Source: Paracoccaceae bacterium (GTDB taxonomy: Bacteria > Pseudomonadota > Alphaproteobacteria > Rhodobacterales > Rhodobacteraceae). Taken from it: 64,000 nt of DNA. Numbering within the stretch: position 1 is the stretch's first letter; each line of letters starts with the position of its first letter. Shown here piece by piece: positions 1 to 64,000 of this stretch. Below the pieces are notes generated by a model, which was not told the origin of the DNA, searched no databases, and saw only the letters and a program-made list of their open reading frames with translations. The DNA is taken from assembly GCA_007128135.1 (NCBI GenBank), contig SKYA01000047.1, positions 1 through 64,000 on the forward strand, in the 5' to 3' direction. The position numbers and the translations under genes were made by a program.

Positions 1-174
1 GCCCTCCCCAAAGATCCGCGACAACAGTGGCCGCCACCTCCAGGCCAAGCCCGGCAAATTCGATTTCCACCCCGCAGCACCGGGAGGCGCTGGAGAGACC
101 CCCATGATCCGGCAAGGGCAGGAACCGGTCACGCGGCAGAAGCGCATGAAGAGCGGCCAAGGCTTTCCCTTTCG
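1..174 (-). CDS. Amidoligase family protein, truncated at the window edge (N-terminal part only)
   Basis: Reverse-strand translation of 1-174 is open: TKGKALAALHALLPRDRFLPLPDHGGLSSASRCCGVEIEFAGLGLEVAATVVADLWGG. The 'GVEIEF.GL....A..V..LWGG' pattern resembles the amidoligase N-terminus. It directly follows a gamma-glutamylcyclotransferase-like gene. Start codon uncertain. Confidence 0.5.
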
Positions 175-621
175 TCAGTCGCGCAACGCCTCTACCCCGG
201 CCTCGCCGATCAGCCTGTAAACCCAGGCCATGGTTCCGTCCTCGAGTGGCAGCCGGTCGCGGCGGTATCTTCGCCCGGTCCGCTCATACCGGTCAAGCCG
301 AGTGAGTTCCTCGGGCGTCACGCGAAAGCGCACGCCCTGCAACACCATCTCTGGCGCATCTCGCAGATCGCGGTGATAGCGTGCGACGCCGCGCAGCGCC
401 GCAGGCTCGGCCGGCACGGGCCGACCGATCACGACCAGCCGCACAATCGGGTTTGTGAGCGTGGCAAAGCCGAAGACATGGCTTTCGCCCTGCGGCAAGG
501 GTGGCGCATTTGCGTCAAGCCGGGGCAGATAGACCGGCGCGCGCGTCACCAGCAGCCAGAGAACGGCAACAACGGCTGCCAGGAGAATGATAATCAGATG
601 GTTTTTCAGCATCGAGGACAT
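175..621 (-). CDS. Gamma-glutamylcyclotransferase (AIG2/GGCT-like) family protein with N-terminal membrane anchor
   Basis: ORF 148 aa. Contains VFGFATLTNPIVRLVVIGRP...LRGVARYHRDLRDAPEMVLQGVRFRVTPEELTRLDRYE..YRRDRLPLEDGTMAWVYRL, typical of the GGCT fold. Confidence 0.75.
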   Translation of the reverse strand: MSSMLKNHLIIILLAAVVAVLWLLVTRAPVYLPRLDANAPPLPQGESHVFGFATLTNPIVRLVVIGRPVPAEPAALRGVARYHRDLRDAPEMVLQGVRFRVTPEELTRLDRYERTGRRYRRDRLPLEDGTMAWVYRLIGEAGVEALRD

Positions 622-645
622 AGGCCCTATTTAGTGCTGCCCGGA

Positions 646-1551
646 TCAACTCAAGCGCGGTGGCAGTTTCGGAGCGCGCCGCTGGCGCAGCACTTCCCAG
701 ATATAGAGCCCCATCGCCGCCCAGATCATCGGGAATGCCACGCGGCGCGCGCCTTCGAAGGGTTCAGCAAAGAAGGTGATCGAGATCAGGAAGATCAGCG
801 TCGGGATGACATAGCTGGAAATGGCAATCGTCGAGAGTCGCAACCCCTTGGCGCCATTGGCATAGAGCATCAGCGGCACGGCCGTGATCACCCCGCAGCC
901 AAGAAGCAGCACCCAGTCCAGCCAGCTCGCCTGCGCCGAATGAAGCACGCCCTCGCGCCAGCCCCAGATGAGAAAGCCGAACGCGAAAGGCGTCAGGATC
1001 AGCGCCTCGAGGGTGAAACCCTGATTGGGCCCGATCGGAAGCGCGCGCTTGAAATAGGCATAGAACCCCCAACTAAAGGTCAGCCCCAACGCGCCCAGCG
1101 GCAACCGCCCACCTTCCCATGTCAGCACCATGACCGCCGCCGCCGCCAGCGCCACAGCCCCCCATTGCCGGGGCGACAGGCGCTCGCCCAGAAGTGTTGC
1201 GCCAAGAAAGACGCTGAAGATGGGCATGATGTAATAGCCCAGCGCCGCCTCCATCGCCTGGCCGGACTGGATCAGCCAGACATAGATGCCCCAGTTGACC
1301 GAGATGAGCGCCGCCGTGACAAAACCCATGGCCAGCATCCTCGGCGTGCGCAGCGCCGTCCGCAGGTCCGTCGTCCGGCCCAGCCATAACAGCACGCCCA
1401 GCGCCACCGGCACGGCCCAGATGATGCGATGTGCAATCACCTCTACTGTAGGAACGTGCGACAGCGCCTTGAAGTAAAAAGGTAAAATTCCCCAAAGGAA
1501 GAACGCGCCCCCGGCAAAGGCAAAGCCGCGCGGTGTGTCATCCTGCGTCAT
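646..1551 (-). CDS. rarD: EamA family transporter RarD
   Basis: 301 aa with multiple TM segments. N-terminus [40 protein letters not shown] is RarD-like. Confidence 0.9.
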
Positions 1552-2944
1552 TCAACCCTGCCCGGACAGCGGTCATGAACGCCTCGCCGCGCTTCTCGAA
1601 ATCAGGGTACTGGTCGAAACTCGCCGCTGCGGGTGCCAGCAGCACCACTTCGCCGGGCTGCGCCTCGTCCATGGCGGCATGGACCGCGCGGTCCATGGTC
1701 TCGCATATCTCGTGCGGGGTCTCGCCAAGTTGCAGGGCGAAGTCGCGCGCCGAATGGCCAATGAGATAGGCTTTCGCGACGCGCCCCAGATGCGGTGCAA
1801 GCGCGGCGATGCCGCCGTCCTTGCCCAGGCCCCCGGCGATCCAGCGAATCCGCTCGAAGGCCTGTAGCGCCTGTGCGGCCGAGTCGGCATTAGTGGCCTT
1901 GGAATCGTTGACATAACGCACCCCGCCCGCCTCGGCCACAAGCTGGCTGCGATGCGGCAGGCCGGTGAAGCTTGCCAGCGCATCCTCGATCAGACGCGGA
2001 GCCAGTCCAAGCGTCCGGGCCACGGCATAGGCCGCACAGGCATTCTGGTGATTATGTGCGCCGGGCAATCCCCTGAACCCGCGCAAATCTATCGTGGCCA
2101 CCTGTTTTCCACGGCGGTATTCGGAAAGATGGCCCTTGCGCGCGAACACGTTCCACCCCGGTCCGGTCAGCTTCTGCCCCGAAGATATGCGGATCACCCG
2201 TGCGTCCTCCTGCGCCTGCGCCATCTGCCCGGCCAGGAACATGCCCTCGACCTCATCCACCCCGATCACGGCGCGATCCGGGCCGCCTTCGGAAAACAGC
2301 CGCCGCTTGGCCGCGAAATAGCCGCCCATGCCGCCATGCCGGTCCAGATGGTCGGGCGACAGATTGGTGAAGACGGCGACATCCGGCGTCAGGGCGCGGG
2401 CAAGCTCGATCTGGTAGCTGGAAAGCTCCAGCACGATGACCTCTCCATCGAGGGGCGGCGCGATGGAGAGCACGCCGGTGCCGATATTGCCGGCCATCTG
2501 CGCGGGCCGCCCCGCCGCTTGCAGGATGTGGTGAATGAGCGCGGTTGTGGTCGATTTCCCGTTCGAGCCCGTAACAGCCACTACCTTCGGCGGTTGGTCG
2601 AACTCCATGCTGAGCGCCGTCGCGAAGCTGCGGAAGAACAGCCCGATGTCATTGTCCACCGGCACCCCGGCGGCGAGTGCAGCCGCAATCACGCGGTTGG
2701 GCGCCGGGTAGAGATGCGGAATACCGGGGCTGGTGATCAGGGCCGCAATCAATGACCAGTCCACCCGCGCAAGGTCGGTCATCGCAACGCCCGCGGCCTC
2801 GGCCGCAGCGCGTGCCTCAGGGCTCTCGTCCCAGGCCAGCACCTCGGCCCCGCCGGCAGCAAGGGCGGCGCAACTCGCCAGCCCCGAGCGCCCCAGACCC
2901 AGCACGGCGACGCGTCTGCCTTCATAGCCCTGCACTGCAATCAT
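1538..2944 (-). CDS. murD: UDP-N-acetylmuramoyl-L-alanine--D-glutamate ligase
   Basis: [13 protein letters not shown]-terminus; Mur ligase P-loop [70 protein letters not shown]-terminal [23 protein letters not shown]. Start placed at [16 protein letters not shown]. Confidence 0.95.
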
Positions 2945-3036
2945 GGCCCCGCCCCCTGCCGCTTCTTCGGGCGTTGTGCGCCAGGAAGCGGGATCACGCA
3001 AGGGGCGAGGGGTCATTCTGCGACCGGGCGCGAGGC

Positions 3037-4638
3037 TCAGGCCATCCGGATCAGTTCCGCCGCGCGTTCGGCAATCATGATGGTAGGCGCGTTGGTGTTG
3101 CCGCCGATCAGCGTCGGCATGACACTTGCATCGACGACGCGCAGACCGTCAAGCCCGCGCAACCGCAACTGCGGATCAGTCACGGCCATGTCGTCGTGCC
3201 CCATGCGGCAGGTGCCAACCGGGTGATAGATAGTATCGGCGCGGGCACGGATATCTGCCTCGCGCGCCTTGTCCGACCCGTCATGCGGATACAGCCGCTG
3301 TCCCCGCCAGGGTGCCAGCGCCGGGCTTTCCATGATGGCTTCCATCATCCGGGCGCCCTGCATCAGGACAGGCAGGTCGCGCGGGTCGGACAGATAGGCG
3401 GGGTCGATCCGCGGTGGTGCCGCCGGGTGGCGGCTGCCGAGCCCAACCGAGCCGCGCGAATGGGGCCGGAGCAGGCAGACATGGCAGGAATAGCCATTGC
3501 TGAAATGGATGTTGCGCATGTGTTCATCGACAATGCCGATGACAAAATGCAACTGCAGATCGGGCACGGAAAGGCCCGGAGCAGAGCGCAGGAAGGCGCA
3601 CCCTTCGGCCATGGGCGAGGCGAACAGCCCTTCGCCGCTGTGCCGCCAGTCCATCCCGGCGCGCAGCAACCGGACCAGCCCCGCCGGATTCAGCCCCACC
3701 ACATCGGGGCGCAGCGAGGTATAGGAGATGATGTAATCCAGATGGTCCTGAAGGTTCTGCCCTACCCCGGGCAATTCATGTGCAACGTCGAGTCCGTGTG
3801 CGCGCAACTCATCGGCCGGGCCGATGCCCGAGAGCATCAGCAACTGAGGCGAGCCGAAGGTGCCTGCCGACAAGATGACCTCGCGACGGGCGCGGATGTG
3901 ATTCTGTCGCCCCCGCCTGCGGATCACAACCCCGGTGGCGCGCCCGTCCTCGAGCGTAAGGCGTTCGGCGCGGGCACGGGTGAGCACGGTCAGGTTGGAC
4001 CGGGACGCGAGCGGGTGGACATAACCCGCCGCTGCCGAGCAGCGTTGCCCCTTCTGCGGTCCGGAATGGAACTGGGTCACCTGAAATAGACCTGCGCCAT
4101 CCTGTTCGGGGCCGTTGAAATCGTCATTGGCCGCAATCCGGTTTTCCGAACAGGCCTCGATGAAGGCGTGGGTGATGGCGGCGGGCCTGCGCTGGTCGGC
4201 CACCTGCAAGGGACCGTCTGCCCCGTGAAAGCCCGAAGCTCCGCGCACATTTCCCTCGGCCCTGCGGAACCAGGGCAGAACCGAGTTCCAGTCCCATCCT
4301 TCGGCCCCGGCCTGTGCCCAGGCGTCGTAATCCGAAGGATGTCCGCGGATGTAGAGCATCGCATTGATTGCAGAGGACCCGCCCAGACCGCGCCCGCGCG
4401 GCTGGAACACCCTGCGCCCGTTCAGGGCCTGCTGCGGCGTGCTCCATAACGCCCAGTTGTTGATCTTCGGCCGGCCCGAGATCATGGCGGCCACCATGGC
4501 GGGTGCGCGCACCAGAAAGCCGCGCCCCTCGCCACCCGCCTCGATCAGGCAGACACTCGTGCCAGCGGCTTCGGACAACCGGGCCGCCAGAACGCAGCCG
4601 GCAGAGCCACCGCCGATGATTACATAGTCAAATTCCAT
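3037..4638 (-). CDS. GMC family oxidoreductase (choline/alcohol dehydrogenase-like)
   Basis: FAD-binding [75 protein letters not shown]-terminal [10 protein letters not shown]...[33 protein letters not shown]. Start trimmed from the longer ORF. Confidence 0.92.
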
Positions 4639-5092
4639 CCACGGCTCCGGATCTGCCCACGATATCCGACAGAACGCGAGTGTTGCACGCCGTCCGGCAA
4701 GGCGCAACGCCCCGCGCGACCGCAAGCGCCCGAGGCAAGGCATGCGCCGATGCGCACAGTCCGCTGTGGCCATCGGGTCGCAACCAGTGACCAGACCTGT
4801 CGGAGCACTGCGACATCGGAGCGAAGCTTCTTCTGCGGCGCCTCCTGCTCTGCCTGGTCCTACTGCAGCCTGCTGCAGCCTGCGCGGATCGGACAGCTTA
4901 GCCGCCCTCATTTTCTCGCCACGACGGCGAGCCATGCAGCACGGCTCGCGGCAAACACCGGATTTTCGCCCTTTTCCGTCCGATTCCAATTGTGAATCCC
5001 GGCAAGGAATGTGAAAAACGCGCCGATCGAAGACGCTGCGCTCCGCCTATCGGGCGGTCTGCGCGGCACTGACACAGGAGCCCGAGCCCAGG

Positions 5093-7369
5093 ATGGCGGA
5101 ACATTCGGACCCCAATGCCCCGTGGAAAACACCTTCAGGTATCGGCACGTCAGTCGTCACGGCGGCGCTATTCGTTTTCTTCCTGCAGTACCTGCCCGTG
5201 GTCGCCGCCGGTGAGCCAGTGCGCTGGGTGATCCCCTGGATTCCCAGTCTCGACATAAACCTTACCTTCTGGATCGACGGGCTGAGCCTGATGTTCGCGC
5301 TGCTGATCACCGGGATCGGCGCGATGGTGATGCTCTATGCGGCGAAATACCTGGCCGGGCATCCGCAATATGACCGCTTCGCGCTCTATCTGTTCAGCTT
5401 CATGCTCTCGATGCTTGGGCTTGTGCTGGCGGATAACCTGATCGCGTTGTTCGTGTTCTGGGAACTGACGACGTTCACTTCCTATCTGCTGATCGGCTTT
5501 ACGCATACCGACCCGAAATCGCGCCGGAATGCGCTTCAGGCGCTGCTTCTGACAGCAGCGGGCGGGCTGGCGCTGCTGGCGGGCTTCATCCTGATCGGGA
5601 TCACGCAGGGCACGTTCGAGATGTCGGAACTGAATGCCGCGGGCAGTATTGCCGGGCAGCCCTTCTATCTTGGCATCCTGATCCTGGTGCTGCTGGGTGC
5701 CTTCACCAAGTCGGCGCAGGTGCCGTTCCATTTCTGGTTGCCCAACGCCATGGCCGCGCCCACACCAGTCTCGGCCTATCTGCACTCGGCCACGATGGTG
5801 AAGGGGGGCGTCTATCTGCTGGCGCGAATGCATCCGAGCCTGTCGGGCAGCGATGTCTGGGTCTGGGTACTGACGATCTTCGGCGCCGTGACAGCGGTCT
5901 TCGCCTCTTTCATGGCCTTGCGCCAGACTGACCTGAAACAGACGCTGGCCTATACCACCCTGATGGCGCTTGGCACGTTGATCATGTTCCTGGCAGGCTC
6001 GACCGGCTACGCGATCACGGCCGCGATGACCTTCCTGCTGGTGCATTCGCTCTACAAGGCGGGGCTCTTCCTGATGATCGGCGTGGTCGATCACGCGACC
6101 CATACACGCGATGCCAACCTGCTGGGCGGGCTGAGATCCGCAATGCCGGTCACGGCGATGGCAGCCGCAGCAGCAGGGCTGGCAATGGCGGGCATACCGC
6201 CTTTCCTTGGCTTCATCGCCAAGGAAGTCGCCTATGCTGGCGCGCTGGAGATGCGGCTGTGGCTCTTTGTCGTGCCGATGGCGCTGGTGGCCTTTGCGCT
6301 GATGTTCGCCGTTGCCGGTATCGTGGCCTACAAGCCCTTCTTCGGCCCGCAGGGCAAGCTGCCCCATGAGCCGCATGAAGGCCCCTGGCCGATGCTGCTG
6401 GGGCCGGTGACGCTGGGGGTGCTGGGGCTGCTGTTCGGGCTGATGCCGGGGCTGACCGCCTATTTCCTGATCGAACCCGCTGTGGCCGCCGTCATGGGCG
6501 CGCCCGACACTGGCGGCCGGGTCAAGCTCTGGGCCGGATTCAACCTGCCGCTGCTCCTGAGCCTGATCACCTTCGCGCTGGGCTTCGTGCTCTATCGCGT
6601 GCATCTGGACCTGCGCGCGAGGCTTGCCCGGATCGAGGCGCGCGCGCCCGATCTCGATGCAGGCTGGGATGTTTTCCTCGATCGCTTCATGGCGCTGGCA
6701 AAGGGACAGACACGCCTGATCCAGACCGGCGTGCTGCGCCAGTACATGTTTACCACCTTCGCGGTCTTTGCCGTGACCGTGTTCATCACGCTGCTGGCGC
6801 GCGATGTGGGCGGGCTGACGCTCGGGTTCGGTGGCCTGAGCTTCATGGAATGGGGCGTTGCGGCCCTGATCGTCGCGGGTACGGTGCTGGTGCTGCTGAC
6901 CTCTTCGCGAATCGTGGCACTGGTGGGGCTTGGCGTGGTGGGGATCGGGGTAGCGCTGATCTTCATCATGTATTCCGCCCCCGATGTGGCGATCACGCAG
7001 CTTCTGGTGGAATTGCTGGTCGTGGTGCTGCTGGCGCTGGCCTTCCTGAAGATGCCCAATCTTGACCCGAGCGGGGCGCAGAGCCACAGCTTTGCCAATG
7101 CGGTTCTGGCCGGCGCCGTGGGGGTCCTGACCACGGTCGTGGTGCTGCTGGTGGTCGATCAGCCCTTCGACAGGCGGCTGAGCGATTTCTTCGAGGCCGC
7201 AAGCTGGACCGAGGCCTTCGGGCGCAACATCGTCAATGTCATCCTTGTGGACTTCCGCACGCTCGACACCTTTGGCGAGATCGCGGTGGTTCTGATTGCG
7301 GCCCTTGGTGCCTTTGCGCTGCTCAAGGGGGCGGCGCGGGCGCGGGTCGGAAAGGAGGATCGGGAATGA
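5093..7369 (+). CDS. mrpA: Monovalent cation/H+ antiporter subunit A
   Basis: 758 aa; NuoL-like core (FFWELTTFTSYLLIGF, TKSAQVPFHFWLPNAMAAPTPVSAYLHSATMVKGGVYLLAR) with a C-terminal MrpA domain. First gene of an A-G operon with overlapping start/stop codons. Confidence 0.95.
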   Translation: MAEHSDPNAPWKTPSGIGTSVVTAALFVFFLQYLPVVAAGEPVRWVIPWIPSLDINLTFWIDGLSLMFALLITGIGAMVMLYAAKYLAGHPQYDRFALYLFSFMLSMLGLVLADNLIALFVFWELTTFTSYLLIGFTHTDPKSRRNALQALLLTAAGGLALLAGFILIGITQGTFEMSELNAAGSIAGQPFYLGILILVLLGAFTKSAQVPFHFWLPNAMAAPTPVSAYLHSATMVKGGVYLLARMHPSLSGSDVWVWVLTIFGAVTAVFASFMALRQTDLKQTLAYTTLMALGTLIMFLAGSTGYAITAAMTFLLVHSLYKAGLFLMIGVVDHATHTRDANLLGGLRSAMPVTAMAAAAAGLAMAGIPPFLGFIAKEVAYAGALEMRLWLFVVPMALVAFALMFAVAGIVAYKPFFGPQGKLPHEPHEGPWPMLLGPVTLGVLGLLFGLMPGLTAYFLIEPAVAAVMGAPDTGGRVKLWAGFNLPLLLSLITFALGFVLYRVHLDLRARLARIEARAPDLDAGWDVFLDRFMALAKGQTRLIQTGVLRQYMFTTFAVFAVTVFITLLARDVGGLTLGFGGLSFMEWGVAALIVAGTVLVLLTSSRIVALVGLGVVGIGVALIFIMYSAPDVAITQLLVELLVVVLLALAFLKMPNLDPSGAQSHSFANAVLAGAVGVLTTVVVLLVVDQPFDRRLSDFFEAASWTEAFGRNIVNVILVDFRTLDTFGEIAVVLIAALGAFALLKGAARARVGKEDRE

Positions 7370-7788
7370 ACTCCATCATCTTCACTGCCGCCGCACGGTT
7401 GCTGGTGTCGCTGCTGTTCGTGTTTTCGCTGTTCATGCTGCTGCGCGGGCACCATCTGCCCGGTGGCGGCTTCATCGGCGGGCTGATCGGGGCCGTGGCA
7501 TTCATCGTCTATTCACTGGCCTGCGGTCCTGCCGAGGCGCGCAAGGCGTTGCGCATCACCCCCGAGACCATCGCCATGCTGGGGCTGGGACTTGCCCTGC
7601 TGGCCGGGATGTTCTCGTTCTTTCTGGGCGATCCGCTGTTTACCGGGCAATGGTACTGGGTGGGTGGTGACAGCTACGAGACATCGGCCTTTTCGCTCAA
7701 CACGGTGCTGGTGTTCGATATCGGCGTCTATCTGGTGGTGCTGGGGGGAATTCTCTCGCTCACCTATGCCTTCGAGGAGGAGACCTGA
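7366..7788 (+). CDS. mrpB: Na+/H+ antiporter subunit B
   Basis: 140 aa; LLRGHHLPGGGFIGGLIGAVAFIVYSLACG. Overlaps the mrpA stop. Confidence 0.93.
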   Translation: MNSIIFTAAARLLVSLLFVFSLFMLLRGHHLPGGGFIGGLIGAVAFIVYSLACGPAEARKALRITPETIAMLGLGLALLAGMFSFFLGDPLFTGQWYWVGGDSYETSAFSLNTVLVFDIGVYLVVLGGILSLTYAFEEET

Positions 7789-7790
7789 CC

Positions 7791-8156
7791 ATGGAAGCCC
7801 TGACCGCAATCGTGATCGGCGTGCTGACGGCGGCCTCTGTCTATCTGATGCTGGCGCGCAACTTCATGCGCTTCCTGTTCGGGCTGGTGCTGCTGTCGAA
7901 CGCGGCCAACCTGACGATATTTGCCTCGGGGCGCATGACCAAGGGCGCCCCGGCGCTGGTGCCCTATGGCGCGGACGCGCCCGTTGGCGTGGTGGGCAAC
8001 GCATTGCCGCAGGCGCTGGTGCTGACAGCCATCGTCATCGGTTTCGGGCTGCTGGCCTTCACGCTGGCGCTGGCCTTCGAGGCCTATCGCCGGATGCGCA
8101 GCGTGGATACCGATGACATGAGATTCGCCGAACCGAAGGAGGACGCCAGCAAATGA
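7791..8156 (+). CDS. mrpC: Na+/H+ antiporter subunit C (NuoK-like)
   Basis: 121 aa; ASVYLMLARNFMRFLFGLVLLSNAANLTIFASG...LPQALVLTAIVIGFGLLAFTLAL. Confidence 0.93.
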   Translation: MEALTAIVIGVLTAASVYLMLARNFMRFLFGLVLLSNAANLTIFASGRMTKGAPALVPYGADAPVGVVGNALPQALVLTAIVIGFGLLAFTLALAFEAYRRMRSVDTDDMRFAEPKEDASK

Positions 8157-9652
8157 GTTGGGTTCTTGTCATGCCTATCGCTGTTCCCTTCGCGACGGCG
8201 GTGGTGGCCTATCTTGCGCGAAACTATCCGGCCGGACGCTGGATCTCGCTGGCGGGGTCCGCCCTGTCGCTGGTGGCGTCTGCGGTTCTGATGGTCGCGG
8301 TGCTGAATGAAGGCGTCATTGCGGCGCAGATGTCGAACTGGGACGCACCTTTCGGGATCACGCTGGTCGCCGATTACCTTGGTGCCGTGATGGTGGTGAT
8401 CACCGCCATCACCGGGCTTGCAACGGCGATCTATGCCTTGGGCGAGATTCCCGAGCATGTCGAGAGTCTGGGCTTTCACGCGCTCTTTCAAGTGCTGATT
8501 GCCGGGGTGACGGGCGCCTTCCTGACCGGCGACCTGTTCAACCTTTATGTCTGGTTCGAGGTGATGCTGATCGCGTCGTTCTCGCTGCTGGTCCTCGGCG
8601 GCGGCAAGGAAAGGCTGGACGCGGGCATCAAGTATGTGGCGCTGAACCTCGTCTCCACGCTGATCTTCCTGTCGGGGATCGGACTGCTCTACGGGATGAC
8701 CGGCACGCTGAACATGGCCGACCTGCGCGACTCGGTGGCGGCGGTCGAGAACCAGGGGCTGGTTACGGTCATCGCCATGATGTTCATGGTGGGATTCGGT
8801 GTGAAGGCAGCAGTGTTTCCGCTGTTCTTCTGGCTGCCCGCCAGCTATCACACGCCCTATTTTGCCATTTCTGCGGTGTTTGCGGGGCTGCTGACCAAGG
8901 TGGGGGTCTATGCGCTGATGCGCATGTTCACGTTGGTCTTTGTAGGCGATGTCGGCTTTACCCATGAAATCCTGATCTGGGTCTCGGCGCTGACCATGTT
9001 CACCGGGGTCATCGGGGCTGCCGCGCAGACCGATTTCCGCAAGATCCTGTCCTTCCACATCATCAGCCAGATCGGCTACATGACGCTGGGGCTGGCGCTG
9101 TTCACGCCGCTGGCCCTGATGGGGGGCGTGTTCTATCTGGTCCACCACATCATCGTGAAGGCAAATCTGTTCTTCGTCGCCGGGCTGGCACAGCAATATG
9201 CAGGCAGCACGGACCTCAACCGCATCGGCGGACTTTACAAGTCCGCACCGCTGCTGGCCGCGCTGTTCATCATCCCGGCCTTTTCGCTGGCAGGGTTCCC
9301 GCCGCTCTCGGGATTCTGGGCGAAATACCTGATCGTGAAGGCCGCGCTGGAAATCGATGCATGGTTCATCGCTTTCGTCGCCCTTCTGGTCGGCCTGCTC
9401 ACGATCTTCTCGATGACCAAGATCTGGGGCATGGCCTTCTGGAAGCCCCATCCCGACGGGATCGATCCGACGCCCGACCGTGCACCGGCAGGTGTAACGC
9501 GCGCGATGATCATTCCGATCGCAGGGCTTGCGACCATGACGATCGTGATCGGCTTTTTCCCCGAACCCTTCGTGCAATTCGCGCAGACTGCCGCCGAACA
9601 GTTGCTCGACCCGACGGATTATGTTGAGACGGTTCTGGGGGTACAGCCATGA
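8153..9652 (+). CDS. mrpD: Na+/H+ antiporter subunit D
   Basis: 499 aa; FNLYVWFEVMLIASFSLLVLGG; GVKAAVFPLFFWLPASYHTPYFAISAVFAGLLTKVGVYALMR. Confidence 0.93.
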   Translation: MSWVLVMPIAVPFATAVVAYLARNYPAGRWISLAGSALSLVASAVLMVAVLNEGVIAAQMSNWDAPFGITLVADYLGAVMVVITAITGLATAIYALGEIPEHVESLGFHALFQVLIAGVTGAFLTGDLFNLYVWFEVMLIASFSLLVLGGGKERLDAGIKYVALNLVSTLIFLSGIGLLYGMTGTLNMADLRDSVAAVENQGLVTVIAMMFMVGFGVKAAVFPLFFWLPASYHTPYFAISAVFAGLLTKVGVYALMRMFTLVFVGDVGFTHEILIWVSALTMFTGVIGAAAQTDFRKILSFHIISQIGYMTLGLALFTPLALMGGVFYLVHHIIVKANLFFVAGLAQQYAGSTDLNRIGGLYKSAPLLAALFIIPAFSLAGFPPLSGFWAKYLIVKAALEIDAWFIAFVALLVGLLTIFSMTKIWGMAFWKPHPDGIDPTPDRAPAGVTRAMIIPIAGLATMTIVIGFFPEPFVQFAQTAAEQLLDPTDYVETVLGVQP

Positions 9653-10128
9653 ACGGACTTGTCATCAACCTGCTGCTGGCCTTTGCCTGGGCCGCGATGA
9701 CCGGAGATTTCAGCTTCCTGTCGCTGGCGACCGGTGCGGTTCTCGGGTTCTTCGCGCTCTGGATCTCGCAACCGCTCACCGGGATCGACAGTCTCTATTT
9801 CAAGCGATCCTGGCGCTCGGTATATCTGGCTCTGTTCTTCCTGTGGGAGTTGCTGCTCTCGTCGATAAAGGTGGCCTGGGACGTGATCCGGCCCGTACCC
9901 CGCAACAGGCCTGCACTGATCGAGATCCCGCTCAGCGTGAAATCGGATTTCGAGATCCTGCTGCTGACCAACCTGATCTCGCTCACGCCCGGCACGCTGA
10001 GCGTCGATGTCACCGAGGACCGAGAAACGCTCATCGTCCATGCCATGTTTGCGGATGATGTCGATGCAATCCGGCGCGACATCAAGGACGGTTTCGAGCA
10101 CCTGATCATGGGGGTATTCGAGAAATGA
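9649..10128 (+). CDS. mrpE: Na+/H+ antiporter subunit E
   Basis: 159 aa; LLSSIKVAWDVIRPVPRNRPALIEIPL...LLTNLISLTPGTLSVDV. Confidence 0.92.
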   Translation: MNGLVINLLLAFAWAAMTGDFSFLSLATGAVLGFFALWISQPLTGIDSLYFKRSWRSVYLALFFLWELLLSSIKVAWDVIRPVPRNRPALIEIPLSVKSDFEILLLTNLISLTPGTLSVDVTEDRETLIVHAMFADDVDAIRRDIKDGFEHLIMGVFEK

Positions 10129-10451
10129 CCGGACAGGCTTTCCTGGGCTTTGCCACGCAAGCCTCGCTGTTGATGATCCTGCTGGGCTTGGCCGTGGCCT
10201 TCATCCGGCTCGCCAGGGGGCCCTCGCTTGCCGACCGGGTGGTTGCGCTCGACATGATGACCGTGACCATCATCTCCTTCTGCGGGGTCTACGCCGTGTT
10301 CATGGACGAACCGTCCTTCCTTGATGTCGCCATCGTGCTGGCCCTGGTGGGTTTTCTCGCCACGGTGGCACTCGCGCGCTATGCCGAGCGGCGGCTGGAA
10401 CGCGACAAGGAGCAGCAGAGACTGGCCCAGGCAGAGGAGACCAAGCCATGA
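10125..10451 (+). CDS. mrpF: Na+/H+ antiporter subunit F
   Basis: 108 aa; FIRLARGPSLADRVVALDMMTVTIISFCGVYAVF. Confidence 0.92.
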   Translation: MTGQAFLGFATQASLLMILLGLAVAFIRLARGPSLADRVVALDMMTVTIISFCGVYAVFMDEPSFLDVAIVLALVGFLATVALARYAERRLERDKEQQRLAQAEETKP

Positions 10452-10750
10452 TGGATGTTCTGGTGGGGTTGTTTCTGATTGCCGGTGCGGGCTTCGTGAT
10501 GATCGCGGCCATCGGCATTGTCCGGCTGCCCGATCTGCTGACCCGGATGCATGCCTCGACCAAGGCCGGCACATTGGGCGCGCTTCTGGTTCTGGTCGGG
10601 CTCGGGCTGCACGAAGGGTCCAGCGAAGTTATCAGCAAGGTTGTCGCCACCTCGCTGTTTCTGCTGCTGACGGCCCCCATAGCTGCCCACATGATCGGGC
10701 GGGCACATGCCAGGGTGATGCAGAAGCTCAAGGACAAGGACCGCACATAG
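10448..10750 (+). CDS. mrpG: Na+/H+ antiporter subunit G
   Basis: 100 aa; GIVRLPDLLTRMHASTKAGTLGALLVLVGL...TAPIAAHMIGRAHAR. Confidence 0.92.
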   Translation: MMDVLVGLFLIAGAGFVMIAAIGIVRLPDLLTRMHASTKAGTLGALLVLVGLGLHEGSSEVISKVVATSLFLLLTAPIAAHMIGRAHARVMQKLKDKDRT

Positions 10751-10825
10751 GGCCGAGGCGGCAAGAACCGGGCTTGCAGGGCGAGGGGCCAAATGGGACA
10801 CGGCCATGGACGCGACAGTTGCCTG

Positions 10826-11840
10826 TCAGCGTCTTTCCGGACCGGGTGCGAAACGCCTCAGGCTTCGGGCGAAGCGTTCCGGCTCGCTCAGGAATGGCGC
10901 ATGGCCCGAGCGGTCGAAAACCTCGTGCTGCTTGCCCTGCGGCGCCTCTACCGCATCAAACCACTCGGCGGCCAGTTCGACAGGAGTGTTGAGATCCTGC
11001 GCGCCCGAGATCAACAGCATCGGCACCGGCATCATCGGCACCTCGGTGATCAGGTCGCGGGCGCGGTAGTCGGGCCACATCCGCGCGCTGCCCCGGGTGG
11101 CGCCATCGAGCCAGCGCCGCAGATCACCCAGAGAGTATTCCGGTGCGCGGATCAACATGCCCCCCAGCCGCCAAACCGGCACATTCATGCCCCCCGCCAT
11201 AGGTATCGAGCTTCTGCATCATCCCGACATAGGCGGCATGCTCCAGAAGCGCCGCGGGCGCGGCATCTTCCAGCCAACGCAGGTGCTCGCCACGGCGCTC
11301 CGCCCGGATAAGCGGGCCGAGGCGGTCCAGCGTCACGTTGACCCCACGCGCGGTGCTGACCTGCTGACCAACACCGATATAACCTGCGTAATCCTTGGGT
11401 CAGAGGACGACCAGCCGCGCGCCCAGAATCGCGCCCCAGGAATAGCCCAGCACGAGGAGCCGGTCAGTTCCCAGCCGGGCCTGCAAGTGGCGCGTGACTG
11501 CGTGGGCATCCTGCACGAACTGCTCCAGCGTCATGTTGGCGGGGTCGAAATCGCTCGGGCTGGACTTGCCTGCGCCGCGCTGGCCCCAGTGGACCACGAC
11601 GAAATCGCACTCCAGCGCGCGGGTGGTGGCATGGGCCAGCGGCATCTGCGCCGCCCCCGGCCCGCCATGCGGCCACAACAGCACCGGCGCGCTGCGGTCC
11701 TTACCACGGATCAGCAGCCATTGCGTCATGCCGCCGATCTGGACAGGCTCCAGCACCGCAATCGGGTCGGGACCGGTGAGGGCCGGCGTGCGGCCGGGAA
11801 GCGCCTTCCACCCCAGCACGAGGGCGGCGGCCAGAAGCAA
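10826..11840 (-). pseudogene. Alpha/beta hydrolase (proline iminopeptidase-like), disrupted by two frameshifts
   Basis: Three consecutive minus-strand pieces in different frames make one protein: 11840-11400 (LWPHGGPGAAQMP...VVHWGQRGAGKSSP...LVLGYSWGAILGARL), then YAGYIGVGQQVSTARGVNVTLDRLGPLIR...MMQKLDTYGGG (about 11390-11200), then 11200-10826 (MNVPVWRLGG...PMMPVPMLLISGAQDLNTPVELAAEWFDAVEAPQGKQHEVFDRSGHAPFLSEPERFA). Confidence 0.8.
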
Positions 11841-11867
11841 GAGAAGCGCCGCAGCGCTGCGAAAGGC

Positions 11868-12665
11868 TCAGGGCACCCTGGCCACGTCCAACCCCCGCCA
11901 GACCGGCCAGATCAGCGCGGCGGGGCCGAAGCCCATCAAGGCGTAGAGTACCAGATCGAAGGCCAGGAAAGGTCCACCGAAGAAAACCCAGGTGTAGAAG
12001 GTGCCAAGGAACACCGAGACCCCCAAGACCGCGATCTTCATCAGCATCGGGATCGCCAGCAGGTCGCCCACGGGGTGGCCCCGCCACAGCAACACTGCGG
12101 TCAGACCGGTCAGCGGCAGGGCAAAGGCCAGGTCCAGCGCGAAGATCGTCTGCCCCGGCAAGGGCTGTCGCGCGGCCATAGCGGGCAGAAGCTGCGCCAG
12201 CCATAGGCCCGTGAACAGAACCACCAGCAGTCCGAACAGCCCCGCCACCGCGCGTCGGGGTGGTGGGCGGGGACTGGCCGTTACTGCCCCGGTATCCACC
12301 GCGCGCAGGAACAGCAGCGCCGCGAACACCGACAATGACAGCACGGCCAGATACAGCAGCCAGACCGGGTTCATCACCCGGTCGAAACTGTAGAGCCCGT
12401 AGGCGTAGATCAGGTAGCCGATCAGCCCCGCCCAGATCAGCCAGCCCTTGTCCCAGCCCCGCCGCAGCCTTGCGTTGACCGCCAGCAAAGCCAGCGCGCC
12501 TTGTGCCGAGATCGTGTCCTGACTCCAGGCGCCCGGGCGCAGATGGTCGGGGACGGCGGCGTAAGCGTCGGGCAGCAACAGTGCCGCGGCGACAGCGGCC
12601 AGCGTCAGCACGGCGGCAGCGTCCGAGAGGCGCAACAGAAGGGGCGCGGCGGCGGGGGCGATCAT
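11868..12665 (-). CDS. Polytopic membrane protein of unknown function
   Basis: About 265 aa from MIAPAAAPLLLRLSD, many hydrophobic segments. Ends just before the hydrolase pseudogene. Confidence 0.7.
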   Translation of the reverse strand: MIAPAAAPLLLRLSDAAAVLTLAAVAAALLLPDAYAAVPDHLRPGAWSQDTISAQGALALLAVNARLRRGWDKGWLIWAGLIGYLIYAYGLYSFDRVMNPVWLLYLAVLSLSVFAALLFLRAVDTGAVTASPRPPPRRAVAGLFGLLVVLFTGLWLAQLLPAMAARQPLPGQTIFALDLAFALPLTGLTAVLLWRGHPVGDLLAIPMLMKIAVLGVSVFLGTFYTWVFFGGPFLAFDLVLYALMGFGPAALIWPVWRGLDVARVP

Positions 12666-12666
12666 G

Positions 12667-13524
12667 TCAGAACTCCGCGCTTGTGATCGTGGCGAGGAAG
12701 AAGGGCGCATAGTCCGGCGTCCCCCACATGTTACCCAGTTCGACGCGCGCGGGGATCAGGAAACCCTGATAGCGCGCCATTTCCAGCATGCGCCCGCCGA
12801 AGGGTTGCAGGCGGTGGATTTTGTCGGGGTTGGCGTCGGTCCAGCGCAGGGCCCAGACCTCAATGGGGCTGCCCTCGGCATCCAGCGTGATCTGCATCGG
12901 CTCGATCCCCTGCACATCGGCAAACCGCACTTCCGCGCTGTCCGGCCCGGTCTGCACCCATTCCGCGCCGAATTGCGGCAGCAGGCTGGCCGGGGCCCAG
13001 ACCGCTTCCAACATCACCCGTGTCGCAGCGGCACTTGCGTGGTCATCCGTTCCACCGATACGCGCCAGCGGTATCAGGCCACGCAGCCAGAACTTGGTCC
13101 AGCTTTCCACGTCACCCTGCGCGCGGTGATAGCCATCCGAGCCGGCGAATTGCATCAACCCTTCCCCCACTTCGGCCTGCCAGACGAAGCCCCGGTCGGG
13201 CGGCGCGAGGACCTGGCGCGCGGTCATCGGCATGGGGTTGCCGTTCATGATGAAGCTGCCCTCCATCTGAAGCCGCACGCTGGGGTGCAAGGGTGTCCCC
13301 GGTTCAATCGCGCGGGCGAAATAGCGCTGGGCGACCTCGGGCAGGCCTGCTGTCATGGCCGGATCGTAACGCGGCGGATCAGCCTCGCGCGCGGCCTCCA
13401 GCGCCGCCCAGACCCGTGCCGCCTGCGCCCTGTCTCGGGAATGGACCCAGAGGCCAAGGACAACAGCGGCGATCAGAAGGGCCGCGAGAGTGAAAAACAA
13501 GAACTTCAAAAGGGTCATCGGCAA
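12667..13524 (-). CDS. DUF6544-like family protein with N-terminal TM/signal segment
   Basis: 285 aa; RYFARAIEPGTPLHPSVRLQMEGSF...QFAGSDGYHRAQGDVESWTKFWLRGLIPLAR...FGGRMLEMARYQGFLIPARVELGNMWGT. Confidence 0.65.
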   Translation of the reverse strand: MPMTLLKFLFFTLAALLIAAVVLGLWVHSRDRAQAARVWAALEAAREADPPRYDPAMTAGLPEVAQRYFARAIEPGTPLHPSVRLQMEGSFIMNGNPMPMTARQVLAPPDRGFVWQAEVGEGLMQFAGSDGYHRAQGDVESWTKFWLRGLIPLARIGGTDDHASAAATRVMLEAVWAPASLLPQFGAEWVQTGPDSAEVRFADVQGIEPMQITLDAEGSPIEVWALRWTDANPDKIHRLQPFGGRMLEMARYQGFLIPARVELGNMWGTPDYAPFFLATITSAEF

Positions 13525-13827
13525 GGTTCCTGCAAGGGCGCACAGGAGTCAAGATTCATCCCGTGGGGTATTGGAAGCGTGCAAATCGCCGACACACGCC
13601 CGGAGGGTCGCAACCTTGCCCGCCAGCTACCTGCGTTGTCGGGAAACGGCGTTCGGGCCGATGCGCGGTTCTTCTCAGGACGCGCGCGGCACGGCCCCGG
13701 CTGCAAGCCGGGCTGCAATTGCGAAAGCTGTTGTCTGCACATCGCGTGGTCTCCAGCGGGGTCGGGTCGCCCGGTCTGTCATGCCCGCGACCCTAAGCTG
13801 CAGCGCAGCACGCCGCTATGATCCGGA

Positions 13828-15285
13828 TCAAGTGGCAAGTTCGACCAGGACTGTCAGGATCCCACCCGCGCAGACCAGATAGACGAGCACGGGCGCAAGC
13901 GTGCGGGCGAGCACCTCGCCATCGCGCCCTGTCAGGCCAACCGTGGCGGTGCCTGCGATGATGTTGTGCGGCGCAAGGGCATTGCCGATGGCGGCGCCTA
14001 CGCCCTGAGCCGCAGCCATGGGCATCGGCGGCAACTCGAGCGCGCGGGCGGTGGCGGCCTGAAACTCGGTGAACAGGATGTTCGATGCCGTTGCCGAACC
14101 GCTGACAAAGGTTCCCAGAGCGCCAACGAACGGGGCCAGCAGCGGCCAGAGCGCGCCCGCCTGCGCCGCTGCCTCGGCCGCCTGCGCGATCAGTCCGCCA
14201 TGCACCATCAGTCGCGCAAGCGTCAACATTACCAGAAGTGCCAGTGCGACAGGGATCAGCCTGCGCAGGGCCGCGCTCAGGGCTGGCATGAGCGTCGCGC
14301 GACGCCCGGTCATGAGCGCCGCGAACCCCAGCCCCAGCGCCAGAAGGCTTCCGGGGTGATACAGCGGCGCGCTCCCGCCCGAATAGGCGCCCCATGTCCA
14401 GCCCAGCCAGAGGGCCGACAGGGCCTGTTGCAGCGGCGCAATCAGGCGCGTGGCCAGAACCAGCACGAGGATCAGCAGATAGGGCATCAGATCCGCGAGC
14501 GTCCAGCCGGCCTGGCTCTGGCCTGTGTTCCTGCGCACGAGCGCAGCAAAGACCACCCCTCCGATAAGTGCTCCGCCCAGCGTCGGCAGTTCCGGTCCTG
14601 CGATCAGGGCAAGGGTCGTCGCGGGCAGGATGAAACACAGCGCCGCCAGCAGTGCGAGGCCGATCTGACGGCGCGTCAGCGGTTCATCACTCGCCAGCCG
14701 CATCACCGCCAGCGCCAGCAAGGCCATTGGCAGGGCATGCAGTGCCATCGTCCATCCCGCAAGCCCCGGCGATGTCAGGCTCAACAATTCGATCTGTGCC
14801 AGGGCAGGCGTGCCCACGGCCCCGAAGGATACGCCCCCCGCATGCCCCAGCAGCGCCAGCGCCACCGCCCGGACCGGCGCAAAGCCCAGCCCCACCAGCA
14901 AGGGCGCGCCGAGCGCAACCGGCGTGCCGAAGCCTGCAGCCCCTTCCATGAACAACCCGAAAAACCAGGCGATGAGCAGCGCCTGTACCGCACGGTCGCC
15001 GCTGACCCGGGCCAGTGCCTGCCGCAGGCGCTCCAGCGCGCCGACGCGCGACTGGAATTCGAATATCACAAGGGCAGGCAGGATGATCCACAGGATCGTT
15101 GCAGTGCTGCTTGTGGCCTCCAGCGAAACCCCCGCCAGCAGGGTGCCGCTCAGGGCGCCCGCACTCCAGACCACCAGCAGCGCCACGCCAAGTCCCGCTG
15201 CCCCGGCCATCGCCGCGCGCCAGTTCAGCACGGTCATGGCCAGAAGCACGACCAGAAGCGGCAGGGCTGCGAGCAGCGCAGGCAT
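13828..15285 (-). CDS. lctP: L-lactate permease (LctP family)
   Basis: 485 aa, polytopic; FFGLFMEGAAGFGTPVALGAPLLVGLGFAPVRAVALALLGHAGGVSFGAVGTPALAQ; LWPLLAPFVGALGTFVSGSATASNILFTEFQAATA. Confidence 0.9.
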   Translation of the reverse strand: MPALLAALPLLVVLLAMTVLNWRAAMAGAAGLGVALLVVWSAGALSGTLLAGVSLEATSSTATILWIILPALVIFEFQSRVGALERLRQALARVSGDRAVQALLIAWFFGLFMEGAAGFGTPVALGAPLLVGLGFAPVRAVALALLGHAGGVSFGAVGTPALAQIELLSLTSPGLAGWTMALHALPMALLALAVMRLASDEPLTRRQIGLALLAALCFILPATTLALIAGPELPTLGGALIGGVVFAALVRRNTGQSQAGWTLADLMPYLLILVLVLATRLIAPLQQALSALWLGWTWGAYSGGSAPLYHPGSLLALGLGFAALMTGRRATLMPALSAALRRLIPVALALLVMLTLARLMVHGGLIAQAAEAAAQAGALWPLLAPFVGALGTFVSGSATASNILFTEFQAATARALELPPMPMAAAQGVGAAIGNALAPHNIIAGTATVGLTGRDGEVLARTLAPVLVYLVCAGGILTVLVELAT

Positions 15286-15286
15286 G

Positions 15287-16285
15287 TCAGTCGGGCAATG
15301 TCACGGGATACAGCGCCACGCCTTCACGCTGAAAGCAGGTGATATTGTCGATCGTGGTCCGGGCAATCGCCTGCAGCGCCTCGCGGGTAAAGAACCCCTG
15401 ATGGCCGGTGATCAGCACATTGGGGAATGTCAGAAGCCGCGCAAAGACATCATCGGGGATGTAGCTCTGCGAAAGGTCCTCGAAGAACAGATCACCCTCT
15501 TCTTCATAGACATCCAGTCCCAATGTGCCGATCTGCCCGGATTTCAGCCCCCGGATGACCGCGCGCGTATCGACCACGGCCCCGCGCGAGGTGTTGACCA
15601 GCATCACGCCGCGCTTCATCCGCGCGATGGCCGCGTCATCTATCAGGTGATGCGTCCGGGGCGTCAGCGGGCATTGCAGCGTGATGATGTCCGAGCGCGC
15701 GAGGAGTTCGGCCATCTCGACATAACGCACGCCCATTGCCTCGCATTCCGCACTGGGGTCGGGGTCGCTTGCAAGCACCTCGCATCCGAAGCCGGTCAGG
15801 ATGCGCGCCAGAACCGTGCCGATCAGCCCGGTTCCGACAATACCCGCGACCTTGCCATGCATGTCGAAGCCCATCATCCCGTCCAGCGCGAAATTGCCCT
15901 CGCGCACCCGGTTGAAGGCGCGATGGGTCTTGCGGTTGAGCGTCAGGATCAGCGCCACCGTATGCTCGGCCACGGCATGTGGCGAATAGGCGGGCACGCG
16001 GGCAACCACCATCCCTGCCTCGCGGGCGGCGCGCAGGTCGACATGATTGAACCCGGCCGACCGCAACGCGATCAGGCCGACACCCATTTCCGAGAGAGCA
16101 GCAATCACGTCACGCCCGAGATCGTCATTGACGAAGGCGCAGACCGCCTGCGCCCCCTGCGCCAGTCGCGCGGCGTCAGGGTTCAGACGGGCCTCGTGAA
16201 ACTGCAACTCCAGTGCAGCACCCTGTGCCGCTTCCCTTAGGAACACCAAGTCATGAGGCTTGGCGCTGAAGATATCCATGCGCAT
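15287..16285 (-). CDS. ldhA: 2-hydroxyacid dehydrogenase, D-lactate dehydrogenase-like
   Basis: MRMDIFSAKPHD; LRSAGFNHVDLRAAREAGMVVARVPAYSPHAVAEHTVALILTLNRKTHRAFNRVREGNFALDGMMGFDMHGKVAGIVGTGLIG; QCPLTPRTHHLIDD; NTSRGAVVDT; HQGFFTREAL. Confidence 0.85.
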   Translation of the reverse strand: MRMDIFSAKPHDLVFLREAAQGAALELQFHEARLNPDAARLAQGAQAVCAFVNDDLGRDVIAALSEMGVGLIALRSAGFNHVDLRAAREAGMVVARVPAYSPHAVAEHTVALILTLNRKTHRAFNRVREGNFALDGMMGFDMHGKVAGIVGTGLIGTVLARILTGFGCEVLASDPDPSAECEAMGVRYVEMAELLARSDIITLQCPLTPRTHHLIDDAAIARMKRGVMLVNTSRGAVVDTRAVIRGLKSGQIGTLGLDVYEEEGDLFFEDLSQSYIPDDVFARLLTFPNVLITGHQGFFTREALQAIARTTIDNITCFQREGVALYPVTLPD

Positions 16286-16652
16286 GAGGCACCCCGATCC
16301 GGCCAGCATCAAACACCTGTCACGATAGGATCAACCGCGATGGGCAGCAAGGCGGCTCGCGGCTCTTTCGACAATCAGCGCCCTGCGCGACGACAGGGCA
16401 TGTCATGTTGCGGTTTCTGGCCCGAAGGCACGGCGGCGGAGGAGCGCGCGCGGTTCAAGGATGAGCGCAGCCACATGCCCCCGGTTGCGAATCGCCGGGC
16501 GGAACCGGGAGGGTTGACGCCGAATTGCAGGGCATGACGGTCATGACATGCGGCGCTGTCTGGCGGACGCAGGTCGGCATCGCCGCACGCCGGGCGCACC
16601 GCGTCCCGGACAGGCGTCCGGACCGCAGGTTCAGGCTGTGCGCTGGAATCGC

Positions 16653-16680
16653 TTGTCAAACGGCCATTTGGGCGTAATCT
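16653..16680 (+). promoter_or_regulatory. Candidate sigma70-type promoter upstream of the protease/caspase operon
   Basis: TTGTCA (16653-16658), 16-bp spacer, TAATCT (16675-16680). GGAGG Shine-Dalgarno at 16696-16700 ahead of ATG 16708. Confidence 0.4.
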
Positions 16681-16707
16681 CTAAACGTCGAATTCGGAGG
16701 ACAGCGC

Positions 16708-17808
16708 ATGCACGACCGTGCACCATATCTGATCATCGCCCTTTGCCTGTCCATGACTTCGGCGCAGGCGCAGGGGCTGGGCAGCGAATTCCGCGGAACG
16801 GACGACCCGGCAGAAATTCCGCGTGGCGTGATCGGCATCGACCTGACACCCGGCGAACAGATGCGTGGCCTGCCGCGTTTCGACAGCGCGGATCTTGAAG
16901 ACTTCATCGAAGAGGCCGTCACACGGCAGACACTGAGTGCAGAGGAACTGGCGGAAAAGTTCGGCACAGTCTCGCGCAACAGGAACGGCGAGGTCCAGAA
17001 CGAGATTGCGGGCGAGCGCTTTTTCAATGCGCCGCTGCCGGACGCACCCGAACTTGACCAGCGCTCTGCACAGGGTGCTCCGGAAATTCTGGCGCTGATC
17101 GACGATCTGACGCCGCGAAGCGCAACTCCCGGCAATGCCCGCCGCGTGGGCGATGGCACGGTCTGGCCCTATCGCTCGATTGGGCTTATCGTCGCGCTTG
17201 ACAGTTTCGAGAACATCATCGGAAGCTGCTCTGCAGCACTTGTCGGCCCGCGCACGGTGCTGAGTGCTGCGCATTGCTTCTTCGATCATGAGACGGGCTG
17301 GATCGATGATGTGCTCTTCGTCCCCGGCGTGACAGATCTGAAGACCTTCGGCCCGCCTTTCGGCGCTTTCGGCTGGGAAGACATGCATATCGCTTCGGCC
17401 TATATCACCGAGTATGACGGCACCGTGCTGTCCACTGTCCCCTACGACATCGCCATCCTTCACCTGGATACGGATATCGGTAATCATCTTGGCTGGTTGC
17501 AGGTCCAGATGGTTGATGGCCAGTTGCCCGGCTACCTGTCCAATCTGGTTGGCTATCCGGGCGACATGCCCTTCGGGACGATGTGGTGGATGGGCTGCCC
17601 GGTCAGTTTCATCAACCAGCCGCCAAAATTCACCTTTCGCAACTGTGTCACGGCGCAAGGCACCAGTGGCGGACCGATGTACAACCACCAGCCTGCCAGT
17701 GACAGCCGCTTCATCCTCAATATAAATGTCGCGGGCAATGACGAGGTCAGCATTGGCCTGACCATAGACGAAGAGCATTTCCGCTGGTTGAGCGCACTCT
17801 GGAAATGA
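16708..17808 (+). CDS. Exported trypsin-like serine protease
   Basis: 366 aa; signal peptide MHDRAPYLIIALCLSMTSAQAQG; complete triad motifs VLSAAHCFFDHE (His), PYDIAILHLDTDIG (Asp), AQGTSGGPMYN (Ser). Confidence 0.88.
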   Translation: MHDRAPYLIIALCLSMTSAQAQGLGSEFRGTDDPAEIPRGVIGIDLTPGEQMRGLPRFDSADLEDFIEEAVTRQTLSAEELAEKFGTVSRNRNGEVQNEIAGERFFNAPLPDAPELDQRSAQGAPEILALIDDLTPRSATPGNARRVGDGTVWPYRSIGLIVALDSFENIIGSCSAALVGPRTVLSAAHCFFDHETGWIDDVLFVPGVTDLKTFGPPFGAFGWEDMHIASAYITEYDGTVLSTVPYDIAILHLDTDIGNHLGWLQVQMVDGQLPGYLSNLVGYPGDMPFGTMWWMGCPVSFINQPPKFTFRNCVTAQGTSGGPMYNHQPASDSRFILNINVAGNDEVSIGLTIDEEHFRWLSALWK

Positions 17809-20807
17809 TCGCCCCGCTGCGGGCCGGGCTGTTTGCGGCGGCCTTGCTCGCAGGTGCACCTGCCGGGGCGCTGGACTTCACGCTCGATCTGGACACGGGC
17901 GGACACCGCGGTGTGATCCGCAGCCTGTCTCTGTCTGCAGATGGACGGACACTCGCCACCGGCTCGGATGACAAGACGGTGCGGATCTGGGACATTGGCT
18001 CGGCAGAGTCGGTCGTCACGCTGCGCGGCCAGATCGGTCCTGGCTCAGAGGGGATCGTCAACGCCGTGGCCCTGTCGCCAGACGCCGCCCATGTGGCGGT
18101 CGGTGGTCATTTCGCCCCTCATGCCAGCACCGGTCAGCGGTTCGGGGATATCCGCATCTTCGATACCCGGTCTGGCCGGATCATGCAGCTTCTGGAGGGG
18201 CTCGACTATCCCGTCGAGGCGCTGAGCTATGCCCCCGAACGCGATGAACTGGCTGCCTCGGGTCAGGGAGGGATGGTGGCGCGCTGGCGGGCACCCTTCA
18301 GCACCGGCGCCACCGAGGCCTTGCCCATGCTCGACACAGAGGCGATGCGCGTGCGCGGGCTGGCCCATGCGCTGGAAGGAGAGCGGCTGATCGTGGCCAC
18401 GCTCGATTACGGCCTGCGCATCTGGGACACACAAACCGATATGCTGGTCGGACAGGATCAGGGGCTGGACAGTCTGGCGGATATCCCCCTTACAGCGCTG
18501 TCGGTGGCACCGGATGGCGCGCTGTTCGCGCTGGCCGGCGCCGATGGACGGGTCGAGTTGCGCGCATCCGGCGATGGCCGGCTGGTCGCGTCGCTGCCGC
18601 AGCGCCCGTTCCGCCCCGATGCGCTGGCGCTGGGCGAGCGGCTGCTTGCGGTAGGCTGCGGATTTGGCTGCGGCACGGAGCATCGCAACGAAGTCTGGGA
18701 CATCGAAACGCTGCGCCTTGTCGCCACGCACAAGGACCATGACGCGGCGATAACTGCGGCTGCACTCATTCGCGCGACGGATGATACGCCCGAGCAGGTG
18801 CTGTCGGCAGGGGGGCGGCACAACGAGATCCTGCGCTGGCAGCCCGCGTCGGGTGAGACTCTGGCGCGCATGGCGGGGCTTGGCTTGCCGGTTTCGGCTG
18901 TCGGGCTGTCCCGCGACGGGCTGCGCCTGGCATGGGGGCATGACGACCCCTGCCCCGAACGGAACATCTGCCCGGATCAGCTTGCTCCGCTCGACAGGCT
19001 CTATGACCTGCCAGCGGGTCCGCGCGGTTTCGACGGGTCCGAGCCGCGCGACACGGCAGACGTGGATGTCGCCCCCCTCCTGCGAAGCCTGATGCGCACG
19101 AACGATGCCACGCTTGCGCTGGAAACCTCTCGCCGCAGTGCATTCGAAGGCGATGTGCTGCGGCTGGACCGCCCGGACGGGGGCACCGAACTGCGTCGCG
19201 GCGCGGGCGACGGGTACTTCCACGCATCGGCCAGCCTGTTGCCGCAAGGGGCGCTTTTGGTCACAGGCGGAGCCAACGGCATCCTTACCCTGCATGAACA
19301 GACGGGCAGCTTTTCGCGCGAATTTGTCGGCCATACCGGAACGGTTCTGGCGCTGGCGGCCGCAGAGGATGCGGGGCGGCTGGTCTCGGGCAGCGCGGAC
19401 CAGACCCTGCGGCTGTGGAACCTGCAGACGGGCACGAGCATTATATCGGGCTTTGTCGCAGGCGACCACTGGATCTGGTGGACCGAGGAAGGCTATTATC
19501 ATTCCTCTCCCGCTGCGGATGACATTGTCGGATGGCATATCAATCAAGGCCCGGACAAGGCCGCGCGCTATGTGCGCGCGCGCCAGCTGCGTCGGCATCT
19601 GCACAATCCGGCGGTGATCCGTCAGGCGCTGATCATGGGCGATTCCCTGCAAGCGACCGGGTTGCTGATGGGTGATACGCTGGGGCTTGACGCGCTTCTG
19701 GTGCATCAGCCCCCGGAATTCGATCTGCGCATCGCCGAGGAAATCCCGGCACCCGCCGGCCAGGTGGCAATCGAACTGACGGGTGCAAGCGCCGAGGAAC
19801 TTGCCGATTGGGGCATCGCGGTGATGGTCAACAATCGCCGCGTGCGGGCAGAGCCCCTGCTGCGCAGCGACCTTGCCGGGCGCTTTGTCTATCTGGTCGG
19901 GCTTGACGAGGGCGAGAATGACATCCGCGTGCAGTCGCGCGACGGGTTCGACAACATCACCGAGCGTGGCGCGCGGCGGCTGATGTCGCGGGCGGCCGCG
20001 GCACCGCGCGGGCGGTTGCATATTGCAGTCATCGGCATCGACTCCTATCCCGACCTGCCGCCCGAAGCCTGCGGCGGGCGGTCCTGTGATCTGGATTTCG
20101 CGGTCGCGGATGCGGCCGCCTTCCTGCAGACCGTGGCCGACAGGGTGGCTCCGCTGCATGAACCGGGCGAGATGCTCGTGATGCTGAGCGCCGCGTCGCT
20201 GGCGCGCGCGCCGCGCGCCACGGAAGCGGTCCGCGCATTGCTCGGCAATCGCCCCATTCTCGAGCCCACCCGTGCCGATATCCTGGACGAACTTGAGGAT
20301 TTCTTCGCCCAGGCCGGGCCGGATGACACGACCTATCTGTTCCTTGCCGGGCATGGCGGCAATATCGAGGACGGGTATTTCATCTTTCCTGCCGATGCGC
20401 GCGCGCGCGGCTCCGAACTGCGCCGCGCCTCGCTGGTGGACTGGCGCGACCTGCAGGACCAGATCGATGCCGCCTATGGGCGGCGGATGCTGTTCATCGA
20501 CACCTGCCATGCGGCCAATGCCGTCAACCCGCGCTTCCGCAAGGATGTCGCTGACAATCGCCTGATCGGCTTCACCGCAACGCTGGAAGAGGATGTCGCC
20601 ATCGAGCGCGCCGAACTCGGGCATGGTGTGTTCACCTATGCACTGATCGAGGGCTTGCGGGGAAGGGCCGATACAGAAGGCTCGGGTGTGCGGCTGATGG
20701 CGCTTACGGACTATGTCGATACGCAGGTGCGCCTGCTGAGCAACGGCAAGCAGGTGCCGGTCTATCATCTGCCCGGCACGACGAATTTGGTGCTGACCCG
20801 CCCATGA
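17805..20807 (+). CDS. Exported WD40-repeat caspase (peptidase C14-like) protein
   Basis: 1000 aa; signal MIAPLRAGLFAAALLAGAPAGA; WD40 units (LSADGRTLATGSDDKTVRIWD, VLALAAAEDAGRLVSGSADQTLRLWN); C-terminal caspase fold HIAVIGIDSYPDL...DDTTYLFLAGHGGNIEDGYFIFPAD...RRMLFIDTCHAAN (His/Cys dyad). Start overlaps the protease stop (ATGA). Confidence 0.88.
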   Translation: MIAPLRAGLFAAALLAGAPAGALDFTLDLDTGGHRGVIRSLSLSADGRTLATGSDDKTVRIWDIGSAESVVTLRGQIGPGSEGIVNAVALSPDAAHVAVGGHFAPHASTGQRFGDIRIFDTRSGRIMQLLEGLDYPVEALSYAPERDELAASGQGGMVARWRAPFSTGATEALPMLDTEAMRVRGLAHALEGERLIVATLDYGLRIWDTQTDMLVGQDQGLDSLADIPLTALSVAPDGALFALAGADGRVELRASGDGRLVASLPQRPFRPDALALGERLLAVGCGFGCGTEHRNEVWDIETLRLVATHKDHDAAITAAALIRATDDTPEQVLSAGGRHNEILRWQPASGETLARMAGLGLPVSAVGLSRDGLRLAWGHDDPCPERNICPDQLAPLDRLYDLPAGPRGFDGSEPRDTADVDVAPLLRSLMRTNDATLALETSRRSAFEGDVLRLDRPDGGTELRRGAGDGYFHASASLLPQGALLVTGGANGILTLHEQTGSFSREFVGHTGTVLALAAAEDAGRLVSGSADQTLRLWNLQTGTSIISGFVAGDHWIWWTEEGYYHSSPAADDIVGWHINQGPDKAARYVRARQLRRHLHNPAVIRQALIMGDSLQATGLLMGDTLGLDALLVHQPPEFDLRIAEEIPAPAGQVAIELTGASAEELADWGIAVMVNNRRVRAEPLLRSDLAGRFVYLVGLDEGENDIRVQSRDGFDNITERGARRLMSRAAAAPRGRLHIAVIGIDSYPDLPPEACGGRSCDLDFAVADAAAFLQTVADRVAPLHEPGEMLVMLSAASLARAPRATEAVRALLGNRPILEPTRADILDELEDFFAQAGPDDTTYLFLAGHGGNIEDGYFIFPADARARGSELRRASLVDWRDLQDQIDAAYGRRMLFIDTCHAANAVNPRFRKDVADNRLIGFTATLEEDVAIERAELGHGVFTYALIEGLRGRADTEGSGVRLMALTDYVDTQVRLLSNGKQVPVYHLPGTTNLVLTRP

Positions 20808-22468
20808 GGCTGGTGGCGGCCTTTCTGAGCGTTATGCTGGCGGCCAGTGCCGCGGGGGCGACCTGTCCCGAAGACGACGCACCCTTTCCGGCGCAATATG
20901 CGGACCCGACACTTTTCGAGCGTGGCATCGCCGCAGTGGCAGGGCATCAGCCCTGGCACGAGCCGCTTGCGGCGGTGGTCGTGCCGCACCACCTGGAAGT
21001 GCCGGATCTGATCGCGGGCGGCATCGCGCTGATGCGCGCAGATCCTCCTCGGCGGATCGTGCTGCTGTTTCCCGATCACTTCAACCGGACAGGCCGGGGG
21101 TTTGCCACCACCACCCGCAGCTTCGAGACTGTCTTTGGCATGGTCCCCAATGACACGGACGCAACCCGCCGCCTGATCGCACAGGGCCTGCCCGAATCCT
21201 GCCTTTTCGAGTCGGATCACGGCATTGGCGCGCTGCTCCCGTTTGTCGCGCATTATCTGCCGGGCGTGCCCATCGTTCCGGTTGCCCTGTCGATCCACAG
21301 TCGCAAAGCCGACTGGGACAGGCTTGCCGGACTGCTGGCACCGCTTGTCGGCCCGGACGCGGTGATCGTGCAATCAACTGATTTCTCGCATTACCTGCCC
21401 CATCACGAGGCAAGGCTACGCGATCAGCAGGTGCTCAATATACTGTCTGCGGATGACGAGGGAGCGCTGCTGCGGCTGCATCAGCCGGACCATATCGACA
21501 GCCTTGCCGCACTCTACCTGACCCGCAGGCTCACGCAGAGGCCGGCGGTGGTGCTGGCCAACAGCAACCAGCAGGAACTGACAAGCACGCAACTGGCAGA
21601 GACGACAAGCTACATGGTCATCGCCTTTTCGGAAAACAGCGGCCCCATCGCGCGTCAACTGGTGGATGAGGAGGTTCTGGTTCTTGGCGGGGATCTGTTT
21701 CTCGGGCGCCGCATGCCGCAGTTGCTTGCGGACGAACTGGCAGAGCGGCGCGTGGCCGAGGCGCTGCTTGCCGCGACCGGAGGCAGCCCGCTTGTCGTCA
21801 ATCTGGAAGGGGTGGTGCTGCAGGATATGCCCACCAACCTGCCGCATCTGACCCTCGGCATGCCCGCCGATGTGGTTGAGCGTTGGCTAAGGCGACTCAA
21901 TGTGGTCGCCGTCGGGCTTGCCAACAACCATGCGATGGATCTGGGTGCATCCGGTCTGGCCGGGACGCGGGCAATGCTGACGGGCGCAGCTGTGCCGCAT
22001 TTCGCCCATGGTGAGGCGATCGACCTTGCGGGGCTGACGCTTGTCGGATTGCGCGACATCTCGAACCGTGAGCCACCTTATGTCGATCTCGTCAGCGGGT
22101 CCGATTTTGACGCGCTCATCCAGCGCGACGGGGAGCGCCCTGTCGCGGCCTACTTTCACTGGGGGCGCGACGGGATGACCACACCTTCCGCGCGCGAACG
22201 CGTGCTTGCGCGCGAGGCCAGCAGGCGCGGCGTGAGCGTTCTCATCGGCTCGCATCCGCATGCGGCCTCTGCCGGACCCGAGTTGCTTGATGGCGGCGAT
22301 GCGATCCTGTTCTTTTCGCTGGGAAACTTTCTCTTCGACCAGACCGGCGCGGATGTGTCCGGTGCCCTGGTCGAATTGCGCATCTTCCCGCAAGGCACTG
22401 TCTTTGCCCGCCAGCTTCCCCTGCCCAATCTGTTCGACATCGCCCGAGGGCAGGTGCCGGAAAGATAG
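20804..22468 (+). CDS. Memo-like (AmmeMemoRadiSam system protein B) and CapA-like domain fusion protein, exported
   Basis: 554 aa; signal MRLVAAFLSVMLAASAAGA; Memo half VVVPHHLEVPDLIAGGIALM...IVLLFPDHF...VIVQSTDFSHYLPHHEARLRDQ; CapA half LVLGGDLFLGRRM...LVVNLEGVV...VVAVGLANNHAMDLGASGLAGTRAML...AAYFHWG...GVSVLIGSHPHAA...AILFFSLGNFLFDQ. Start overlaps the upstream stop. Confidence 0.82.
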   Translation: MRLVAAFLSVMLAASAAGATCPEDDAPFPAQYADPTLFERGIAAVAGHQPWHEPLAAVVVPHHLEVPDLIAGGIALMRADPPRRIVLLFPDHFNRTGRGFATTTRSFETVFGMVPNDTDATRRLIAQGLPESCLFESDHGIGALLPFVAHYLPGVPIVPVALSIHSRKADWDRLAGLLAPLVGPDAVIVQSTDFSHYLPHHEARLRDQQVLNILSADDEGALLRLHQPDHIDSLAALYLTRRLTQRPAVVLANSNQQELTSTQLAETTSYMVIAFSENSGPIARQLVDEEVLVLGGDLFLGRRMPQLLADELAERRVAEALLAATGGSPLVVNLEGVVLQDMPTNLPHLTLGMPADVVERWLRRLNVVAVGLANNHAMDLGASGLAGTRAMLTGAAVPHFAHGEAIDLAGLTLVGLRDISNREPPYVDLVSGSDFDALIQRDGERPVAAYFHWGRDGMTTPSARERVLAREASRRGVSVLIGSHPHAASAGPELLDGGDAILFFSLGNFLFDQTGADVSGALVELRIFPQGTVFARQLPLPNLFDIARGQVPER

Positions 22469-22527
22469 ATGTTGCGAGAATTGCCCAGAGAGCCGTAGCA
22501 TCGGTTCATTCGTTCAAGGAGCCTTCA

Positions 22528-24363
22528 ATGCGTCTGCTACCTGCCGCGTGCCTTCTGTCCGTGCTGTCGCTGCCGATGGCCACTCCTGCAAGCGCCGAGT
22601 ACGGCACACAGGTCCAGGTCTTTTTCGAGGCCACGAGCGGCGAGACGGTCCGGCGGGTCGTGAAGCTGGTCGACCCTGATCCCGGGTCCGGCCTTGCCTT
22701 TCGCTGGCACCCTGCCCCGGGCAATACCGCCCCGCTTGACGCGCAGGGCCGCGCGCAGGGTGAAGGGCGCGTGGTCTGGCGGCTGGAGGGGCTGTCCGCG
22801 CATGATCCGCGCGCCTGGCATCACAGCTTCGAGGGCAGATTGCAGGCCGGGCGTCTTGAGGGCGAAGGGCGGCTGCGCTGGCGCGACGGGCGCGAGATGC
22901 GCGGGCATTTCGTGGCCGGGCGGCTGCACGGTCCTGGCCTGACGCGCGACCTTCATGGCAATATCATTGAAGCGCAGTTCGTCGATGGGCAGGCGCAAGG
23001 CGACGGGCTTTATCGCGCGCGCGCGGGCTGGGTCTGGCGCGGAGCTTTCGTCGATGGGCTCATGCAGGGCGCAGGCCAGATGACCGAGGCGGGTGGACGG
23101 CAATATGACATGCAGATGAATGCAGGCATGCCTTCCAGCGCCGCGCCATCAGGGCTGGTGGCACATCCGCTGATCGCCGGTCTTCGCCCGGTGCAGGGCG
23201 GCGCCAGCATGGCAGACCGCGCAGGGATCTCGGTCTATGTGGATCAGCGTCTGTCCGTCAATCAATGGGCAGGATACATGTCGCGCCCGGACGGCGAACG
23301 GGTCTTCATCCATCCCGCGAATGACGCGATGATCGATATCTGGGAGGGCAACCCATCCTGGAACGCGCGGATGATGCTTACTGACAGCCTGCCCGAAGAT
23401 TGGAACGATAGCCGCGCACTTGTCGTGATCGATCTGGAAATGGAATCGGGCAGCCGGGCCACGCTGGAAGACCTCAGCCTGCAGATCGAGGCAAGCGCAC
23501 CGCATCTGCGACCGATGATTCTCGGCCGGGAGCATCTCGGCTGCACCCCGTTTCAGCCGAGTTTCGAATTTCGCAACTTTGGCTGGGGCGCGGTAAAAAA
23601 TCCGCGCATGAGGGTCCGCTTTGCCAACCCCGATGACATCGATTTTGACGACCCTTCTAGAACGCAGGACAGCACCGACTGGATTGCAGTGCCGGTGGCT
23701 GGCTTCGACGAGGGCAGCGATGTGGATTTGCGAGATGCTCTCAGCGCGCTCGGAGTGGAAATCGCGGGACTTGAAGCCGCCACTTTTCCATGCAGTGTCA
23801 GTTCGGATCTGGCTTCACGACACTCGGAGATGACGCAATGTGCCCGGGATGCCGTTCGATCGGGACTGTTCGGAGAACTTGCCGGGTATGTTGCCCAGGG
23901 CTGGGGCAAACTTCTTGGCACAAGTGCGCTGGCAGAACTGACCTATGACTGGACCGACTTCGCAGGAAACGTCACCACCGAAACCCGCAATTTCGAAGTT
24001 CCTGTTTCCCTTGGCTTGGTGGACATCACGTTGAGCATGGCGGAATGTGGCGCAGGAGGGGCCTGGCCCACAGAGGCGCGGCAATTCCACGACGACGCGC
24101 TGTCCGTCGATCGCATGGATTATGCGATTGACCTGCCGCTGCGCGGCAATCGCACGGTCGAATTTCTGGAATACGGTGTAAAGCTGCACGCTCCGCAGTC
24201 TTCCATGCACCTGTTTCAGGCGCAGGCCCGGTTTTCAGACGGGTCGATCCGGCTGTCACCGACAACGCTGTTCTACTTCCTGAACCCGCGCCTTGCGCAG
24301 TTCGACTCGGCGCTGATGCCCGCGCAATGCACCTTGACGATGGATGACACCGGCGGGTGCTGA
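22528..24363 (+). CDS. Exported MORN-repeat protein with uncharacterised C-terminal region
   Basis: 611 aa; signal MRLLPAACLLSVLSLPMATPASA; tandem MORN-like units (FEGRLQAGRLEGEGRLRWRDGREMRGHFVAGRLHGPGLTRDLHGNIIEAQFVDGQAQGDGLYRARAGWVWRGAFVDGLMQGAGQM). AAGGAG ribosome-binding site upstream. Confidence 0.78.
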   Translation: MRLLPAACLLSVLSLPMATPASAEYGTQVQVFFEATSGETVRRVVKLVDPDPGSGLAFRWHPAPGNTAPLDAQGRAQGEGRVVWRLEGLSAHDPRAWHHSFEGRLQAGRLEGEGRLRWRDGREMRGHFVAGRLHGPGLTRDLHGNIIEAQFVDGQAQGDGLYRARAGWVWRGAFVDGLMQGAGQMTEAGGRQYDMQMNAGMPSSAAPSGLVAHPLIAGLRPVQGGASMADRAGISVYVDQRLSVNQWAGYMSRPDGERVFIHPANDAMIDIWEGNPSWNARMMLTDSLPEDWNDSRALVVIDLEMESGSRATLEDLSLQIEASAPHLRPMILGREHLGCTPFQPSFEFRNFGWGAVKNPRMRVRFANPDDIDFDDPSRTQDSTDWIAVPVAGFDEGSDVDLRDALSALGVEIAGLEAATFPCSVSSDLASRHSEMTQCARDAVRSGLFGELAGYVAQGWGKLLGTSALAELTYDWTDFAGNVTTETRNFEVPVSLGLVDITLSMAECGAGGAWPTEARQFHDDALSVDRMDYAIDLPLRGNRTVEFLEYGVKLHAPQSSMHLFQAQARFSDGSIRLSPTTLFYFLNPRLAQFDSALMPAQCTLTMDDTGGC

Positions 24364-24378
24364 GCGCGGCGCGCGGCC

Positions 24379-26040
24379 TCAATCCCTGCTCTCGGGCGGG
24401 GCGCGAAGGCTGGTTGCGAGGATATCCATGACCTCCAGCCAGAAGGCGCGTTCCGTTACGTCGGCTTCCGCCAGCGTCTGAGACAACCTGACCGGTGCAT
24501 CCTCTGCGAAACGGTCGTGGTATTCGATGGCGGCCAGCACCTGATCGACACTGCATCCGTCGGGGCGGATGTCATAGACGGGCGCGTCGCGTTCCAGAGT
24601 TGCACAACGCTCAGCCGCCGCAAGATCGAGGCGCAGCAGCGCCGCCAGATCGCCCAGCACCAGCGGCGAGTCGCCAAAATAGCTGTGGCCCAGAAGATCG
24701 GCCACGATATCGGAGGCATCGAGCGTGTCCAGCCCCGCAAGGCGCACGGGTTCGCCCGAGGAATCGCCCGCTCGCGGCCCGCCATGAATGCGCCGCGAGA
24801 CCAGAAGCGCGCGATCATTACGCGAGGCATAGAGCGAGACGCTCTGCGCGTGCTGTGCCAACCGATCGAGCCGCACGCTCAGTTCGTTGCGGTCCACATC
24901 CGGCGCCCCGAGGATGACATGTCCCAGCGCCCGGTCGGGATGATCGCGCAGGAACACGTCAAGGGCCTCCAGAAGATACCGGTTGCCCATGGAATGCGCG
25001 ATCACATGCAATCTGCCAGGTCCGCCCGTGGCATGCAGCAGGAACTCGACCAGGGCCGGACGCGTCGCCAGCACGTTGTTTGCGTCGGCCAGATAGCCAA
25101 GCAGGGAACCGCGCGAGGGCCATGAGTAATAAAGCGCCTTGCCCGGAAACTCGAGATCATGCGCCAGTTGCGCCGCCCTGAGCGCACCGTCATGGAAGGT
25201 CACATTGTAGCCATGGATGAACAGCAGCCGGTCCTCGGCGCTGCAGCAGCCCTGCGCGAACAGGTTTGCCGCAAGCGTTTCGATACTGGCCAGAACCATA
25301 TGCTGCATCGGGTCGGGATGACGGGTCAGGCTCCAGACCGCCGGCTGCTCGATCCGCCCGATGCGGTGCGTGGGCGGGATGGTGACTGTCAGCCGACCCA
25401 GTGTCAGCCCGGCAAGGTCCACCCCGAAACGCATGGCCGGGTCGCCGGAGCCGGTGTCGTTGCGATTGGTCCCGAACCAGACCGGCACTGCAATCGGCTT
25501 GCCCACGCGCGCGATCTCGGGGGCGTCCAGACGGGCCTGCAATTCGGCCAGTTCGGCGTCGATGAACGCAAGGTCGTCAGGCGCGAATTCCATCACCAGC
25601 GCGCGCAATGCCTCGAGCCGTGCCAGCAGGGCCGGGTTTGCAGGACCAAGGCGCGCGACAGCGGCATCATAGGCGGCAATGCCCATCTCGACCGCCTCCT
25701 CAAGGCGGTCCAGACGCAGGTGCGCCTCGGTCAGGAGGTCGAACACTTCCGTGCGGGCGGCGTCACTGGCTGGCAGAAGGTCAGGCAGTTCCCCGAGAAG
25801 ATCGATCACGAGTGAGGGCTGGTCCTGCCCGAGCAGATGGCGGGCGATATCCAGCCGTGTCTGCACCGTATCGTCCATCGCCAGCAGCATGTCGATACCG
25901 GCGGCATCAACCCGTCCAGAACTGACCAGCGCCTCGAAAGTCTCGAACGCGGCGCGGTCGGGCAGTGCGGGCTCGGCCCCGGCCAGGCCGGACAGGAGCC
26001 CACCTGTGACGAAGGTTGCAGCGAATACAAGTCTGCGCAT
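24379..26040 (-). CDS. Exported alpha/beta hydrolase (DUF900/esterase-like) with N-terminal helical region
   Basis: Signal MRRLVFAATFVTGGLLSGLAGA; FGTNRND; LFIHGYNVTFHDGALRAAQLAHDLEFPGKALYYSWPSRGSLLGYLAD; nucleophile elbow LHVIAHSMGNRYLLEAL; GAPDVDRNEL. Start trimmed to 26040. Confidence 0.83.
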   Translation of the reverse strand: MRRLVFAATFVTGGLLSGLAGAEPALPDRAAFETFEALVSSGRVDAAGIDMLLAMDDTVQTRLDIARHLLGQDQPSLVIDLLGELPDLLPASDAARTEVFDLLTEAHLRLDRLEEAVEMGIAAYDAAVARLGPANPALLARLEALRALVMEFAPDDLAFIDAELAELQARLDAPEIARVGKPIAVPVWFGTNRNDTGSGDPAMRFGVDLAGLTLGRLTVTIPPTHRIGRIEQPAVWSLTRHPDPMQHMVLASIETLAANLFAQGCCSAEDRLLFIHGYNVTFHDGALRAAQLAHDLEFPGKALYYSWPSRGSLLGYLADANNVLATRPALVEFLLHATGGPGRLHVIAHSMGNRYLLEALDVFLRDHPDRALGHVILGAPDVDRNELSVRLDRLAQHAQSVSLYASRNDRALLVSRRIHGGPRAGDSSGEPVRLAGLDTLDASDIVADLLGHSYFGDSPLVLGDLAALLRLDLAAAERCATLERDAPVYDIRPDGCSVDQVLAAIEYHDRFAEDAPVRLSQTLAEADVTERAFWLEVMDILATSLRAPPESRD

Positions 26041-26065
26041 CGGGCCTTGTCCTTCGGATGAACGC

Positions 26066-28369
26066 CTAGCTGACGGGAACATTGTCAACCGAATAGACAT
26101 AGACTGCGCCGCGCTGGCCGCGTTGCGCCGCGCGACGCGCCGCAAGCGACGCGCCGCCACGCGTGGTTTCGGCCCCGGCCATGGCCTCGATCATCGCGCC
26201 GAAGCCCGACATGGCCGCAGGGCCCCGACCAATGGCGCGCACGCCGGTCTGTTCCAGAAAGGACAGGTCGAGCGGGTTTGACTGCGGCTCGGCCGCAGTG
26301 ACGATGACCATGAGCCGCTCGCGCCCGAAACTGGTATCGTCAAACTCGATGATCTCTTCGGAAAAGACAGCGTTCGCACTGCCCGCCTCGGCCGCACGCA
26401 GGCGCACAGGCGTTTCCAGCATCGAGGTGATGGCGTAATTCGAGGCGATATAGAGGATGTTGACATCAACCGGCGTGCTGCCCGTGTTCTCGACGCGGAC
26501 ATGGGCCGTGTTGCCGGGCTGGACAATGCTGTTGCGGTGCAGCACCAGTTCTTCGCCGCTGCCAAGCGGACTCATGAAGCCCGGCAGGCGGGTCACCTGC
26601 ACGGAGACATCGCTTTGCGCGAAATCGTCGAACTGGGCCAGGCGCGACAGATTCGTGGCGCGATAGACCGCTCCCAGCGAACTGCGCAGCCAGAGCGTGA
26701 CTGCCGACAGATCATCGCTGTCAAGCGGCCGCGAGAACGGCCGCTCGGTCGGGCGCAGCGACAGCGTCGCGCTATTGTCCAGCAGCCAAAGGCGGGGGGT
26801 GTCCGGTTGCGCACTTCCGGCCAGATATCGCGCTGGGTCATCGGACTGGGCAGCCTGCGCGCGCATGAGATCCAGCACCTCGGCTTCGCTGCGGATGACA
26901 AGGCGCAGATCGGCCGCCTCTCCGGGTGCGACAAGTCGCAGGCGGGCGGGCATGCGCTGATCCGCAGCGATGGTTTCGAGCAGGTCATGCACCTTGCGGG
27001 CAAGCGCGGGGTGGCCAGCAGCGCGCGTTGGAGGCGCAACGCTCAGTTCGAAATCGACCACTGTCTCGATCACCAGCGCATAGGCATTCTGCGGTATGTC
27101 GGCCAGCGCGATGGGTGGCAGTTCAGGGTCGGGCTGGTCCTGAACCTCGCCGAGTTGGCTGCGCAGCGCCGTCACATTGCGGATCTCGACCGCACCAAGC
27201 GCGCGCTCAATGCCATGGGCCGGGTCTGCCAGCACGGCCAGCCGGGTTCCGGGCGCCAGCAGATGCATGTGCCCCGCCGCGATTTCCCGCATATCCCCCT
27301 GCCCCGTGATCCGCCATTGCGGCACATGGCCAAGCCCGTCAGAGGTGTTGAAAAGGCGTTCATTCAAAGCCCCTTCGAACAGCGGCGAGGGACGGCTGCG
27401 GTTCATGCCGAGATAGGCGTGATGGATTGCCTGCCCCAGATGGCGATACTGCATGTTCGGGTTCTCGCGCATCCGCGACAGCAGGGTGAATGTGAAGAGC
27501 CCCATCTGCAGTGCCGCGTCGCTATGGGGCGGCAAGGGCAATTCCGGGGTCTCTTCCGTGGTCTGGGCGGCGAAGAAAGCGACCATCGGGGCGAGGTCCT
27601 CTTCCAGACCGACCTGACCGGCGGGGCCGAAAATGCTGCGCGGCCGCATCTGCTGCGGACCAAGCGCGCGACTGCGGGCGGGGGCCCACATATCGGGCGG
27701 AATGTCATAGCGGCGCAGGTCCACCTTGCGGCTGACCTCGCCCTCGGGGATGGCATCGAGCGCGCGGGTGATCGTGGCGGAATGACAGCAGTCGAACACG
27801 GCCCAGACCCGCGCGCGCTTGCGGCGAATGGCCGTGATGTCATCGCGTATGTCCTTGTCGACATAGCCATTGGGCCAATGTCCCAGCGCGCGGGTCATGC
27901 GTTGGACATCCTTCGGCATGAAGACCTGATCACGTCCGTCCACTTCCTCATCAGGAAAGCGGGCGGGTTGTTCGATGCCATGCCCCGCGAAATGAAGCAT
28001 GACGAAATCACCGGGACCGGCGTCTTCGGCCAGTCGCTGCATTTCGGCCCGGATCGCGGCCAGCGTGGGTTCCGCCTGCGCGACGTCAAGGCCGGTCGCC
28101 AGCACCCTGACATCTTCGGGGGCAAATTGCACAGGCGCCTCGTCAAGCAGATAGGCCCGCATCATGAGCGCATCATTGTTCGGTCCTGCCAGCCATTCGC
28201 TGCGAAAAAGATTGGGGTATTGGGTCACTGCAACCAGCAATGCGTGATTGCGCCGGGGGCGGGTCTGTGCCTGTGACCCGAGCGGTGCCAAGGCCGGAAG
28301 CGCGCCCAGACCAAGGGCCGATCCGGTGCCCAGAAGAAAGGATCGACGGCGAAGCGGGACAGCAGACAT
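26066..28369 (-). CDS. Tat-exported caspase family protein with DUF4384-like C-terminus
   Basis: 767 aa; twin-arginine signal RRRSFLLGTGSALGLGALPALAPLGSQAQ; caspase core HALLVAVTQYPNL...DFVMLHFAGHGIEQ...ARVWAVFDCCHSATITR; C-terminal ELVLHRNSIVQPGNTAHVRVENTGSTPVDVNILYIASNYAITSML...RLMVIVTAAE. Confidence 0.86.
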   Translation of the reverse strand: MSAVPLRRRSFLLGTGSALGLGALPALAPLGSQAQTRPRRNHALLVAVTQYPNLFRSEWLAGPNNDALMMRAYLLDEAPVQFAPEDVRVLATGLDVAQAEPTLAAIRAEMQRLAEDAGPGDFVMLHFAGHGIEQPARFPDEEVDGRDQVFMPKDVQRMTRALGHWPNGYVDKDIRDDITAIRRKRARVWAVFDCCHSATITRALDAIPEGEVSRKVDLRRYDIPPDMWAPARSRALGPQQMRPRSIFGPAGQVGLEEDLAPMVAFFAAQTTEETPELPLPPHSDAALQMGLFTFTLLSRMRENPNMQYRHLGQAIHHAYLGMNRSRPSPLFEGALNERLFNTSDGLGHVPQWRITGQGDMREIAAGHMHLLAPGTRLAVLADPAHGIERALGAVEIRNVTALRSQLGEVQDQPDPELPPIALADIPQNAYALVIETVVDFELSVAPPTRAAGHPALARKVHDLLETIAADQRMPARLRLVAPGEAADLRLVIRSEAEVLDLMRAQAAQSDDPARYLAGSAQPDTPRLWLLDNSATLSLRPTERPFSRPLDSDDLSAVTLWLRSSLGAVYRATNLSRLAQFDDFAQSDVSVQVTRLPGFMSPLGSGEELVLHRNSIVQPGNTAHVRVENTGSTPVDVNILYIASNYAITSMLETPVRLRAAEAGSANAVFSEEIIEFDDTSFGRERLMVIVTAAEPQSNPLDLSFLEQTGVRAIGRGPAAMSGFGAMIEAMAGAETTRGGASLAARRAAQRGQRGAVYVYSVDNVPVS

Positions 28370-28574
28370 CGGCGACTCCAGGGGTGCGATTTCACGTCAT
28401 CACAGCAGAATGCCAGATGCTCTTATACCTGCTTCCATTCAGTCAAGCGAAAATTCCACGCAACCCGCAATCACCGCAGACATACGGGCTGCGCAGATAC
28501 CCGAAATCGCGGCACGACGATCATCCGCTTTCTGTTGCTTTCCTGCAGGAGCAGGGCGCCCGGTTTCCTGTGTT

Positions 28575-29825
28575 TCACGCCCGCGGGACAGTAAGGCGCG
28601 AGTCCTGCGCGGACATCACGACATCCACCTTGCGTCCGGCCAGTCCGGCCAGCAGGGCCGCGCAGGCAAAATAGGCTGCTATTCCGAAACTCTGCAGCGG
28701 AAAATCGAACCCGAGATCGATCAGAAGCCCTGTCAGGGCCGGGCCAATCGCCGTGCCGAGCACCATGAACGCCCCCGACATCGCCCGGATCGCGCCAAGG
28801 TGACGCGTGCCATAGGCCTCGGCCCAGAACGTCCCCATCATCATCACATGCAGCCCCGAGCCGATACCCAGCAAAACGATACCTGCGGCCCCCCAGCCGA
28901 TGCCCGGCGCAAGGGCAAAGACGCAATAGCCCAGCATCAGTGGCAGCAGATAGAACCCCGCAAGCCGCCGACTGCCGATCCGGTCCACGATGCCGCCAGC
29001 CACCAGCATGAAGACAACACTCGTGACCGTGAACAGCGGAAACAGCGAGACCAGGCTGACATGGGTCCAACCCTTCGCCTCTGCCAGAGGGACCTGCTGG
29101 AAGAAGAAGGCCGTATTCCAGGCAGCCGGTCCGAGTAGGGCAGGCAGCATCAGCCAGAACACGGGATGACGCAAGACCTCGGCGCGTGTCCACATCCGCC
29201 CGGCCATGCCCAGCGCACCGCCCGACTGGTCATGAAACCGAGGCGTCCGCTCTCGTTGCAGCAACACCCAGAGCACCGGGATCATCAGCGACAGCCCCGC
29301 CGCAGCTGCAAGCCAGAGCAGCCGCCAGTCCATCACGCCCATCAGGGCGACAAAGCCGATGGGCAGCAACGCTTCGCCCATTGCAACCCCAAGGCCCGCA
29401 ATCGAAACGGCCCGCCCGCGTCGCGCCACGAACCAGCGCGCCATGGCGACCATGGCGCAATGCCCCATCATCCCCTGCCCGAACAGCCGCAGCATGAATA
29501 TGACAACCGCCAGCGCCCAGACCCCGCCGATAAAGGACATTGCCGCAGCGGCCAGGGCCAGTCCGGCCAGGATTGTCACGCCGATATGGCGGATACGGTA
29601 ACGGTCCGTCAGGCTTCCGGCCCAGACCATGACGGCAGCAGAACTTGCCGTTGCAAAAGCATAGATCGCCCCCCAGCCGCCATGTGACAGACCATAAGCA
29701 TTGCGGATTTCCCCCGCAAACACAGCGATGAAGAAGGTTTGCCCGAAACTGGATGCAAAGGTCAGCAGAAATCCTGCCAGCAGCCAGGCCGCATTGTTGC
29801 GCAGAAAACTTGGCAAGGGTTCCAT
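28575..29825 (-). CDS. MFS transporter
   Basis: About 416 aa, 12-TM style; GAIYAFATASSAAVMVWAGSLTDRYRIRHIG, motif-A-like loop. Start trimmed to MEPLPSF. Confidence 0.85.
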   Translation of the reverse strand: MEPLPSFLRNNAAWLLAGFLLTFASSFGQTFFIAVFAGEIRNAYGLSHGGWGAIYAFATASSAAVMVWAGSLTDRYRIRHIGVTILAGLALAAAAMSFIGGVWALAVVIFMLRLFGQGMMGHCAMVAMARWFVARRGRAVSIAGLGVAMGEALLPIGFVALMGVMDWRLLWLAAAAGLSLMIPVLWVLLQRERTPRFHDQSGGALGMAGRMWTRAEVLRHPVFWLMLPALLGPAAWNTAFFFQQVPLAEAKGWTHVSLVSLFPLFTVTSVVFMLVAGGIVDRIGSRRLAGFYLLPLMLGYCVFALAPGIGWGAAGIVLLGIGSGLHVMMMGTFWAEAYGTRHLGAIRAMSGAFMVLGTAIGPALTGLLIDLGFDFPLQSFGIAAYFACAALLAGLAGRKVDVVMSAQDSRLTVPRA

Positions 29826-29836
29826 GCGGGCAGGAC

Positions 29837-30184
29837 CTATCGCGCGCAGCCGATGCAGCACGTCAGAACCGGGTCGAGATCCAGTCGGGACAGGCCGATG
29901 AAGTCACCACATTCCGAACACCAGCCGAATGACCCGTCGTCGAGCCGCATGATCGCTGCCTGTATGGCTCGCAACCGCGCCACGCGCCTTGTATCCTGCG
30001 CCGCGGCCATGGCCTGCTGCTGCATGGCGTCCATCCGGCTCAGCCGTCCGACACTCTGCTGATCCAGTTCCACGGGACGACGATCCAGGGCTGACTGCGC
30101 AGATGCCGTTCGCACCGCTTGCGCCTCGGCAAGCAGCCTGCCGCGATAACGCAGTGCGATTTCCTGATCTGTCGGGATACTCAT
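29837..30184 (-). CDS. TraR/DksA C4-type zinc finger protein
   Basis: 115 aa from MSIPTDQEIALRYRGRLLAE; C-terminal zinc finger AIMRLDDGSFGWCSECGDFIGLSRLDLDPVLTCCIGCAR. Confidence 0.85.
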   Translation of the reverse strand: MSIPTDQEIALRYRGRLLAEAQAVRTASAQSALDRRPVELDQQSVGRLSRMDAMQQQAMAAAQDTRRVARLRAIQAAIMRLDDGSFGWCSECGDFIGLSRLDLDPVLTCCIGCAR

Positions 30185-30442
30185 GGACCCAGCTATCCAG
30201 AACTTGACGCGGGTTTCAAGCTGCAACCGCAAACTGTCCACCTGCGCGAGCGGCGCAGGACGGCGCCGCAGGTTTCGCCGTGTTCCGAGCAGATAGGAAC
30301 CTCTGTCTGTCCGTCGCGAGCGGCAAATTACCGGCACACAATGAGTGATCTGTCGGGACGACTTGATTTGCAATCGCATACCGGGCAGCCTTGCTCCTGC
30401 GGCCAGCCGACTCTCCGGCAGAGGACAGGAGGACACAAGGAC

Positions 30443-30985
30443 ATGCATGGCGACACAGAGCAGACCTGGCTGCTTGAGGCCAGGCGCAAACTGTTCGGAT
30501 ATTCCTGCGCGCTCTGCTCCGATCTTCCGGGGGCTGAAGATCTCTATCAGGATACGGTTCTCCGGGCCATGACAGCGGGATCAGTGCCCAGAGACGCCGT
30601 GGCCTATCGTGTCTGGCTGTTTCGGATCATGCGCAATCTGTGGATCGACCGATTGCGGGCCGATGGACGTCTGCCCATCTTTGATGACGCGGCTGAGATC
30701 GACGGCCTGAGCAACGGTCACGCCGACGACCATGTGGTCAATGCCCTGGCGGTGCGGCAGGCCTTTGCCAGTCTGTCAAAGGCACATCGCGACATTCTGG
30801 CACTGGTCGACATATGTGGCTTCAGCTATGCGGAAGCGGCTCAGACGCTGGAAGTGCCCATCGGCACCATCATGAGCCGCCTCAGCAGCGCCCGCGCCGC
30901 GCTTGCCGCTAGGATGGAAGACGAGAAGAACGTGATTGCATTGCCGCTGCGCCGAAGCGCACGCCGAATTGGAGAAGGCGGATGA
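30443..30985 (+). CDS. ECF-type RNA polymerase sigma factor
   Basis: MHGDTEQTWLLEARRKLFGYSCALCSDLPGAEDLYQDTVLRAM; FRIMRNLWIDRLRADGR; region 4 LSKAHRDILALVDICGFSYAEAAQTLEVPIGTIMSRLSSARAAL. Confidence 0.9.
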   Translation: MHGDTEQTWLLEARRKLFGYSCALCSDLPGAEDLYQDTVLRAMTAGSVPRDAVAYRVWLFRIMRNLWIDRLRADGRLPIFDDAAEIDGLSNGHADDHVVNALAVRQAFASLSKAHRDILALVDICGFSYAEAAQTLEVPIGTIMSRLSSARAALAARMEDEKNVIALPLRRSARRIGEGG

Positions 30986-31728
30986 AAACGCCGGTTTCGG
31001 AAACCCGACTGAACGCATTCGTCGACAGTGAATTATCACCGTCAGAGGCGGCACTGGTCGCCGAAGCCGTCGCGGCAGACCCCACGCTTGCGAAACGCGT
31101 CGTTCGCCTTCACAAGATCAAGGCGGCGCTGGCGGCGTTCGGTGATGACCTACCGGTGCCGGAACTCCCACAGCCCGCACCGCACCGTCGCACCGCAAGG
31201 GGCAGACTGGTCGCGTCGGGAGCCATCGCCGCGACAGCCCTGTTGCTGCTGGTTTCCGTTTCCGTCCCGGTTTCGGCGCCAGAGCAGGGCGCGGCAGACC
31301 TGCCACGTCTCGCACAGCATGATCTCTGGCTGAGCACCACAACCGAAGCCGGGTCGCTCGAACTGCCCCGGGGTTTTGAATGGATGGGACCCGTTATGCG
31401 CGCCAGTGGTTTGCAGCTCGTCCATTCCCACAGCCATGACGACATCATGCATTTCGGCTTCAAGGGGGCAAATTCCTGCCGTCTCAGCCTGTTCGTCGCA
31501 ACTTCGGCCACGCGTGACACAGCGCTGCAGGTGACATTGTCAGACCAGGTGCAGCATGCACAGTGGCAGACAGGACGCCTTGCCTTCGAAATGATCGCGC
31601 GCGACATGGCGCCCGCGCGTTTTGCGACTGTCGCGACTGGCCTTCAGCAAGGAAGCCGCGAGCATCAGGCAGAGTCGAAGCTGCGCATCGCGCTGCTCGA
31701 GTCGGCGCGGCTTCCCTGCCTGATCTGA
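30982..31728 (+). CDS. Transmembrane anti-sigma factor
   Basis: 248 aa; N-terminal MKTPVSETRLNAFVDSELSPSEAALVAEAVAADPTLAKRV (zinc-less ASD-like); single TM GAIAATALLLLVSVSVPVS; start overlaps the sigma gene stop. Confidence 0.83.
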   Translation: MKTPVSETRLNAFVDSELSPSEAALVAEAVAADPTLAKRVVRLHKIKAALAAFGDDLPVPELPQPAPHRRTARGRLVASGAIAATALLLLVSVSVPVSAPEQGAADLPRLAQHDLWLSTTTEAGSLELPRGFEWMGPVMRASGLQLVHSHSHDDIMHFGFKGANSCRLSLFVATSATRDTALQVTLSDQVQHAQWQTGRLAFEMIARDMAPARFATVATGLQQGSREHQAESKLRIALLESARLPCLI

Positions 31729-31848
31729 TTTTTTTTCCTGCTTGACCGAATATTCTGCATCTCCGAGTCGTCTTGAAAGATGAGGGGATGCGACAAGTTG
31801 GCGCAACCCCTCGCACTGACAGGCACTGGTCATGGGAGGACATTCAGG

Positions 31849-33156
31849 ATGCCAAGGAAAGAACGCGGGCTCATCGAGCTTTATCATGACGACCCCGAAC
31901 GCGCGGAATATCTGGTTTTCGGTCGCAAGGCGGGGCCGGACCGGCGCGGGTTCCTGAAAGGCGCGGGGCTGGCGTCGATGGGCGCGGTGCTGGGCACGAC
32001 GATACCTTTCAGCGCCAACATGCCTGCCGGGCTGATGCCGGCGGCACTGGCCGAGACTGTCAGCGACTTCACCTTCGACGCCAAGCACGCTGACATGATC
32101 GTGCACAACGACCGCCCTGTGAATGTCGAGGCGGCGGTGCATCTGCTTGATGATGACGTGACACCCTTTGACAAGCATTTCATCCGCAACAACGGCACCA
32201 TGCCCATGCCGATGAGCAAGGCCGACTGGCGCCTGAAGATCGACGGCGAGGTCAATGACGAGCTGGAACTGTCCTATGACCAGCTGATGAACGAGTTCGA
32301 GCATGTGACCTTCCGCGCGCAGCTTGAATGCGGCGGCAACGGTCGGGCGGGCTTCAACCCGTTGCCACGCGGAAACCCCTGGACCATCGGCGCGATCGGC
32401 AATGCCGAATGGACCGGCGTGCGGCTGTCCGACATCCTGCGCCGCGCCGGGCTGAAGCCCTCGGCCGTCTATACCGGTCATTACAGCTATGACGAGCATC
32501 TCTCGGGCGATCCAGACCGCCCGTCCATCTCGCGCGGGGGGCCCATCGACAAGATGATGGACCCGCACACCATCGTCGCGATCAAGATGAACGGCGAGGA
32601 TATCCCCATCGAGCACGGCTATCCCGCACGCGTGGTTGCACCGGGCTGGGCGGGGTCGGTCAGCCAGAAATGGGTGACGCGCATCTGGGTGCGCGACCGC
32701 GAGCATGACGGGCCGGGCATGACCGGCCTGAGCTATCGGATGCCGCGCTTCCCGGTCGAGCCGGGTGCCGAGGTGGCGCATGAAGACATGATGGTGATGG
32801 GCTCGATGATCGTGAAATCCGCGATTACCAACCCGGTGGCGGGTGCCGAGGTGCGCGCAGGTGCACCGTTCGAGATTCGCGGTCAGGCTTGGGCCGGGGA
32901 CAACCATGTGGTGCGGATGGAAACCTCGATCGATTTCGGGGCAACCTGGCAGACCGCTGAACTGCATGCCCCGCCAAACCGCTATTCCTGGCAACGCTGG
33001 AGGCAGACCATCATCCCGCCACAGGCCGGGTATTACGAGGTCTGGTCGCGCGCAACCGACAACCAGGGCAACAGCCAGCCCATGGTGGTGCCCGGCTGGA
33101 ACCCCCGCGGCTACCTGAACAATGCCTGCCACCGCATCCATTTCATGGCCGTGTAA
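31849..33156 (+). CDS. Sulfite dehydrogenase/oxidase-family molybdenum enzyme (SorA/SoxC-like), Tat-exported
   Basis: DRRGFLKGAGLASMGAVLG Tat signal; RNNGTMP; QLECGGNGRAGF (Mo-ligand Cys); GYPARVVAPGWAGSVSQKWVTRIWV; C-terminal dimerisation domain. Confidence 0.85.
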   Translation: MPRKERGLIELYHDDPERAEYLVFGRKAGPDRRGFLKGAGLASMGAVLGTTIPFSANMPAGLMPAALAETVSDFTFDAKHADMIVHNDRPVNVEAAVHLLDDDVTPFDKHFIRNNGTMPMPMSKADWRLKIDGEVNDELELSYDQLMNEFEHVTFRAQLECGGNGRAGFNPLPRGNPWTIGAIGNAEWTGVRLSDILRRAGLKPSAVYTGHYSYDEHLSGDPDRPSISRGGPIDKMMDPHTIVAIKMNGEDIPIEHGYPARVVAPGWAGSVSQKWVTRIWVRDREHDGPGMTGLSYRMPRFPVEPGAEVAHEDMMVMGSMIVKSAITNPVAGAEVRAGAPFEIRGQAWAGDNHVVRMETSIDFGATWQTAELHAPPNRYSWQRWRQTIIPPQAGYYEVWSRATDNQGNSQPMVVPGWNPRGYLNNACHRIHFMAV

Positions 33157-33171
33157 GGACCAGCGCATCAC

Positions 33172-33516
33172 ATGATGAAACTTTCTTCGACCTGCGGGGC
33201 GGCTCTTGCCGCCCTGCTTCTGACAGTGCCGTTGCAGGCAAGCGCAGAAGACCGCATCACCCGTCTGGCCGATGTGCCCGAGGATTTCGAATTCTATCCC
33301 CTGCCCCCCGGTGAAGGTGTCGACGAAGTCTATTATGGCTGCATCGCATGCCATTCGCTGCGGACCGTTACCAACGGTGGCTACTCGCGCCGCGTCTGGG
33401 ACGAGCTTCTGGACTGGATGGTCGAGAATCAGGGCATGATGGAACCCGATCCGGAAATCCGGGAGATCATGCTGGACTATCTGGCAACCTATATCGGCGA
33501 GGATTGGGAAGGCTGA
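33172..33516 (+). CDS. Exported mono-heme cytochrome c subunit partnering the sulfite dehydrogenase
   Basis: 114 aa; signal LSSTCGAALAALLLTVPLQASA; heme motif CIACH; follows the molybdoenzyme by 15 nt. Confidence 0.8.
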   Translation: MMKLSSTCGAALAALLLTVPLQASAEDRITRLADVPEDFEFYPLPPGEGVDEVYYGCIACHSLRTVTNGGYSRRVWDELLDWMVENQGMMEPDPEIREIMLDYLATYIGEDWEG

Positions 33517-33714
33517 TCCTTCCGGCGGTCCCGTGACGATCGGGTGGATTCAGGGGTAACGCGCCCTATCGGAGGCGTTTCGCACGAACATGGCGCATCG
33601 GCGCCGCCATGCGGACCAGTTCGCCGGGCGCGTCACTGCCACGCGCACATGGAGCATCGCCGCACGAAGCGCCAGGATCGCGCATTGGGCGATCCCGGCG
33701 TACGCGCGCTGTGC

Positions 33715-35115
33715 TCAGATGGCCATGCCTTCGACGATTGCCCGCATGTCCGACGTTTCGTCCAGCGACCAGAGAGTCCGGGCAATCTGTCGACTCCTGT
33801 CCTCATCGAAGACGAGACCGGACAGCGTGAGGAACTTTGCTTCCAGGGCTTCGTCGGTCAGCGGGTTCGCGGGAGCGCCATAGGGCTGATCGACCCGGCA
33901 CTCCAGCTTGCGGCCATCAGTCAATTTCAAGGTTACGGTTGCCGGACGGGTCTTCGGGTAGGCCTTGTCGCAATCGGCATCGACGCTGACACTGATACGC
34001 CCGGCGATCTCGGCCGTTTCCGCATCGGCCCGTTGTGCGGGGCTGAACAGATCGACATCAGCGCGCCCGAACCGGGCCACAGTCGCGAGGACGAAGGGAA
34101 TGCTCATCTGTGCCTCGGTAAACCCGCTCCAGCTTCGCAGGTCATGCGCGGCGGCAACCTTGTAGGTCCCGACATGAATGCCCGCGATGTCATCCGCGCT
34201 CAGGCTGTTGTCCTGCATGAGGCGCTGCAGGGCATCGATCGGCGCGTGGATATGCCGGCAGCAGGCATGCGGCTTGATATAGCACTCCGTGATTGCAAAG
34301 GGTGAACCGCTGCCTGTCGAGAGAATATCCATGCTGCCGTAATCAACCTCGCCGGTATCGCCACCTGCATAGGCGTGGAAGAACCCGTCGCGTGATTCCA
34401 GACAACCTGGGGGGCCCTGCAATCCGTTTTCGGCAAGCACCCCGGCAAGCAGGCCGCTGCGCGCGCCATAGCCTGCATGCAGGCGCTTCACCTCGCCGCC
34501 GTTCAGGAAGGTGAACAGGCCGGATGACGCCGAGCAGGCCGCACCAAAGGCGTGTTCGACCTGGTCAGCGGAAAACCCACGTATCACCGCCCAGACAGCG
34601 GCTGCACCGAAGACGCCGGTCGCGGGCGTGTTGTGGAAGCCGCGCCAGCGTGCCCGCGGATGCGCCGCTGCCGACAGGCGGCACATGACCTCGTATCCTG
34701 CAATCACTGCGCGCAGAAACCTGTCGCCATCACATTGGCTGTACCACGCTGCCGCCAGAGCGGCAGGGACGATGACCGTTCCGGGATGTACCGAGCCGTC
34801 GCGATATCCGTCATCCACCTCGAGCCCATGTCCGGCAGTCCCCGAGACGAGCGCCGCAGTCGTCAGGTCAAATCTCTCGGCGCGACCCGGCACCGGGACA
34901 TCACCGGATGCGCCTGTCATCAGCACTGACTTGACAGCAATTTCCGTCGTGCCCTGCACGGCCCCGGAAATCAGCGCGCCGACCGTATCGAGCGTGTGAT
35001 ACCGTGCGCGATGCATTGTGCGTTCGTCGAACCCGACCGTCCCGGCCTGGGAAACGAATTCCGCAAGCGCGCGCGTCGCTCCGTAGCCCGCCGTGATCTT
35101 CTGATTGATTGTCAT
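33715..35115 (-). CDS. MmgE/PrpD family protein
   Basis: TLDTVGALISGAVQGTTEIAVK; GTAGHGLEVDDGYRDGSVHPGTVIVPAALA; ECYIKPHACCRHIHAPIDALQRL. Confidence 0.9.
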   Translation of the reverse strand: MTINQKITAGYGATRALAEFVSQAGTVGFDERTMHRARYHTLDTVGALISGAVQGTTEIAVKSVLMTGASGDVPVPGRAERFDLTTAALVSGTAGHGLEVDDGYRDGSVHPGTVIVPAALAAAWYSQCDGDRFLRAVIAGYEVMCRLSAAAHPRARWRGFHNTPATGVFGAAAVWAVIRGFSADQVEHAFGAACSASSGLFTFLNGGEVKRLHAGYGARSGLLAGVLAENGLQGPPGCLESRDGFFHAYAGGDTGEVDYGSMDILSTGSGSPFAITECYIKPHACCRHIHAPIDALQRLMQDNSLSADDIAGIHVGTYKVAAAHDLRSWSGFTEAQMSIPFVLATVARFGRADVDLFSPAQRADAETAEIAGRISVSVDADCDKAYPKTRPATVTLKLTDGRKLECRVDQPYGAPANPLTDEALEAKFLTLSGLVFDEDRSRQIARTLWSLDETSDMRAIVEGMAI

Positions 35116-35227
35116 GGTCAACTCCAAATGCTGAGGCCGCAAGCATCGTCGCGATGGTGCAAGCCTGCTCTGATGCCCCGGGATGGAACGGTCTGCGCGC
35201 CTGGCGGTCGGCCCGATGTTATCGCCC

Positions 35228-36061
35228 TCAGCGCAGCAATGGCGACAATTGCCGACACATATGTGCCAGTTGCGGGCCGAGTTCTCCTTCGAGCTTCTCG
35301 CGCGTCACGACGAAGGACGGAGCGCCACACAGGGCCGCCTTCAGCGACTGGCCCGACGTCGAGATCAGCGGAGCACCCACGGCCCGCATGCCATGGCACC
35401 ACTCGTCCTCGACGTAGCAATAGCCGCGCAGCCGGACCTGTTCGATCGCATCCTCGATCCTCGGGCGGATTTCGTTCCACCGCTCCTCGCCAAGTTTGGT
35501 TTTCAGCAACTCGAGAAAGAACTCTCGCTCTCGCTCCTCGAGGCCTGCCAGAAAGGCACGACCCACGGCGGTGGTCGCGATCGGCACGCGCGATCCTACT
35601 TCGAGATGCAGCGACGACAGGGAACTGGCATTGAACGCATCCACGATGATCATGCTGGAGCGATCCCGCGCCGCGAGCGCCACGGTCACGTCATGCCCCA
35701 TCGCAAGCCTCAACATGGGGTCGCGCACGACCTGCCGGACCGGCATGTTCGACACAACCGCATAGCCAAGCGCGAGTATGGCTTCGGTCGGCTCGAACTT
35801 GCCTTCGCTCTTGACATGCCGCAGATACCCCAGTTCCGTCAGGGTGTGCGTCAGTCGCGTCACCGTGGCCCTGGGAATCCCGGTCGCAACCGAAAGCTCG
35901 CCGTTGCCCATGGGGCCCGCGCCGGGCTTGAATGCCCTCAGGATATCGAACCCGCGCGACAGAGAGTTGTTGAACTTTCGATCCTGACCCCGCTCCGGAG
36001 CTTCATCTTCGTGAAAATCCGTGGGCTCCAGCTCAGTACCAGAGGTTGATGCAATCTTCAT
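35228..36061 (-). CDS. IclR family transcriptional regulator
   Basis: SLSRGFDILRAFKPGAGPMGNGELSVATGIPRATVTRLTHTLTELGYL (wHTH); effector domain ALAARDRSSMIIVDAFNASS...GSRVPIATTAVGRAFLAGL. Confidence 0.9.
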   Translation of the reverse strand: MKIASTSGTELEPTDFHEDEAPERGQDRKFNNSLSRGFDILRAFKPGAGPMGNGELSVATGIPRATVTRLTHTLTELGYLRHVKSEGKFEPTEAILALGYAVVSNMPVRQVVRDPMLRLAMGHDVTVALAARDRSSMIIVDAFNASSLSSLHLEVGSRVPIATTAVGRAFLAGLEEREREFFLELLKTKLGEERWNEIRPRIEDAIEQVRLRGYCYVEDEWCHGMRAVGAPLISTSGQSLKAALCGAPSFVVTREKLEGELGPQLAHMCRQLSPLLR

Positions 36062-36338
36062 TCATTTCCTCTGAAGCAAGTACACAATCAAGGGGTGCGA
36101 TTGCGCTTCATTGACATGATGTCCGGTCAATTCGCACCCATTCTAACGCCATTATTCAAGATTGCCATACTGCCTAGTAAAACTCAATACCTGAATTTGG
36201 AACTATAGACTCCAAAACCAATGACATTTGCGCGGCGGAGCATGCACTTGATGGCCACGCCTCCTCCCACATAGGAATGCGGGAGACTTGCGCGGCACCG
36301 CTGCACCCGACGCGGTCCACTCGGCGATCCGGCCTGAA

Positions 36339-36947
36339 TCACGCCATTGCCCAGCGCTCTGCGAACATTCGTCCGCCTGCGCCTGCAAGTCCGACATCGC
36401 TATCGGCGAAATCGGCGTAGAACAATATCGCCGACTCGACCGATTTTCCACGAACATTGCTCTGGTGTGTATGCGTGATGACAAGATTTATCAGATCATG
36501 CGACATGTTACGCGCAAACATCTTGTGCGCAACATAGACGGCATGCTGGATTTGCGCGCCCAGTGCACTCGTACGCGACGGACGCGGGCTGTGCGCCGGA
36601 TCCATGACAGGCGCGGCCGGATCCGGCTCGGTCTCGACGGGCTTGCTTGCGTCATGCAGCAGGGCGGCAGCAAGCAGCGCGTCATGATCGATCGCGACCC
36701 CCTGAATCCGTTCGGCAATTTCGGCAAGGCTCATCGCCATGGCGGTGACGCCCCGGATATGCTCGACAAGTGTCCGGTGCTTTTCGCTGGAATTGTTCTT
36801 GGGCACATGATGGATGTCGTCCCACGCCATTTCCCCAAGGATTTCACACCAGATACCAGTGACATTCTCCCTGAGTTCCAGATCCCCTATTCGGGAAATC
36901 TCGGGAAAAACCGAGAGAACATGCTCAATTTCAGTCCGGCTGGCCAT
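36339..36947 (-). CDS. HD domain-containing protein (putative hydrolase)
   Basis: MASRTEIEHVLSVFPEI; HRTLVEHIRGVTAMAMSLAEIAERIQGVAIDHDALLAAALLHDASKPVE; NMSHDLINLVITHTHQSN. Confidence 0.75.
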   Translation of the reverse strand: MASRTEIEHVLSVFPEISRIGDLELRENVTGIWCEILGEMAWDDIHHVPKNNSSEKHRTLVEHIRGVTAMAMSLAEIAERIQGVAIDHDALLAAALLHDASKPVETEPDPAAPVMDPAHSPRPSRTSALGAQIQHAVYVAHKMFARNMSHDLINLVITHTHQSNVRGKSVESAILFYADFADSDVGLAGAGGRMFAERWAMA

Positions 36948-36952
36948 TGACG

Positions 36953-38398
36953 TTACTCCGTTTCCGTTTCGGTAGGGTCGGCAACCAGCGCCGCCCTGTA
37001 GAGACCAAGAACCCGATCGGTCATGTCCCGGCACATTCCGGTATAGTTCGCCGGGTCGAGAAGGCTTCGAACGTCACTTTCCGACAGATGCGCGGTGATG
37101 GTACTGTCCTCCAGCAGGACATCCTGAAGCCTACGGTTCTCTTCGAGCCCCTTCTTGCAGAGGTCATAGACAAGTTCATGTGCCTTCTCGCGCCCGATAT
37201 GCGGGGCAAGCCCCATCATGACGGCCTCCGCGACGACCATTCCCCTTGTCAGATCGAGATTCGCGATCATGCGGGACTTGTCGACAACAAGCCCCGGCAG
37301 GATCGACAGCAGGTTTTTCAGCGCGCCATCCAGGATGACGAAGGCTTCCGGGAGCAAGGTCCATTCGAGATGCATGGGGCCCGCGCTTCGCTCGTTTTCC
37401 TGGATCAGGACATCAAGGCTGAGTGACGCCTTCTCCCGCAACATCTTGGCCGCCGCAACGACTGGCTGACAGGTGATCGGGTTTCGTTTCTGTGGCAGGG
37501 TACTGCTCGCACCCCGACCGTGGATAAACGGCTCTGCAAGCTCGCCGATCTCTGTCCGGTTCAGGGTCAGGATTTCCCGTGCAATCTTGCCCAGACTGCC
37601 CCCGATGAGCGCAAGCAGCGCAGCAAGTTCTGTCCAGCCATCACGAGACACATGCCAGGTGATCGGCGGTGCGCAAAGATCAAGCTCGCGGAGCGTCTCG
37701 CGCTGCACATCGGCTGCCATTGCTCCGAGCGTGGCATTGGATCCGACCGCCCCGGCCACCTGCCCGACCAGCACGCGCGGACGGACCTGCTGCAACCTTT
37801 CCCGGTGGCGCAGGATTTCCGCAAGCCAGATGGCAACCTTGTAGCCGAAGGTGATCGGCGCTGCCTGTTGCGTGAGGGTTCTGCCCACCATGACCGTATC
37901 CCGATGAAGCTCAGCGGTCCGGGCAAGCACATGGCACAGTTCGTCCAGCCGCCCCTCAACGAGATCAAGCGCCTTGCGGAACTGCAGGACAGCGCCGGTG
38001 TCGGTCACATCCTGCGTCGTGCTGCCCCAGTGCACATATCGGGCGGCATCCGGGCCGACGGCCTTGGCGAGTTGGCGCACCATCGGCAGGATGGGAAACC
38101 CGACCCTTACGAATTCCTCCTGCATCTCTTGCTGGTCAATGAATTCTAGCCGTGCCTTCTGCTGGATCATGCGGCTGGCATCTTCCGGGATGATCCCCAG
38201 TCGTGCCTGTGCGCGGGCCAGCGCGGCCTCGAAGTCCAGCCAGGCCTGCAGCCTGCCATCATCCCCGAATATCTCTGCCATTTCCGAAGATGCGAACATC
38301 TTGCCGTAGTAGTCCGAGTCTATGGAAGAAACGCCCAACTCACTCTCCTTTTTCTTTCCAGGTCCGGCTTTCTCTGTTTTCACGTCAGGCTCCGGCAT
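36953..38398 (-). CDS. Fumarase/aspartase-superfamily lyase (adenylosuccinate lyase / PcaB cycloisomerase-like)
   Basis: YVHWGSTTQDVTDTGAVLQFRKAL; signature GRGASSTLPQKRNPITCQ; ALKNLLSILPGLVVD; C-terminal domain typical of the family. Confidence 0.85.
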   Translation of the reverse strand: MPEPDVKTEKAGPGKKKESELGVSSIDSDYYGKMFASSEMAEIFGDDGRLQAWLDFEAALARAQARLGIIPEDASRMIQQKARLEFIDQQEMQEEFVRVGFPILPMVRQLAKAVGPDAARYVHWGSTTQDVTDTGAVLQFRKALDLVEGRLDELCHVLARTAELHRDTVMVGRTLTQQAAPITFGYKVAIWLAEILRHRERLQQVRPRVLVGQVAGAVGSNATLGAMAADVQRETLRELDLCAPPITWHVSRDGWTELAALLALIGGSLGKIAREILTLNRTEIGELAEPFIHGRGASSTLPQKRNPITCQPVVAAAKMLREKASLSLDVLIQENERSAGPMHLEWTLLPEAFVILDGALKNLLSILPGLVVDKSRMIANLDLTRGMVVAEAVMMGLAPHIGREKAHELVYDLCKKGLEENRRLQDVLLEDSTITAHLSESDVRSLLDPANYTGMCRDMTDRVLGLYRAALVADPTETETE

Positions 38399-38421
38399 TG
38401 GTCAGCCGGAGCCGACACCAT

Positions 38422-39933
38422 CTAGAACGGGTCAGGCGTGCGCAATGACAGCCCAAGGTTCGCCCTGCGACGCAGCCATCCGCTTGGCCGATACCGCGGG
38501 TCGCCTGTCAGCGACAGCAATCCCTCCAGAACGCTCAGGATCCTGCGTGGCCCGTAGAGGTTGCCCATTCCAAGAGGCCCCGCAGGATAGCCCAGCCCGA
38601 CCTCAACCGCCCTGTCGATGTCTTCGGGCGTCGCGATCTGCTGCTGCGCGATTTCGCAGCCCAGATTCACGATCACTGCGACGATACGTTGTGCAACAAG
38701 CGCGACACTGTCATTGCACAGTGTCACCCTGGCACCGTCACGGGCGAAAAGGGCATGCGCTGCAGCGATCATCCCCGGATCAGCACCGACAGGGGCGACA
38801 AGACAGCGGCGCTTGCCCGCGAATCCGAAGAAGCTCTCGATCCCGATCGTGCGTGCGGGGTCATGGCCTTTCCCGGCACACAGGCTGGCACAGTCGCACC
38901 CGACAGGCGTTACCAGGATCAGGCTGTCACGGCCGGGGGTTGAAGCAGTGTCAAGCCGCGCGCCCAGCCTTTCAACCAGCGCGATCAGTTCGGGGGTGTT
39001 TCCATCCACGAAGACCATCTCAGGTAACGCGACTTCCGGGGTCGGCGGTTCTTGCAGTCGAAGGATCTTCTGCCCGTCATAGGCATAGAACCCCTTGCCC
39101 GTCTTGCGTCCGTGCAATCCCGCTGCCACCCTACGGCGCACGACCGGACTGGAGCGGTAGCGAGGATCGAAGAAATACTGCGCATGAATGGATTCCACGA
39201 CCGAGCCGGAAACGTCGATACCGGTCAGGTCGAACAGTTCGAACGGACCCATCCGGAAGCCCGCCATCTCGCGCATGAGCGTGTCGATGTCCGGTGCCGA
39301 AGCCACGCAATCCTGCAAGAGCTGAAGTCCCTCGGTATAGAGCGCGCGGCCTGCATGGTTGACCACAAAGCCCGGGGTATCGGCACTGACGATCGGGTGG
39401 TGTCCAACAGCACGGGTCAGATCCGAGAGCGTCTCGACCAGGGAAGGGTCGGTCATCTCGCCCGGGATCACTTCGACCAGTTTCATCAGCGGCACAGGGT
39501 TGAAAAAGTGAAACCCAACAACGCGCCGGGGGTCCCGACAGCCAGCGGCGATGGCCGTGACCATCAGCGACGAGGTGTTTGTCGCAAGGATCGCATCGGC
39601 GCGCACCAGATCCTCGAGCTTGCGAAACAACTCCTGCTTGACGTCCAGACGCTCGGCGACTGCCTCGATGACCAGATCGGCCTCGCCGAATTCCTCCAGG
39701 CTGGAAACCAGCGTCAGCCGGGCGACCGCAGCGACGGCCTCGGCTTCGGCAAGATCACCTTTTTCGACGCGGCGATGAATCATTTTCGTGATGAAGGACT
39801 GCGCCTGTGCCGCAGCCCCGGCGTTCATGTCATTCAGCAGCACCCGATAGCCTGACTGAACGAAGAGCTGGACAATTCCCCGTCCCATGGTGCCTGCGCC
39901 GATGACGCCGATCACGCGAATGCGATCATGCAT
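38422..39933 (-). CDS. 3-hydroxyacyl-CoA dehydrogenase (PaaH/PaaC-like, duplicated C-terminal domain)
   Basis: RIRVIGVIGAGTMGRGIVQLFVQSGYRVLLNDMN; VVGFHFFNPVPLMKLVEVIPGEMTDPSLVETL; PGFVVNHAGRALYTEGLQLL; second C-terminal domain LGYPAGPLGMGNLYG. Confidence 0.9.
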   Translation of the reverse strand: MHDRIRVIGVIGAGTMGRGIVQLFVQSGYRVLLNDMNAGAAAQAQSFITKMIHRRVEKGDLAEAEAVAAVARLTLVSSLEEFGEADLVIEAVAERLDVKQELFRKLEDLVRADAILATNTSSLMVTAIAAGCRDPRRVVGFHFFNPVPLMKLVEVIPGEMTDPSLVETLSDLTRAVGHHPIVSADTPGFVVNHAGRALYTEGLQLLQDCVASAPDIDTLMREMAGFRMGPFELFDLTGIDVSGSVVESIHAQYFFDPRYRSSPVVRRRVAAGLHGRKTGKGFYAYDGQKILRLQEPPTPEVALPEMVFVDGNTPELIALVERLGARLDTASTPGRDSLILVTPVGCDCASLCAGKGHDPARTIGIESFFGFAGKRRCLVAPVGADPGMIAAAHALFARDGARVTLCNDSVALVAQRIVAVIVNLGCEIAQQQIATPEDIDRAVEVGLGYPAGPLGMGNLYGPRRILSVLEGLLSLTGDPRYRPSGWLRRRANLGLSLRTPDPF

Positions 39934-42034
39934 CGTCCACCGCCTTCGCCCTGAGGTGGATGAGGCCATCCACCGCGACCGCGCCCGCGCCTTCGGGACC
40001 AACCAGAACCGGGTTGATCTCGGCCCCCGCCACCGCCGCGCCACCTGGCGTGGCAAGTGCCGACAGCCGTGTCACGACCTGCGCAAGGGCCTCGAGGTCT
40101 CCCTTCTGCTGACCACGCGCACCGCGAAGCGGAGCGAAGCCTCTGACCTCGGCGATCATCTCGCGTGCGATCTCCAGTGTCACAGGCGCCAGCCGGACAG
40201 CAACATCGCGGTAGATCTCGGAAAGGATGCCCCCCATGCCGACCATGATCACCGGACCAGCGATCGGATCATCCAGAAAGCCGACGATCGCCTCGGCCAG
40301 CCCCTTGTGCATTGTCTGGACAAGAATGCCATCGGGTGTCACCTCCGGAAGATGCTGCGCCACGTTGCGGATGATGCGTGACCGGGCATCTTCCAGCGCA
40401 AGGGCGTCCGTCACGCCCAGCACGACGCCTCCAATATCCGATTTGTGCGCAATCCTGTCGGACAGGACCTTTGCCACCACCGGATAGGTCAGATCATCCG
40501 GGATCGGTTCGTTGAGGCCAAGAGTCCTGGTTTCGGCGACACGCACCCCGAGTTCGCGAAACACCGCGAGCGAGCGATCCTCATCCAGCGCCCCCGCGCC
40601 CGACAACAACCCGCCAACAGCCTCAGGCAGTGCAACACGCGGGAGTGCGCGCGGATCTCGCCAGCTCAGATAGGCATCAATGGCGTCAGCACAGGACTCG
40701 GGCGTGCGGAAGGCGGGGATGCCGGCCATTTGCAGCAGATCGAGCGACTCGACGGCATTCGGGCACAGAAAGGCCGTCACAGGCTTTCCCGCATCCGCCC
40801 ATTTCACCAGCGGCCGGGTCGCCAGATCGGGGCGGAATTCCGATGACGAGCCGACCACCATCACTACCAGATCGACCGCGTCATTCCGCATCAGCGCGCC
40901 GACGCAGGTGTCCACCACCTCTTCACGGGCACCACCCATGGTCAGGTCGATGATGGGGGAGTCGCCCAGTTCCAGCCTGAACTCCCGCAAGGCCGCTTTC
41001 AGCGCCGGGTCCGGCGGCACCACGGTGACTCCACGTGCACCGAGATTGTCCGCCACCAGCGCCCCACCGCCCCCCGTTGTGGTGATAATCGAGACATTGC
41101 GTCCCTTCGCCTTTGGCCGGGCGGCCACCAGTGCGGGTGCCTCGATCAGCGTTTCGAACAACCTGACCCGCAGGATGCCCATATCGGCAAGGAAACTCTC
41201 CATCGCGGCGGCATTGCCCGCCAGCGCCCCGGTATGGGATTGCGCTATGCTGCGGCCCAGATCGGACTGGCCCAGGACATAGGCCAGGACTGGCTTGCCT
41301 CTTTTGCTGGCTTTCCAGGCCATGTTCTCGAGTTGATCGCGCTGGCGGAGTGTTTCGAGAAACAGGCAAACGACCTCAAGATCGTCGTCGTCCAGCATCA
41401 TGGACGCTATCTCGCCCACAGAGAGGTCACATTCATTGCCGACCGAGACCAGCGTACCGAAATTGACGCCCCGTGCCTGCCCGCGCGAGACAAGCGCACC
41501 TATGAGGCTGCCGGATTGCGACACCAGACCCAGCTTTCCCGGCTGCATCCGGTCGCGTTCCAGAACGGCGTTGGGGCTGAGGGTCATCTTCGCGTTCACG
41601 TTGATCACGCCCATGCAGTTCGGCCCAAGCAGGCGCAACCCGCCCTCGCGCGCGATGGCGACGATACGTTCCTGCAGTGCCTCGCCCTCTGCCCCGGCCT
41701 CGGCAAAGCCACCGCTGAAGATGGACGCGCATCTGACGCCTGCCTCGATACAGTCGCGCAGGCTGGCCTCGACGGCATGTGTCGGCACCATCAGATAGGC
41801 GTGATCGACCGGCGCGCGGATGGCGCTCACCGAAGCATGGCATGGCAGGCCGAACAGTTCCTCGTAGCGCGGATTGACAGGATGGATGGCCCCGTCATAG
41901 CCATGCCGTGCAAGATAGCGCTGCGGGCGGCTGTTGTTCTTGGCGAGATCGGCAGAAGCACCGACGATAGCGATCGAGCGCGGACGCAACAGCGCCCCGG
42001 ACAGAGCCGAGTCGAAAACCGGCTGCGCACTCAT
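39926..42034 (-). CDS. Acyl-CoA synthetase / acetate--CoA ligase family protein (ADP/NDP-forming type)
   Basis: 702 aa; SIAIVGASADLAKNNSRPQRYLARHGYDGAIHPVNPRYEELFGLPCHASVSAI; LLGPNCMGVINV; SQSGSLIGAL; SHTGALAGNAAAMESFLADMGILRV; C-terminal ATP-grasp PVVAKVLSDRIAHKSDIGGVVLGV. Confidence 0.9.
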   Translation of the reverse strand: MSAQPVFDSALSGALLRPRSIAIVGASADLAKNNSRPQRYLARHGYDGAIHPVNPRYEELFGLPCHASVSAIRAPVDHAYLMVPTHAVEASLRDCIEAGVRCASIFSGGFAEAGAEGEALQERIVAIAREGGLRLLGPNCMGVINVNAKMTLSPNAVLERDRMQPGKLGLVSQSGSLIGALVSRGQARGVNFGTLVSVGNECDLSVGEIASMMLDDDDLEVVCLFLETLRQRDQLENMAWKASKRGKPVLAYVLGQSDLGRSIAQSHTGALAGNAAAMESFLADMGILRVRLFETLIEAPALVAARPKAKGRNVSIITTTGGGGALVADNLGARGVTVVPPDPALKAALREFRLELGDSPIIDLTMGGAREEVVDTCVGALMRNDAVDLVVMVVGSSSEFRPDLATRPLVKWADAGKPVTAFLCPNAVESLDLLQMAGIPAFRTPESCADAIDAYLSWRDPRALPRVALPEAVGGLLSGAGALDEDRSLAVFRELGVRVAETRTLGLNEPIPDDLTYPVVAKVLSDRIAHKSDIGGVVLGVTDALALEDARSRIIRNVAQHLPEVTPDGILVQTMHKGLAEAIVGFLDDPIAGPVIMVGMGGILSEIYRDVAVRLAPVTLEIAREMIAEVRGFAPLRGARGQQKGDLEALAQVVTRLSALATPGGAAVAGAEINPVLVGPEGAGAVAVDGLIHLRAKAVDDA

Positions 42035-43212
42035 GAAGATACCTCTGCGACAGGACTCGCCGGTCGGGGCGGACGCTGCGAGAAGCGGCGCTCGAATATG
42101 CCCTCGGCGACACGGTTCTTCATCACTTCCAGGGAGCCGCCCGCGATCATCCAGCCGCGCGTCTTGCGGAAGCAGTATTCGACCAGATGTTCATCGCAGT
42201 AGCCTGTGCCGCCCATGATCTGGACCGCCTCATTGGCGCTGTCGAACCCGGCCCGGTTGCACATCAGCTTGGCCAGAGCGGTATCCTGCGCGGATGGAAG
42301 GCCGATATCTGCCTGCACGGCGGCGCGGTAGAGCAGCAGCCGCGCGGATTCCAGGGCCACCAGCATATCTGCGAATTTCCACTGCAATCCCTGAAACTCG
42401 CACAGGGGGCGGCCGAACTGCCTGCGCTCGACGGCATGCTCGCGCGCCGCATTGAAGGCAAATTCGCCCAGCGCGCGCGCGCGCGCGGCATTGCCGAGCC
42501 GCTCGGCGTTGAACCCGGCGATCTGCTTCTTGAACCCTCCTGGCCCCAGCAGGATGTCATCCGCCTCGATACGCACATCATCGAAGAAAAGCGGGCACCA
42601 TTGCTCGGTGTTCATGTAGCTGCTGGGTTTGCCGAAGCTGAACCCCTCGCGCCCCCGCTCGATAATGACAGACCCGATATTCCCGACGCCGGGGCCGAAC
42701 CGGCAATATATCAGGAAAACATCGGCTTCCGCAGAATGGCTGGTGAAAACCTTGGCGCCAGACAGCCTGTATCCGTCACCATCCGGCACGATCCTTGTTT
42801 CAAGATCGGTCACAGCCGAGCCCGCGCTCGCCTCGGTCATGCCAAGGCCGATGAGCGTTTCGCCACGAAGCATACCGGGCAGGTAACGTTCCTTCTGCAT
42901 CGGCGAGGCATATTCCGCAAAGGTCCGTATGGCGCCGAAATTGCCTTGCTGGATCGCATCGGCCCCGCGCGGATCGGCAAGGGCAACCTCTTCGATGGCG
43001 ATGATCGCATCCATGAGGGTTCCCCCCTGCCCGCCATCCGCCTCGGGTATGGTGATACCCAGCAGACCGGATTCTGCAGCAAGTCTTGCGGCATCGAGGG
43101 GAAAATTCGGATTATGCGCTCGCTTCAGCGCATCCGGCGCAAGGTGCGCTCTCGCAAATCGACGCACATTGTCGCGAAACATCTCCTGCTCGGGTGTGGG
43201 GTTGAAGTTCAA
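42031..43212 (-). CDS. Acyl-CoA dehydrogenase
   Basis: LGMTEASAGSAVTDLETRIVPDGDGYRLSGAKVFTSHS; ARALGEFAFNAAREHAVERRQFGRPLCEFQGLQWKFADM; EAVQIMGGTGYCDEHLVEYCFRKTRGWMIAGGSLEVMKNRVAE. Confidence 0.92.
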   Translation of the reverse strand: MNFNPTPEQEMFRDNVRRFARAHLAPDALKRAHNPNFPLDAARLAAESGLLGITIPEADGGQGGTLMDAIIAIEEVALADPRGADAIQQGNFGAIRTFAEYASPMQKERYLPGMLRGETLIGLGMTEASAGSAVTDLETRIVPDGDGYRLSGAKVFTSHSAEADVFLIYCRFGPGVGNIGSVIIERGREGFSFGKPSSYMNTEQWCPLFFDDVRIEADDILLGPGGFKKQIAGFNAERLGNAARARALGEFAFNAAREHAVERRQFGRPLCEFQGLQWKFADMLVALESARLLLYRAAVQADIGLPSAQDTALAKLMCNRAGFDSANEAVQIMGGTGYCDEHLVEYCFRKTRGWMIAGGSLEVMKNRVAEGIFERRFSQRPPRPASPVAEVSS

Positions 43213-43293
43213 GACGAGGGTCCTCCATAGACGATTTGCTGGGGTGACGCATTCCAGGGCGGCAAGGCCGAGGCGCGCGGATGTTGCGACCGA

Positions 43294-44085
43294 TCAGACA
43301 TCGCGCCAGTTCGGCTCGCGTTTTTCAAGAAAGGCAGCGACGCCTTCCTGCAGATCGGAACTTACATAGAGACCGGGCTGGTGAGCGATCTCGAAGCGGA
43401 AGGCATCTTCGAGCGTGGCGGGCGGATCGCGAAAGACCTCGCGGACGGCGTGGCGTGCTCCGGGCGCAAGGCGGCTCAACCTGCCCACAAGCTCTGTTGC
43501 CGCCACTTCCGCGTGCCCCTTCTCGACAAGAAAGTCCGAAAGGCCGGAATCCTGCGCTTCTTCTGCGCCAAGCGAGCCGCCCAGAAGGAAAAGCCTGCGC
43601 GCGGCCTGACAACCCATCCGGGCCGTAACGGAACAGCTTGCGCCCAGATCCGGCATCAGTCCGACCTTCTCGAACGAGGTGATGAAGCGCGCCCCGCGCC
43701 CGACCACGATGAGATCGCACACTGCGGCCAGCGCCATGCCCGCCCCGGCACATATACCCTCGACTGCCGCAACAACAGGCTTGGGACTGGCATGTATGGA
43801 CCGCGGCAGGGCCTGCGCGCCGATGATGCGGCTTACGCCCTCTGCGTGGGTCATCTGGCCCATCGTGCGCAGGTCGCCGCCTGCACAGAACGTCCTTTCA
43901 TTGCCGGTCAGCACCATGCCATCAAGACCGGCGGACTCGTTGACGGTGCGGATGGCATCCATCAGGGCCTCGCGCATCGCGACATTCAGCGCATTGTGAT
44001 TGGACGGCGCGGTCATGCGGATGATCGCGACACGGCCCGCGGTTTCGATCTTCACCGGGGCGGAAGTGGTTGCACCTTGCGTCAT
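43294..44085 (-). CDS. Enoyl-CoA hydratase/isomerase family protein
   Basis: From MTQGATTSAPVKIETAGRVAIIRM; DGMVLTGNERTFCAGGDLRTM; KPVVAAVEGICAGAGMALAAVCDLIVVGRGARFITSFEKVGLMPDLGASCSV. Confidence 0.9.
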   Translation of the reverse strand: MTQGATTSAPVKIETAGRVAIIRMTAPSNHNALNVAMREALMDAIRTVNESAGLDGMVLTGNERTFCAGGDLRTMGQMTHAEGVSRIIGAQALPRSIHASPKPVVAAVEGICAGAGMALAAVCDLIVVGRGARFITSFEKVGLMPDLGASCSVTARMGCQAARRLFLLGGSLGAEEAQDSGLSDFLVEKGHAEVAATELVGRLSRLAPGARHAVREVFRDPPATLEDAFRFEIAHQPGLYVSSDLQEGVAAFLEKREPNWRDV

Positions 44086-44445
44086 CGACCTTCTCTCCTC
44101 AGGCAAGATCGGGGCCGCGAACCCTTGGCCCATCCAGCCGCGACGCAGCGGGCCGTCCCCTCGTGATATCCGCCCGCAATGTCCCGACGACCACCGCATC
44201 CTCCCCGGAGAGGGTCAGCCGCCGATGGCAGCCTTTTCCGGTGGTGCGCAAACCGCCCTGCGGGCGGCCCTTCCGGCATCCGCACCACGCGCTCCCGAAC
44301 CCGACCGGATCGCGCCGTCAGGAGATGCCAAGAGCACATATGCAAAGACGAAGACATCCGGTCCTGTTCCTGTTCAGCGGTGACTGGGTCATGCGTTGGC
44401 ATCGAGCGCCACCGCGGCTTGCTGACGGCTTGCGCCATCTGTTTG

Positions 44446-45600
44446 CTAGAGTTCCTCCATCTGCCTCAGAATTTCTGCTGTATCGCCGCCCTGCACAGGT
44501 GAACGTCGCGACCTGGCATCCCTCGCGAATCCGAAATCAAGCGGGATCCCGGGGGTAAGATAAGGCCCGACGCCGGGCTGATCGACCCGGGCGAAGATCG
44601 GGTTGCGTTCCGAGCAGGCGGGATCGGACCGAACCAGGTCATCAAGGGTCTGATAGGGTCCCCAGAGCACGCGTCCGGCATCAAGGGCGGACGCCACATC
44701 GCGCAGATCGTGCTCGGCAAACCATGGCGCAAGCCGCAACTTGATGGCTTCGCGCAGCGTCCAGCGCCCTTCATCGGTATCAAGGCCGACACCAAAGGCA
44801 CGCGCAAGATGCGCCATGCTTTCCGTTGTGCCGGTTGCCTCAAGAAGGGCCTCCCACTGACGGTTGCCGATCGCACAGACCATCACCCGCCTGTTGTCAC
44901 GGGTGCCGAAGTCACTGCCGAAGGCACCGAACACATCATTTCCGGACGACTGACGCCTCTCGGGGCCGATCTCGGCCTCGGCGAGCATACCCAGATTGCC
45001 CAGCATCCAGAGTGCGCAATCCTCCAGCGACAGCCGGATGAAGCACCCTTTCCCCGTCATTCTTCGACGCCTTTCCGCCGCCAGCAGGCCCGATGCCGCG
45101 AGAAGTCCGCAGACCGTATCCCAGGCCGGCAACACCTGATTCACAGGCATGTCCATGCGCGCCTTTCCGGTCACGAAGGGCAGGCCGGTGCGGGCCTGGA
45201 TGGTATAGTCTATCGCACCCTGTCCATCATGAGTGCCGCCGATGGCCAGCATGATGAGATCGGGTCGCGCGGCACTGAGTGCCGCATAGTCAAGCCAGGG
45301 CGCCTGCGGCATATTGGTGACAAGCATCCCCGTCTGCGCAACGATCCTCTGCGCGGTCCTTCTTCCATCGGCGTCACGCAGATCGATGGAGATCGAGCGT
45401 TTCGCCTTGTTCAGCCCTTGCCAGTACAGGCTTACCCCCTCGCGGCTTAGTGGCCAGCGTTTCGCGTCAGGGCCGCCGCCGGTCTGGTCGATACGGATTA
45501 CCTCGGCCCCCATCTGCGCAAGGGACATACCCGCCAGCGGTGCCGCGACAAAGGCCGAAATCTCCACCAGCCTGAATCCACTCAGGATTCCGTCATTCAT
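44446..45600 (-). CDS. CaiB/BaiF CoA-transferase family protein
   Basis: GILSGFRLVEISAFVAAPLAGMSLAQMGAEVIRIDQTGGGPDAKRWPLSREGVSLYWQGLNKAKRSISIDLRDADG. Confidence 0.9.
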   Translation of the reverse strand: MNDGILSGFRLVEISAFVAAPLAGMSLAQMGAEVIRIDQTGGGPDAKRWPLSREGVSLYWQGLNKAKRSISIDLRDADGRRTAQRIVAQTGMLVTNMPQAPWLDYAALSAARPDLIMLAIGGTHDGQGAIDYTIQARTGLPFVTGKARMDMPVNQVLPAWDTVCGLLAASGLLAAERRRRMTGKGCFIRLSLEDCALWMLGNLGMLAEAEIGPERRQSSGNDVFGAFGSDFGTRDNRRVMVCAIGNRQWEALLEATGTTESMAHLARAFGVGLDTDEGRWTLREAIKLRLAPWFAEHDLRDVASALDAGRVLWGPYQTLDDLVRSDPACSERNPIFARVDQPGVGPYLTPGIPLDFGFARDARSRRSPVQGGDTAEILRQMEEL

Positions 45601-46399
45601 GACCCTCTCCACCCTCGCTGCCGGCTTCTGCCCGGCCCCTCCCTTTCCCTGCCTTGGCAAGAAAGGCGGCCATGCGCAGTTTCTGATCGTCGGTGTCGAA
45701 CAGTAGTTGCAGGTTTCGCTGCTCGATCAGCAAGGCGCTGGCCAATGGCAGGTCCGCCCCCTCGATGACTGCGGATTTTATCATCTCGACAGCGGCGGGA
45801 GGCATCGCGGCAATGGCTTCCGCTCGGGCTATGGCGCGCGGCAGAACCATGTCATCCCTTTCCGCCAGATCGTTCACGATACCCCATTCCCTCGCAGTTG
45901 CGCCGTCCAGCGGTTCGCCGCTCCAGAGCAGATCCATCGCACGATGTCGTCCGACTAGCCGCACGAGCCTCTGGGTGCCTCCTGCGCCCGGCATGATGCC
46001 GAGCTTGATTTCAGGAAGCGCAAATCGCGTACCAGGGCCTGCGAAGACCATGTCGCACAGCAGCGCCAGTTCGAATCCGGCGCCATAGGCATATCCGTTC
46101 ACTGCGGCGACAAGGGGCTTGCGATGCCCGAACACACGCGCCCAGAGACGCGCAAGACCAAGCCGGTGCAAATCCATCACGCTCGCATTCGCAAGAAGCG
46201 CGACATCCGCACCAGCTGCAAAGGCGGTCAGATCTCCGGTGATGACCGTCGCGCGAAGCATCGCGTCCGCTTCGATCGACTCGAGTTCGCCGACCAGGCG
46301 TCGCCGCATCTCGAGGTTGATCGCATTGCGCGCCTCGGGGCGGTTCAGTCGCAGGATAGCGATACCTGTGTCCGGCCGGTCTTCGCGGATAAGTGTCAT
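45593..46399 (-). CDS. Enoyl-CoA hydratase/isomerase family protein
   Basis: DTGIAILRLNRPEARNAINLEMRRRLVGEL; AFAAGADVALLANASVMD; KPLVAAVNGYAYGAGFELALLCDMVFAGPGTRFALPEIKLGIMPGAGGTQRLVRLVG. Confidence 0.92.
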   Translation of the reverse strand: MTLIREDRPDTGIAILRLNRPEARNAINLEMRRRLVGELESIEADAMLRATVITGDLTAFAAGADVALLANASVMDLHRLGLARLWARVFGHRKPLVAAVNGYAYGAGFELALLCDMVFAGPGTRFALPEIKLGIMPGAGGTQRLVRLVGRHRAMDLLWSGEPLDGATAREWGIVNDLAERDDMVLPRAIARAEAIAAMPPAAVEMIKSAVIEGADLPLASALLIEQRNLQLLFDTDDQKLRMAAFLAKAGKGRGRAEAGSEGGEGHE

Positions 46400-46459
46400 G
46401 AAACCTCATGCAGGCTTGTGACGTGTCAAGACGCGCGCGCCGCGCGCACTGGAAGCGCG

Positions 46460-48172
46460 CTAGGCAAGGCGCCCCTCGTCAAGCGGCCAGTCCATATGCA
46501 GCGAGGCCTGGTGCGCAACGCCGAGCAAGCGCCCCTCGTCCAGTGGCCGCCCGATGATCTGAACGCCCACGGGCATGCCGTTGACATCAAGTCCGACAGG
46601 CATCGACAGGACCGGAACGCCAAGATAGTTGAACGGACGCGTCAGCCGGGTGATGACCGACACGACACCGAACACGGCATCCGGTTTTTCCATGTCCGCC
46701 TCTTCGCGCAGGGGTACCGGCACGGGTATGGTCGGACAGACCAGCACATCGAAATTACGCATCGAGCCGTTCAGGAAGGAACTGACGATCCGTGCCCGGA
46801 GCGAAAGGGCCTCGAGATATCGAACTGCGGGAATATGCAGCCCGGTTTCGGTGCGGGAAAACCCGGCCTGGGAGTATTTCTCCGGACTGCGGCGGATGGC
46901 GTCACCGTGCAGGGTTGCGGCCTCGGACTTGGACACGATATCGCCAAGCGCATAGCAGGCATCCATTTCCGGGAAGTCGGTGCTGCCCACCTGACCGAAT
47001 ATCCCCTCGAGCTTTGCAAGAAAGCGATCGAGCACTGTCTGGATACCCGGATCACAGTCTATGCCCAGATTGATGGTCCCGATACGGCTGTCGCCGATCC
47101 ACGAGGCATCAAGGCAGGCGACGTAATCCGGCGACGGCACGTTCAGGCTTGTCGGGTCGTTCGGGTCATGTCCGGCGACAGCCTGCAGCATCAGGGCACA
47201 ATCTTCGGCGCTTCGGGTTATCGGACCTATCGAGTCGAGCGAAAAGGACCGCGGGTAGCTTCCCGCCCGGGATACAAGACCATAGGTCGGCTTGAGTCCG
47301 AACACCCCGTTCACTGCAGCAGGCAGGCGCGTCGAGCCGCCGGTATCCGATCCGAGCGCCCCGAAGACGGTGCCAAGTGCGACGCTCACGCCAGAGCCGC
47401 TCGACGAGCCCCCGGCAATCCGCGAACTGTCCCAGGCATTGCAGCAATCCCCGAAGCCCGGGTTCTGCCCGGTCGGGCCACAGACCATCTCGTTGAGATT
47501 GAGCCCCCCGAGGTCAATTGCACCGGCCTGCTCAAGACGGGCGATCACGGTCGCGTCACGGCTTGCCAACTCATCGCGGTCGCGAATGAGGGAACCCACG
47601 GTCATTGGCAGGCCCGCATGCTCGAGACAGTCCTTATGCGCCAGCGGAATGCCATGCAGCGGTCCGCGCCACTGACCCGCCGCCGCCTCGCAGTCAAGGG
47701 TGTCTGCCTGCGCCATGGCACGCTCTTCATAGAGGCTGATGAAGGCATTGTGCTCAGCCTGGTGCCGTCTGGCCGAGGCCAGCGCAGTCTCGGTCAGTTC
47801 CTTGACCGTGGTCTCGCCGGCGCGCAGCCTTTGGGCACTCCGCGCAAGGCCGGGACCCGAGACCATCGAAAGCGAGCGCCCGTCGCGTTCGGCCGCCTCG
47901 GCAGAAGCCGCGCGCAAGGATGCCGATCCTGCCGGTCCTGTCCCCTCAAGACTGCGCGCCTGTCGGGAACAGTTGACAAGCAGAGCAAGATAGTCGCCCG
48001 GCTGGTCGTGATGGGTGAGTCTGCCATCCGCGACCTTGCGCACGGAAGAGTTGAGGCGCTCCAGTTCCGATGCAAGGCGCTCGGGTCTGGTCCGGGACGC
48101 GACGCCGTGCAATGACCTGCTGGCATGTTCGACCCAGAGGGTGGTTTTCGGGTCTGCTCCGGTCGCATTCAT
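46460..48172 (-). CDS. Amidase (amidase-signature family)
   Basis: GPLHGIPLAHKDCLEHAGLPMTVGS (catalytic Lys); GGLNLNEMVCGPTGQNPGFGDCCNAWDSSRIAGGSSSGSGVSVALGTVFGALGSDTGGSTRLPAAVNGVFGLKPTYGLVSR (Ser-Ser-Lys signature). Confidence 0.93.
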   Translation of the reverse strand: MNATGADPKTTLWVEHASRSLHGVASRTRPERLASELERLNSSVRKVADGRLTHHDQPGDYLALLVNCSRQARSLEGTGPAGSASLRAASAEAAERDGRSLSMVSGPGLARSAQRLRAGETTVKELTETALASARRHQAEHNAFISLYEERAMAQADTLDCEAAAGQWRGPLHGIPLAHKDCLEHAGLPMTVGSLIRDRDELASRDATVIARLEQAGAIDLGGLNLNEMVCGPTGQNPGFGDCCNAWDSSRIAGGSSSGSGVSVALGTVFGALGSDTGGSTRLPAAVNGVFGLKPTYGLVSRAGSYPRSFSLDSIGPITRSAEDCALMLQAVAGHDPNDPTSLNVPSPDYVACLDASWIGDSRIGTINLGIDCDPGIQTVLDRFLAKLEGIFGQVGSTDFPEMDACYALGDIVSKSEAATLHGDAIRRSPEKYSQAGFSRTETGLHIPAVRYLEALSLRARIVSSFLNGSMRNFDVLVCPTIPVPVPLREEADMEKPDAVFGVVSVITRLTRPFNYLGVPVLSMPVGLDVNGMPVGVQIIGRPLDEGRLLGVAHQASLHMDWPLDEGRLA

Positions 48173-49401
48173 GACACGGCTCCTTTCCTGCGCAACTCTG
48201 CGATGTCTTCGGGCGTATGGCCCAGTTCTGAAAGCACTTCGTCCGTGTGCTGCCCGAAGGTCGGGGCGGCAATCCGCACCGCGGGGTCGGGCAAGGCGAC
48301 GGAATCCTGTGCAAACTTCACGCACCCGGCAAACCCCAGATAGCTGCCCACGACGGGGTGCTCGAAACGTCTGATCATTCCCTCTTCTTTCACCTGCGGA
48401 TCACTGAACATGTCCTCGACCTCGCGGACTGCCGCACATGGCACCCTGTCGCCGAACAACGCCTCCCATTCGCGCGCGCCGCGCGCCGCAAGCGCCTGTC
48501 GCAGCCGTCCAATGAGATATGGCGCGTTCTCGGCCCGCTTGCGGACAGAGTCGAAGCGCGAGTCCGCGGCCAGGTCCTGCAGTCCTGTCATCTCGCACAA
48601 GGCCTGCCAGAAATGCGGAGTGTTGGCGGATATGTAAAGGGTGCCTTCGCGCGTCGGATGCAGCCCGGTGATGCCACCGGAACGCATGTCTCGGAAGACG
48701 TTCCGCCCCTCGCCCTCGGCCCAGACAAGGCGCGCAGATTGCATGGCCAGCGCACTTCTGAGAAGCGACACACCGACATAGCTGCCCTTGCCAGTGCGTT
48801 CTCGCCTGAAAAGCGCGGCACTGACACCGCTCGCCAGCATCGAGGCCGCGTAGTAATCGACAACCGAACCGTACAGGATTTCCGGATGCCCGGGCTTGCC
48901 CTGCATCGCACACAGACCGGACACCGTCTGCAGCACCTGGTCGTAGCCTGCCTTGCCGGAATCGGGCCCCAGTTCACCATAGCCCGTCACGGCACAATAG
49001 ATCAGCTTCGGATTGTGTTCGCGCAAGCTGTCATAATCGATTCCAAGGCGCGCAGGAACCGCTGGGCGGAAGTTGTGCACAAGCACGTCACTCGTCCGCA
49101 CAAGCCCGATCAGGGCGGCAAGCCCCTCCTCGGTCTTCAGGTCAAGGACTATGCCGCGCTTGCCGCGGTTGACACCAAGAAAGGCGCGGCTCTCGTTTTC
49201 CAGCGTGGACGGATACTTGCGCAGGTTGTCGCCACCTGGCGGCTCGACCTTGATGACCTCGGCGCCCATATCCGCAAGCAGCGAACACCCGTAGGGACCG
49301 GCGATATAGGCGCTCAGGTCGAGAACCCGGATACCTTCCAGTGGTGGTGCCTCTCCGGGTTCCTCCGCTGTCCTGCTCTCGGTGTCTCGCGCGTTCGCCA
49401 T
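48169..49401 (-). CDS. CaiB/BaiF CoA-transferase family protein
   Basis: LEGIRVLDLSAYIAGPYGCSLLADMGAEVIKVEPPGGDNLRKYPSTLENESRAFLGVNRGKRGIVLDLKTEEGLAAL; YDQVLQTVSGLCAMQG. Confidence 0.92.
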   Translation of the reverse strand: MANARDTESRTAEEPGEAPPLEGIRVLDLSAYIAGPYGCSLLADMGAEVIKVEPPGGDNLRKYPSTLENESRAFLGVNRGKRGIVLDLKTEEGLAALIGLVRTSDVLVHNFRPAVPARLGIDYDSLREHNPKLIYCAVTGYGELGPDSGKAGYDQVLQTVSGLCAMQGKPGHPEILYGSVVDYYAASMLASGVSAALFRRERTGKGSYVGVSLLRSALAMQSARLVWAEGEGRNVFRDMRSGGITGLHPTREGTLYISANTPHFWQALCEMTGLQDLAADSRFDSVRKRAENAPYLIGRLRQALAARGAREWEALFGDRVPCAAVREVEDMFSDPQVKEEGMIRRFEHPVVGSYLGFAGCVKFAQDSVALPDPAVRIAAPTFGQHTDEVLSELGHTPEDIAELRRKGAVS

Positions 49402-49450
49402 CACTGCTGCGTCTCCTTGCCCTCGGGGTCCTGGCGGCTTTTCAGCCTGA

Positions 49451-49486
49451 CTGTCGCGGGCCTGCATCCGGGCAGGCCCGCGACAG
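49451..49486 (-). promoter_or_regulatory. Perfect 15-bp stem-loop between the tctC-like gene and the CoA-transferase gene (intercistronic hairpin)
   Basis: CTGTCGCGGGCCTGC (49451-49465), loop ATCCGG, GCAGGCCCGCGACAG (49472-49486). 42 nt past the tctC-like stop on the minus strand, with no U-tract following. Confidence 0.7.
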
Positions 49487-49528
49487 GGATGGAGTCCCTC
49501 CCCGCGAGGAAAGTCTCCGGTGTTGTTG

Positions 49529-50503
49529 TCAGTTCCCGATGCCGAGTTCTTCGACGATCACCTGCCATTGGGCATATTCCGCCAGCAGGATGTCCGTCAG
49601 CTGCTCGGGCGAGGACGGGGCCACCTGGCCACCGATACCTGACAGGAAGTTACCGAATCTCTCGGCCTCGATTGCATCAACAATGGCCGCGTTCATCGCA
49701 TTCACGGTGTTCGGGTCAGTGCCTGCAGGCGCCAGCACACCCCACCAGTGCTCGAAGCTGAAGTCGATCCCGCTTTCCTGAACGGTGGGAATGTCCGGAT
49801 GCGAGGGAACACGCGCGGGGCTGGTGAAGGCCAGCCGCGGCAGGTTTTCGGCCACCGAACCCGCAAGCGTGGCGATCGTCGTGAAGACGACATCCACGCG
49901 GCCGGCCGCGAGGTCAACCTGGGCATCGGCCGCCCCCGGATAGGGGATCATTTCCATCTGGATTCCCGCCGCCCGCGAGAACAGCTCGGTCAGGAAATGC
50001 GCGCTGTCACCGACCCCGGCAGTCCCATAGCTCAGTTCACCAGGTGCGGCCCGCGCGATGTCCGCGAACTCCATGATATCGGTTGCACCCAGCCCATCAC
50101 GCGACACGATGATATAGGGCGACGTGCCGACGCGCGACACCGGAGCGAAGTCGGTGCTCAGATCAAATGGCACCGACTGGAATGCGGCATTTGTCGCGAT
50201 CGTTGCCGAGGTGAAGAGAAAGGTGTAGCCATCCGGGCTGGAGGTTGCGACATGCGCCGCACCGATTGACCCGCCACCGCCGGCGCGGTTCTCGATGACA
50301 ACCGGCTGCCCCAGCGATTCAGTAAGCTCCTGCGCAAGAAAGCGCGCGATCACGTCATTGCTGCCACCGGGCGAGAACGGCACAACGAACGTGATGGTTT
50401 GCGAAGGCCAGTCCTGAGCGAAGGCTTCGGTGCTGGTCGAACCGACAGCAGCCATCGCGAGGATGGTGGCCGCCGAGAACTTCAGTATTTCTCTTCTCTG
50501 CAT
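49529..50503 (-). CDS. tctC: Tripartite tricarboxylate transporter substrate-binding protein (TctC/Bug family)
   Basis: MQRREILKFSAATILAMAAVGSTSTEAFA signal; DWPSQTITFVVPFSPGGSNDVIARFLAQELTESLGQPVVIENRAGGGGSIGAAHVATSSPDGYTF. Confidence 0.92.
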   Translation of the reverse strand: MQRREILKFSAATILAMAAVGSTSTEAFAQDWPSQTITFVVPFSPGGSNDVIARFLAQELTESLGQPVVIENRAGGGGSIGAAHVATSSPDGYTFLFTSATIATNAAFQSVPFDLSTDFAPVSRVGTSPYIIVSRDGLGATDIMEFADIARAAPGELSYGTAGVGDSAHFLTELFSRAAGIQMEMIPYPGAADAQVDLAAGRVDVVFTTIATLAGSVAENLPRLAFTSPARVPSHPDIPTVQESGIDFSFEHWWGVLAPAGTDPNTVNAMNAAIVDAIEAERFGNFLSGIGGQVAPSSPEQLTDILLAEYAQWQVIVEELGIGN

Positions 50504-50617
50504 CTGCGTCTCCCTTGGTTTCAATAGCCAGAATGCGCGACCCTGAGGTGGCGGGCCTCCCGACACTGCACCCGACTCCGTAACAAAGACGCGTCGGGAT
50601 TACCACATAGTGAAATT

Positions 50618-50632
50618 ACAAACTCTATTTGT
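50618..50632. promoter_or_regulatory. Candidate operator palindrome in the divergent tctC / citE-like intergenic region
   Basis: ACAAA-CTCTA-TTTGT inverted repeat within an AT-rich stretch (about 50600-50690) between divergent genes. Confidence 0.35.
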
Positions 50633-50733
50633 CCATAGATTTTTTTACTTTTGTGAAATTTACTGTATATCTTGGCTAAGGACATGCTAAACTGAAATAG
50701 CACGAAGAGAAAGCGTATCGCTTATTTCGCAAG

Positions 50734-51606
50734 TTGGGAGGTTTCGTGAGAAGCAAGCTTTTCGTACCGGCGTCCAGGCCCGAACTCTTTCGGAAGGCGG
50801 AGGCGAGCGAGGCGGATGCGATTTCCTTCGACCTCGAAGATGCCGTGGATGCAGCGCGCAAGGACGAGGCGCGCGCCTTGCTTGCCGCATATCTGCGCAA
50901 CCCGCGCGCGCATGACAAGCTGGTCATCGCCCGTGTGAACGCGATCGGAACCCCGGATTTCGAAGCGGATATCGCCGCGGTCCTGCATGACGGGCTGGAC
51001 ATCGTGAACCTTCCCAAGGTCGAGAATGCCGACCAGGTGCAGACCGCCATTGCCCATATCGAGGCGCAGCAAGCGTTCCGCGACCGGACCAGGCCGCTTG
51101 AGTATCTCGTCAATATCGAATCCGCCTCAGGGTTGCAGAACGCCGTGGCGATCGCGCGGGCACATCCCCGGATCATGGGGCTTCAGATCGGTTTCGGCGA
51201 CCTGTTCGCGCCACTGGGCATCGCGCAGACCAACGTATTCGCCCTTGCTCAGGTGCGCTGGTGCGTTCGCATGGCCGCAGCAGATGCGGGCATCCACGCC
51301 TATGACGGTGCTTTTCTTGACATTGCGGCGGCGCAGGCGTTTCGTGAGGATGCGCGCGCAGCGCGCGACATGGGTTTTGTGGGCAAGACATGCATCCACC
51401 CGAGCCAGATCGCCCTGGCGAACGAGGTCTTTCGTGTCGATCCGGATGAACTCGCCTACGCGCAGAAAGTTGTTGCCGCAGCAGAAAAGGCGAAGGGTCG
51501 GGGCGTGGGGGCATTCGTGGTGGATGGACGCATGGTCGACGGGCCCTTCATTTCCCGCGCGTACCGGGTCGTGCGCGAGGCGCGGCGGCAATCCGCCAGG
51601 TCATGA
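50734..51606 (+). CDS. HpcH/HpaI aldolase / citrate lyase beta (CitE-like, malyl/citramalyl-CoA lyase-like) protein
   Basis: VRSKLFVPASRPELFRKAEASEADAISFDLEDAVDAARKDEAR; VNLPKVENADQV; LEYLVNIESASGLQNA; GFVGKTCIHPSQIALANEVF. Alternative GTG start at 50746. Confidence 0.9.
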   Translation: MGGFVRSKLFVPASRPELFRKAEASEADAISFDLEDAVDAARKDEARALLAAYLRNPRAHDKLVIARVNAIGTPDFEADIAAVLHDGLDIVNLPKVENADQVQTAIAHIEAQQAFRDRTRPLEYLVNIESASGLQNAVAIARAHPRIMGLQIGFGDLFAPLGIAQTNVFALAQVRWCVRMAAADAGIHAYDGAFLDIAAAQAFREDARAARDMGFVGKTCIHPSQIALANEVFRVDPDELAYAQKVVAAAEKAKGRGVGAFVVDGRMVDGPFISRAYRVVREARRQSARS

Positions 51607-51663
51607 CTCAGCACGCGCTCCGGAACGGCAGGTTCCGGATGACCGGAGGGGAGACAGGAAGAC

Positions 51664-52113
51664 ATGTTCTCGCGAGACTACCGTGATATCGTTGGCGGCC
51701 TGATACTGGTCCTTCTGGGCCTCGCCTTTTCGGGATATGCCATCACCCAGTATGACCTGGGCACGCTTCGCCGCATGGGGCCGGGCATGTTTCCGGCGAT
51801 GCTCGGGGCGGCCATGGCCTTGCTTGGCGTGCTGCAGGTTATACCGGCCCTGATGCGGCGCGGGCAGATGCCGGAAGTGCGCATCTTTTCGCCGATTTTC
51901 GTGCTGTCGGGATGCGCGGCCTTCGCGCTGACCTTGACGAGCTTCGGACTGCTGCCGGCCGTGGCGGCCCTGACCATTGTCAGTTCGCTCGCCGAGCTCG
52001 AGATCCGGCCATGGAGGCTCGGCCTGCTGGTTGTCGCACTCTGCCTGATCGCATGGCTCGTCTTCGGCATCGGCTTCGGCCTGAACCTTCCCATGTATCG
52101 CTGGCCATTCTGA
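51664..52113 (+). CDS. tctB: Tripartite tricarboxylate transporter TctB family protein
   Basis: 149 aa, 4-TM; DIVGGLILVLLGLAFSGYAITQYDLGTLRRMGPGMFPAMLGAAMALLGVLQV. Confidence 0.9.
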   Translation: MFSRDYRDIVGGLILVLLGLAFSGYAITQYDLGTLRRMGPGMFPAMLGAAMALLGVLQVIPALMRRGQMPEVRIFSPIFVLSGCAAFALTLTSFGLLPAVAALTIVSSLAELEIRPWRLGLLVVALCLIAWLVFGIGFGLNLPMYRWPF

Positions 52114-52126
52114 AGGGACGCAGGAC

Positions 52127-53641
52127 TTGGATATCTTCGCAAATCTCGTGCTCGGGCTGGAAACGGCGCTCAGTTACCAGAACCTCACCTATTGCCTGCT
52201 GGGTGTCGTTCTCGGAATGATCTTCGGGGTCATGCCCGGAATCGGCACGCTCGCATCCATCTCGATGCTCTTTCCGATCACCTTCTACCTGGAACCGACA
52301 ACCGCGCTGATCATGCTTGCGGGTGTCTGGTATGGCTCGAGCTATGGCGGCAGCATTGCCTCCATTCTGCTGAACATTCCCGGCACGCCCTCGAGCGCCG
52401 TGACAGCCCTGGATGGCTACCCGATGTCGCGTCAGGGGCGCGGCGGGGTCGCATTGTTCATGACGACCGTGGCATCCTTTGTCGGCGGCTGCTTCGGCAT
52501 CATCGTCCTGATTGCCTTCGCCCCGGTCATTGCGCCACACGCGCTGCGATTCGGCTCGGCAGAGTATTTTGCCCTCATGCTCTTCGGACTGGTGGCTGCT
52601 TCGACGATTTCGGCGGGATCCATGGTCAAGGGCCTGGCGATGGTCGTGCTCGGACTGATGCTGGGAACCGTGGGCGCGGACATGTATACCGGCATACCCA
52701 GGTTTTCCTTTGGCTTTCTCGAATTGTCGCAAGCGGTCAGCATCGTCGCTCTGGCGATGGGGATTTTCGGTGTCTCGGAAGTCATCACCATGATCCGACG
52801 CATCAAGCCGGGCGACATCGACCCCAAGAGCGTCACCATGCGCGCGATGATCCCGACCCGCGAGGACTGGCGCAGATCCTGGGCGCCGATGCTGCGCGGA
52901 TCGGCCATCGGGACCTTTTTCGGAACCCTGCCCGGAACCGGCCCGTCGATCGCATCCTTCATGTCCTATGCAATGGAAAAGCGCAGCGCGGCTGAACCCG
53001 AACGATTCGGGAAAGGCGCAATCGAGGGAATCATGGGCCCCGAATCCGCGAACAACGCGGCCGACCAGACCGCCTTCATCCCGACCCTTACGCTGGGCAT
53101 TCCGGGCAGCGCGACCATGGCGCTGATGCTCGGGGCGCTGATGGTCCACGGAATCGCGCCTGGCCCGACCCTGCTGACGCAGCAGGCGCCGCTGTTCTGG
53201 GGTCTGGTGATGAGTTTCTGGATCGGCAATCTGATGCTGCTTGTGCTCAACATTCCGATGATCGGCCTGTGGGTGCGCATGCTGATGATCCCCTACAACC
53301 TGCTCTATCCTGCCATCCTGATGTTCATCTGCATCGGCACCTATACCGTGAACAACTCGGTCTTCGATATCTGGCTGGTGGTTCTCTTCGGGTTCCTCGG
53401 CTATGTCATGCGGATATTCGAATGGCCTGCGGCGCCCCTGCTTCTGGGTTTTGTTCTGGGTCCGATGATGGAAAGCCACTTCCGACGGGCCCTGTTGCTG
53501 TCTCGTGGTGACTTCGCCACCTTTTTCGAGAGCACGATCGCGGCCACTGCAATGGGTCTGACACTCGCTGTTGTCCTTTGGGGAATGTGGTCATCACACA
53601 GGCGCCGCAAGAGCAGAATACTCGCACAAAATGTCGACTAG
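52127..53641 (+). CDS. tctA: Tripartite tricarboxylate transporter permease TctA
   Basis: 504 aa; GVMPGIGTLASISMLFPITFYLEPTTALIMLAGVWYGSSYGGSIASILLNIPGTPSSAVTALDGYPMSRQGRGGVAL; FFGTLPGTGPSIASFMSYAMEKR. Confidence 0.95.
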   Translation: MDIFANLVLGLETALSYQNLTYCLLGVVLGMIFGVMPGIGTLASISMLFPITFYLEPTTALIMLAGVWYGSSYGGSIASILLNIPGTPSSAVTALDGYPMSRQGRGGVALFMTTVASFVGGCFGIIVLIAFAPVIAPHALRFGSAEYFALMLFGLVAASTISAGSMVKGLAMVVLGLMLGTVGADMYTGIPRFSFGFLELSQAVSIVALAMGIFGVSEVITMIRRIKPGDIDPKSVTMRAMIPTREDWRRSWAPMLRGSAIGTFFGTLPGTGPSIASFMSYAMEKRSAAEPERFGKGAIEGIMGPESANNAADQTAFIPTLTLGIPGSATMALMLGALMVHGIAPGPTLLTQQAPLFWGLVMSFWIGNLMLLVLNIPMIGLWVRMLMIPYNLLYPAILMFICIGTYTVNNSVFDIWLVVLFGFLGYVMRIFEWPAAPLLLGFVLGPMMESHFRRALLLSRGDFATFFESTIAATAMGLTLAVVLWGMWSSHRRRKSRILAQNVD

Positions 53642-54689
53642 ATCTCAGCAGTTCGGGCATTTCGTCCTGATCTATTCCGGCGCGCTCGTCTGCGGTGCCA
53701 TAGGCTATCTCGTCAGTCTGCCCTTGCCGTGGATGATCGGGGCGATGGTTTTTGCCGCCGCCATGCGTCTGTCGGAGCAACCGGTCAATGTCCTGCCCAT
53801 GACGCGCCCGATCGGTCAGGTCATCGTCGCCGCTTCGGTGGGCCTGTCCTTTACCCCTGCTGCGGTCGCGACCGTGACGACGATGTTCATCCCGATGATC
53901 AGCGCAGCAGTGCTGACGATCCTGGCCGGTTTTGTGGTCGCAGCAGTGCTGATGCGCATGGCGCGAGTCGATGTGATCACCGCGACGCTTTCGGCCATTC
54001 CGATGGGACCGGTCGAAAGCGCACATCTTGCAGAACGGCACGGGGTCTTCGCGGGGCCGATCGTCTTCAGCCAGACTCTGCGCATCATGCTTCTGGTCGT
54101 CTTTATCCCCCCTGTTCTGGTCTATTTCTCGGACACGATAGAACATCCGACGGCTGTCCTGCGAAGTGTTCACTGGTCCATGTCTGGTGCGCTCTCGCTT
54201 GCAGCGATCGGCCTCCTGGGCGCCATTGCCGCAAGAATGCTCAGGCTGGGAAATCCCTTTTTCATCGGCGCACTGGGCGGTGCGGCGGTAGCCTCCGCCC
54301 TGAGCCTGCCAGTGACGGCCTTTCCCTATCCCGCGCTTGTCCTGGCACAGATATTTCTCGGGGTATGGCTGGGCGCGGTGTTCGACCGGGAGTTGCTCCG
54401 CAATGCGACCGGATTCATTTCAGGCGCGGTCGTCTCGGCAATCCTTCTGGTGGTCATCTGCGCGGCAATCGGTTTCGGCATGACCTGGATTACCTCGGAG
54501 CCCTGGCAGGTCATGATCCTCGCGACAGCCCCCGGCAGTGTCACGGAAATGGCGCTCACGGCAAAGGTGCTGCAAGAGGGAATCGCCGTGGTGACCGCGT
54601 TTCATGTCGTCAGGATATTCATCATCCTTCCCTTTGCGCCCCTGATCATCGGCCTGACGGCCCGTTTCGCGAAAGCCTGGGGGCTTTGA
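53631..54689 (+). CDS. AbrB family membrane protein (AidB regulator-like duplication)
   Basis: LVSLPLPWMIGAMVFAAAMRL...NVLPMTRPIGQVIVAASVGLSFTP; PMGPVESAHLAERHGV; second repeat LGNPFFIGALGGAAVASAL. Overlaps the tctA end. Confidence 0.85.
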   Translation: MSTRSQQFGHFVLIYSGALVCGAIGYLVSLPLPWMIGAMVFAAAMRLSEQPVNVLPMTRPIGQVIVAASVGLSFTPAAVATVTTMFIPMISAAVLTILAGFVVAAVLMRMARVDVITATLSAIPMGPVESAHLAERHGVFAGPIVFSQTLRIMLLVVFIPPVLVYFSDTIEHPTAVLRSVHWSMSGALSLAAIGLLGAIAARMLRLGNPFFIGALGGAAVASALSLPVTAFPYPALVLAQIFLGVWLGAVFDRELLRNATGFISGAVVSAILLVVICAAIGFGMTWITSEPWQVMILATAPGSVTEMALTAKVLQEGIAVVTAFHVVRIFIILPFAPLIIGLTARFAKAWGL

Positions 54690-54829
54690 TGAGCACGCCC
54701 TTATCCCATCCGCGCCGGACCCCCGGGATTGATGCCGGCAAGGTTCGCTCTGCACCCGCAGGCAACCACAGGCACAAACCGGCAAATCCCTGAGATGGCG
54801 CCGTTCTTCACCGAAACAGGGGCTCCCGC

Positions 54830-56029
54830 ATGACCGACGCATATATCTGTGACTACATCCGGACGCCAATAGGCCGATATGGCGGGGCGCTATCCGGCAT
54901 GCGGGCGGACGACCTCGGAGCGGTCCCGCTGCGCGCCCTGGCCGAGCGAAACCCTGAACTGGATCTGGCGCAGATAGACGAGGTTGTATTCGGCTGTGCG
55001 AATCAGGCCGGAGAAGACAACCGGAATGTCGCGCGGATGTCACTGCTGCTGGCCGGGTATCCCGAGACGGTGCCGGGAACGACCATCAACCGACTTTGCG
55101 GCTCTGGCATGGACGCGGTCCTGATTGCGGCACGGGCGATCAGATGCGGTGAGGCCGAGGTCGTCCTCGCAGGTGGCGTCGAGAGCATGAGTCGCGCGCC
55201 CTTCGTCATGCCCAAGGCCGAAGCCCCGTTTTCCCGCGCCGCTACGGTATTCGACACCACCATCGGCTGGCGCTTCGTCAATCCAGCGATGCTTGCGCAA
55301 TACGGCGTCGACTCGATGCCAGAGACCGCAGAGAACGTCGCAGCGGAGTTCGGCATTTCGCGCGAGGACCAGGATGCCTTCGCGTGTCGCAGCCAGCAGA
55401 AGGCAGCGATCGCGTCGCGCAACGGCCGTCTTGCACAGGAGATTGTCCCGGTCACCGTCAGACGACCCAAGCGCGGTGATGTGGTTGTCAGCGAGGACGA
55501 ACACCCCAGGCCGGACACAACTGCAGAAGGGCTTGCGACGCTCAGGGGTATCGTCAGGCCGGAAGGCAGCGTGACCGCCGGGAATGCAAGCGGCATCAAT
55601 GACGGTGCGGCAGCACTGATTGTCGCCAGTATGGAGGGCGCGCGCAGGCAGGGTCTGACACCCGTCGCCAGGGTTCTTGGCGGCGCCACCGCTGGCGTGG
55701 CCCCCCGCATCATGGGCTTCGGTCCCGCCCCGGCATCACGAAAACTGATGGACCGTCTTGGCCTGTCGGAAGATGATCTTGCCGTGCTCGAACTCAATGA
55801 AGCTTTCGCCAGCCAGTGTCTCGCGACCCTGCGCGCACTTGGCGTGGCCGATGACGACCCGCGGGTCAATGCCAATGGCGGCGCCATCGCCCTCGGCCAT
55901 CCGCTGGGCATGTCGGGCACGAGACTGATCGGCTCTGCCATGCTGCAACTCAAACCCGGTGAACGCGCTCTCTCGACGATGTGCATCGGTGTGGGTCAGG
56001 GGATTTCCATCGCGCTGGAGAGGGTCTGA
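54830..56029 (+). CDS. pcaF: Acetyl-CoA acyltransferase, PcaF/PaaJ-like (3-oxoadipyl-CoA thiolase candidate)
   Basis: 399 aa; AYICDYIRTPIGRYGGALSGMRADDLGAVPLRAL; NRLCGSGMDAV; VLAGGVESMSRAPFVM; GGAIALGHPLGMSGTRL; CIGVGQGISIALERV, close to the PcaF consensus. Confidence 0.85.
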   Translation: MTDAYICDYIRTPIGRYGGALSGMRADDLGAVPLRALAERNPELDLAQIDEVVFGCANQAGEDNRNVARMSLLLAGYPETVPGTTINRLCGSGMDAVLIAARAIRCGEAEVVLAGGVESMSRAPFVMPKAEAPFSRAATVFDTTIGWRFVNPAMLAQYGVDSMPETAENVAAEFGISREDQDAFACRSQQKAAIASRNGRLAQEIVPVTVRRPKRGDVVVSEDEHPRPDTTAEGLATLRGIVRPEGSVTAGNASGINDGAAALIVASMEGARRQGLTPVARVLGGATAGVAPRIMGFGPAPASRKLMDRLGLSEDDLAVLELNEAFASQCLATLRALGVADDDPRVNANGGAIALGHPLGMSGTRLIGSAMLQLKPGERALSTMCIGVGQGISIALERV

Positions 56030-56258
56030 TGACCCGGTGGTTGCCCGCCTTTGCATGCTGGCAAGCACAGGGGCGCCCGTGCGTGGTGCAGGCAACCGGC
56101 CCGCGCCTGTCGGAAGGGCGCGTCACAAGACCTGTGCACGACATGCGGGCAGGTCTCGTCTGCAGGATCAGGTGCTCGGCACAGGGCCGCCATGGCCCGA
56201 GATCGAAGTCCTGCGGCGTCGGGACCCTGAAGAGCAGCGCATTCGCCGAAGAAAGGAC

Positions 56259-57167
56259 ATGACCTTGCTGGACAGTCTCATCGCGCAGGCCGGACGGGGA
56301 ATCATTGCCCCCGGCGTTTACGACGCGCTCACAGCGCTCATCGCCGCACGGCAAGGATTTGACTGCCTGTATCTTTCCGGTGCCTCGCTGGCCTATTCCC
56401 GGCTTGGCCGGCCTGATATCGGACTGGTTTCCGTTTCCGAACTGGCAGAAACCGTTGCCCTGATCTGTGATCGTGTCGGGTTGCCCCTCATAGTGGATGG
56501 TGACACCGGATTCGGAAACGCGCTCAATGTTCAGCGGACCGTGCGCCAACTTGAACGCGCAGGCGCGGCGGCGATCCAGATCGAGGACCAGAGCTTTCCG
56601 AAAAGATGCGGGCACCTCCAGGGCAAGCGCCTTGTTTCAGTGACCGAGATGACCGGCAAGATCCGGGCCGCAACCGACGCGCGCCAGAATGCCGGTGTGA
56701 AGATTATTGCACGCACCGATGCGATTGCGGTCGAAGGCTTCGGGAACGCACTGGACCGTGCGCAGGCTTATCATGAAGCGGGCGCCGATATCCTGTTCAT
56801 CGAAGCCCCTCGCACCCGTGACGAACTCGAGACAATCGGTCGGCGCTTCGGGCATGGGACACCTCTGGTCGCCAACATGGTCGAGGGCGGCAAGACCCCG
56901 CTGCACGCCGCCGATGATCTGATCGCGATGGGTTACCGGATCGTCATCTTCCCGGGCGGCGCGGCGCGGGCCATGGCAAGGCAGGCGCAAGACTATTACT
57001 CCAGCCTGTTCAGAACAGGCTCGAACGCAGCATTTCATGACAGGATGTTCGATCTTGACACCCTGAACGCCACCATCGGCTTGCAGGAGATGCTCGATCT
57101 TGGCCGTGACTACGACCTCAACCCCGATCAAGTGGCCGCCGAAACCAGAAAGCCCCCTTCTGCCTGA
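56259..57167 (+). CDS. Isocitrate lyase/PEP mutase family protein (methylisocitrate lyase/oxaloacetate decarboxylase-like)
   Basis: IAPGVYDALTALIAARQGFDCLYLSGASLAYSRLGRPDIGLVSVSELAETVALICDRVGLPLIVDGDTGFGNALNVQRTVRQLERAGAAAIQIEDQSFPKRCGHLQGKRLV. Confidence 0.9.
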   Translation: MTLLDSLIAQAGRGIIAPGVYDALTALIAARQGFDCLYLSGASLAYSRLGRPDIGLVSVSELAETVALICDRVGLPLIVDGDTGFGNALNVQRTVRQLERAGAAAIQIEDQSFPKRCGHLQGKRLVSVTEMTGKIRAATDARQNAGVKIIARTDAIAVEGFGNALDRAQAYHEAGADILFIEAPRTRDELETIGRRFGHGTPLVANMVEGGKTPLHAADDLIAMGYRIVIFPGGAARAMARQAQDYYSSLFRTGSNAAFHDRMFDLDTLNATIGLQEMLDLGRDYDLNPDQVAAETRKPPSA

Positions 57168-57305
57168 ACTCACCAGCCCTGCTATCACCCGCGCGCGCCT
57201 TCTGCCGGAGCCCCTTGCGGGGAAACCTGCTCCGCCTGATGCGGCGGCTTGTTCAGGCAGGCGCGGACCGACCTCGGTCTGGCTGAAGGCTGGAACCGGC
57301 GCACC

Positions 57306-58403
57306 CTAACCCATTCGCGCGCCATCATGTGGCGAGAAATAGGAAGCCCTGGACAGGTCAAACCCGACATCCAATGTCTTGCCGGGCATGGCTCTGGTGT
57401 CTGCGGACAGGCGCGAGGTGACTTCCTTGCCGCCCAGACGCGCGACCACGAACGTATCCGCGCCCGCGGGTTCGACGACTTCGATCATTACCGAGCCGTT
57501 CTGCACCAGCGGGCCGTGGCGCTGTCCGGCCTCGACGATATCCTCGGGGCGCAGACCCAGAAGTATGTCGCCCGACAAACCTGTCACCCGCGGATCATGC
57601 AGGCGGATCGACTCGCCGCTTTCACAGCCGATTTCGATCATGCTGCCCTCTTGCGCGGGTACAGCGCGCGCAGGGATCAGGTTCATCGCGGGACTGCCCA
57701 TGAAATCCGCCACAAAGGTATTGGCAGGACGGGTATAGATTTCATGGGGGGTGCCGATCTGCTGGATCACGCCGCCTTTCATCACCACGATCTTGGTGGC
57801 AAGGGTCATCGCCTCGATCTGGTCATGTGTCACATAGACCATGCTTGCCCCCAGATCCTGATGCAGCCGCTTGATTTCGGTTCGCATCTCGACACGCAGC
57901 TTCGCATCAAGGTTGGACAGGGGCTCATCAAACAGGAAGAGTGCCGGATCGCGCACAAGGGCGCGCCCCATTGCGACACGCTGGCGCTGGCCGCCTGACA
58001 ACTGTCCCGGTCGGCGGTTCAGAAGCGGCTGGATCTGAAGCTGCCGCGCCACCTCGGCCAGCTTCGCGGCCTGCGTGGCCTTGTCCACGCCGCGCACCTG
58101 CATGCCGAAGGTGATATTCCTGGCCACGCTCATGGTCGGGTAAAGCGCGTAGGACTGGAATACCATGGCGATATTGCGGTCCTTGGGACTGACCTCGGTC
58201 ATGTCCTGCCCGCCGATGCGGATACTGCCGCCACTGATCGGCTCCAGCCCGGCGATGCAGTTCAGCAATGTGGACTTGCCGCAACCCGAAGGACCAACCA
58301 GCACCAGAAACTCGCCCTTGTTGATCGAGACATTTATGTCCTTCAGGATTTCGGTCGCGCCGTAATTCTTGAACAGACCCTGGATTTCCAGAATGGGGGA
58401 CAT
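57306..58403 (-). CDS. Sugar ABC transporter ATP-binding protein (UgpC/MalK type)
   Basis: Walker A VGPSGCGKSTLLNCIAGLE; signature LSGGQRQRVAMGRALVRDPALFLFDEPLSNLDAKLRVEMR; C-terminal TOBE-like domain. Confidence 0.93.
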   Translation of the reverse strand: MSPILEIQGLFKNYGATEILKDINVSINKGEFLVLVGPSGCGKSTLLNCIAGLEPISGGSIRIGGQDMTEVSPKDRNIAMVFQSYALYPTMSVARNITFGMQVRGVDKATQAAKLAEVARQLQIQPLLNRRPGQLSGGQRQRVAMGRALVRDPALFLFDEPLSNLDAKLRVEMRTEIKRLHQDLGASMVYVTHDQIEAMTLATKIVVMKGGVIQQIGTPHEIYTRPANTFVADFMGSPAMNLIPARAVPAQEGSMIEIGCESGESIRLHDPRVTGLSGDILLGLRPEDIVEAGQRHGPLVQNGSVMIEVVEPAGADTFVVARLGGKEVTSRLSADTRAMPGKTLDVGFDLSRASYFSPHDGARMG

Positions 58404-58406
58404 GGG

Positions 58407-59297
58407 TTATCCTTTCACCGATCCGGCGGTCAGACCGCGGATGAAGTATTTTCCTGCGACGACATAGACCAGCAATGTCGGCAGCGCGGCGATGATCGCG
58501 GCGGCCATGTCAACATTGTATTCCTTGACGCCCGTAGTGGAGTTGACGATGTTGTTCAGCGCGACCGTGACAGGTTGCGTTCCAGCCTGGCTGAAACTGA
58601 CCCCGAACAGGAAATCGTTCCAGATCTGGGTAAACTGCCAGATGACCGTGACCACGATTATGGGCAGGGACAGCGGCAGGAAGACCGACCAGAAGATGCG
58701 AAAGAAGCCCGCGCCGTCTATCTTCGCGGCCTTGGTCAGTTCTGCCGGAATGGTGACATAGTAATTGCGGAAAAACAGCGTGGTGAAGCCAATCCCGTAG
58801 ATCACATGCACGAAGATTAACCCCGGTATGGTGCCCGCGATGCCGATGATGCCAAGCGTGCGCGCCATGGGCAGGAGCACCACCTGAAACGGGATGAAGC
58901 AGCCGAACAGCATGAGCGAGAAGATCAGGTTTGCCCCGCGAAAGCGCCATTGCGCGATGACATAGCCATTCATCGCTCCGATCAGGGTCGAAATTGCGAC
59001 CGCTGGCACAGCCAGCATGACCGAGTTCCAGAAGAACGGCTGCAACCCGTCGCAGCGAATGCCGGTGCAGGCACCTGACCAGGCGGTCTTCCAGGGCTCC
59101 AGCGTGATTTCCCGCGGCAGTGCCAGAAGCGAACCCGAGCGAATTTCCTCGAGATTCTTGAGCGAGGTCGTCAGCATCACGAAGAGCGGCAACAGATACC
59201 AGAACGCAAACACGCCAAGCATGAGATACAGGCCCCAGCGCAGTGCAATCCGCGCGCCGCGCGAACGCGAGGGCGGGCGATAGCTCACATCAGTCAT
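58407..59297 (-). CDS. Carbohydrate ABC transporter permease (MalG type)
   Basis: PLFVMLTTSLKNLEEI; EAA-like loop YYVTIPAELTKAAKIDGAGFFRIFWSVFLPLSLPIIVV. Confidence 0.92.
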   Translation of the reverse strand: MTDVSYRPPSRSRGARIALRWGLYLMLGVFAFWYLLPLFVMLTTSLKNLEEIRSGSLLALPREITLEPWKTAWSGACTGIRCDGLQPFFWNSVMLAVPAVAISTLIGAMNGYVIAQWRFRGANLIFSLMLFGCFIPFQVVLLPMARTLGIIGIAGTIPGLIFVHVIYGIGFTTLFFRNYYVTIPAELTKAAKIDGAGFFRIFWSVFLPLSLPIIVVTVIWQFTQIWNDFLFGVSFSQAGTQPVTVALNNIVNSTTGVKEYNVDMAAAIIAALPTLLVYVVAGKYFIRGLTAGSVKG

Positions 59298-60159
59298 GTT
59301 TCGACCTCAGTTCCGAATAGAGGTAGGGGACGACGATGGCGAAGACGATCATCATCATGACCATCGCACTGGCCGCTGCCTGCCCGATATCGCCGCGCGA
59401 AAACGCCATTGCATACATGTAAGTCGCGGGCAGATCGGTCGCATAGCCCGGCCCGCCCCCGGTCAGGGCAATGACCAGATCGAAGCTCTTGATCGCAAGA
59501 TGGGCAAGGACGATGAAGGCGGACAGGAAGATCGGCGCCATCGAGGGGATGATGATGGCAGTGTAGATCCGGTGTGTGGGGATGCCATCAACCTGCGCGG
59601 CCTTGATGATCTCCCCGTCCACCGACCGCAACCCTGCCAGAAACAGCGCCATCACGAAGCCCGAGGCCTGCCAGACGCCGGCGATGACGATCGTGTAGAT
59701 CGCCATCTTGGGGTCGGTGATCCAGTCAAAGCGGAAATTCTCGAATCCCCAGCCCCGCACCATGGCTTCGATCCCGAGACCGGGGTTCAGCATCCATTTC
59801 CATGCCGTTCCGGTCACGATAAGCGACAGCGCCATCGGATACAGGTAGATCGTGCGCAACACCCCCTCGGTGCGGATTTTCTGATCCAGGAAAATCGCCA
59901 GCAGAAGGCCAAGGATCATCGAAATGCCGATGAACAACACCCCGAACACGAACAGGTTGTTCAGCGCGACCTCCCACCGTGGCGAAGCGAAAAGGCGCTG
60001 ATACTGGATGGTGCCGACAATGTCGTAATTGGGCAGCAGGCGCGAGCGGGTGAACGATATCCATGCCGTCCAGCCAATGAACCCGTAGACGAAGATCAGC
60101 ACAGCGATGAAGCTCGGGGCAAGCACGAGTTTGGGCACATGACGTTCAAGCCATCGCAT
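59290..60159 (-). CDS. Sugar ABC transporter permease (MalF type)
   Basis: SFIAVLIFVYGFIGWTAWISFT; FLAGLRSVDGEIIKAAQVDGIPTHRIYTAIIIPSMAPIFLSAFIVL; overlaps the downstream permease start. Confidence 0.92.
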   Translation of the reverse strand: MRWLERHVPKLVLAPSFIAVLIFVYGFIGWTAWISFTRSRLLPNYDIVGTIQYQRLFASPRWEVALNNLFVFGVLFIGISMILGLLLAIFLDQKIRTEGVLRTIYLYPMALSLIVTGTAWKWMLNPGLGIEAMVRGWGFENFRFDWITDPKMAIYTIVIAGVWQASGFVMALFLAGLRSVDGEIIKAAQVDGIPTHRIYTAIIIPSMAPIFLSAFIVLAHLAIKSFDLVIALTGGGPGYATDLPATYMYAMAFSRGDIGQAAASAMVMMMIVFAIVVPYLYSELRSKHD

Positions 60160-60255
60160 GGCCGGACCTCCTTTTGGGCGGCAGGCGGGGCGCAGCCTGC
60201 ATCCGGTTTCCAGTCATCGAGACGCGGACACGCAACGGGTGTGCGCGCCGAGTAG

Positions 60256-60281
60256 GGTCAGGGGCCGCGAGGCCCCTGACC
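60256..60281 (-). promoter_or_regulatory. Perfect 11-bp stem-loop between the sugar-binding protein gene and the permease gene
   Basis: GGTCAGGGGCC (60256-60266), loop GCGA, GGCCCCTGACC (60271-60281), immediately after the binding-protein stop on the minus strand. Confidence 0.7.
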
Positions 60282-60289
60282 TGGAAGCA

Positions 60290-61540
60290 TCAGAGCGAGT
60301 TTGCCACGGCATCTGCCAGCATGCGCACGGCGTCGTCCGCAGACATGTCAGAGTTGAAATGCGCTGTCACCACATCGGTGATCGCACCCGCCTGCGCACC
60401 GCGCAGGGCCATGCCATGCGCATAGCTGGGCAGAAGCGACCCGGCCTCGGCTGTGGCCACCATGTCATTCGCCGAAAGGACGGCACAGGAATCGAACTCA
60501 TCGAGTGCCACATCGGCACGCACCGGGATCGAGCCCTTGTTCAGGTTGAATACCTTCTGAAAGCTCTCGCCCACGATCAGTTCGGCCAGCAGGTTCTGAC
60601 CCGCGATATTGTCATCGCCCGAGACACTGAACATGGCGAAGCTGTCCACGTTGTACAGATAACCATCGCCCGGTGTCGACGCGCAGAGGAAATCCTCGCC
60701 CGGAACCTTGCCGGCGGCCAGGAACTCACCCTTGGCCCAGTCGCCCATGATCTGGAATGCCGCTTCGCCATTCATGACCATCGCTGTCGCAAGGTTCCAG
60801 TCGCGACCCGAGAAATTGCTGTCCACGAACCCGCGCAGCGTGCGCATCTGGTCAAACACCGCCTTCATCGTGTCCGATGTCAGCGCATCCATGTCCAGAT
60901 CGACCAGTGCCGAGCGGAAGAAGTCCGGCCCGCCCAGCCCCAGCACAACGGTCTCGAACACGGTCGCGTCCTGCCAGGACTGCCCGCCATGCGCCAGCGG
61001 CGTGATGCCCGCTGCCTGCAGCTTCTCGGCAGCGGCGTTGAATTCATCCCATGTGGTGGGCATTGCGATGCCGTGCGCCTCGATGATGGACTTGTTGGCC
61101 CAGACCCAGTCCACGCGGTGCACGTTCACGGGTGCGGCGCACCAGACGCCGTCGCATTGCATATGGCCTGCGATCGATGCAGGCAGGATGTCCGCCCAGC
61201 CCTGGGCTTCGGCAACCGAAGAGATATCGGCAAGGACGCCCTCTTCATACCATTCCTGGATTGCGGGGCCTTTCAACTGCACGGCGGTCGGCGCATTGCC
61301 TGACAGAACGCGCGCGCGCAACGCTGTCATGGCGGCATCGCCACCACCACCGGCAACCGGCATGTCGGTCCATGTGCCGCCGCGTGCGGAAAACTCTTCC
61401 TGCAGCACGGCGACCGCGCGGGCCTCTCCGCCCGATGTCCACCAGTGCAGGACCTCTGCCTGTGGGCCTGCCAGCACAACCGATGCGTAGCACAAGGACG
61501 CAGCCGAAGCTGCGAGGGTCATTCTCAATGTCATGGTCAT
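60290..61540 (-). CDS. Sugar ABC transporter substrate-binding protein (glucose/mannose GtsA-like)
   Basis: Signal MTLRMTLAASAASLCYASVVLAG; EVLHWWTSGGEARAVAVLQEEF...GGGGDAAMTALRARVLSGNAPTAVQLKGPAIQEWYEEGVLADI. Confidence 0.88.
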   Translation of the reverse strand: MTMTLRMTLAASAASLCYASVVLAGPQAEVLHWWTSGGEARAVAVLQEEFSARGGTWTDMPVAGGGGDAAMTALRARVLSGNAPTAVQLKGPAIQEWYEEGVLADISSVAEAQGWADILPASIAGHMQCDGVWCAAPVNVHRVDWVWANKSIIEAHGIAMPTTWDEFNAAAEKLQAAGITPLAHGGQSWQDATVFETVVLGLGGPDFFRSALVDLDMDALTSDTMKAVFDQMRTLRGFVDSNFSGRDWNLATAMVMNGEAAFQIMGDWAKGEFLAAGKVPGEDFLCASTPGDGYLYNVDSFAMFSVSGDDNIAGQNLLAELIVGESFQKVFNLNKGSIPVRADVALDEFDSCAVLSANDMVATAEAGSLLPSYAHGMALRGAQAGAITDVVTAHFNSDMSADDAVRMLADAVANSL

Positions 61541-61582
61541 CCTCCCAGATGGTCGGCGGGACATCCGCCTGACGGGCCGGAG

Positions 61583-61612
61583 TGTTGCGCGCGGCATTCC
61601 CTTCGCGCAACA
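61583..61612. promoter_or_regulatory. Inverted repeat in the divergent sugar-binding-protein / response-regulator region
   Basis: TGTTGCGCG (61583-61591), 12-nt spacer, CGCGCAACA (61604-61612), perfect 9-bp arms. Confidence 0.4.
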
Positions 61613-61649
61613 GTTTCGACGCGACCAGAGACCTGATTTTTCCCGCTTC

Positions 61650-61665
61650 TGTTACCAGTTGTTAC
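61650..61665. promoter_or_regulatory. Candidate OmpR-type response-regulator binding site (direct hexamer repeat)
   Basis: TGTTAC-CAGT-TGTTAC, hexamers 10 bp apart, in the divergent promoter region upstream of the OmpR-family regulator gene. Confidence 0.4.
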
Positions 61666-61718
61666 AAAACCCGTGTGCGGCATGCTAGAAGGAACGCAAG
61701 GTGCCACAGGGGGGATTC

Positions 61719-62450
61719 ATGGCCATACCGCGTCTGCTGGTCGTCGATGATGACCCCGAAATGTGCGCCATGATGGTTGGTTGGCTGCAGCGCAACGGGT
61801 TCAGTGTGGCAGGCGTTCATGATGGTGCAGGAATTGCCGAACAGATGGCACACCGGCGCGTCGATCTGATCCTGCTTGATGTCATGCTGGGCGACGAAAG
61901 CGGATTGCGCCTGTGCCAGACCCTGCGCAAAGACCATGATGTGCCCATCATCATGGTTTCGGCATTGTCAGCCGATGACCAGCGCATGGCGGGGTACCGC
62001 GCAGGGGCCGATGATTATGTCGCCAAACCCTTCAACCCCGATCTTCTGGTTGCTCGCGTCCGCGCCGTCCTGAGCCGCGCGCACAGGGCGGCGTCGCTGG
62101 CCTATCGGCGCAAGGCGCACAATTATCAGTTCGCTGGCTGGCAGTTCGACACCCGCGCGGCCAGCCTCCGCGCGCCGGGCGGCTTTGATGTCGCCCTGTC
62201 GGCGCGCGAGCGCCAGCTTTTGCAGGTCTTTCTGGCCAACCCCGATATCCCGCTAACCCGCGAGGAAATCGCGCGGGCCATGGATATTCAGGGCGACGCC
62301 CCCGCTGACCCCGCCGAGGGGCGCGCGATCGACATGCTGATCGGGCGCTTGCGCAGCAAGATCGAGGACAACCCCAAGGACCCTGCCCTGATCCGCACCG
62401 CACGCGGGATCGGTTACGTCCTTTCCTGTCGTGTCGAGACCCTGACATGA
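61719..62450 (+). CDS. OmpR-family response regulator
   Basis: RLLVVDDDPEMCAMMVGWLQRNGFSV; LILLDVMLGDESGLRLC; GADDYVAKPFNPDLLVARVRAVLSR; C-terminal winged helix with IDMLIGRLRSKIEDNPKDPALIRTARGIGYVL. Confidence 0.93.
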   Translation: MAIPRLLVVDDDPEMCAMMVGWLQRNGFSVAGVHDGAGIAEQMAHRRVDLILLDVMLGDESGLRLCQTLRKDHDVPIIMVSALSADDQRMAGYRAGADDYVAKPFNPDLLVARVRAVLSRAHRAASLAYRRKAHNYQFAGWQFDTRAASLRAPGGFDVALSARERQLLQVFLANPDIPLTREEIARAMDIQGDAPADPAEGRAIDMLIGRLRSKIEDNPKDPALIRTARGIGYVLSCRVETLT

Positions 62451-63955
62451 AGCTGAGCCTGCAAGGCTGGGCCAGCATCTGGATTGCAACGGCGATGATG
62501 GCGGGCGCGGGCGCGGCGTTGCTCTGGGCTGGCTCGACACAGGCCTGGCGCGTCCATCTGAACGACGCCCGTGACGCCGGTCGCGGGCTGGCACTGAGCC
62601 TGCTTCACGATACGCCCCCTCCCGATGAAGTCAGGCTTTCCCGCATCGTCACCGAACGCTCATCCACGACGTTCACTCCGACGCATCAGGATGCGGGTCT
62701 CGCGGCTTCGGCGCGTGTCACGACACTGTCGCTTCGCCAGCACGACGCTGACGGAGACATGAGGGCAAATGGCAGGCGGCTGCTGATCCATGTGCTGAGC
62801 GACCGGCTGCAATACCCGGTCGCTGCCATTGATGGGGTGACCGGTGCGCCGGAAGGGCTTGCATCCCTCTCGCGCCAGATGGCGCTGCACTGTTCCGACA
62901 GCGTCATGTTCCTGCAGGATGACCGCGGCCGATGGTGGCGGGCAGAGTCCGCGCTCTGGTCATGCGATCAGCAGCCCCCGGACCTGCGACTCTGGGCAAT
63001 AGGCCTGGCCCTTGCGGGTTTGCTGCTGCTTTGGGGACATGCCCGAGATGTCAGCAGCGGATTTCGGGACCTGGCAAGGGCGCTGGCCATGCGCACCCGC
63101 CCCGGCCAGATGGAAGACCTGCAGATTTCCGGCCCCGTCGAACTGCGACAGACCATCGAGGCGGTGAACGCCTATCTTGCCGAGGAGCGCGACCGCCTGG
63201 CACGGCGCGCCATGGTTCTTTCGGGCGTCAGTCATGATCTCGGAACCCCCGCCACGCGCCTGCGTCTGCGGGTCGCCATGATCGATGACCCTGATCTGCG
63301 CGACAAGTTCACGAGCGATCTGGACAAGATGGCCGCAATGATCGAGGAAGTCCTGACCTTTACCCGCGCCGAAATCGCCGCCGAGCCGGAGAGCTTCTTC
63401 TCGTTCGTGGCGCTCGTGGAATCGGTCGTGGCAGACTATCAGGACACGGGACGCGCGGTCACTATGGTGCTGCCCGACCCCCCCAGTATCGCGCCGACCG
63501 GTTCTGTCTTCGGCATGACGGGCGGACGCAAGCGCGCGCTGACCGAGGCGCGCCGCGTGTTGTTTCGCGGGCGACCCATGGCGCTGGAACGCGCCCTGTC
63601 GAACCTGATCGACAATGCCCTGAAATACGGGCGGCGCGCGCAGGTCAGGCTGATCCAGAATTCGGCCCGGATCATTGTCGAGGTTCAGGATGAAGGAAGA
63701 GATCTCGATCCTGAAACACTGTCGCGCCTGACCGAACCCTTTGCGCGCGGAAGCAATCAGACCGGCTCGGATGGTCATCCGGTTTCCGGTTTCGGCATGG
63801 GATTGAGCATTGTCGCGACCATCGCGGCGCAACATGGCGGACAGGTCGAATTCGAGCAGAAACCACATGGGCTGTGCGCAAGGCTGAACCTGCCGCGAGA
63901 CATGAACAGCCCGGCGCCTCAGACCGCGCGCGGATTGCAGCCAACCAGAGGATGA
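62447..63955 (+). CDS. Two-component sensor histidine kinase
   Basis: H-box VLSGVSHDLGTPATRLRLRVAMI; N-box RALSNLIDNALKYG; G-box GFGMGLSIVATIAAQHGGQVEFE. Overlaps the response regulator stop. Confidence 0.93.
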   Translation: MKLSLQGWASIWIATAMMAGAGAALLWAGSTQAWRVHLNDARDAGRGLALSLLHDTPPPDEVRLSRIVTERSSTTFTPTHQDAGLAASARVTTLSLRQHDADGDMRANGRRLLIHVLSDRLQYPVAAIDGVTGAPEGLASLSRQMALHCSDSVMFLQDDRGRWWRAESALWSCDQQPPDLRLWAIGLALAGLLLLWGHARDVSSGFRDLARALAMRTRPGQMEDLQISGPVELRQTIEAVNAYLAEERDRLARRAMVLSGVSHDLGTPATRLRLRVAMIDDPDLRDKFTSDLDKMAAMIEEVLTFTRAEIAAEPESFFSFVALVESVVADYQDTGRAVTMVLPDPPSIAPTGSVFGMTGGRKRALTEARRVLFRGRPMALERALSNLIDNALKYGRRAQVRLIQNSARIIVEVQDEGRDLDPETLSRLTEPFARGSNQTGSDGHPVSGFGMGLSIVATIAAQHGGQVEFEQKPHGLCARLNLPRDMNSPAPQTARGLQPTRG

Positions 63956-64000
63956 AGCCGCCACCATGAAACCGGAAGGCTTGCCGCAGGCGGATCGGTC

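Follow-up and report, generated by a model that had tools for sequence, protein, structure and literature searches.

A convergent block of six genes

The window (the whole 64,000-nucleotide stretch analysed here, from a contig of a Paracoccaceae bacterium) carries a block of six genes arranged as two converging sets, one on the plus strand (16708-24363) and the other on the minus strand (28369-24379):

16708-17808, plus strand: trypsin-like serine protease, predicted exported (366 aa; Pfam Trypsin 3e-5)
17805-20807, plus strand: WD40-caspase, predicted exported (1000 aa; Pfam WD40 1e-25, Peptidase_C14 9e-10)
20804-22468, plus strand: Memo-CapA fusion, predicted exported (554 aa; Pfam PGA_cap 1.5e-23, Memo 4e-13)
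22528-24363, plus strand: MORN-repeat protein, predicted exported (611 aa; Pfam MORN weak in the window)
24364-24378, no strand: gap between the converging operons (15 nt; convergent layout seen again in loci L035, L036 and L039)
24379-26040, minus strand: DUF900 alpha/beta hydrolase, predicted exported (553 aa from the ATG at 26040; Pfam DUF900 5e-39)
26066-28369, minus strand: Tat-signal caspase (767 aa; Pfam Peptidase_C14 1e-12)

The trypsin/WD40-caspase and WD40-caspase/Memo-CapA junctions are both ATGA overlaps and a 59-nt gap separates the Memo-CapA gene from the MORN gene; the minus set begins with the Tat-caspase, the ATG of the DUF900 hydrolase following 25 nt later. A longer, GTG-started DUF900 reading frame (to 26160) is unlikely, given that it overlaps the caspase and that the ATG at 26040 yields a good signal peptide. 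The reading frames, overlaps, gaps and opposing stop codons (~15 nt apart) of the original prediction were all re-found among the ORFs of the window, and its gene set for the plus strand stands, with only the start of that set (placed at 16653, slightly early relative to the trypsin ORF at 16708) in need of correction. No tRNA gene is present in the window, leaving tRNA-linked integration without support. The region to the right of the island (29837-33156) holds a DksA/TraR-type zinc-finger gene, an ECF sigma factor, a likely anti-sigma gene and a Tat-signal sulfite dehydrogenase resembling SorA.

The domains first read from the translations were borne out by Pfam matches for five of the products and, for the MORN protein, by its orthologues and a fold model. 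The trypsin-like protease has a region of ~150 residues separating the signal peptide from the catalytic domain; S1 trypsin-like membership is indicated by the Pfam Trypsin score (24.3 bits against a cut-off of 20.6) and by an aligned triad, H189, D247 and S320, which is kept in every orthologue covering it (a second family included), in agreement with the full His/Asp/Ser motif set initially described. In one congener, G032, the trypsin gene (L037:1673-2774) reads as two overlapping frames, because of a frameshift or a fault in the assembly.

The WD40-caspase joins N-terminal beta-propeller repeats to a C-terminal Peptidase_C14 domain (dyad H850/C901, in 10/10 orthologues), while the Tat-caspase (dyad H130/C195) has a long C-terminal region beyond its catalytic domain. 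Both lie above the Pfam cut-off for Peptidase C14, and the His/Cys dyads, correctly predicted for the two caspases, are invariant in orthologues wherever covered. A model of the Tat-caspase, of low overall confidence (pLDDT 66), has a catalytic domain that matches metacaspases (E 3e-11) and MALT1, pointing to a metacaspase/paracaspase fold. Individual WD40-caspases show local peculiarities: that of G259 (L096:11709-12914) reads DTCRA instead of DTCHA with the catalytic Cys retained, and that of CCMM004 (L053:8334-8522) has a proline-rich insertion of repeated PPILGGP units within the propeller region. Elsewhere in the source genome there is a third Peptidase_C14 gene with a stronger match (E 5e-38; G000:C188:10125-10784, L001).

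Across 13 Memo-CapA proteins, the Memo histidines H62, H92, H139 and H196 and the CapA residues D297, E335, H376, H484 and H486 are invariant. The Pfam MORN match of the window copy falls under the cut-off (E 6e-4) and is strong in orthologues (1e-16 in L096, 2.5e-13 in L129); the N-terminal half of the fold model matches MORN crystal structures, and the C-terminal domain (~residues 230-611) is conserved and has no Pfam match. The DUF900 hydrolase presents S350 within an AHSMGN motif, with D381 and H452 as candidate partners, all conserved in 9/9 proteins.

Recurrence of the block and of its parts

The block is found, in part or whole, in 6/37 genomes of the genus, with island proteins of congeners at 57-81% identity; most carriers are metagenome-assembled contigs with truncations. 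All six genes, with order and convergent layout kept, occur in a Natronohydrobacter metagenome-assembled genome (G025, JAFIEL010000048.1), where the contig end cuts the Tat-caspase, and parts of the island are present as far as the contigs reach in four others (G017, G032, G003 and G035). The flanks differ between carriers and, going by our reading of N-termini, are presumably LctP/2-hydroxyacid dehydrogenase and MFS genes in the window, rpoD/dnaG in G025, sugar transport genes in G017, and fatty-acid-type and TRAP genes in G035. The left-flanking LctP-2-hydroxyacid dehydrogenase pair is retained without the island in five congeners, implying that the block was either gained at the window site or lost in those congeners.

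Beyond the genus, the trio of WD40-caspase, Memo-CapA and MORN genes recurs in that order, at 38-54% identity, in three other genera, represented by CCMM004 (L053), G259 (L096) and G338 (L097). Trypsin and Tat-caspase genes are absent next to the trio in L053 and L097, whereas in L096 a relative of the Tat-caspase lies immediately upstream in the same direction, followed by a divergent HtrA-type protease and a response regulator. Pairwise distances of the core proteins correlate among all three (r 0.98-0.99), as shared ancestry would also predict. Full-length MORN-family matches in the 298 family genomes come from just G259 and G338 besides the source genome; the remaining 'MORN' candidates (291/298 matches) were discarded as ordinary MORN-repeat proteins matching profile positions ~100-200 only. 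A contig scan with two peptide patterns returned at least five loci, a lower bound in that it missed G259 and G338, presumably because the patterns differ there. The CCMM004 trio (L053:1694-6711) is preceded by a LysR gene and by a divergent pair that we take, on our own reading, to resemble a DUF2309/NADH-dehydrogenase inorganic-carbon transporter. Alignment of the sequences upstream of the trypsin and Tat-caspase genes shows purine-rich ribosome sites and, close to the start region of the Tat-caspase, a CTTGAC; a regulator motif clearly common to both did not emerge.

The best support for the genes forming a functional set comes from a different alphaproteobacterial family, in which content is kept while order and orientation have changed. 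Five of the six island families (all but DUF900) lie together within ~12 kb in 4/17 genomes of one genus, the trypsin and MORN genes facing Memo-CapA, WD40-caspase, small genes (one DUF4760-like) and the Tat-caspase; the locus adjoins polA in 4/4 of these genomes, and in G955 a second trypsin-domain gene adjoins it. The wider samples covered 386 genomes for the class and 349 for the phylum, and most species are missing from them. WD40-caspase, Memo-CapA and MORN form the core, and DUF900, which accompanies the block only in the window's genus, is an accessory.

These distributions bear on whether the two sets are neighbouring operons that are functionally separate and face each other by chance. 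There are indeed two transcription units, the trio stands alone in L053 and L097, and the Tat-caspase family also occurs without it. Against this, co-localisation outlasts species divergence, changes of flank and, in the other family, rearrangement, so that this explanation is largely refuted and we regard it as highly improbable; only the tie of DUF900 to the other genes remains genus-limited. A chance neighbourhood is itself ruled out, the genes lying together in congeners and also, in a changed arrangement, in a second family. The expectation that the genes would co-occur in other genomes was thus confirmed, within the genus and, reordered, across families; the six-gene set first proposed survives as one functional set but not as one fixed unit, DUF900 accompanying the block in the window's genus only.

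Parts of the island also keep other company. The Tat-caspase family is present at full length in ~20/298 family genomes, in many cases with a second, divergent caspase 5-8 kb away, and in L096 and L098 its relative adjoins an HtrA-type protease and two-component genes; the Tat-caspase relative therefore has other partners too. Five further genera have a caspase beside DUF900 in divergent orientation. Protease, caspase and lipase-type hydrolase accordingly recur jointly in more than one arrangement. The locus annotated for gene content, L098 (3536-13490), comprises a caspase, a patatin lipase, a histidine kinase, a response regulator, an HtrA-type protease and a divergent Tat-caspase relative; similar Rhodobacteraceae loci (L099-L102 and L107) were checked for the caspase pair.

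Evidence for export and relation to known caspase systems

Signal peptides were called with a simple rule of our own (charged start, hydrophobic core, small-x-small site) rather than SignalP. The rule is positive for 5/6 island proteins in the window and for nearly all orthologues; the window trypsin copy fails solely on the charge of its n-region (MHDRAPYLIIALCLSMTSAQA-QG), and its orthologue in L036 passes. The same rule, allowing any in-frame start, fires on 25/50 window genes, many of them encoding membrane proteins, and is therefore weak by itself. The Tat-caspases of the genus have an RR[SA]FLLG motif in 4/4 cases and those of the second family TRRTLLVG in the copies read, with other Rhodobacteraceae relatives carrying a Sec-type leader in its place. 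Six signal peptides, one of them twin-arginine, had been predicted originally: five are recovered by the rule and the Tat motif is kept in the genus, but the window trypsin falls short on charge.

Two further features bear on localization. Past the N-terminus, no strongly hydrophobic stretch is present in the island proteins, and cysteines are conserved: pairs 285/289, 383/389 and 756/761 of the WD40-caspase and residues 339, 422, 438, 507 and 601 of the MORN protein in 10/10 orthologues each, and C21/C133 of Memo-CapA in 12/13 proteins (both missing from the Rhizobium protein). The conserved cysteine pairs would fit an oxidising compartment, giving the proteins the look of disulfide-bonded periplasmic ones. 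From the recurrence of signal peptides in orthologues, the lack of other strongly hydrophobic stretches and these cysteine pairs, we infer that all six products are apparently exported.

The closest published relatives share components with the island and depart from it in design. Caspase or trypsin domains are also used in VMAP/MoxR-vWA conflict systems, and in VMAP-type NTP-dependent systems the caspase always has a neighbouring alpha/beta hydrolase (PMC7159879), a pairing likewise found here, with DUF900 next to a caspase not only in the window but also in congeners and the five other genera. Those systems, however, are NTPase-centred, with vWA, MoxR or VMAP components (PMC7159879), whereas the island set is apparently exported and its six proteins have no Pfam match to NTPase, vWA, VMAP/MoxR/STAND/GTPase or EAD domains, upholding the predicted distinction from NTPase-linked caspase systems; a STAND protein stands beside Memo-CapA in Rhizobium only. 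Both island caspase domains weakly match the model of the two-gene EACC1-associated caspase system (PMC7159879; NCBIfam NF047832), but their scores of 44.5 and 33.6 bits fall short of the cut-off of 140, and the EACC1 partner was not seen. Caulobacter, also an alphaproteobacterium, has a multi-protease system, the CARD-NLR-like LypABC, that requires its trypsin-like domains for cell lysis, but LypABC has an ATPase and a CARD-like domain and lacks caspase, Memo-CapA and MORN (PMC13236601). In Canu caspase-nuclease defence loci, a caspase of paracaspase-like fold is thought to activate a partner enzyme, there an MBL-fold nuclease that is absent from the island (PMC12799240).

Among prokaryotic metacaspases/orthocaspases, exported homologues, WD40 fusions and multi-caspase operons have been documented: a 2012 survey classed 98/671 prokaryotic metacaspases as membrane proteins, the majority having a helix at the N-terminus that may be a signal peptide, yet described no set with Memo-CapA, MORN and trypsin and assigned no function (PMC3501461). 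The predicted departure from known caspase systems thus holds for the NTPase-free gene set but not for export as such, which was already known for caspase homologues. System-specific PADLOC models were unmatched: the search gave just its generic caspase model and, through the WD40 region, HEAT-ARM_XIII. A TIGR04336 match is obtained for the Memo domain, which is here fused to CapA and predicted exported; AMMECR1 and radical-SAM genes, the partners expected of an AmmeMemoRadiSam system, were not seen among the neighbouring genes identified in the window or at related loci. Literature searches found no description of such a gene set, those combining Memo and caspase returning nothing. As the defining features of VMAP, EACC1 and PADLOC systems are lacking, the set looks like an undescribed caspase system belonging to none of them.

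A possible protease cascade at the envelope

We propose, giving it about an even chance, that the island encodes a set of exported proteases working without an NTPase, probably as a zymogen cascade directed at the cell envelope. At its site of action, the periplasm or cell surface, the core WD40-caspase/Memo-CapA/MORN would act with a trypsin-like protease and a caspase exported through Tat or Sec, the lipase-type DUF900 being added in this genus. The trypsin-like protease and caspases would be made as inactive precursors and activated in the envelope. Sequential cleavage would be set off by a periplasmic cue, sensed either by the trypsin-like protease or through the WD40 or MORN domains. The WD40 and MORN parts may recognise or hold partners; lipid binding by the latter is not assumed here, MORN repeats not being proven lipid binders (PMC7725318). 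Once active, the caspases could process proteins of the envelope or activate the hydrolases DUF900 and CapA, whose action on lipid or polymer would lead to envelope remodelling or breakdown. We infer the cascade order, the cue, the substrates and what the system is for, be it envelope stress, cell death or defence; no activation site or substrate was detected for the island proteases. Since trypsin and Tat-caspase are absent beside the trio in L053 and L097, the core may function without them.

That same absence, together with the stable site in the second family, would also suit maintenance of the envelope or of a surface polymer centred on Memo-CapA, with the proteases processing or quality-controlling exported proteins and neither cascade nor death involved. 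CapA is a member of a capsule-polymer enzyme family, which adds to the case. We nevertheless consider this reading unlikely: two caspases and a trypsin are an unusual load for simple processing, and capsule or polymer export genes were not noticed adjacent to the island.

The proposed envelope cascade would have a wider consequence. In the studied bacterial caspase systems that we found, the protease is coupled to NTPases, nucleases or signals derived from nucleotides (PMC7159879, PMC12799240), which implies action inside the cell; if the proposal is true, caspase-type proteolysis in bacteria operates outside the cytoplasm too. The island is in addition a compact and testable gene set, with orthologues named, for exploring the purpose of exported bacterial caspases.

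A doubtful but possible alternative is an exported conflict system: under attack by phage, mobile element or competitor it would bring about the death or lysis of the cell, or of the attacker, much like cytoplasmic caspase/trypsin systems but from the periplasm. The patchy distribution (6/37 genomes) at differing chromosomal sites favours it, and trypsin, caspase and the pairing of caspase with alpha/beta hydrolase recur in known conflict systems (PMC7159879). Set against this are the lack of an NTPase or phage-sensing part, PADLOC matches that are generic (caspase) or driven by WD40, ordinary flanking genes (purA, polA, rpoD, transporters), the stable position beside polA in 4/4 second-family genomes, and a single plasmid match.

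That plasmid, Rhizobium leguminosarum pRL31b3 (CP050083.1, L120:8511-25602), is nonetheless in the alternative's favour. Facing its full-length Memo-CapA, in convergent orientation, is a homologue of the MORN C-terminal domain that stands alone (27% identity, E 1e-26), with TIR-nSTAND1-WD40, CHAT-TPR-S and endolysin-like GH108/peptidoglycan-binding genes as neighbours, hinting at a tie with conflict systems; we treat these as leads, not proof. Bolder still, and on balance improbable, would be a self-contained periplasmic system for cell death or envelope defence, in which an NTPase-free trypsin-caspase cascade turns lipase-type and metallo-hydrolases against the envelope of its own cell, and Memo-CapA and the MORN C-terminal domain are exchanged with cytoplasmic TIR-STAND systems. 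The pRL31b3 plasmid is conjugative, and the region has the look of a conflict locus, with two TIR-STAND genes, the first being the TIR-nSTAND1-WD40 gene.
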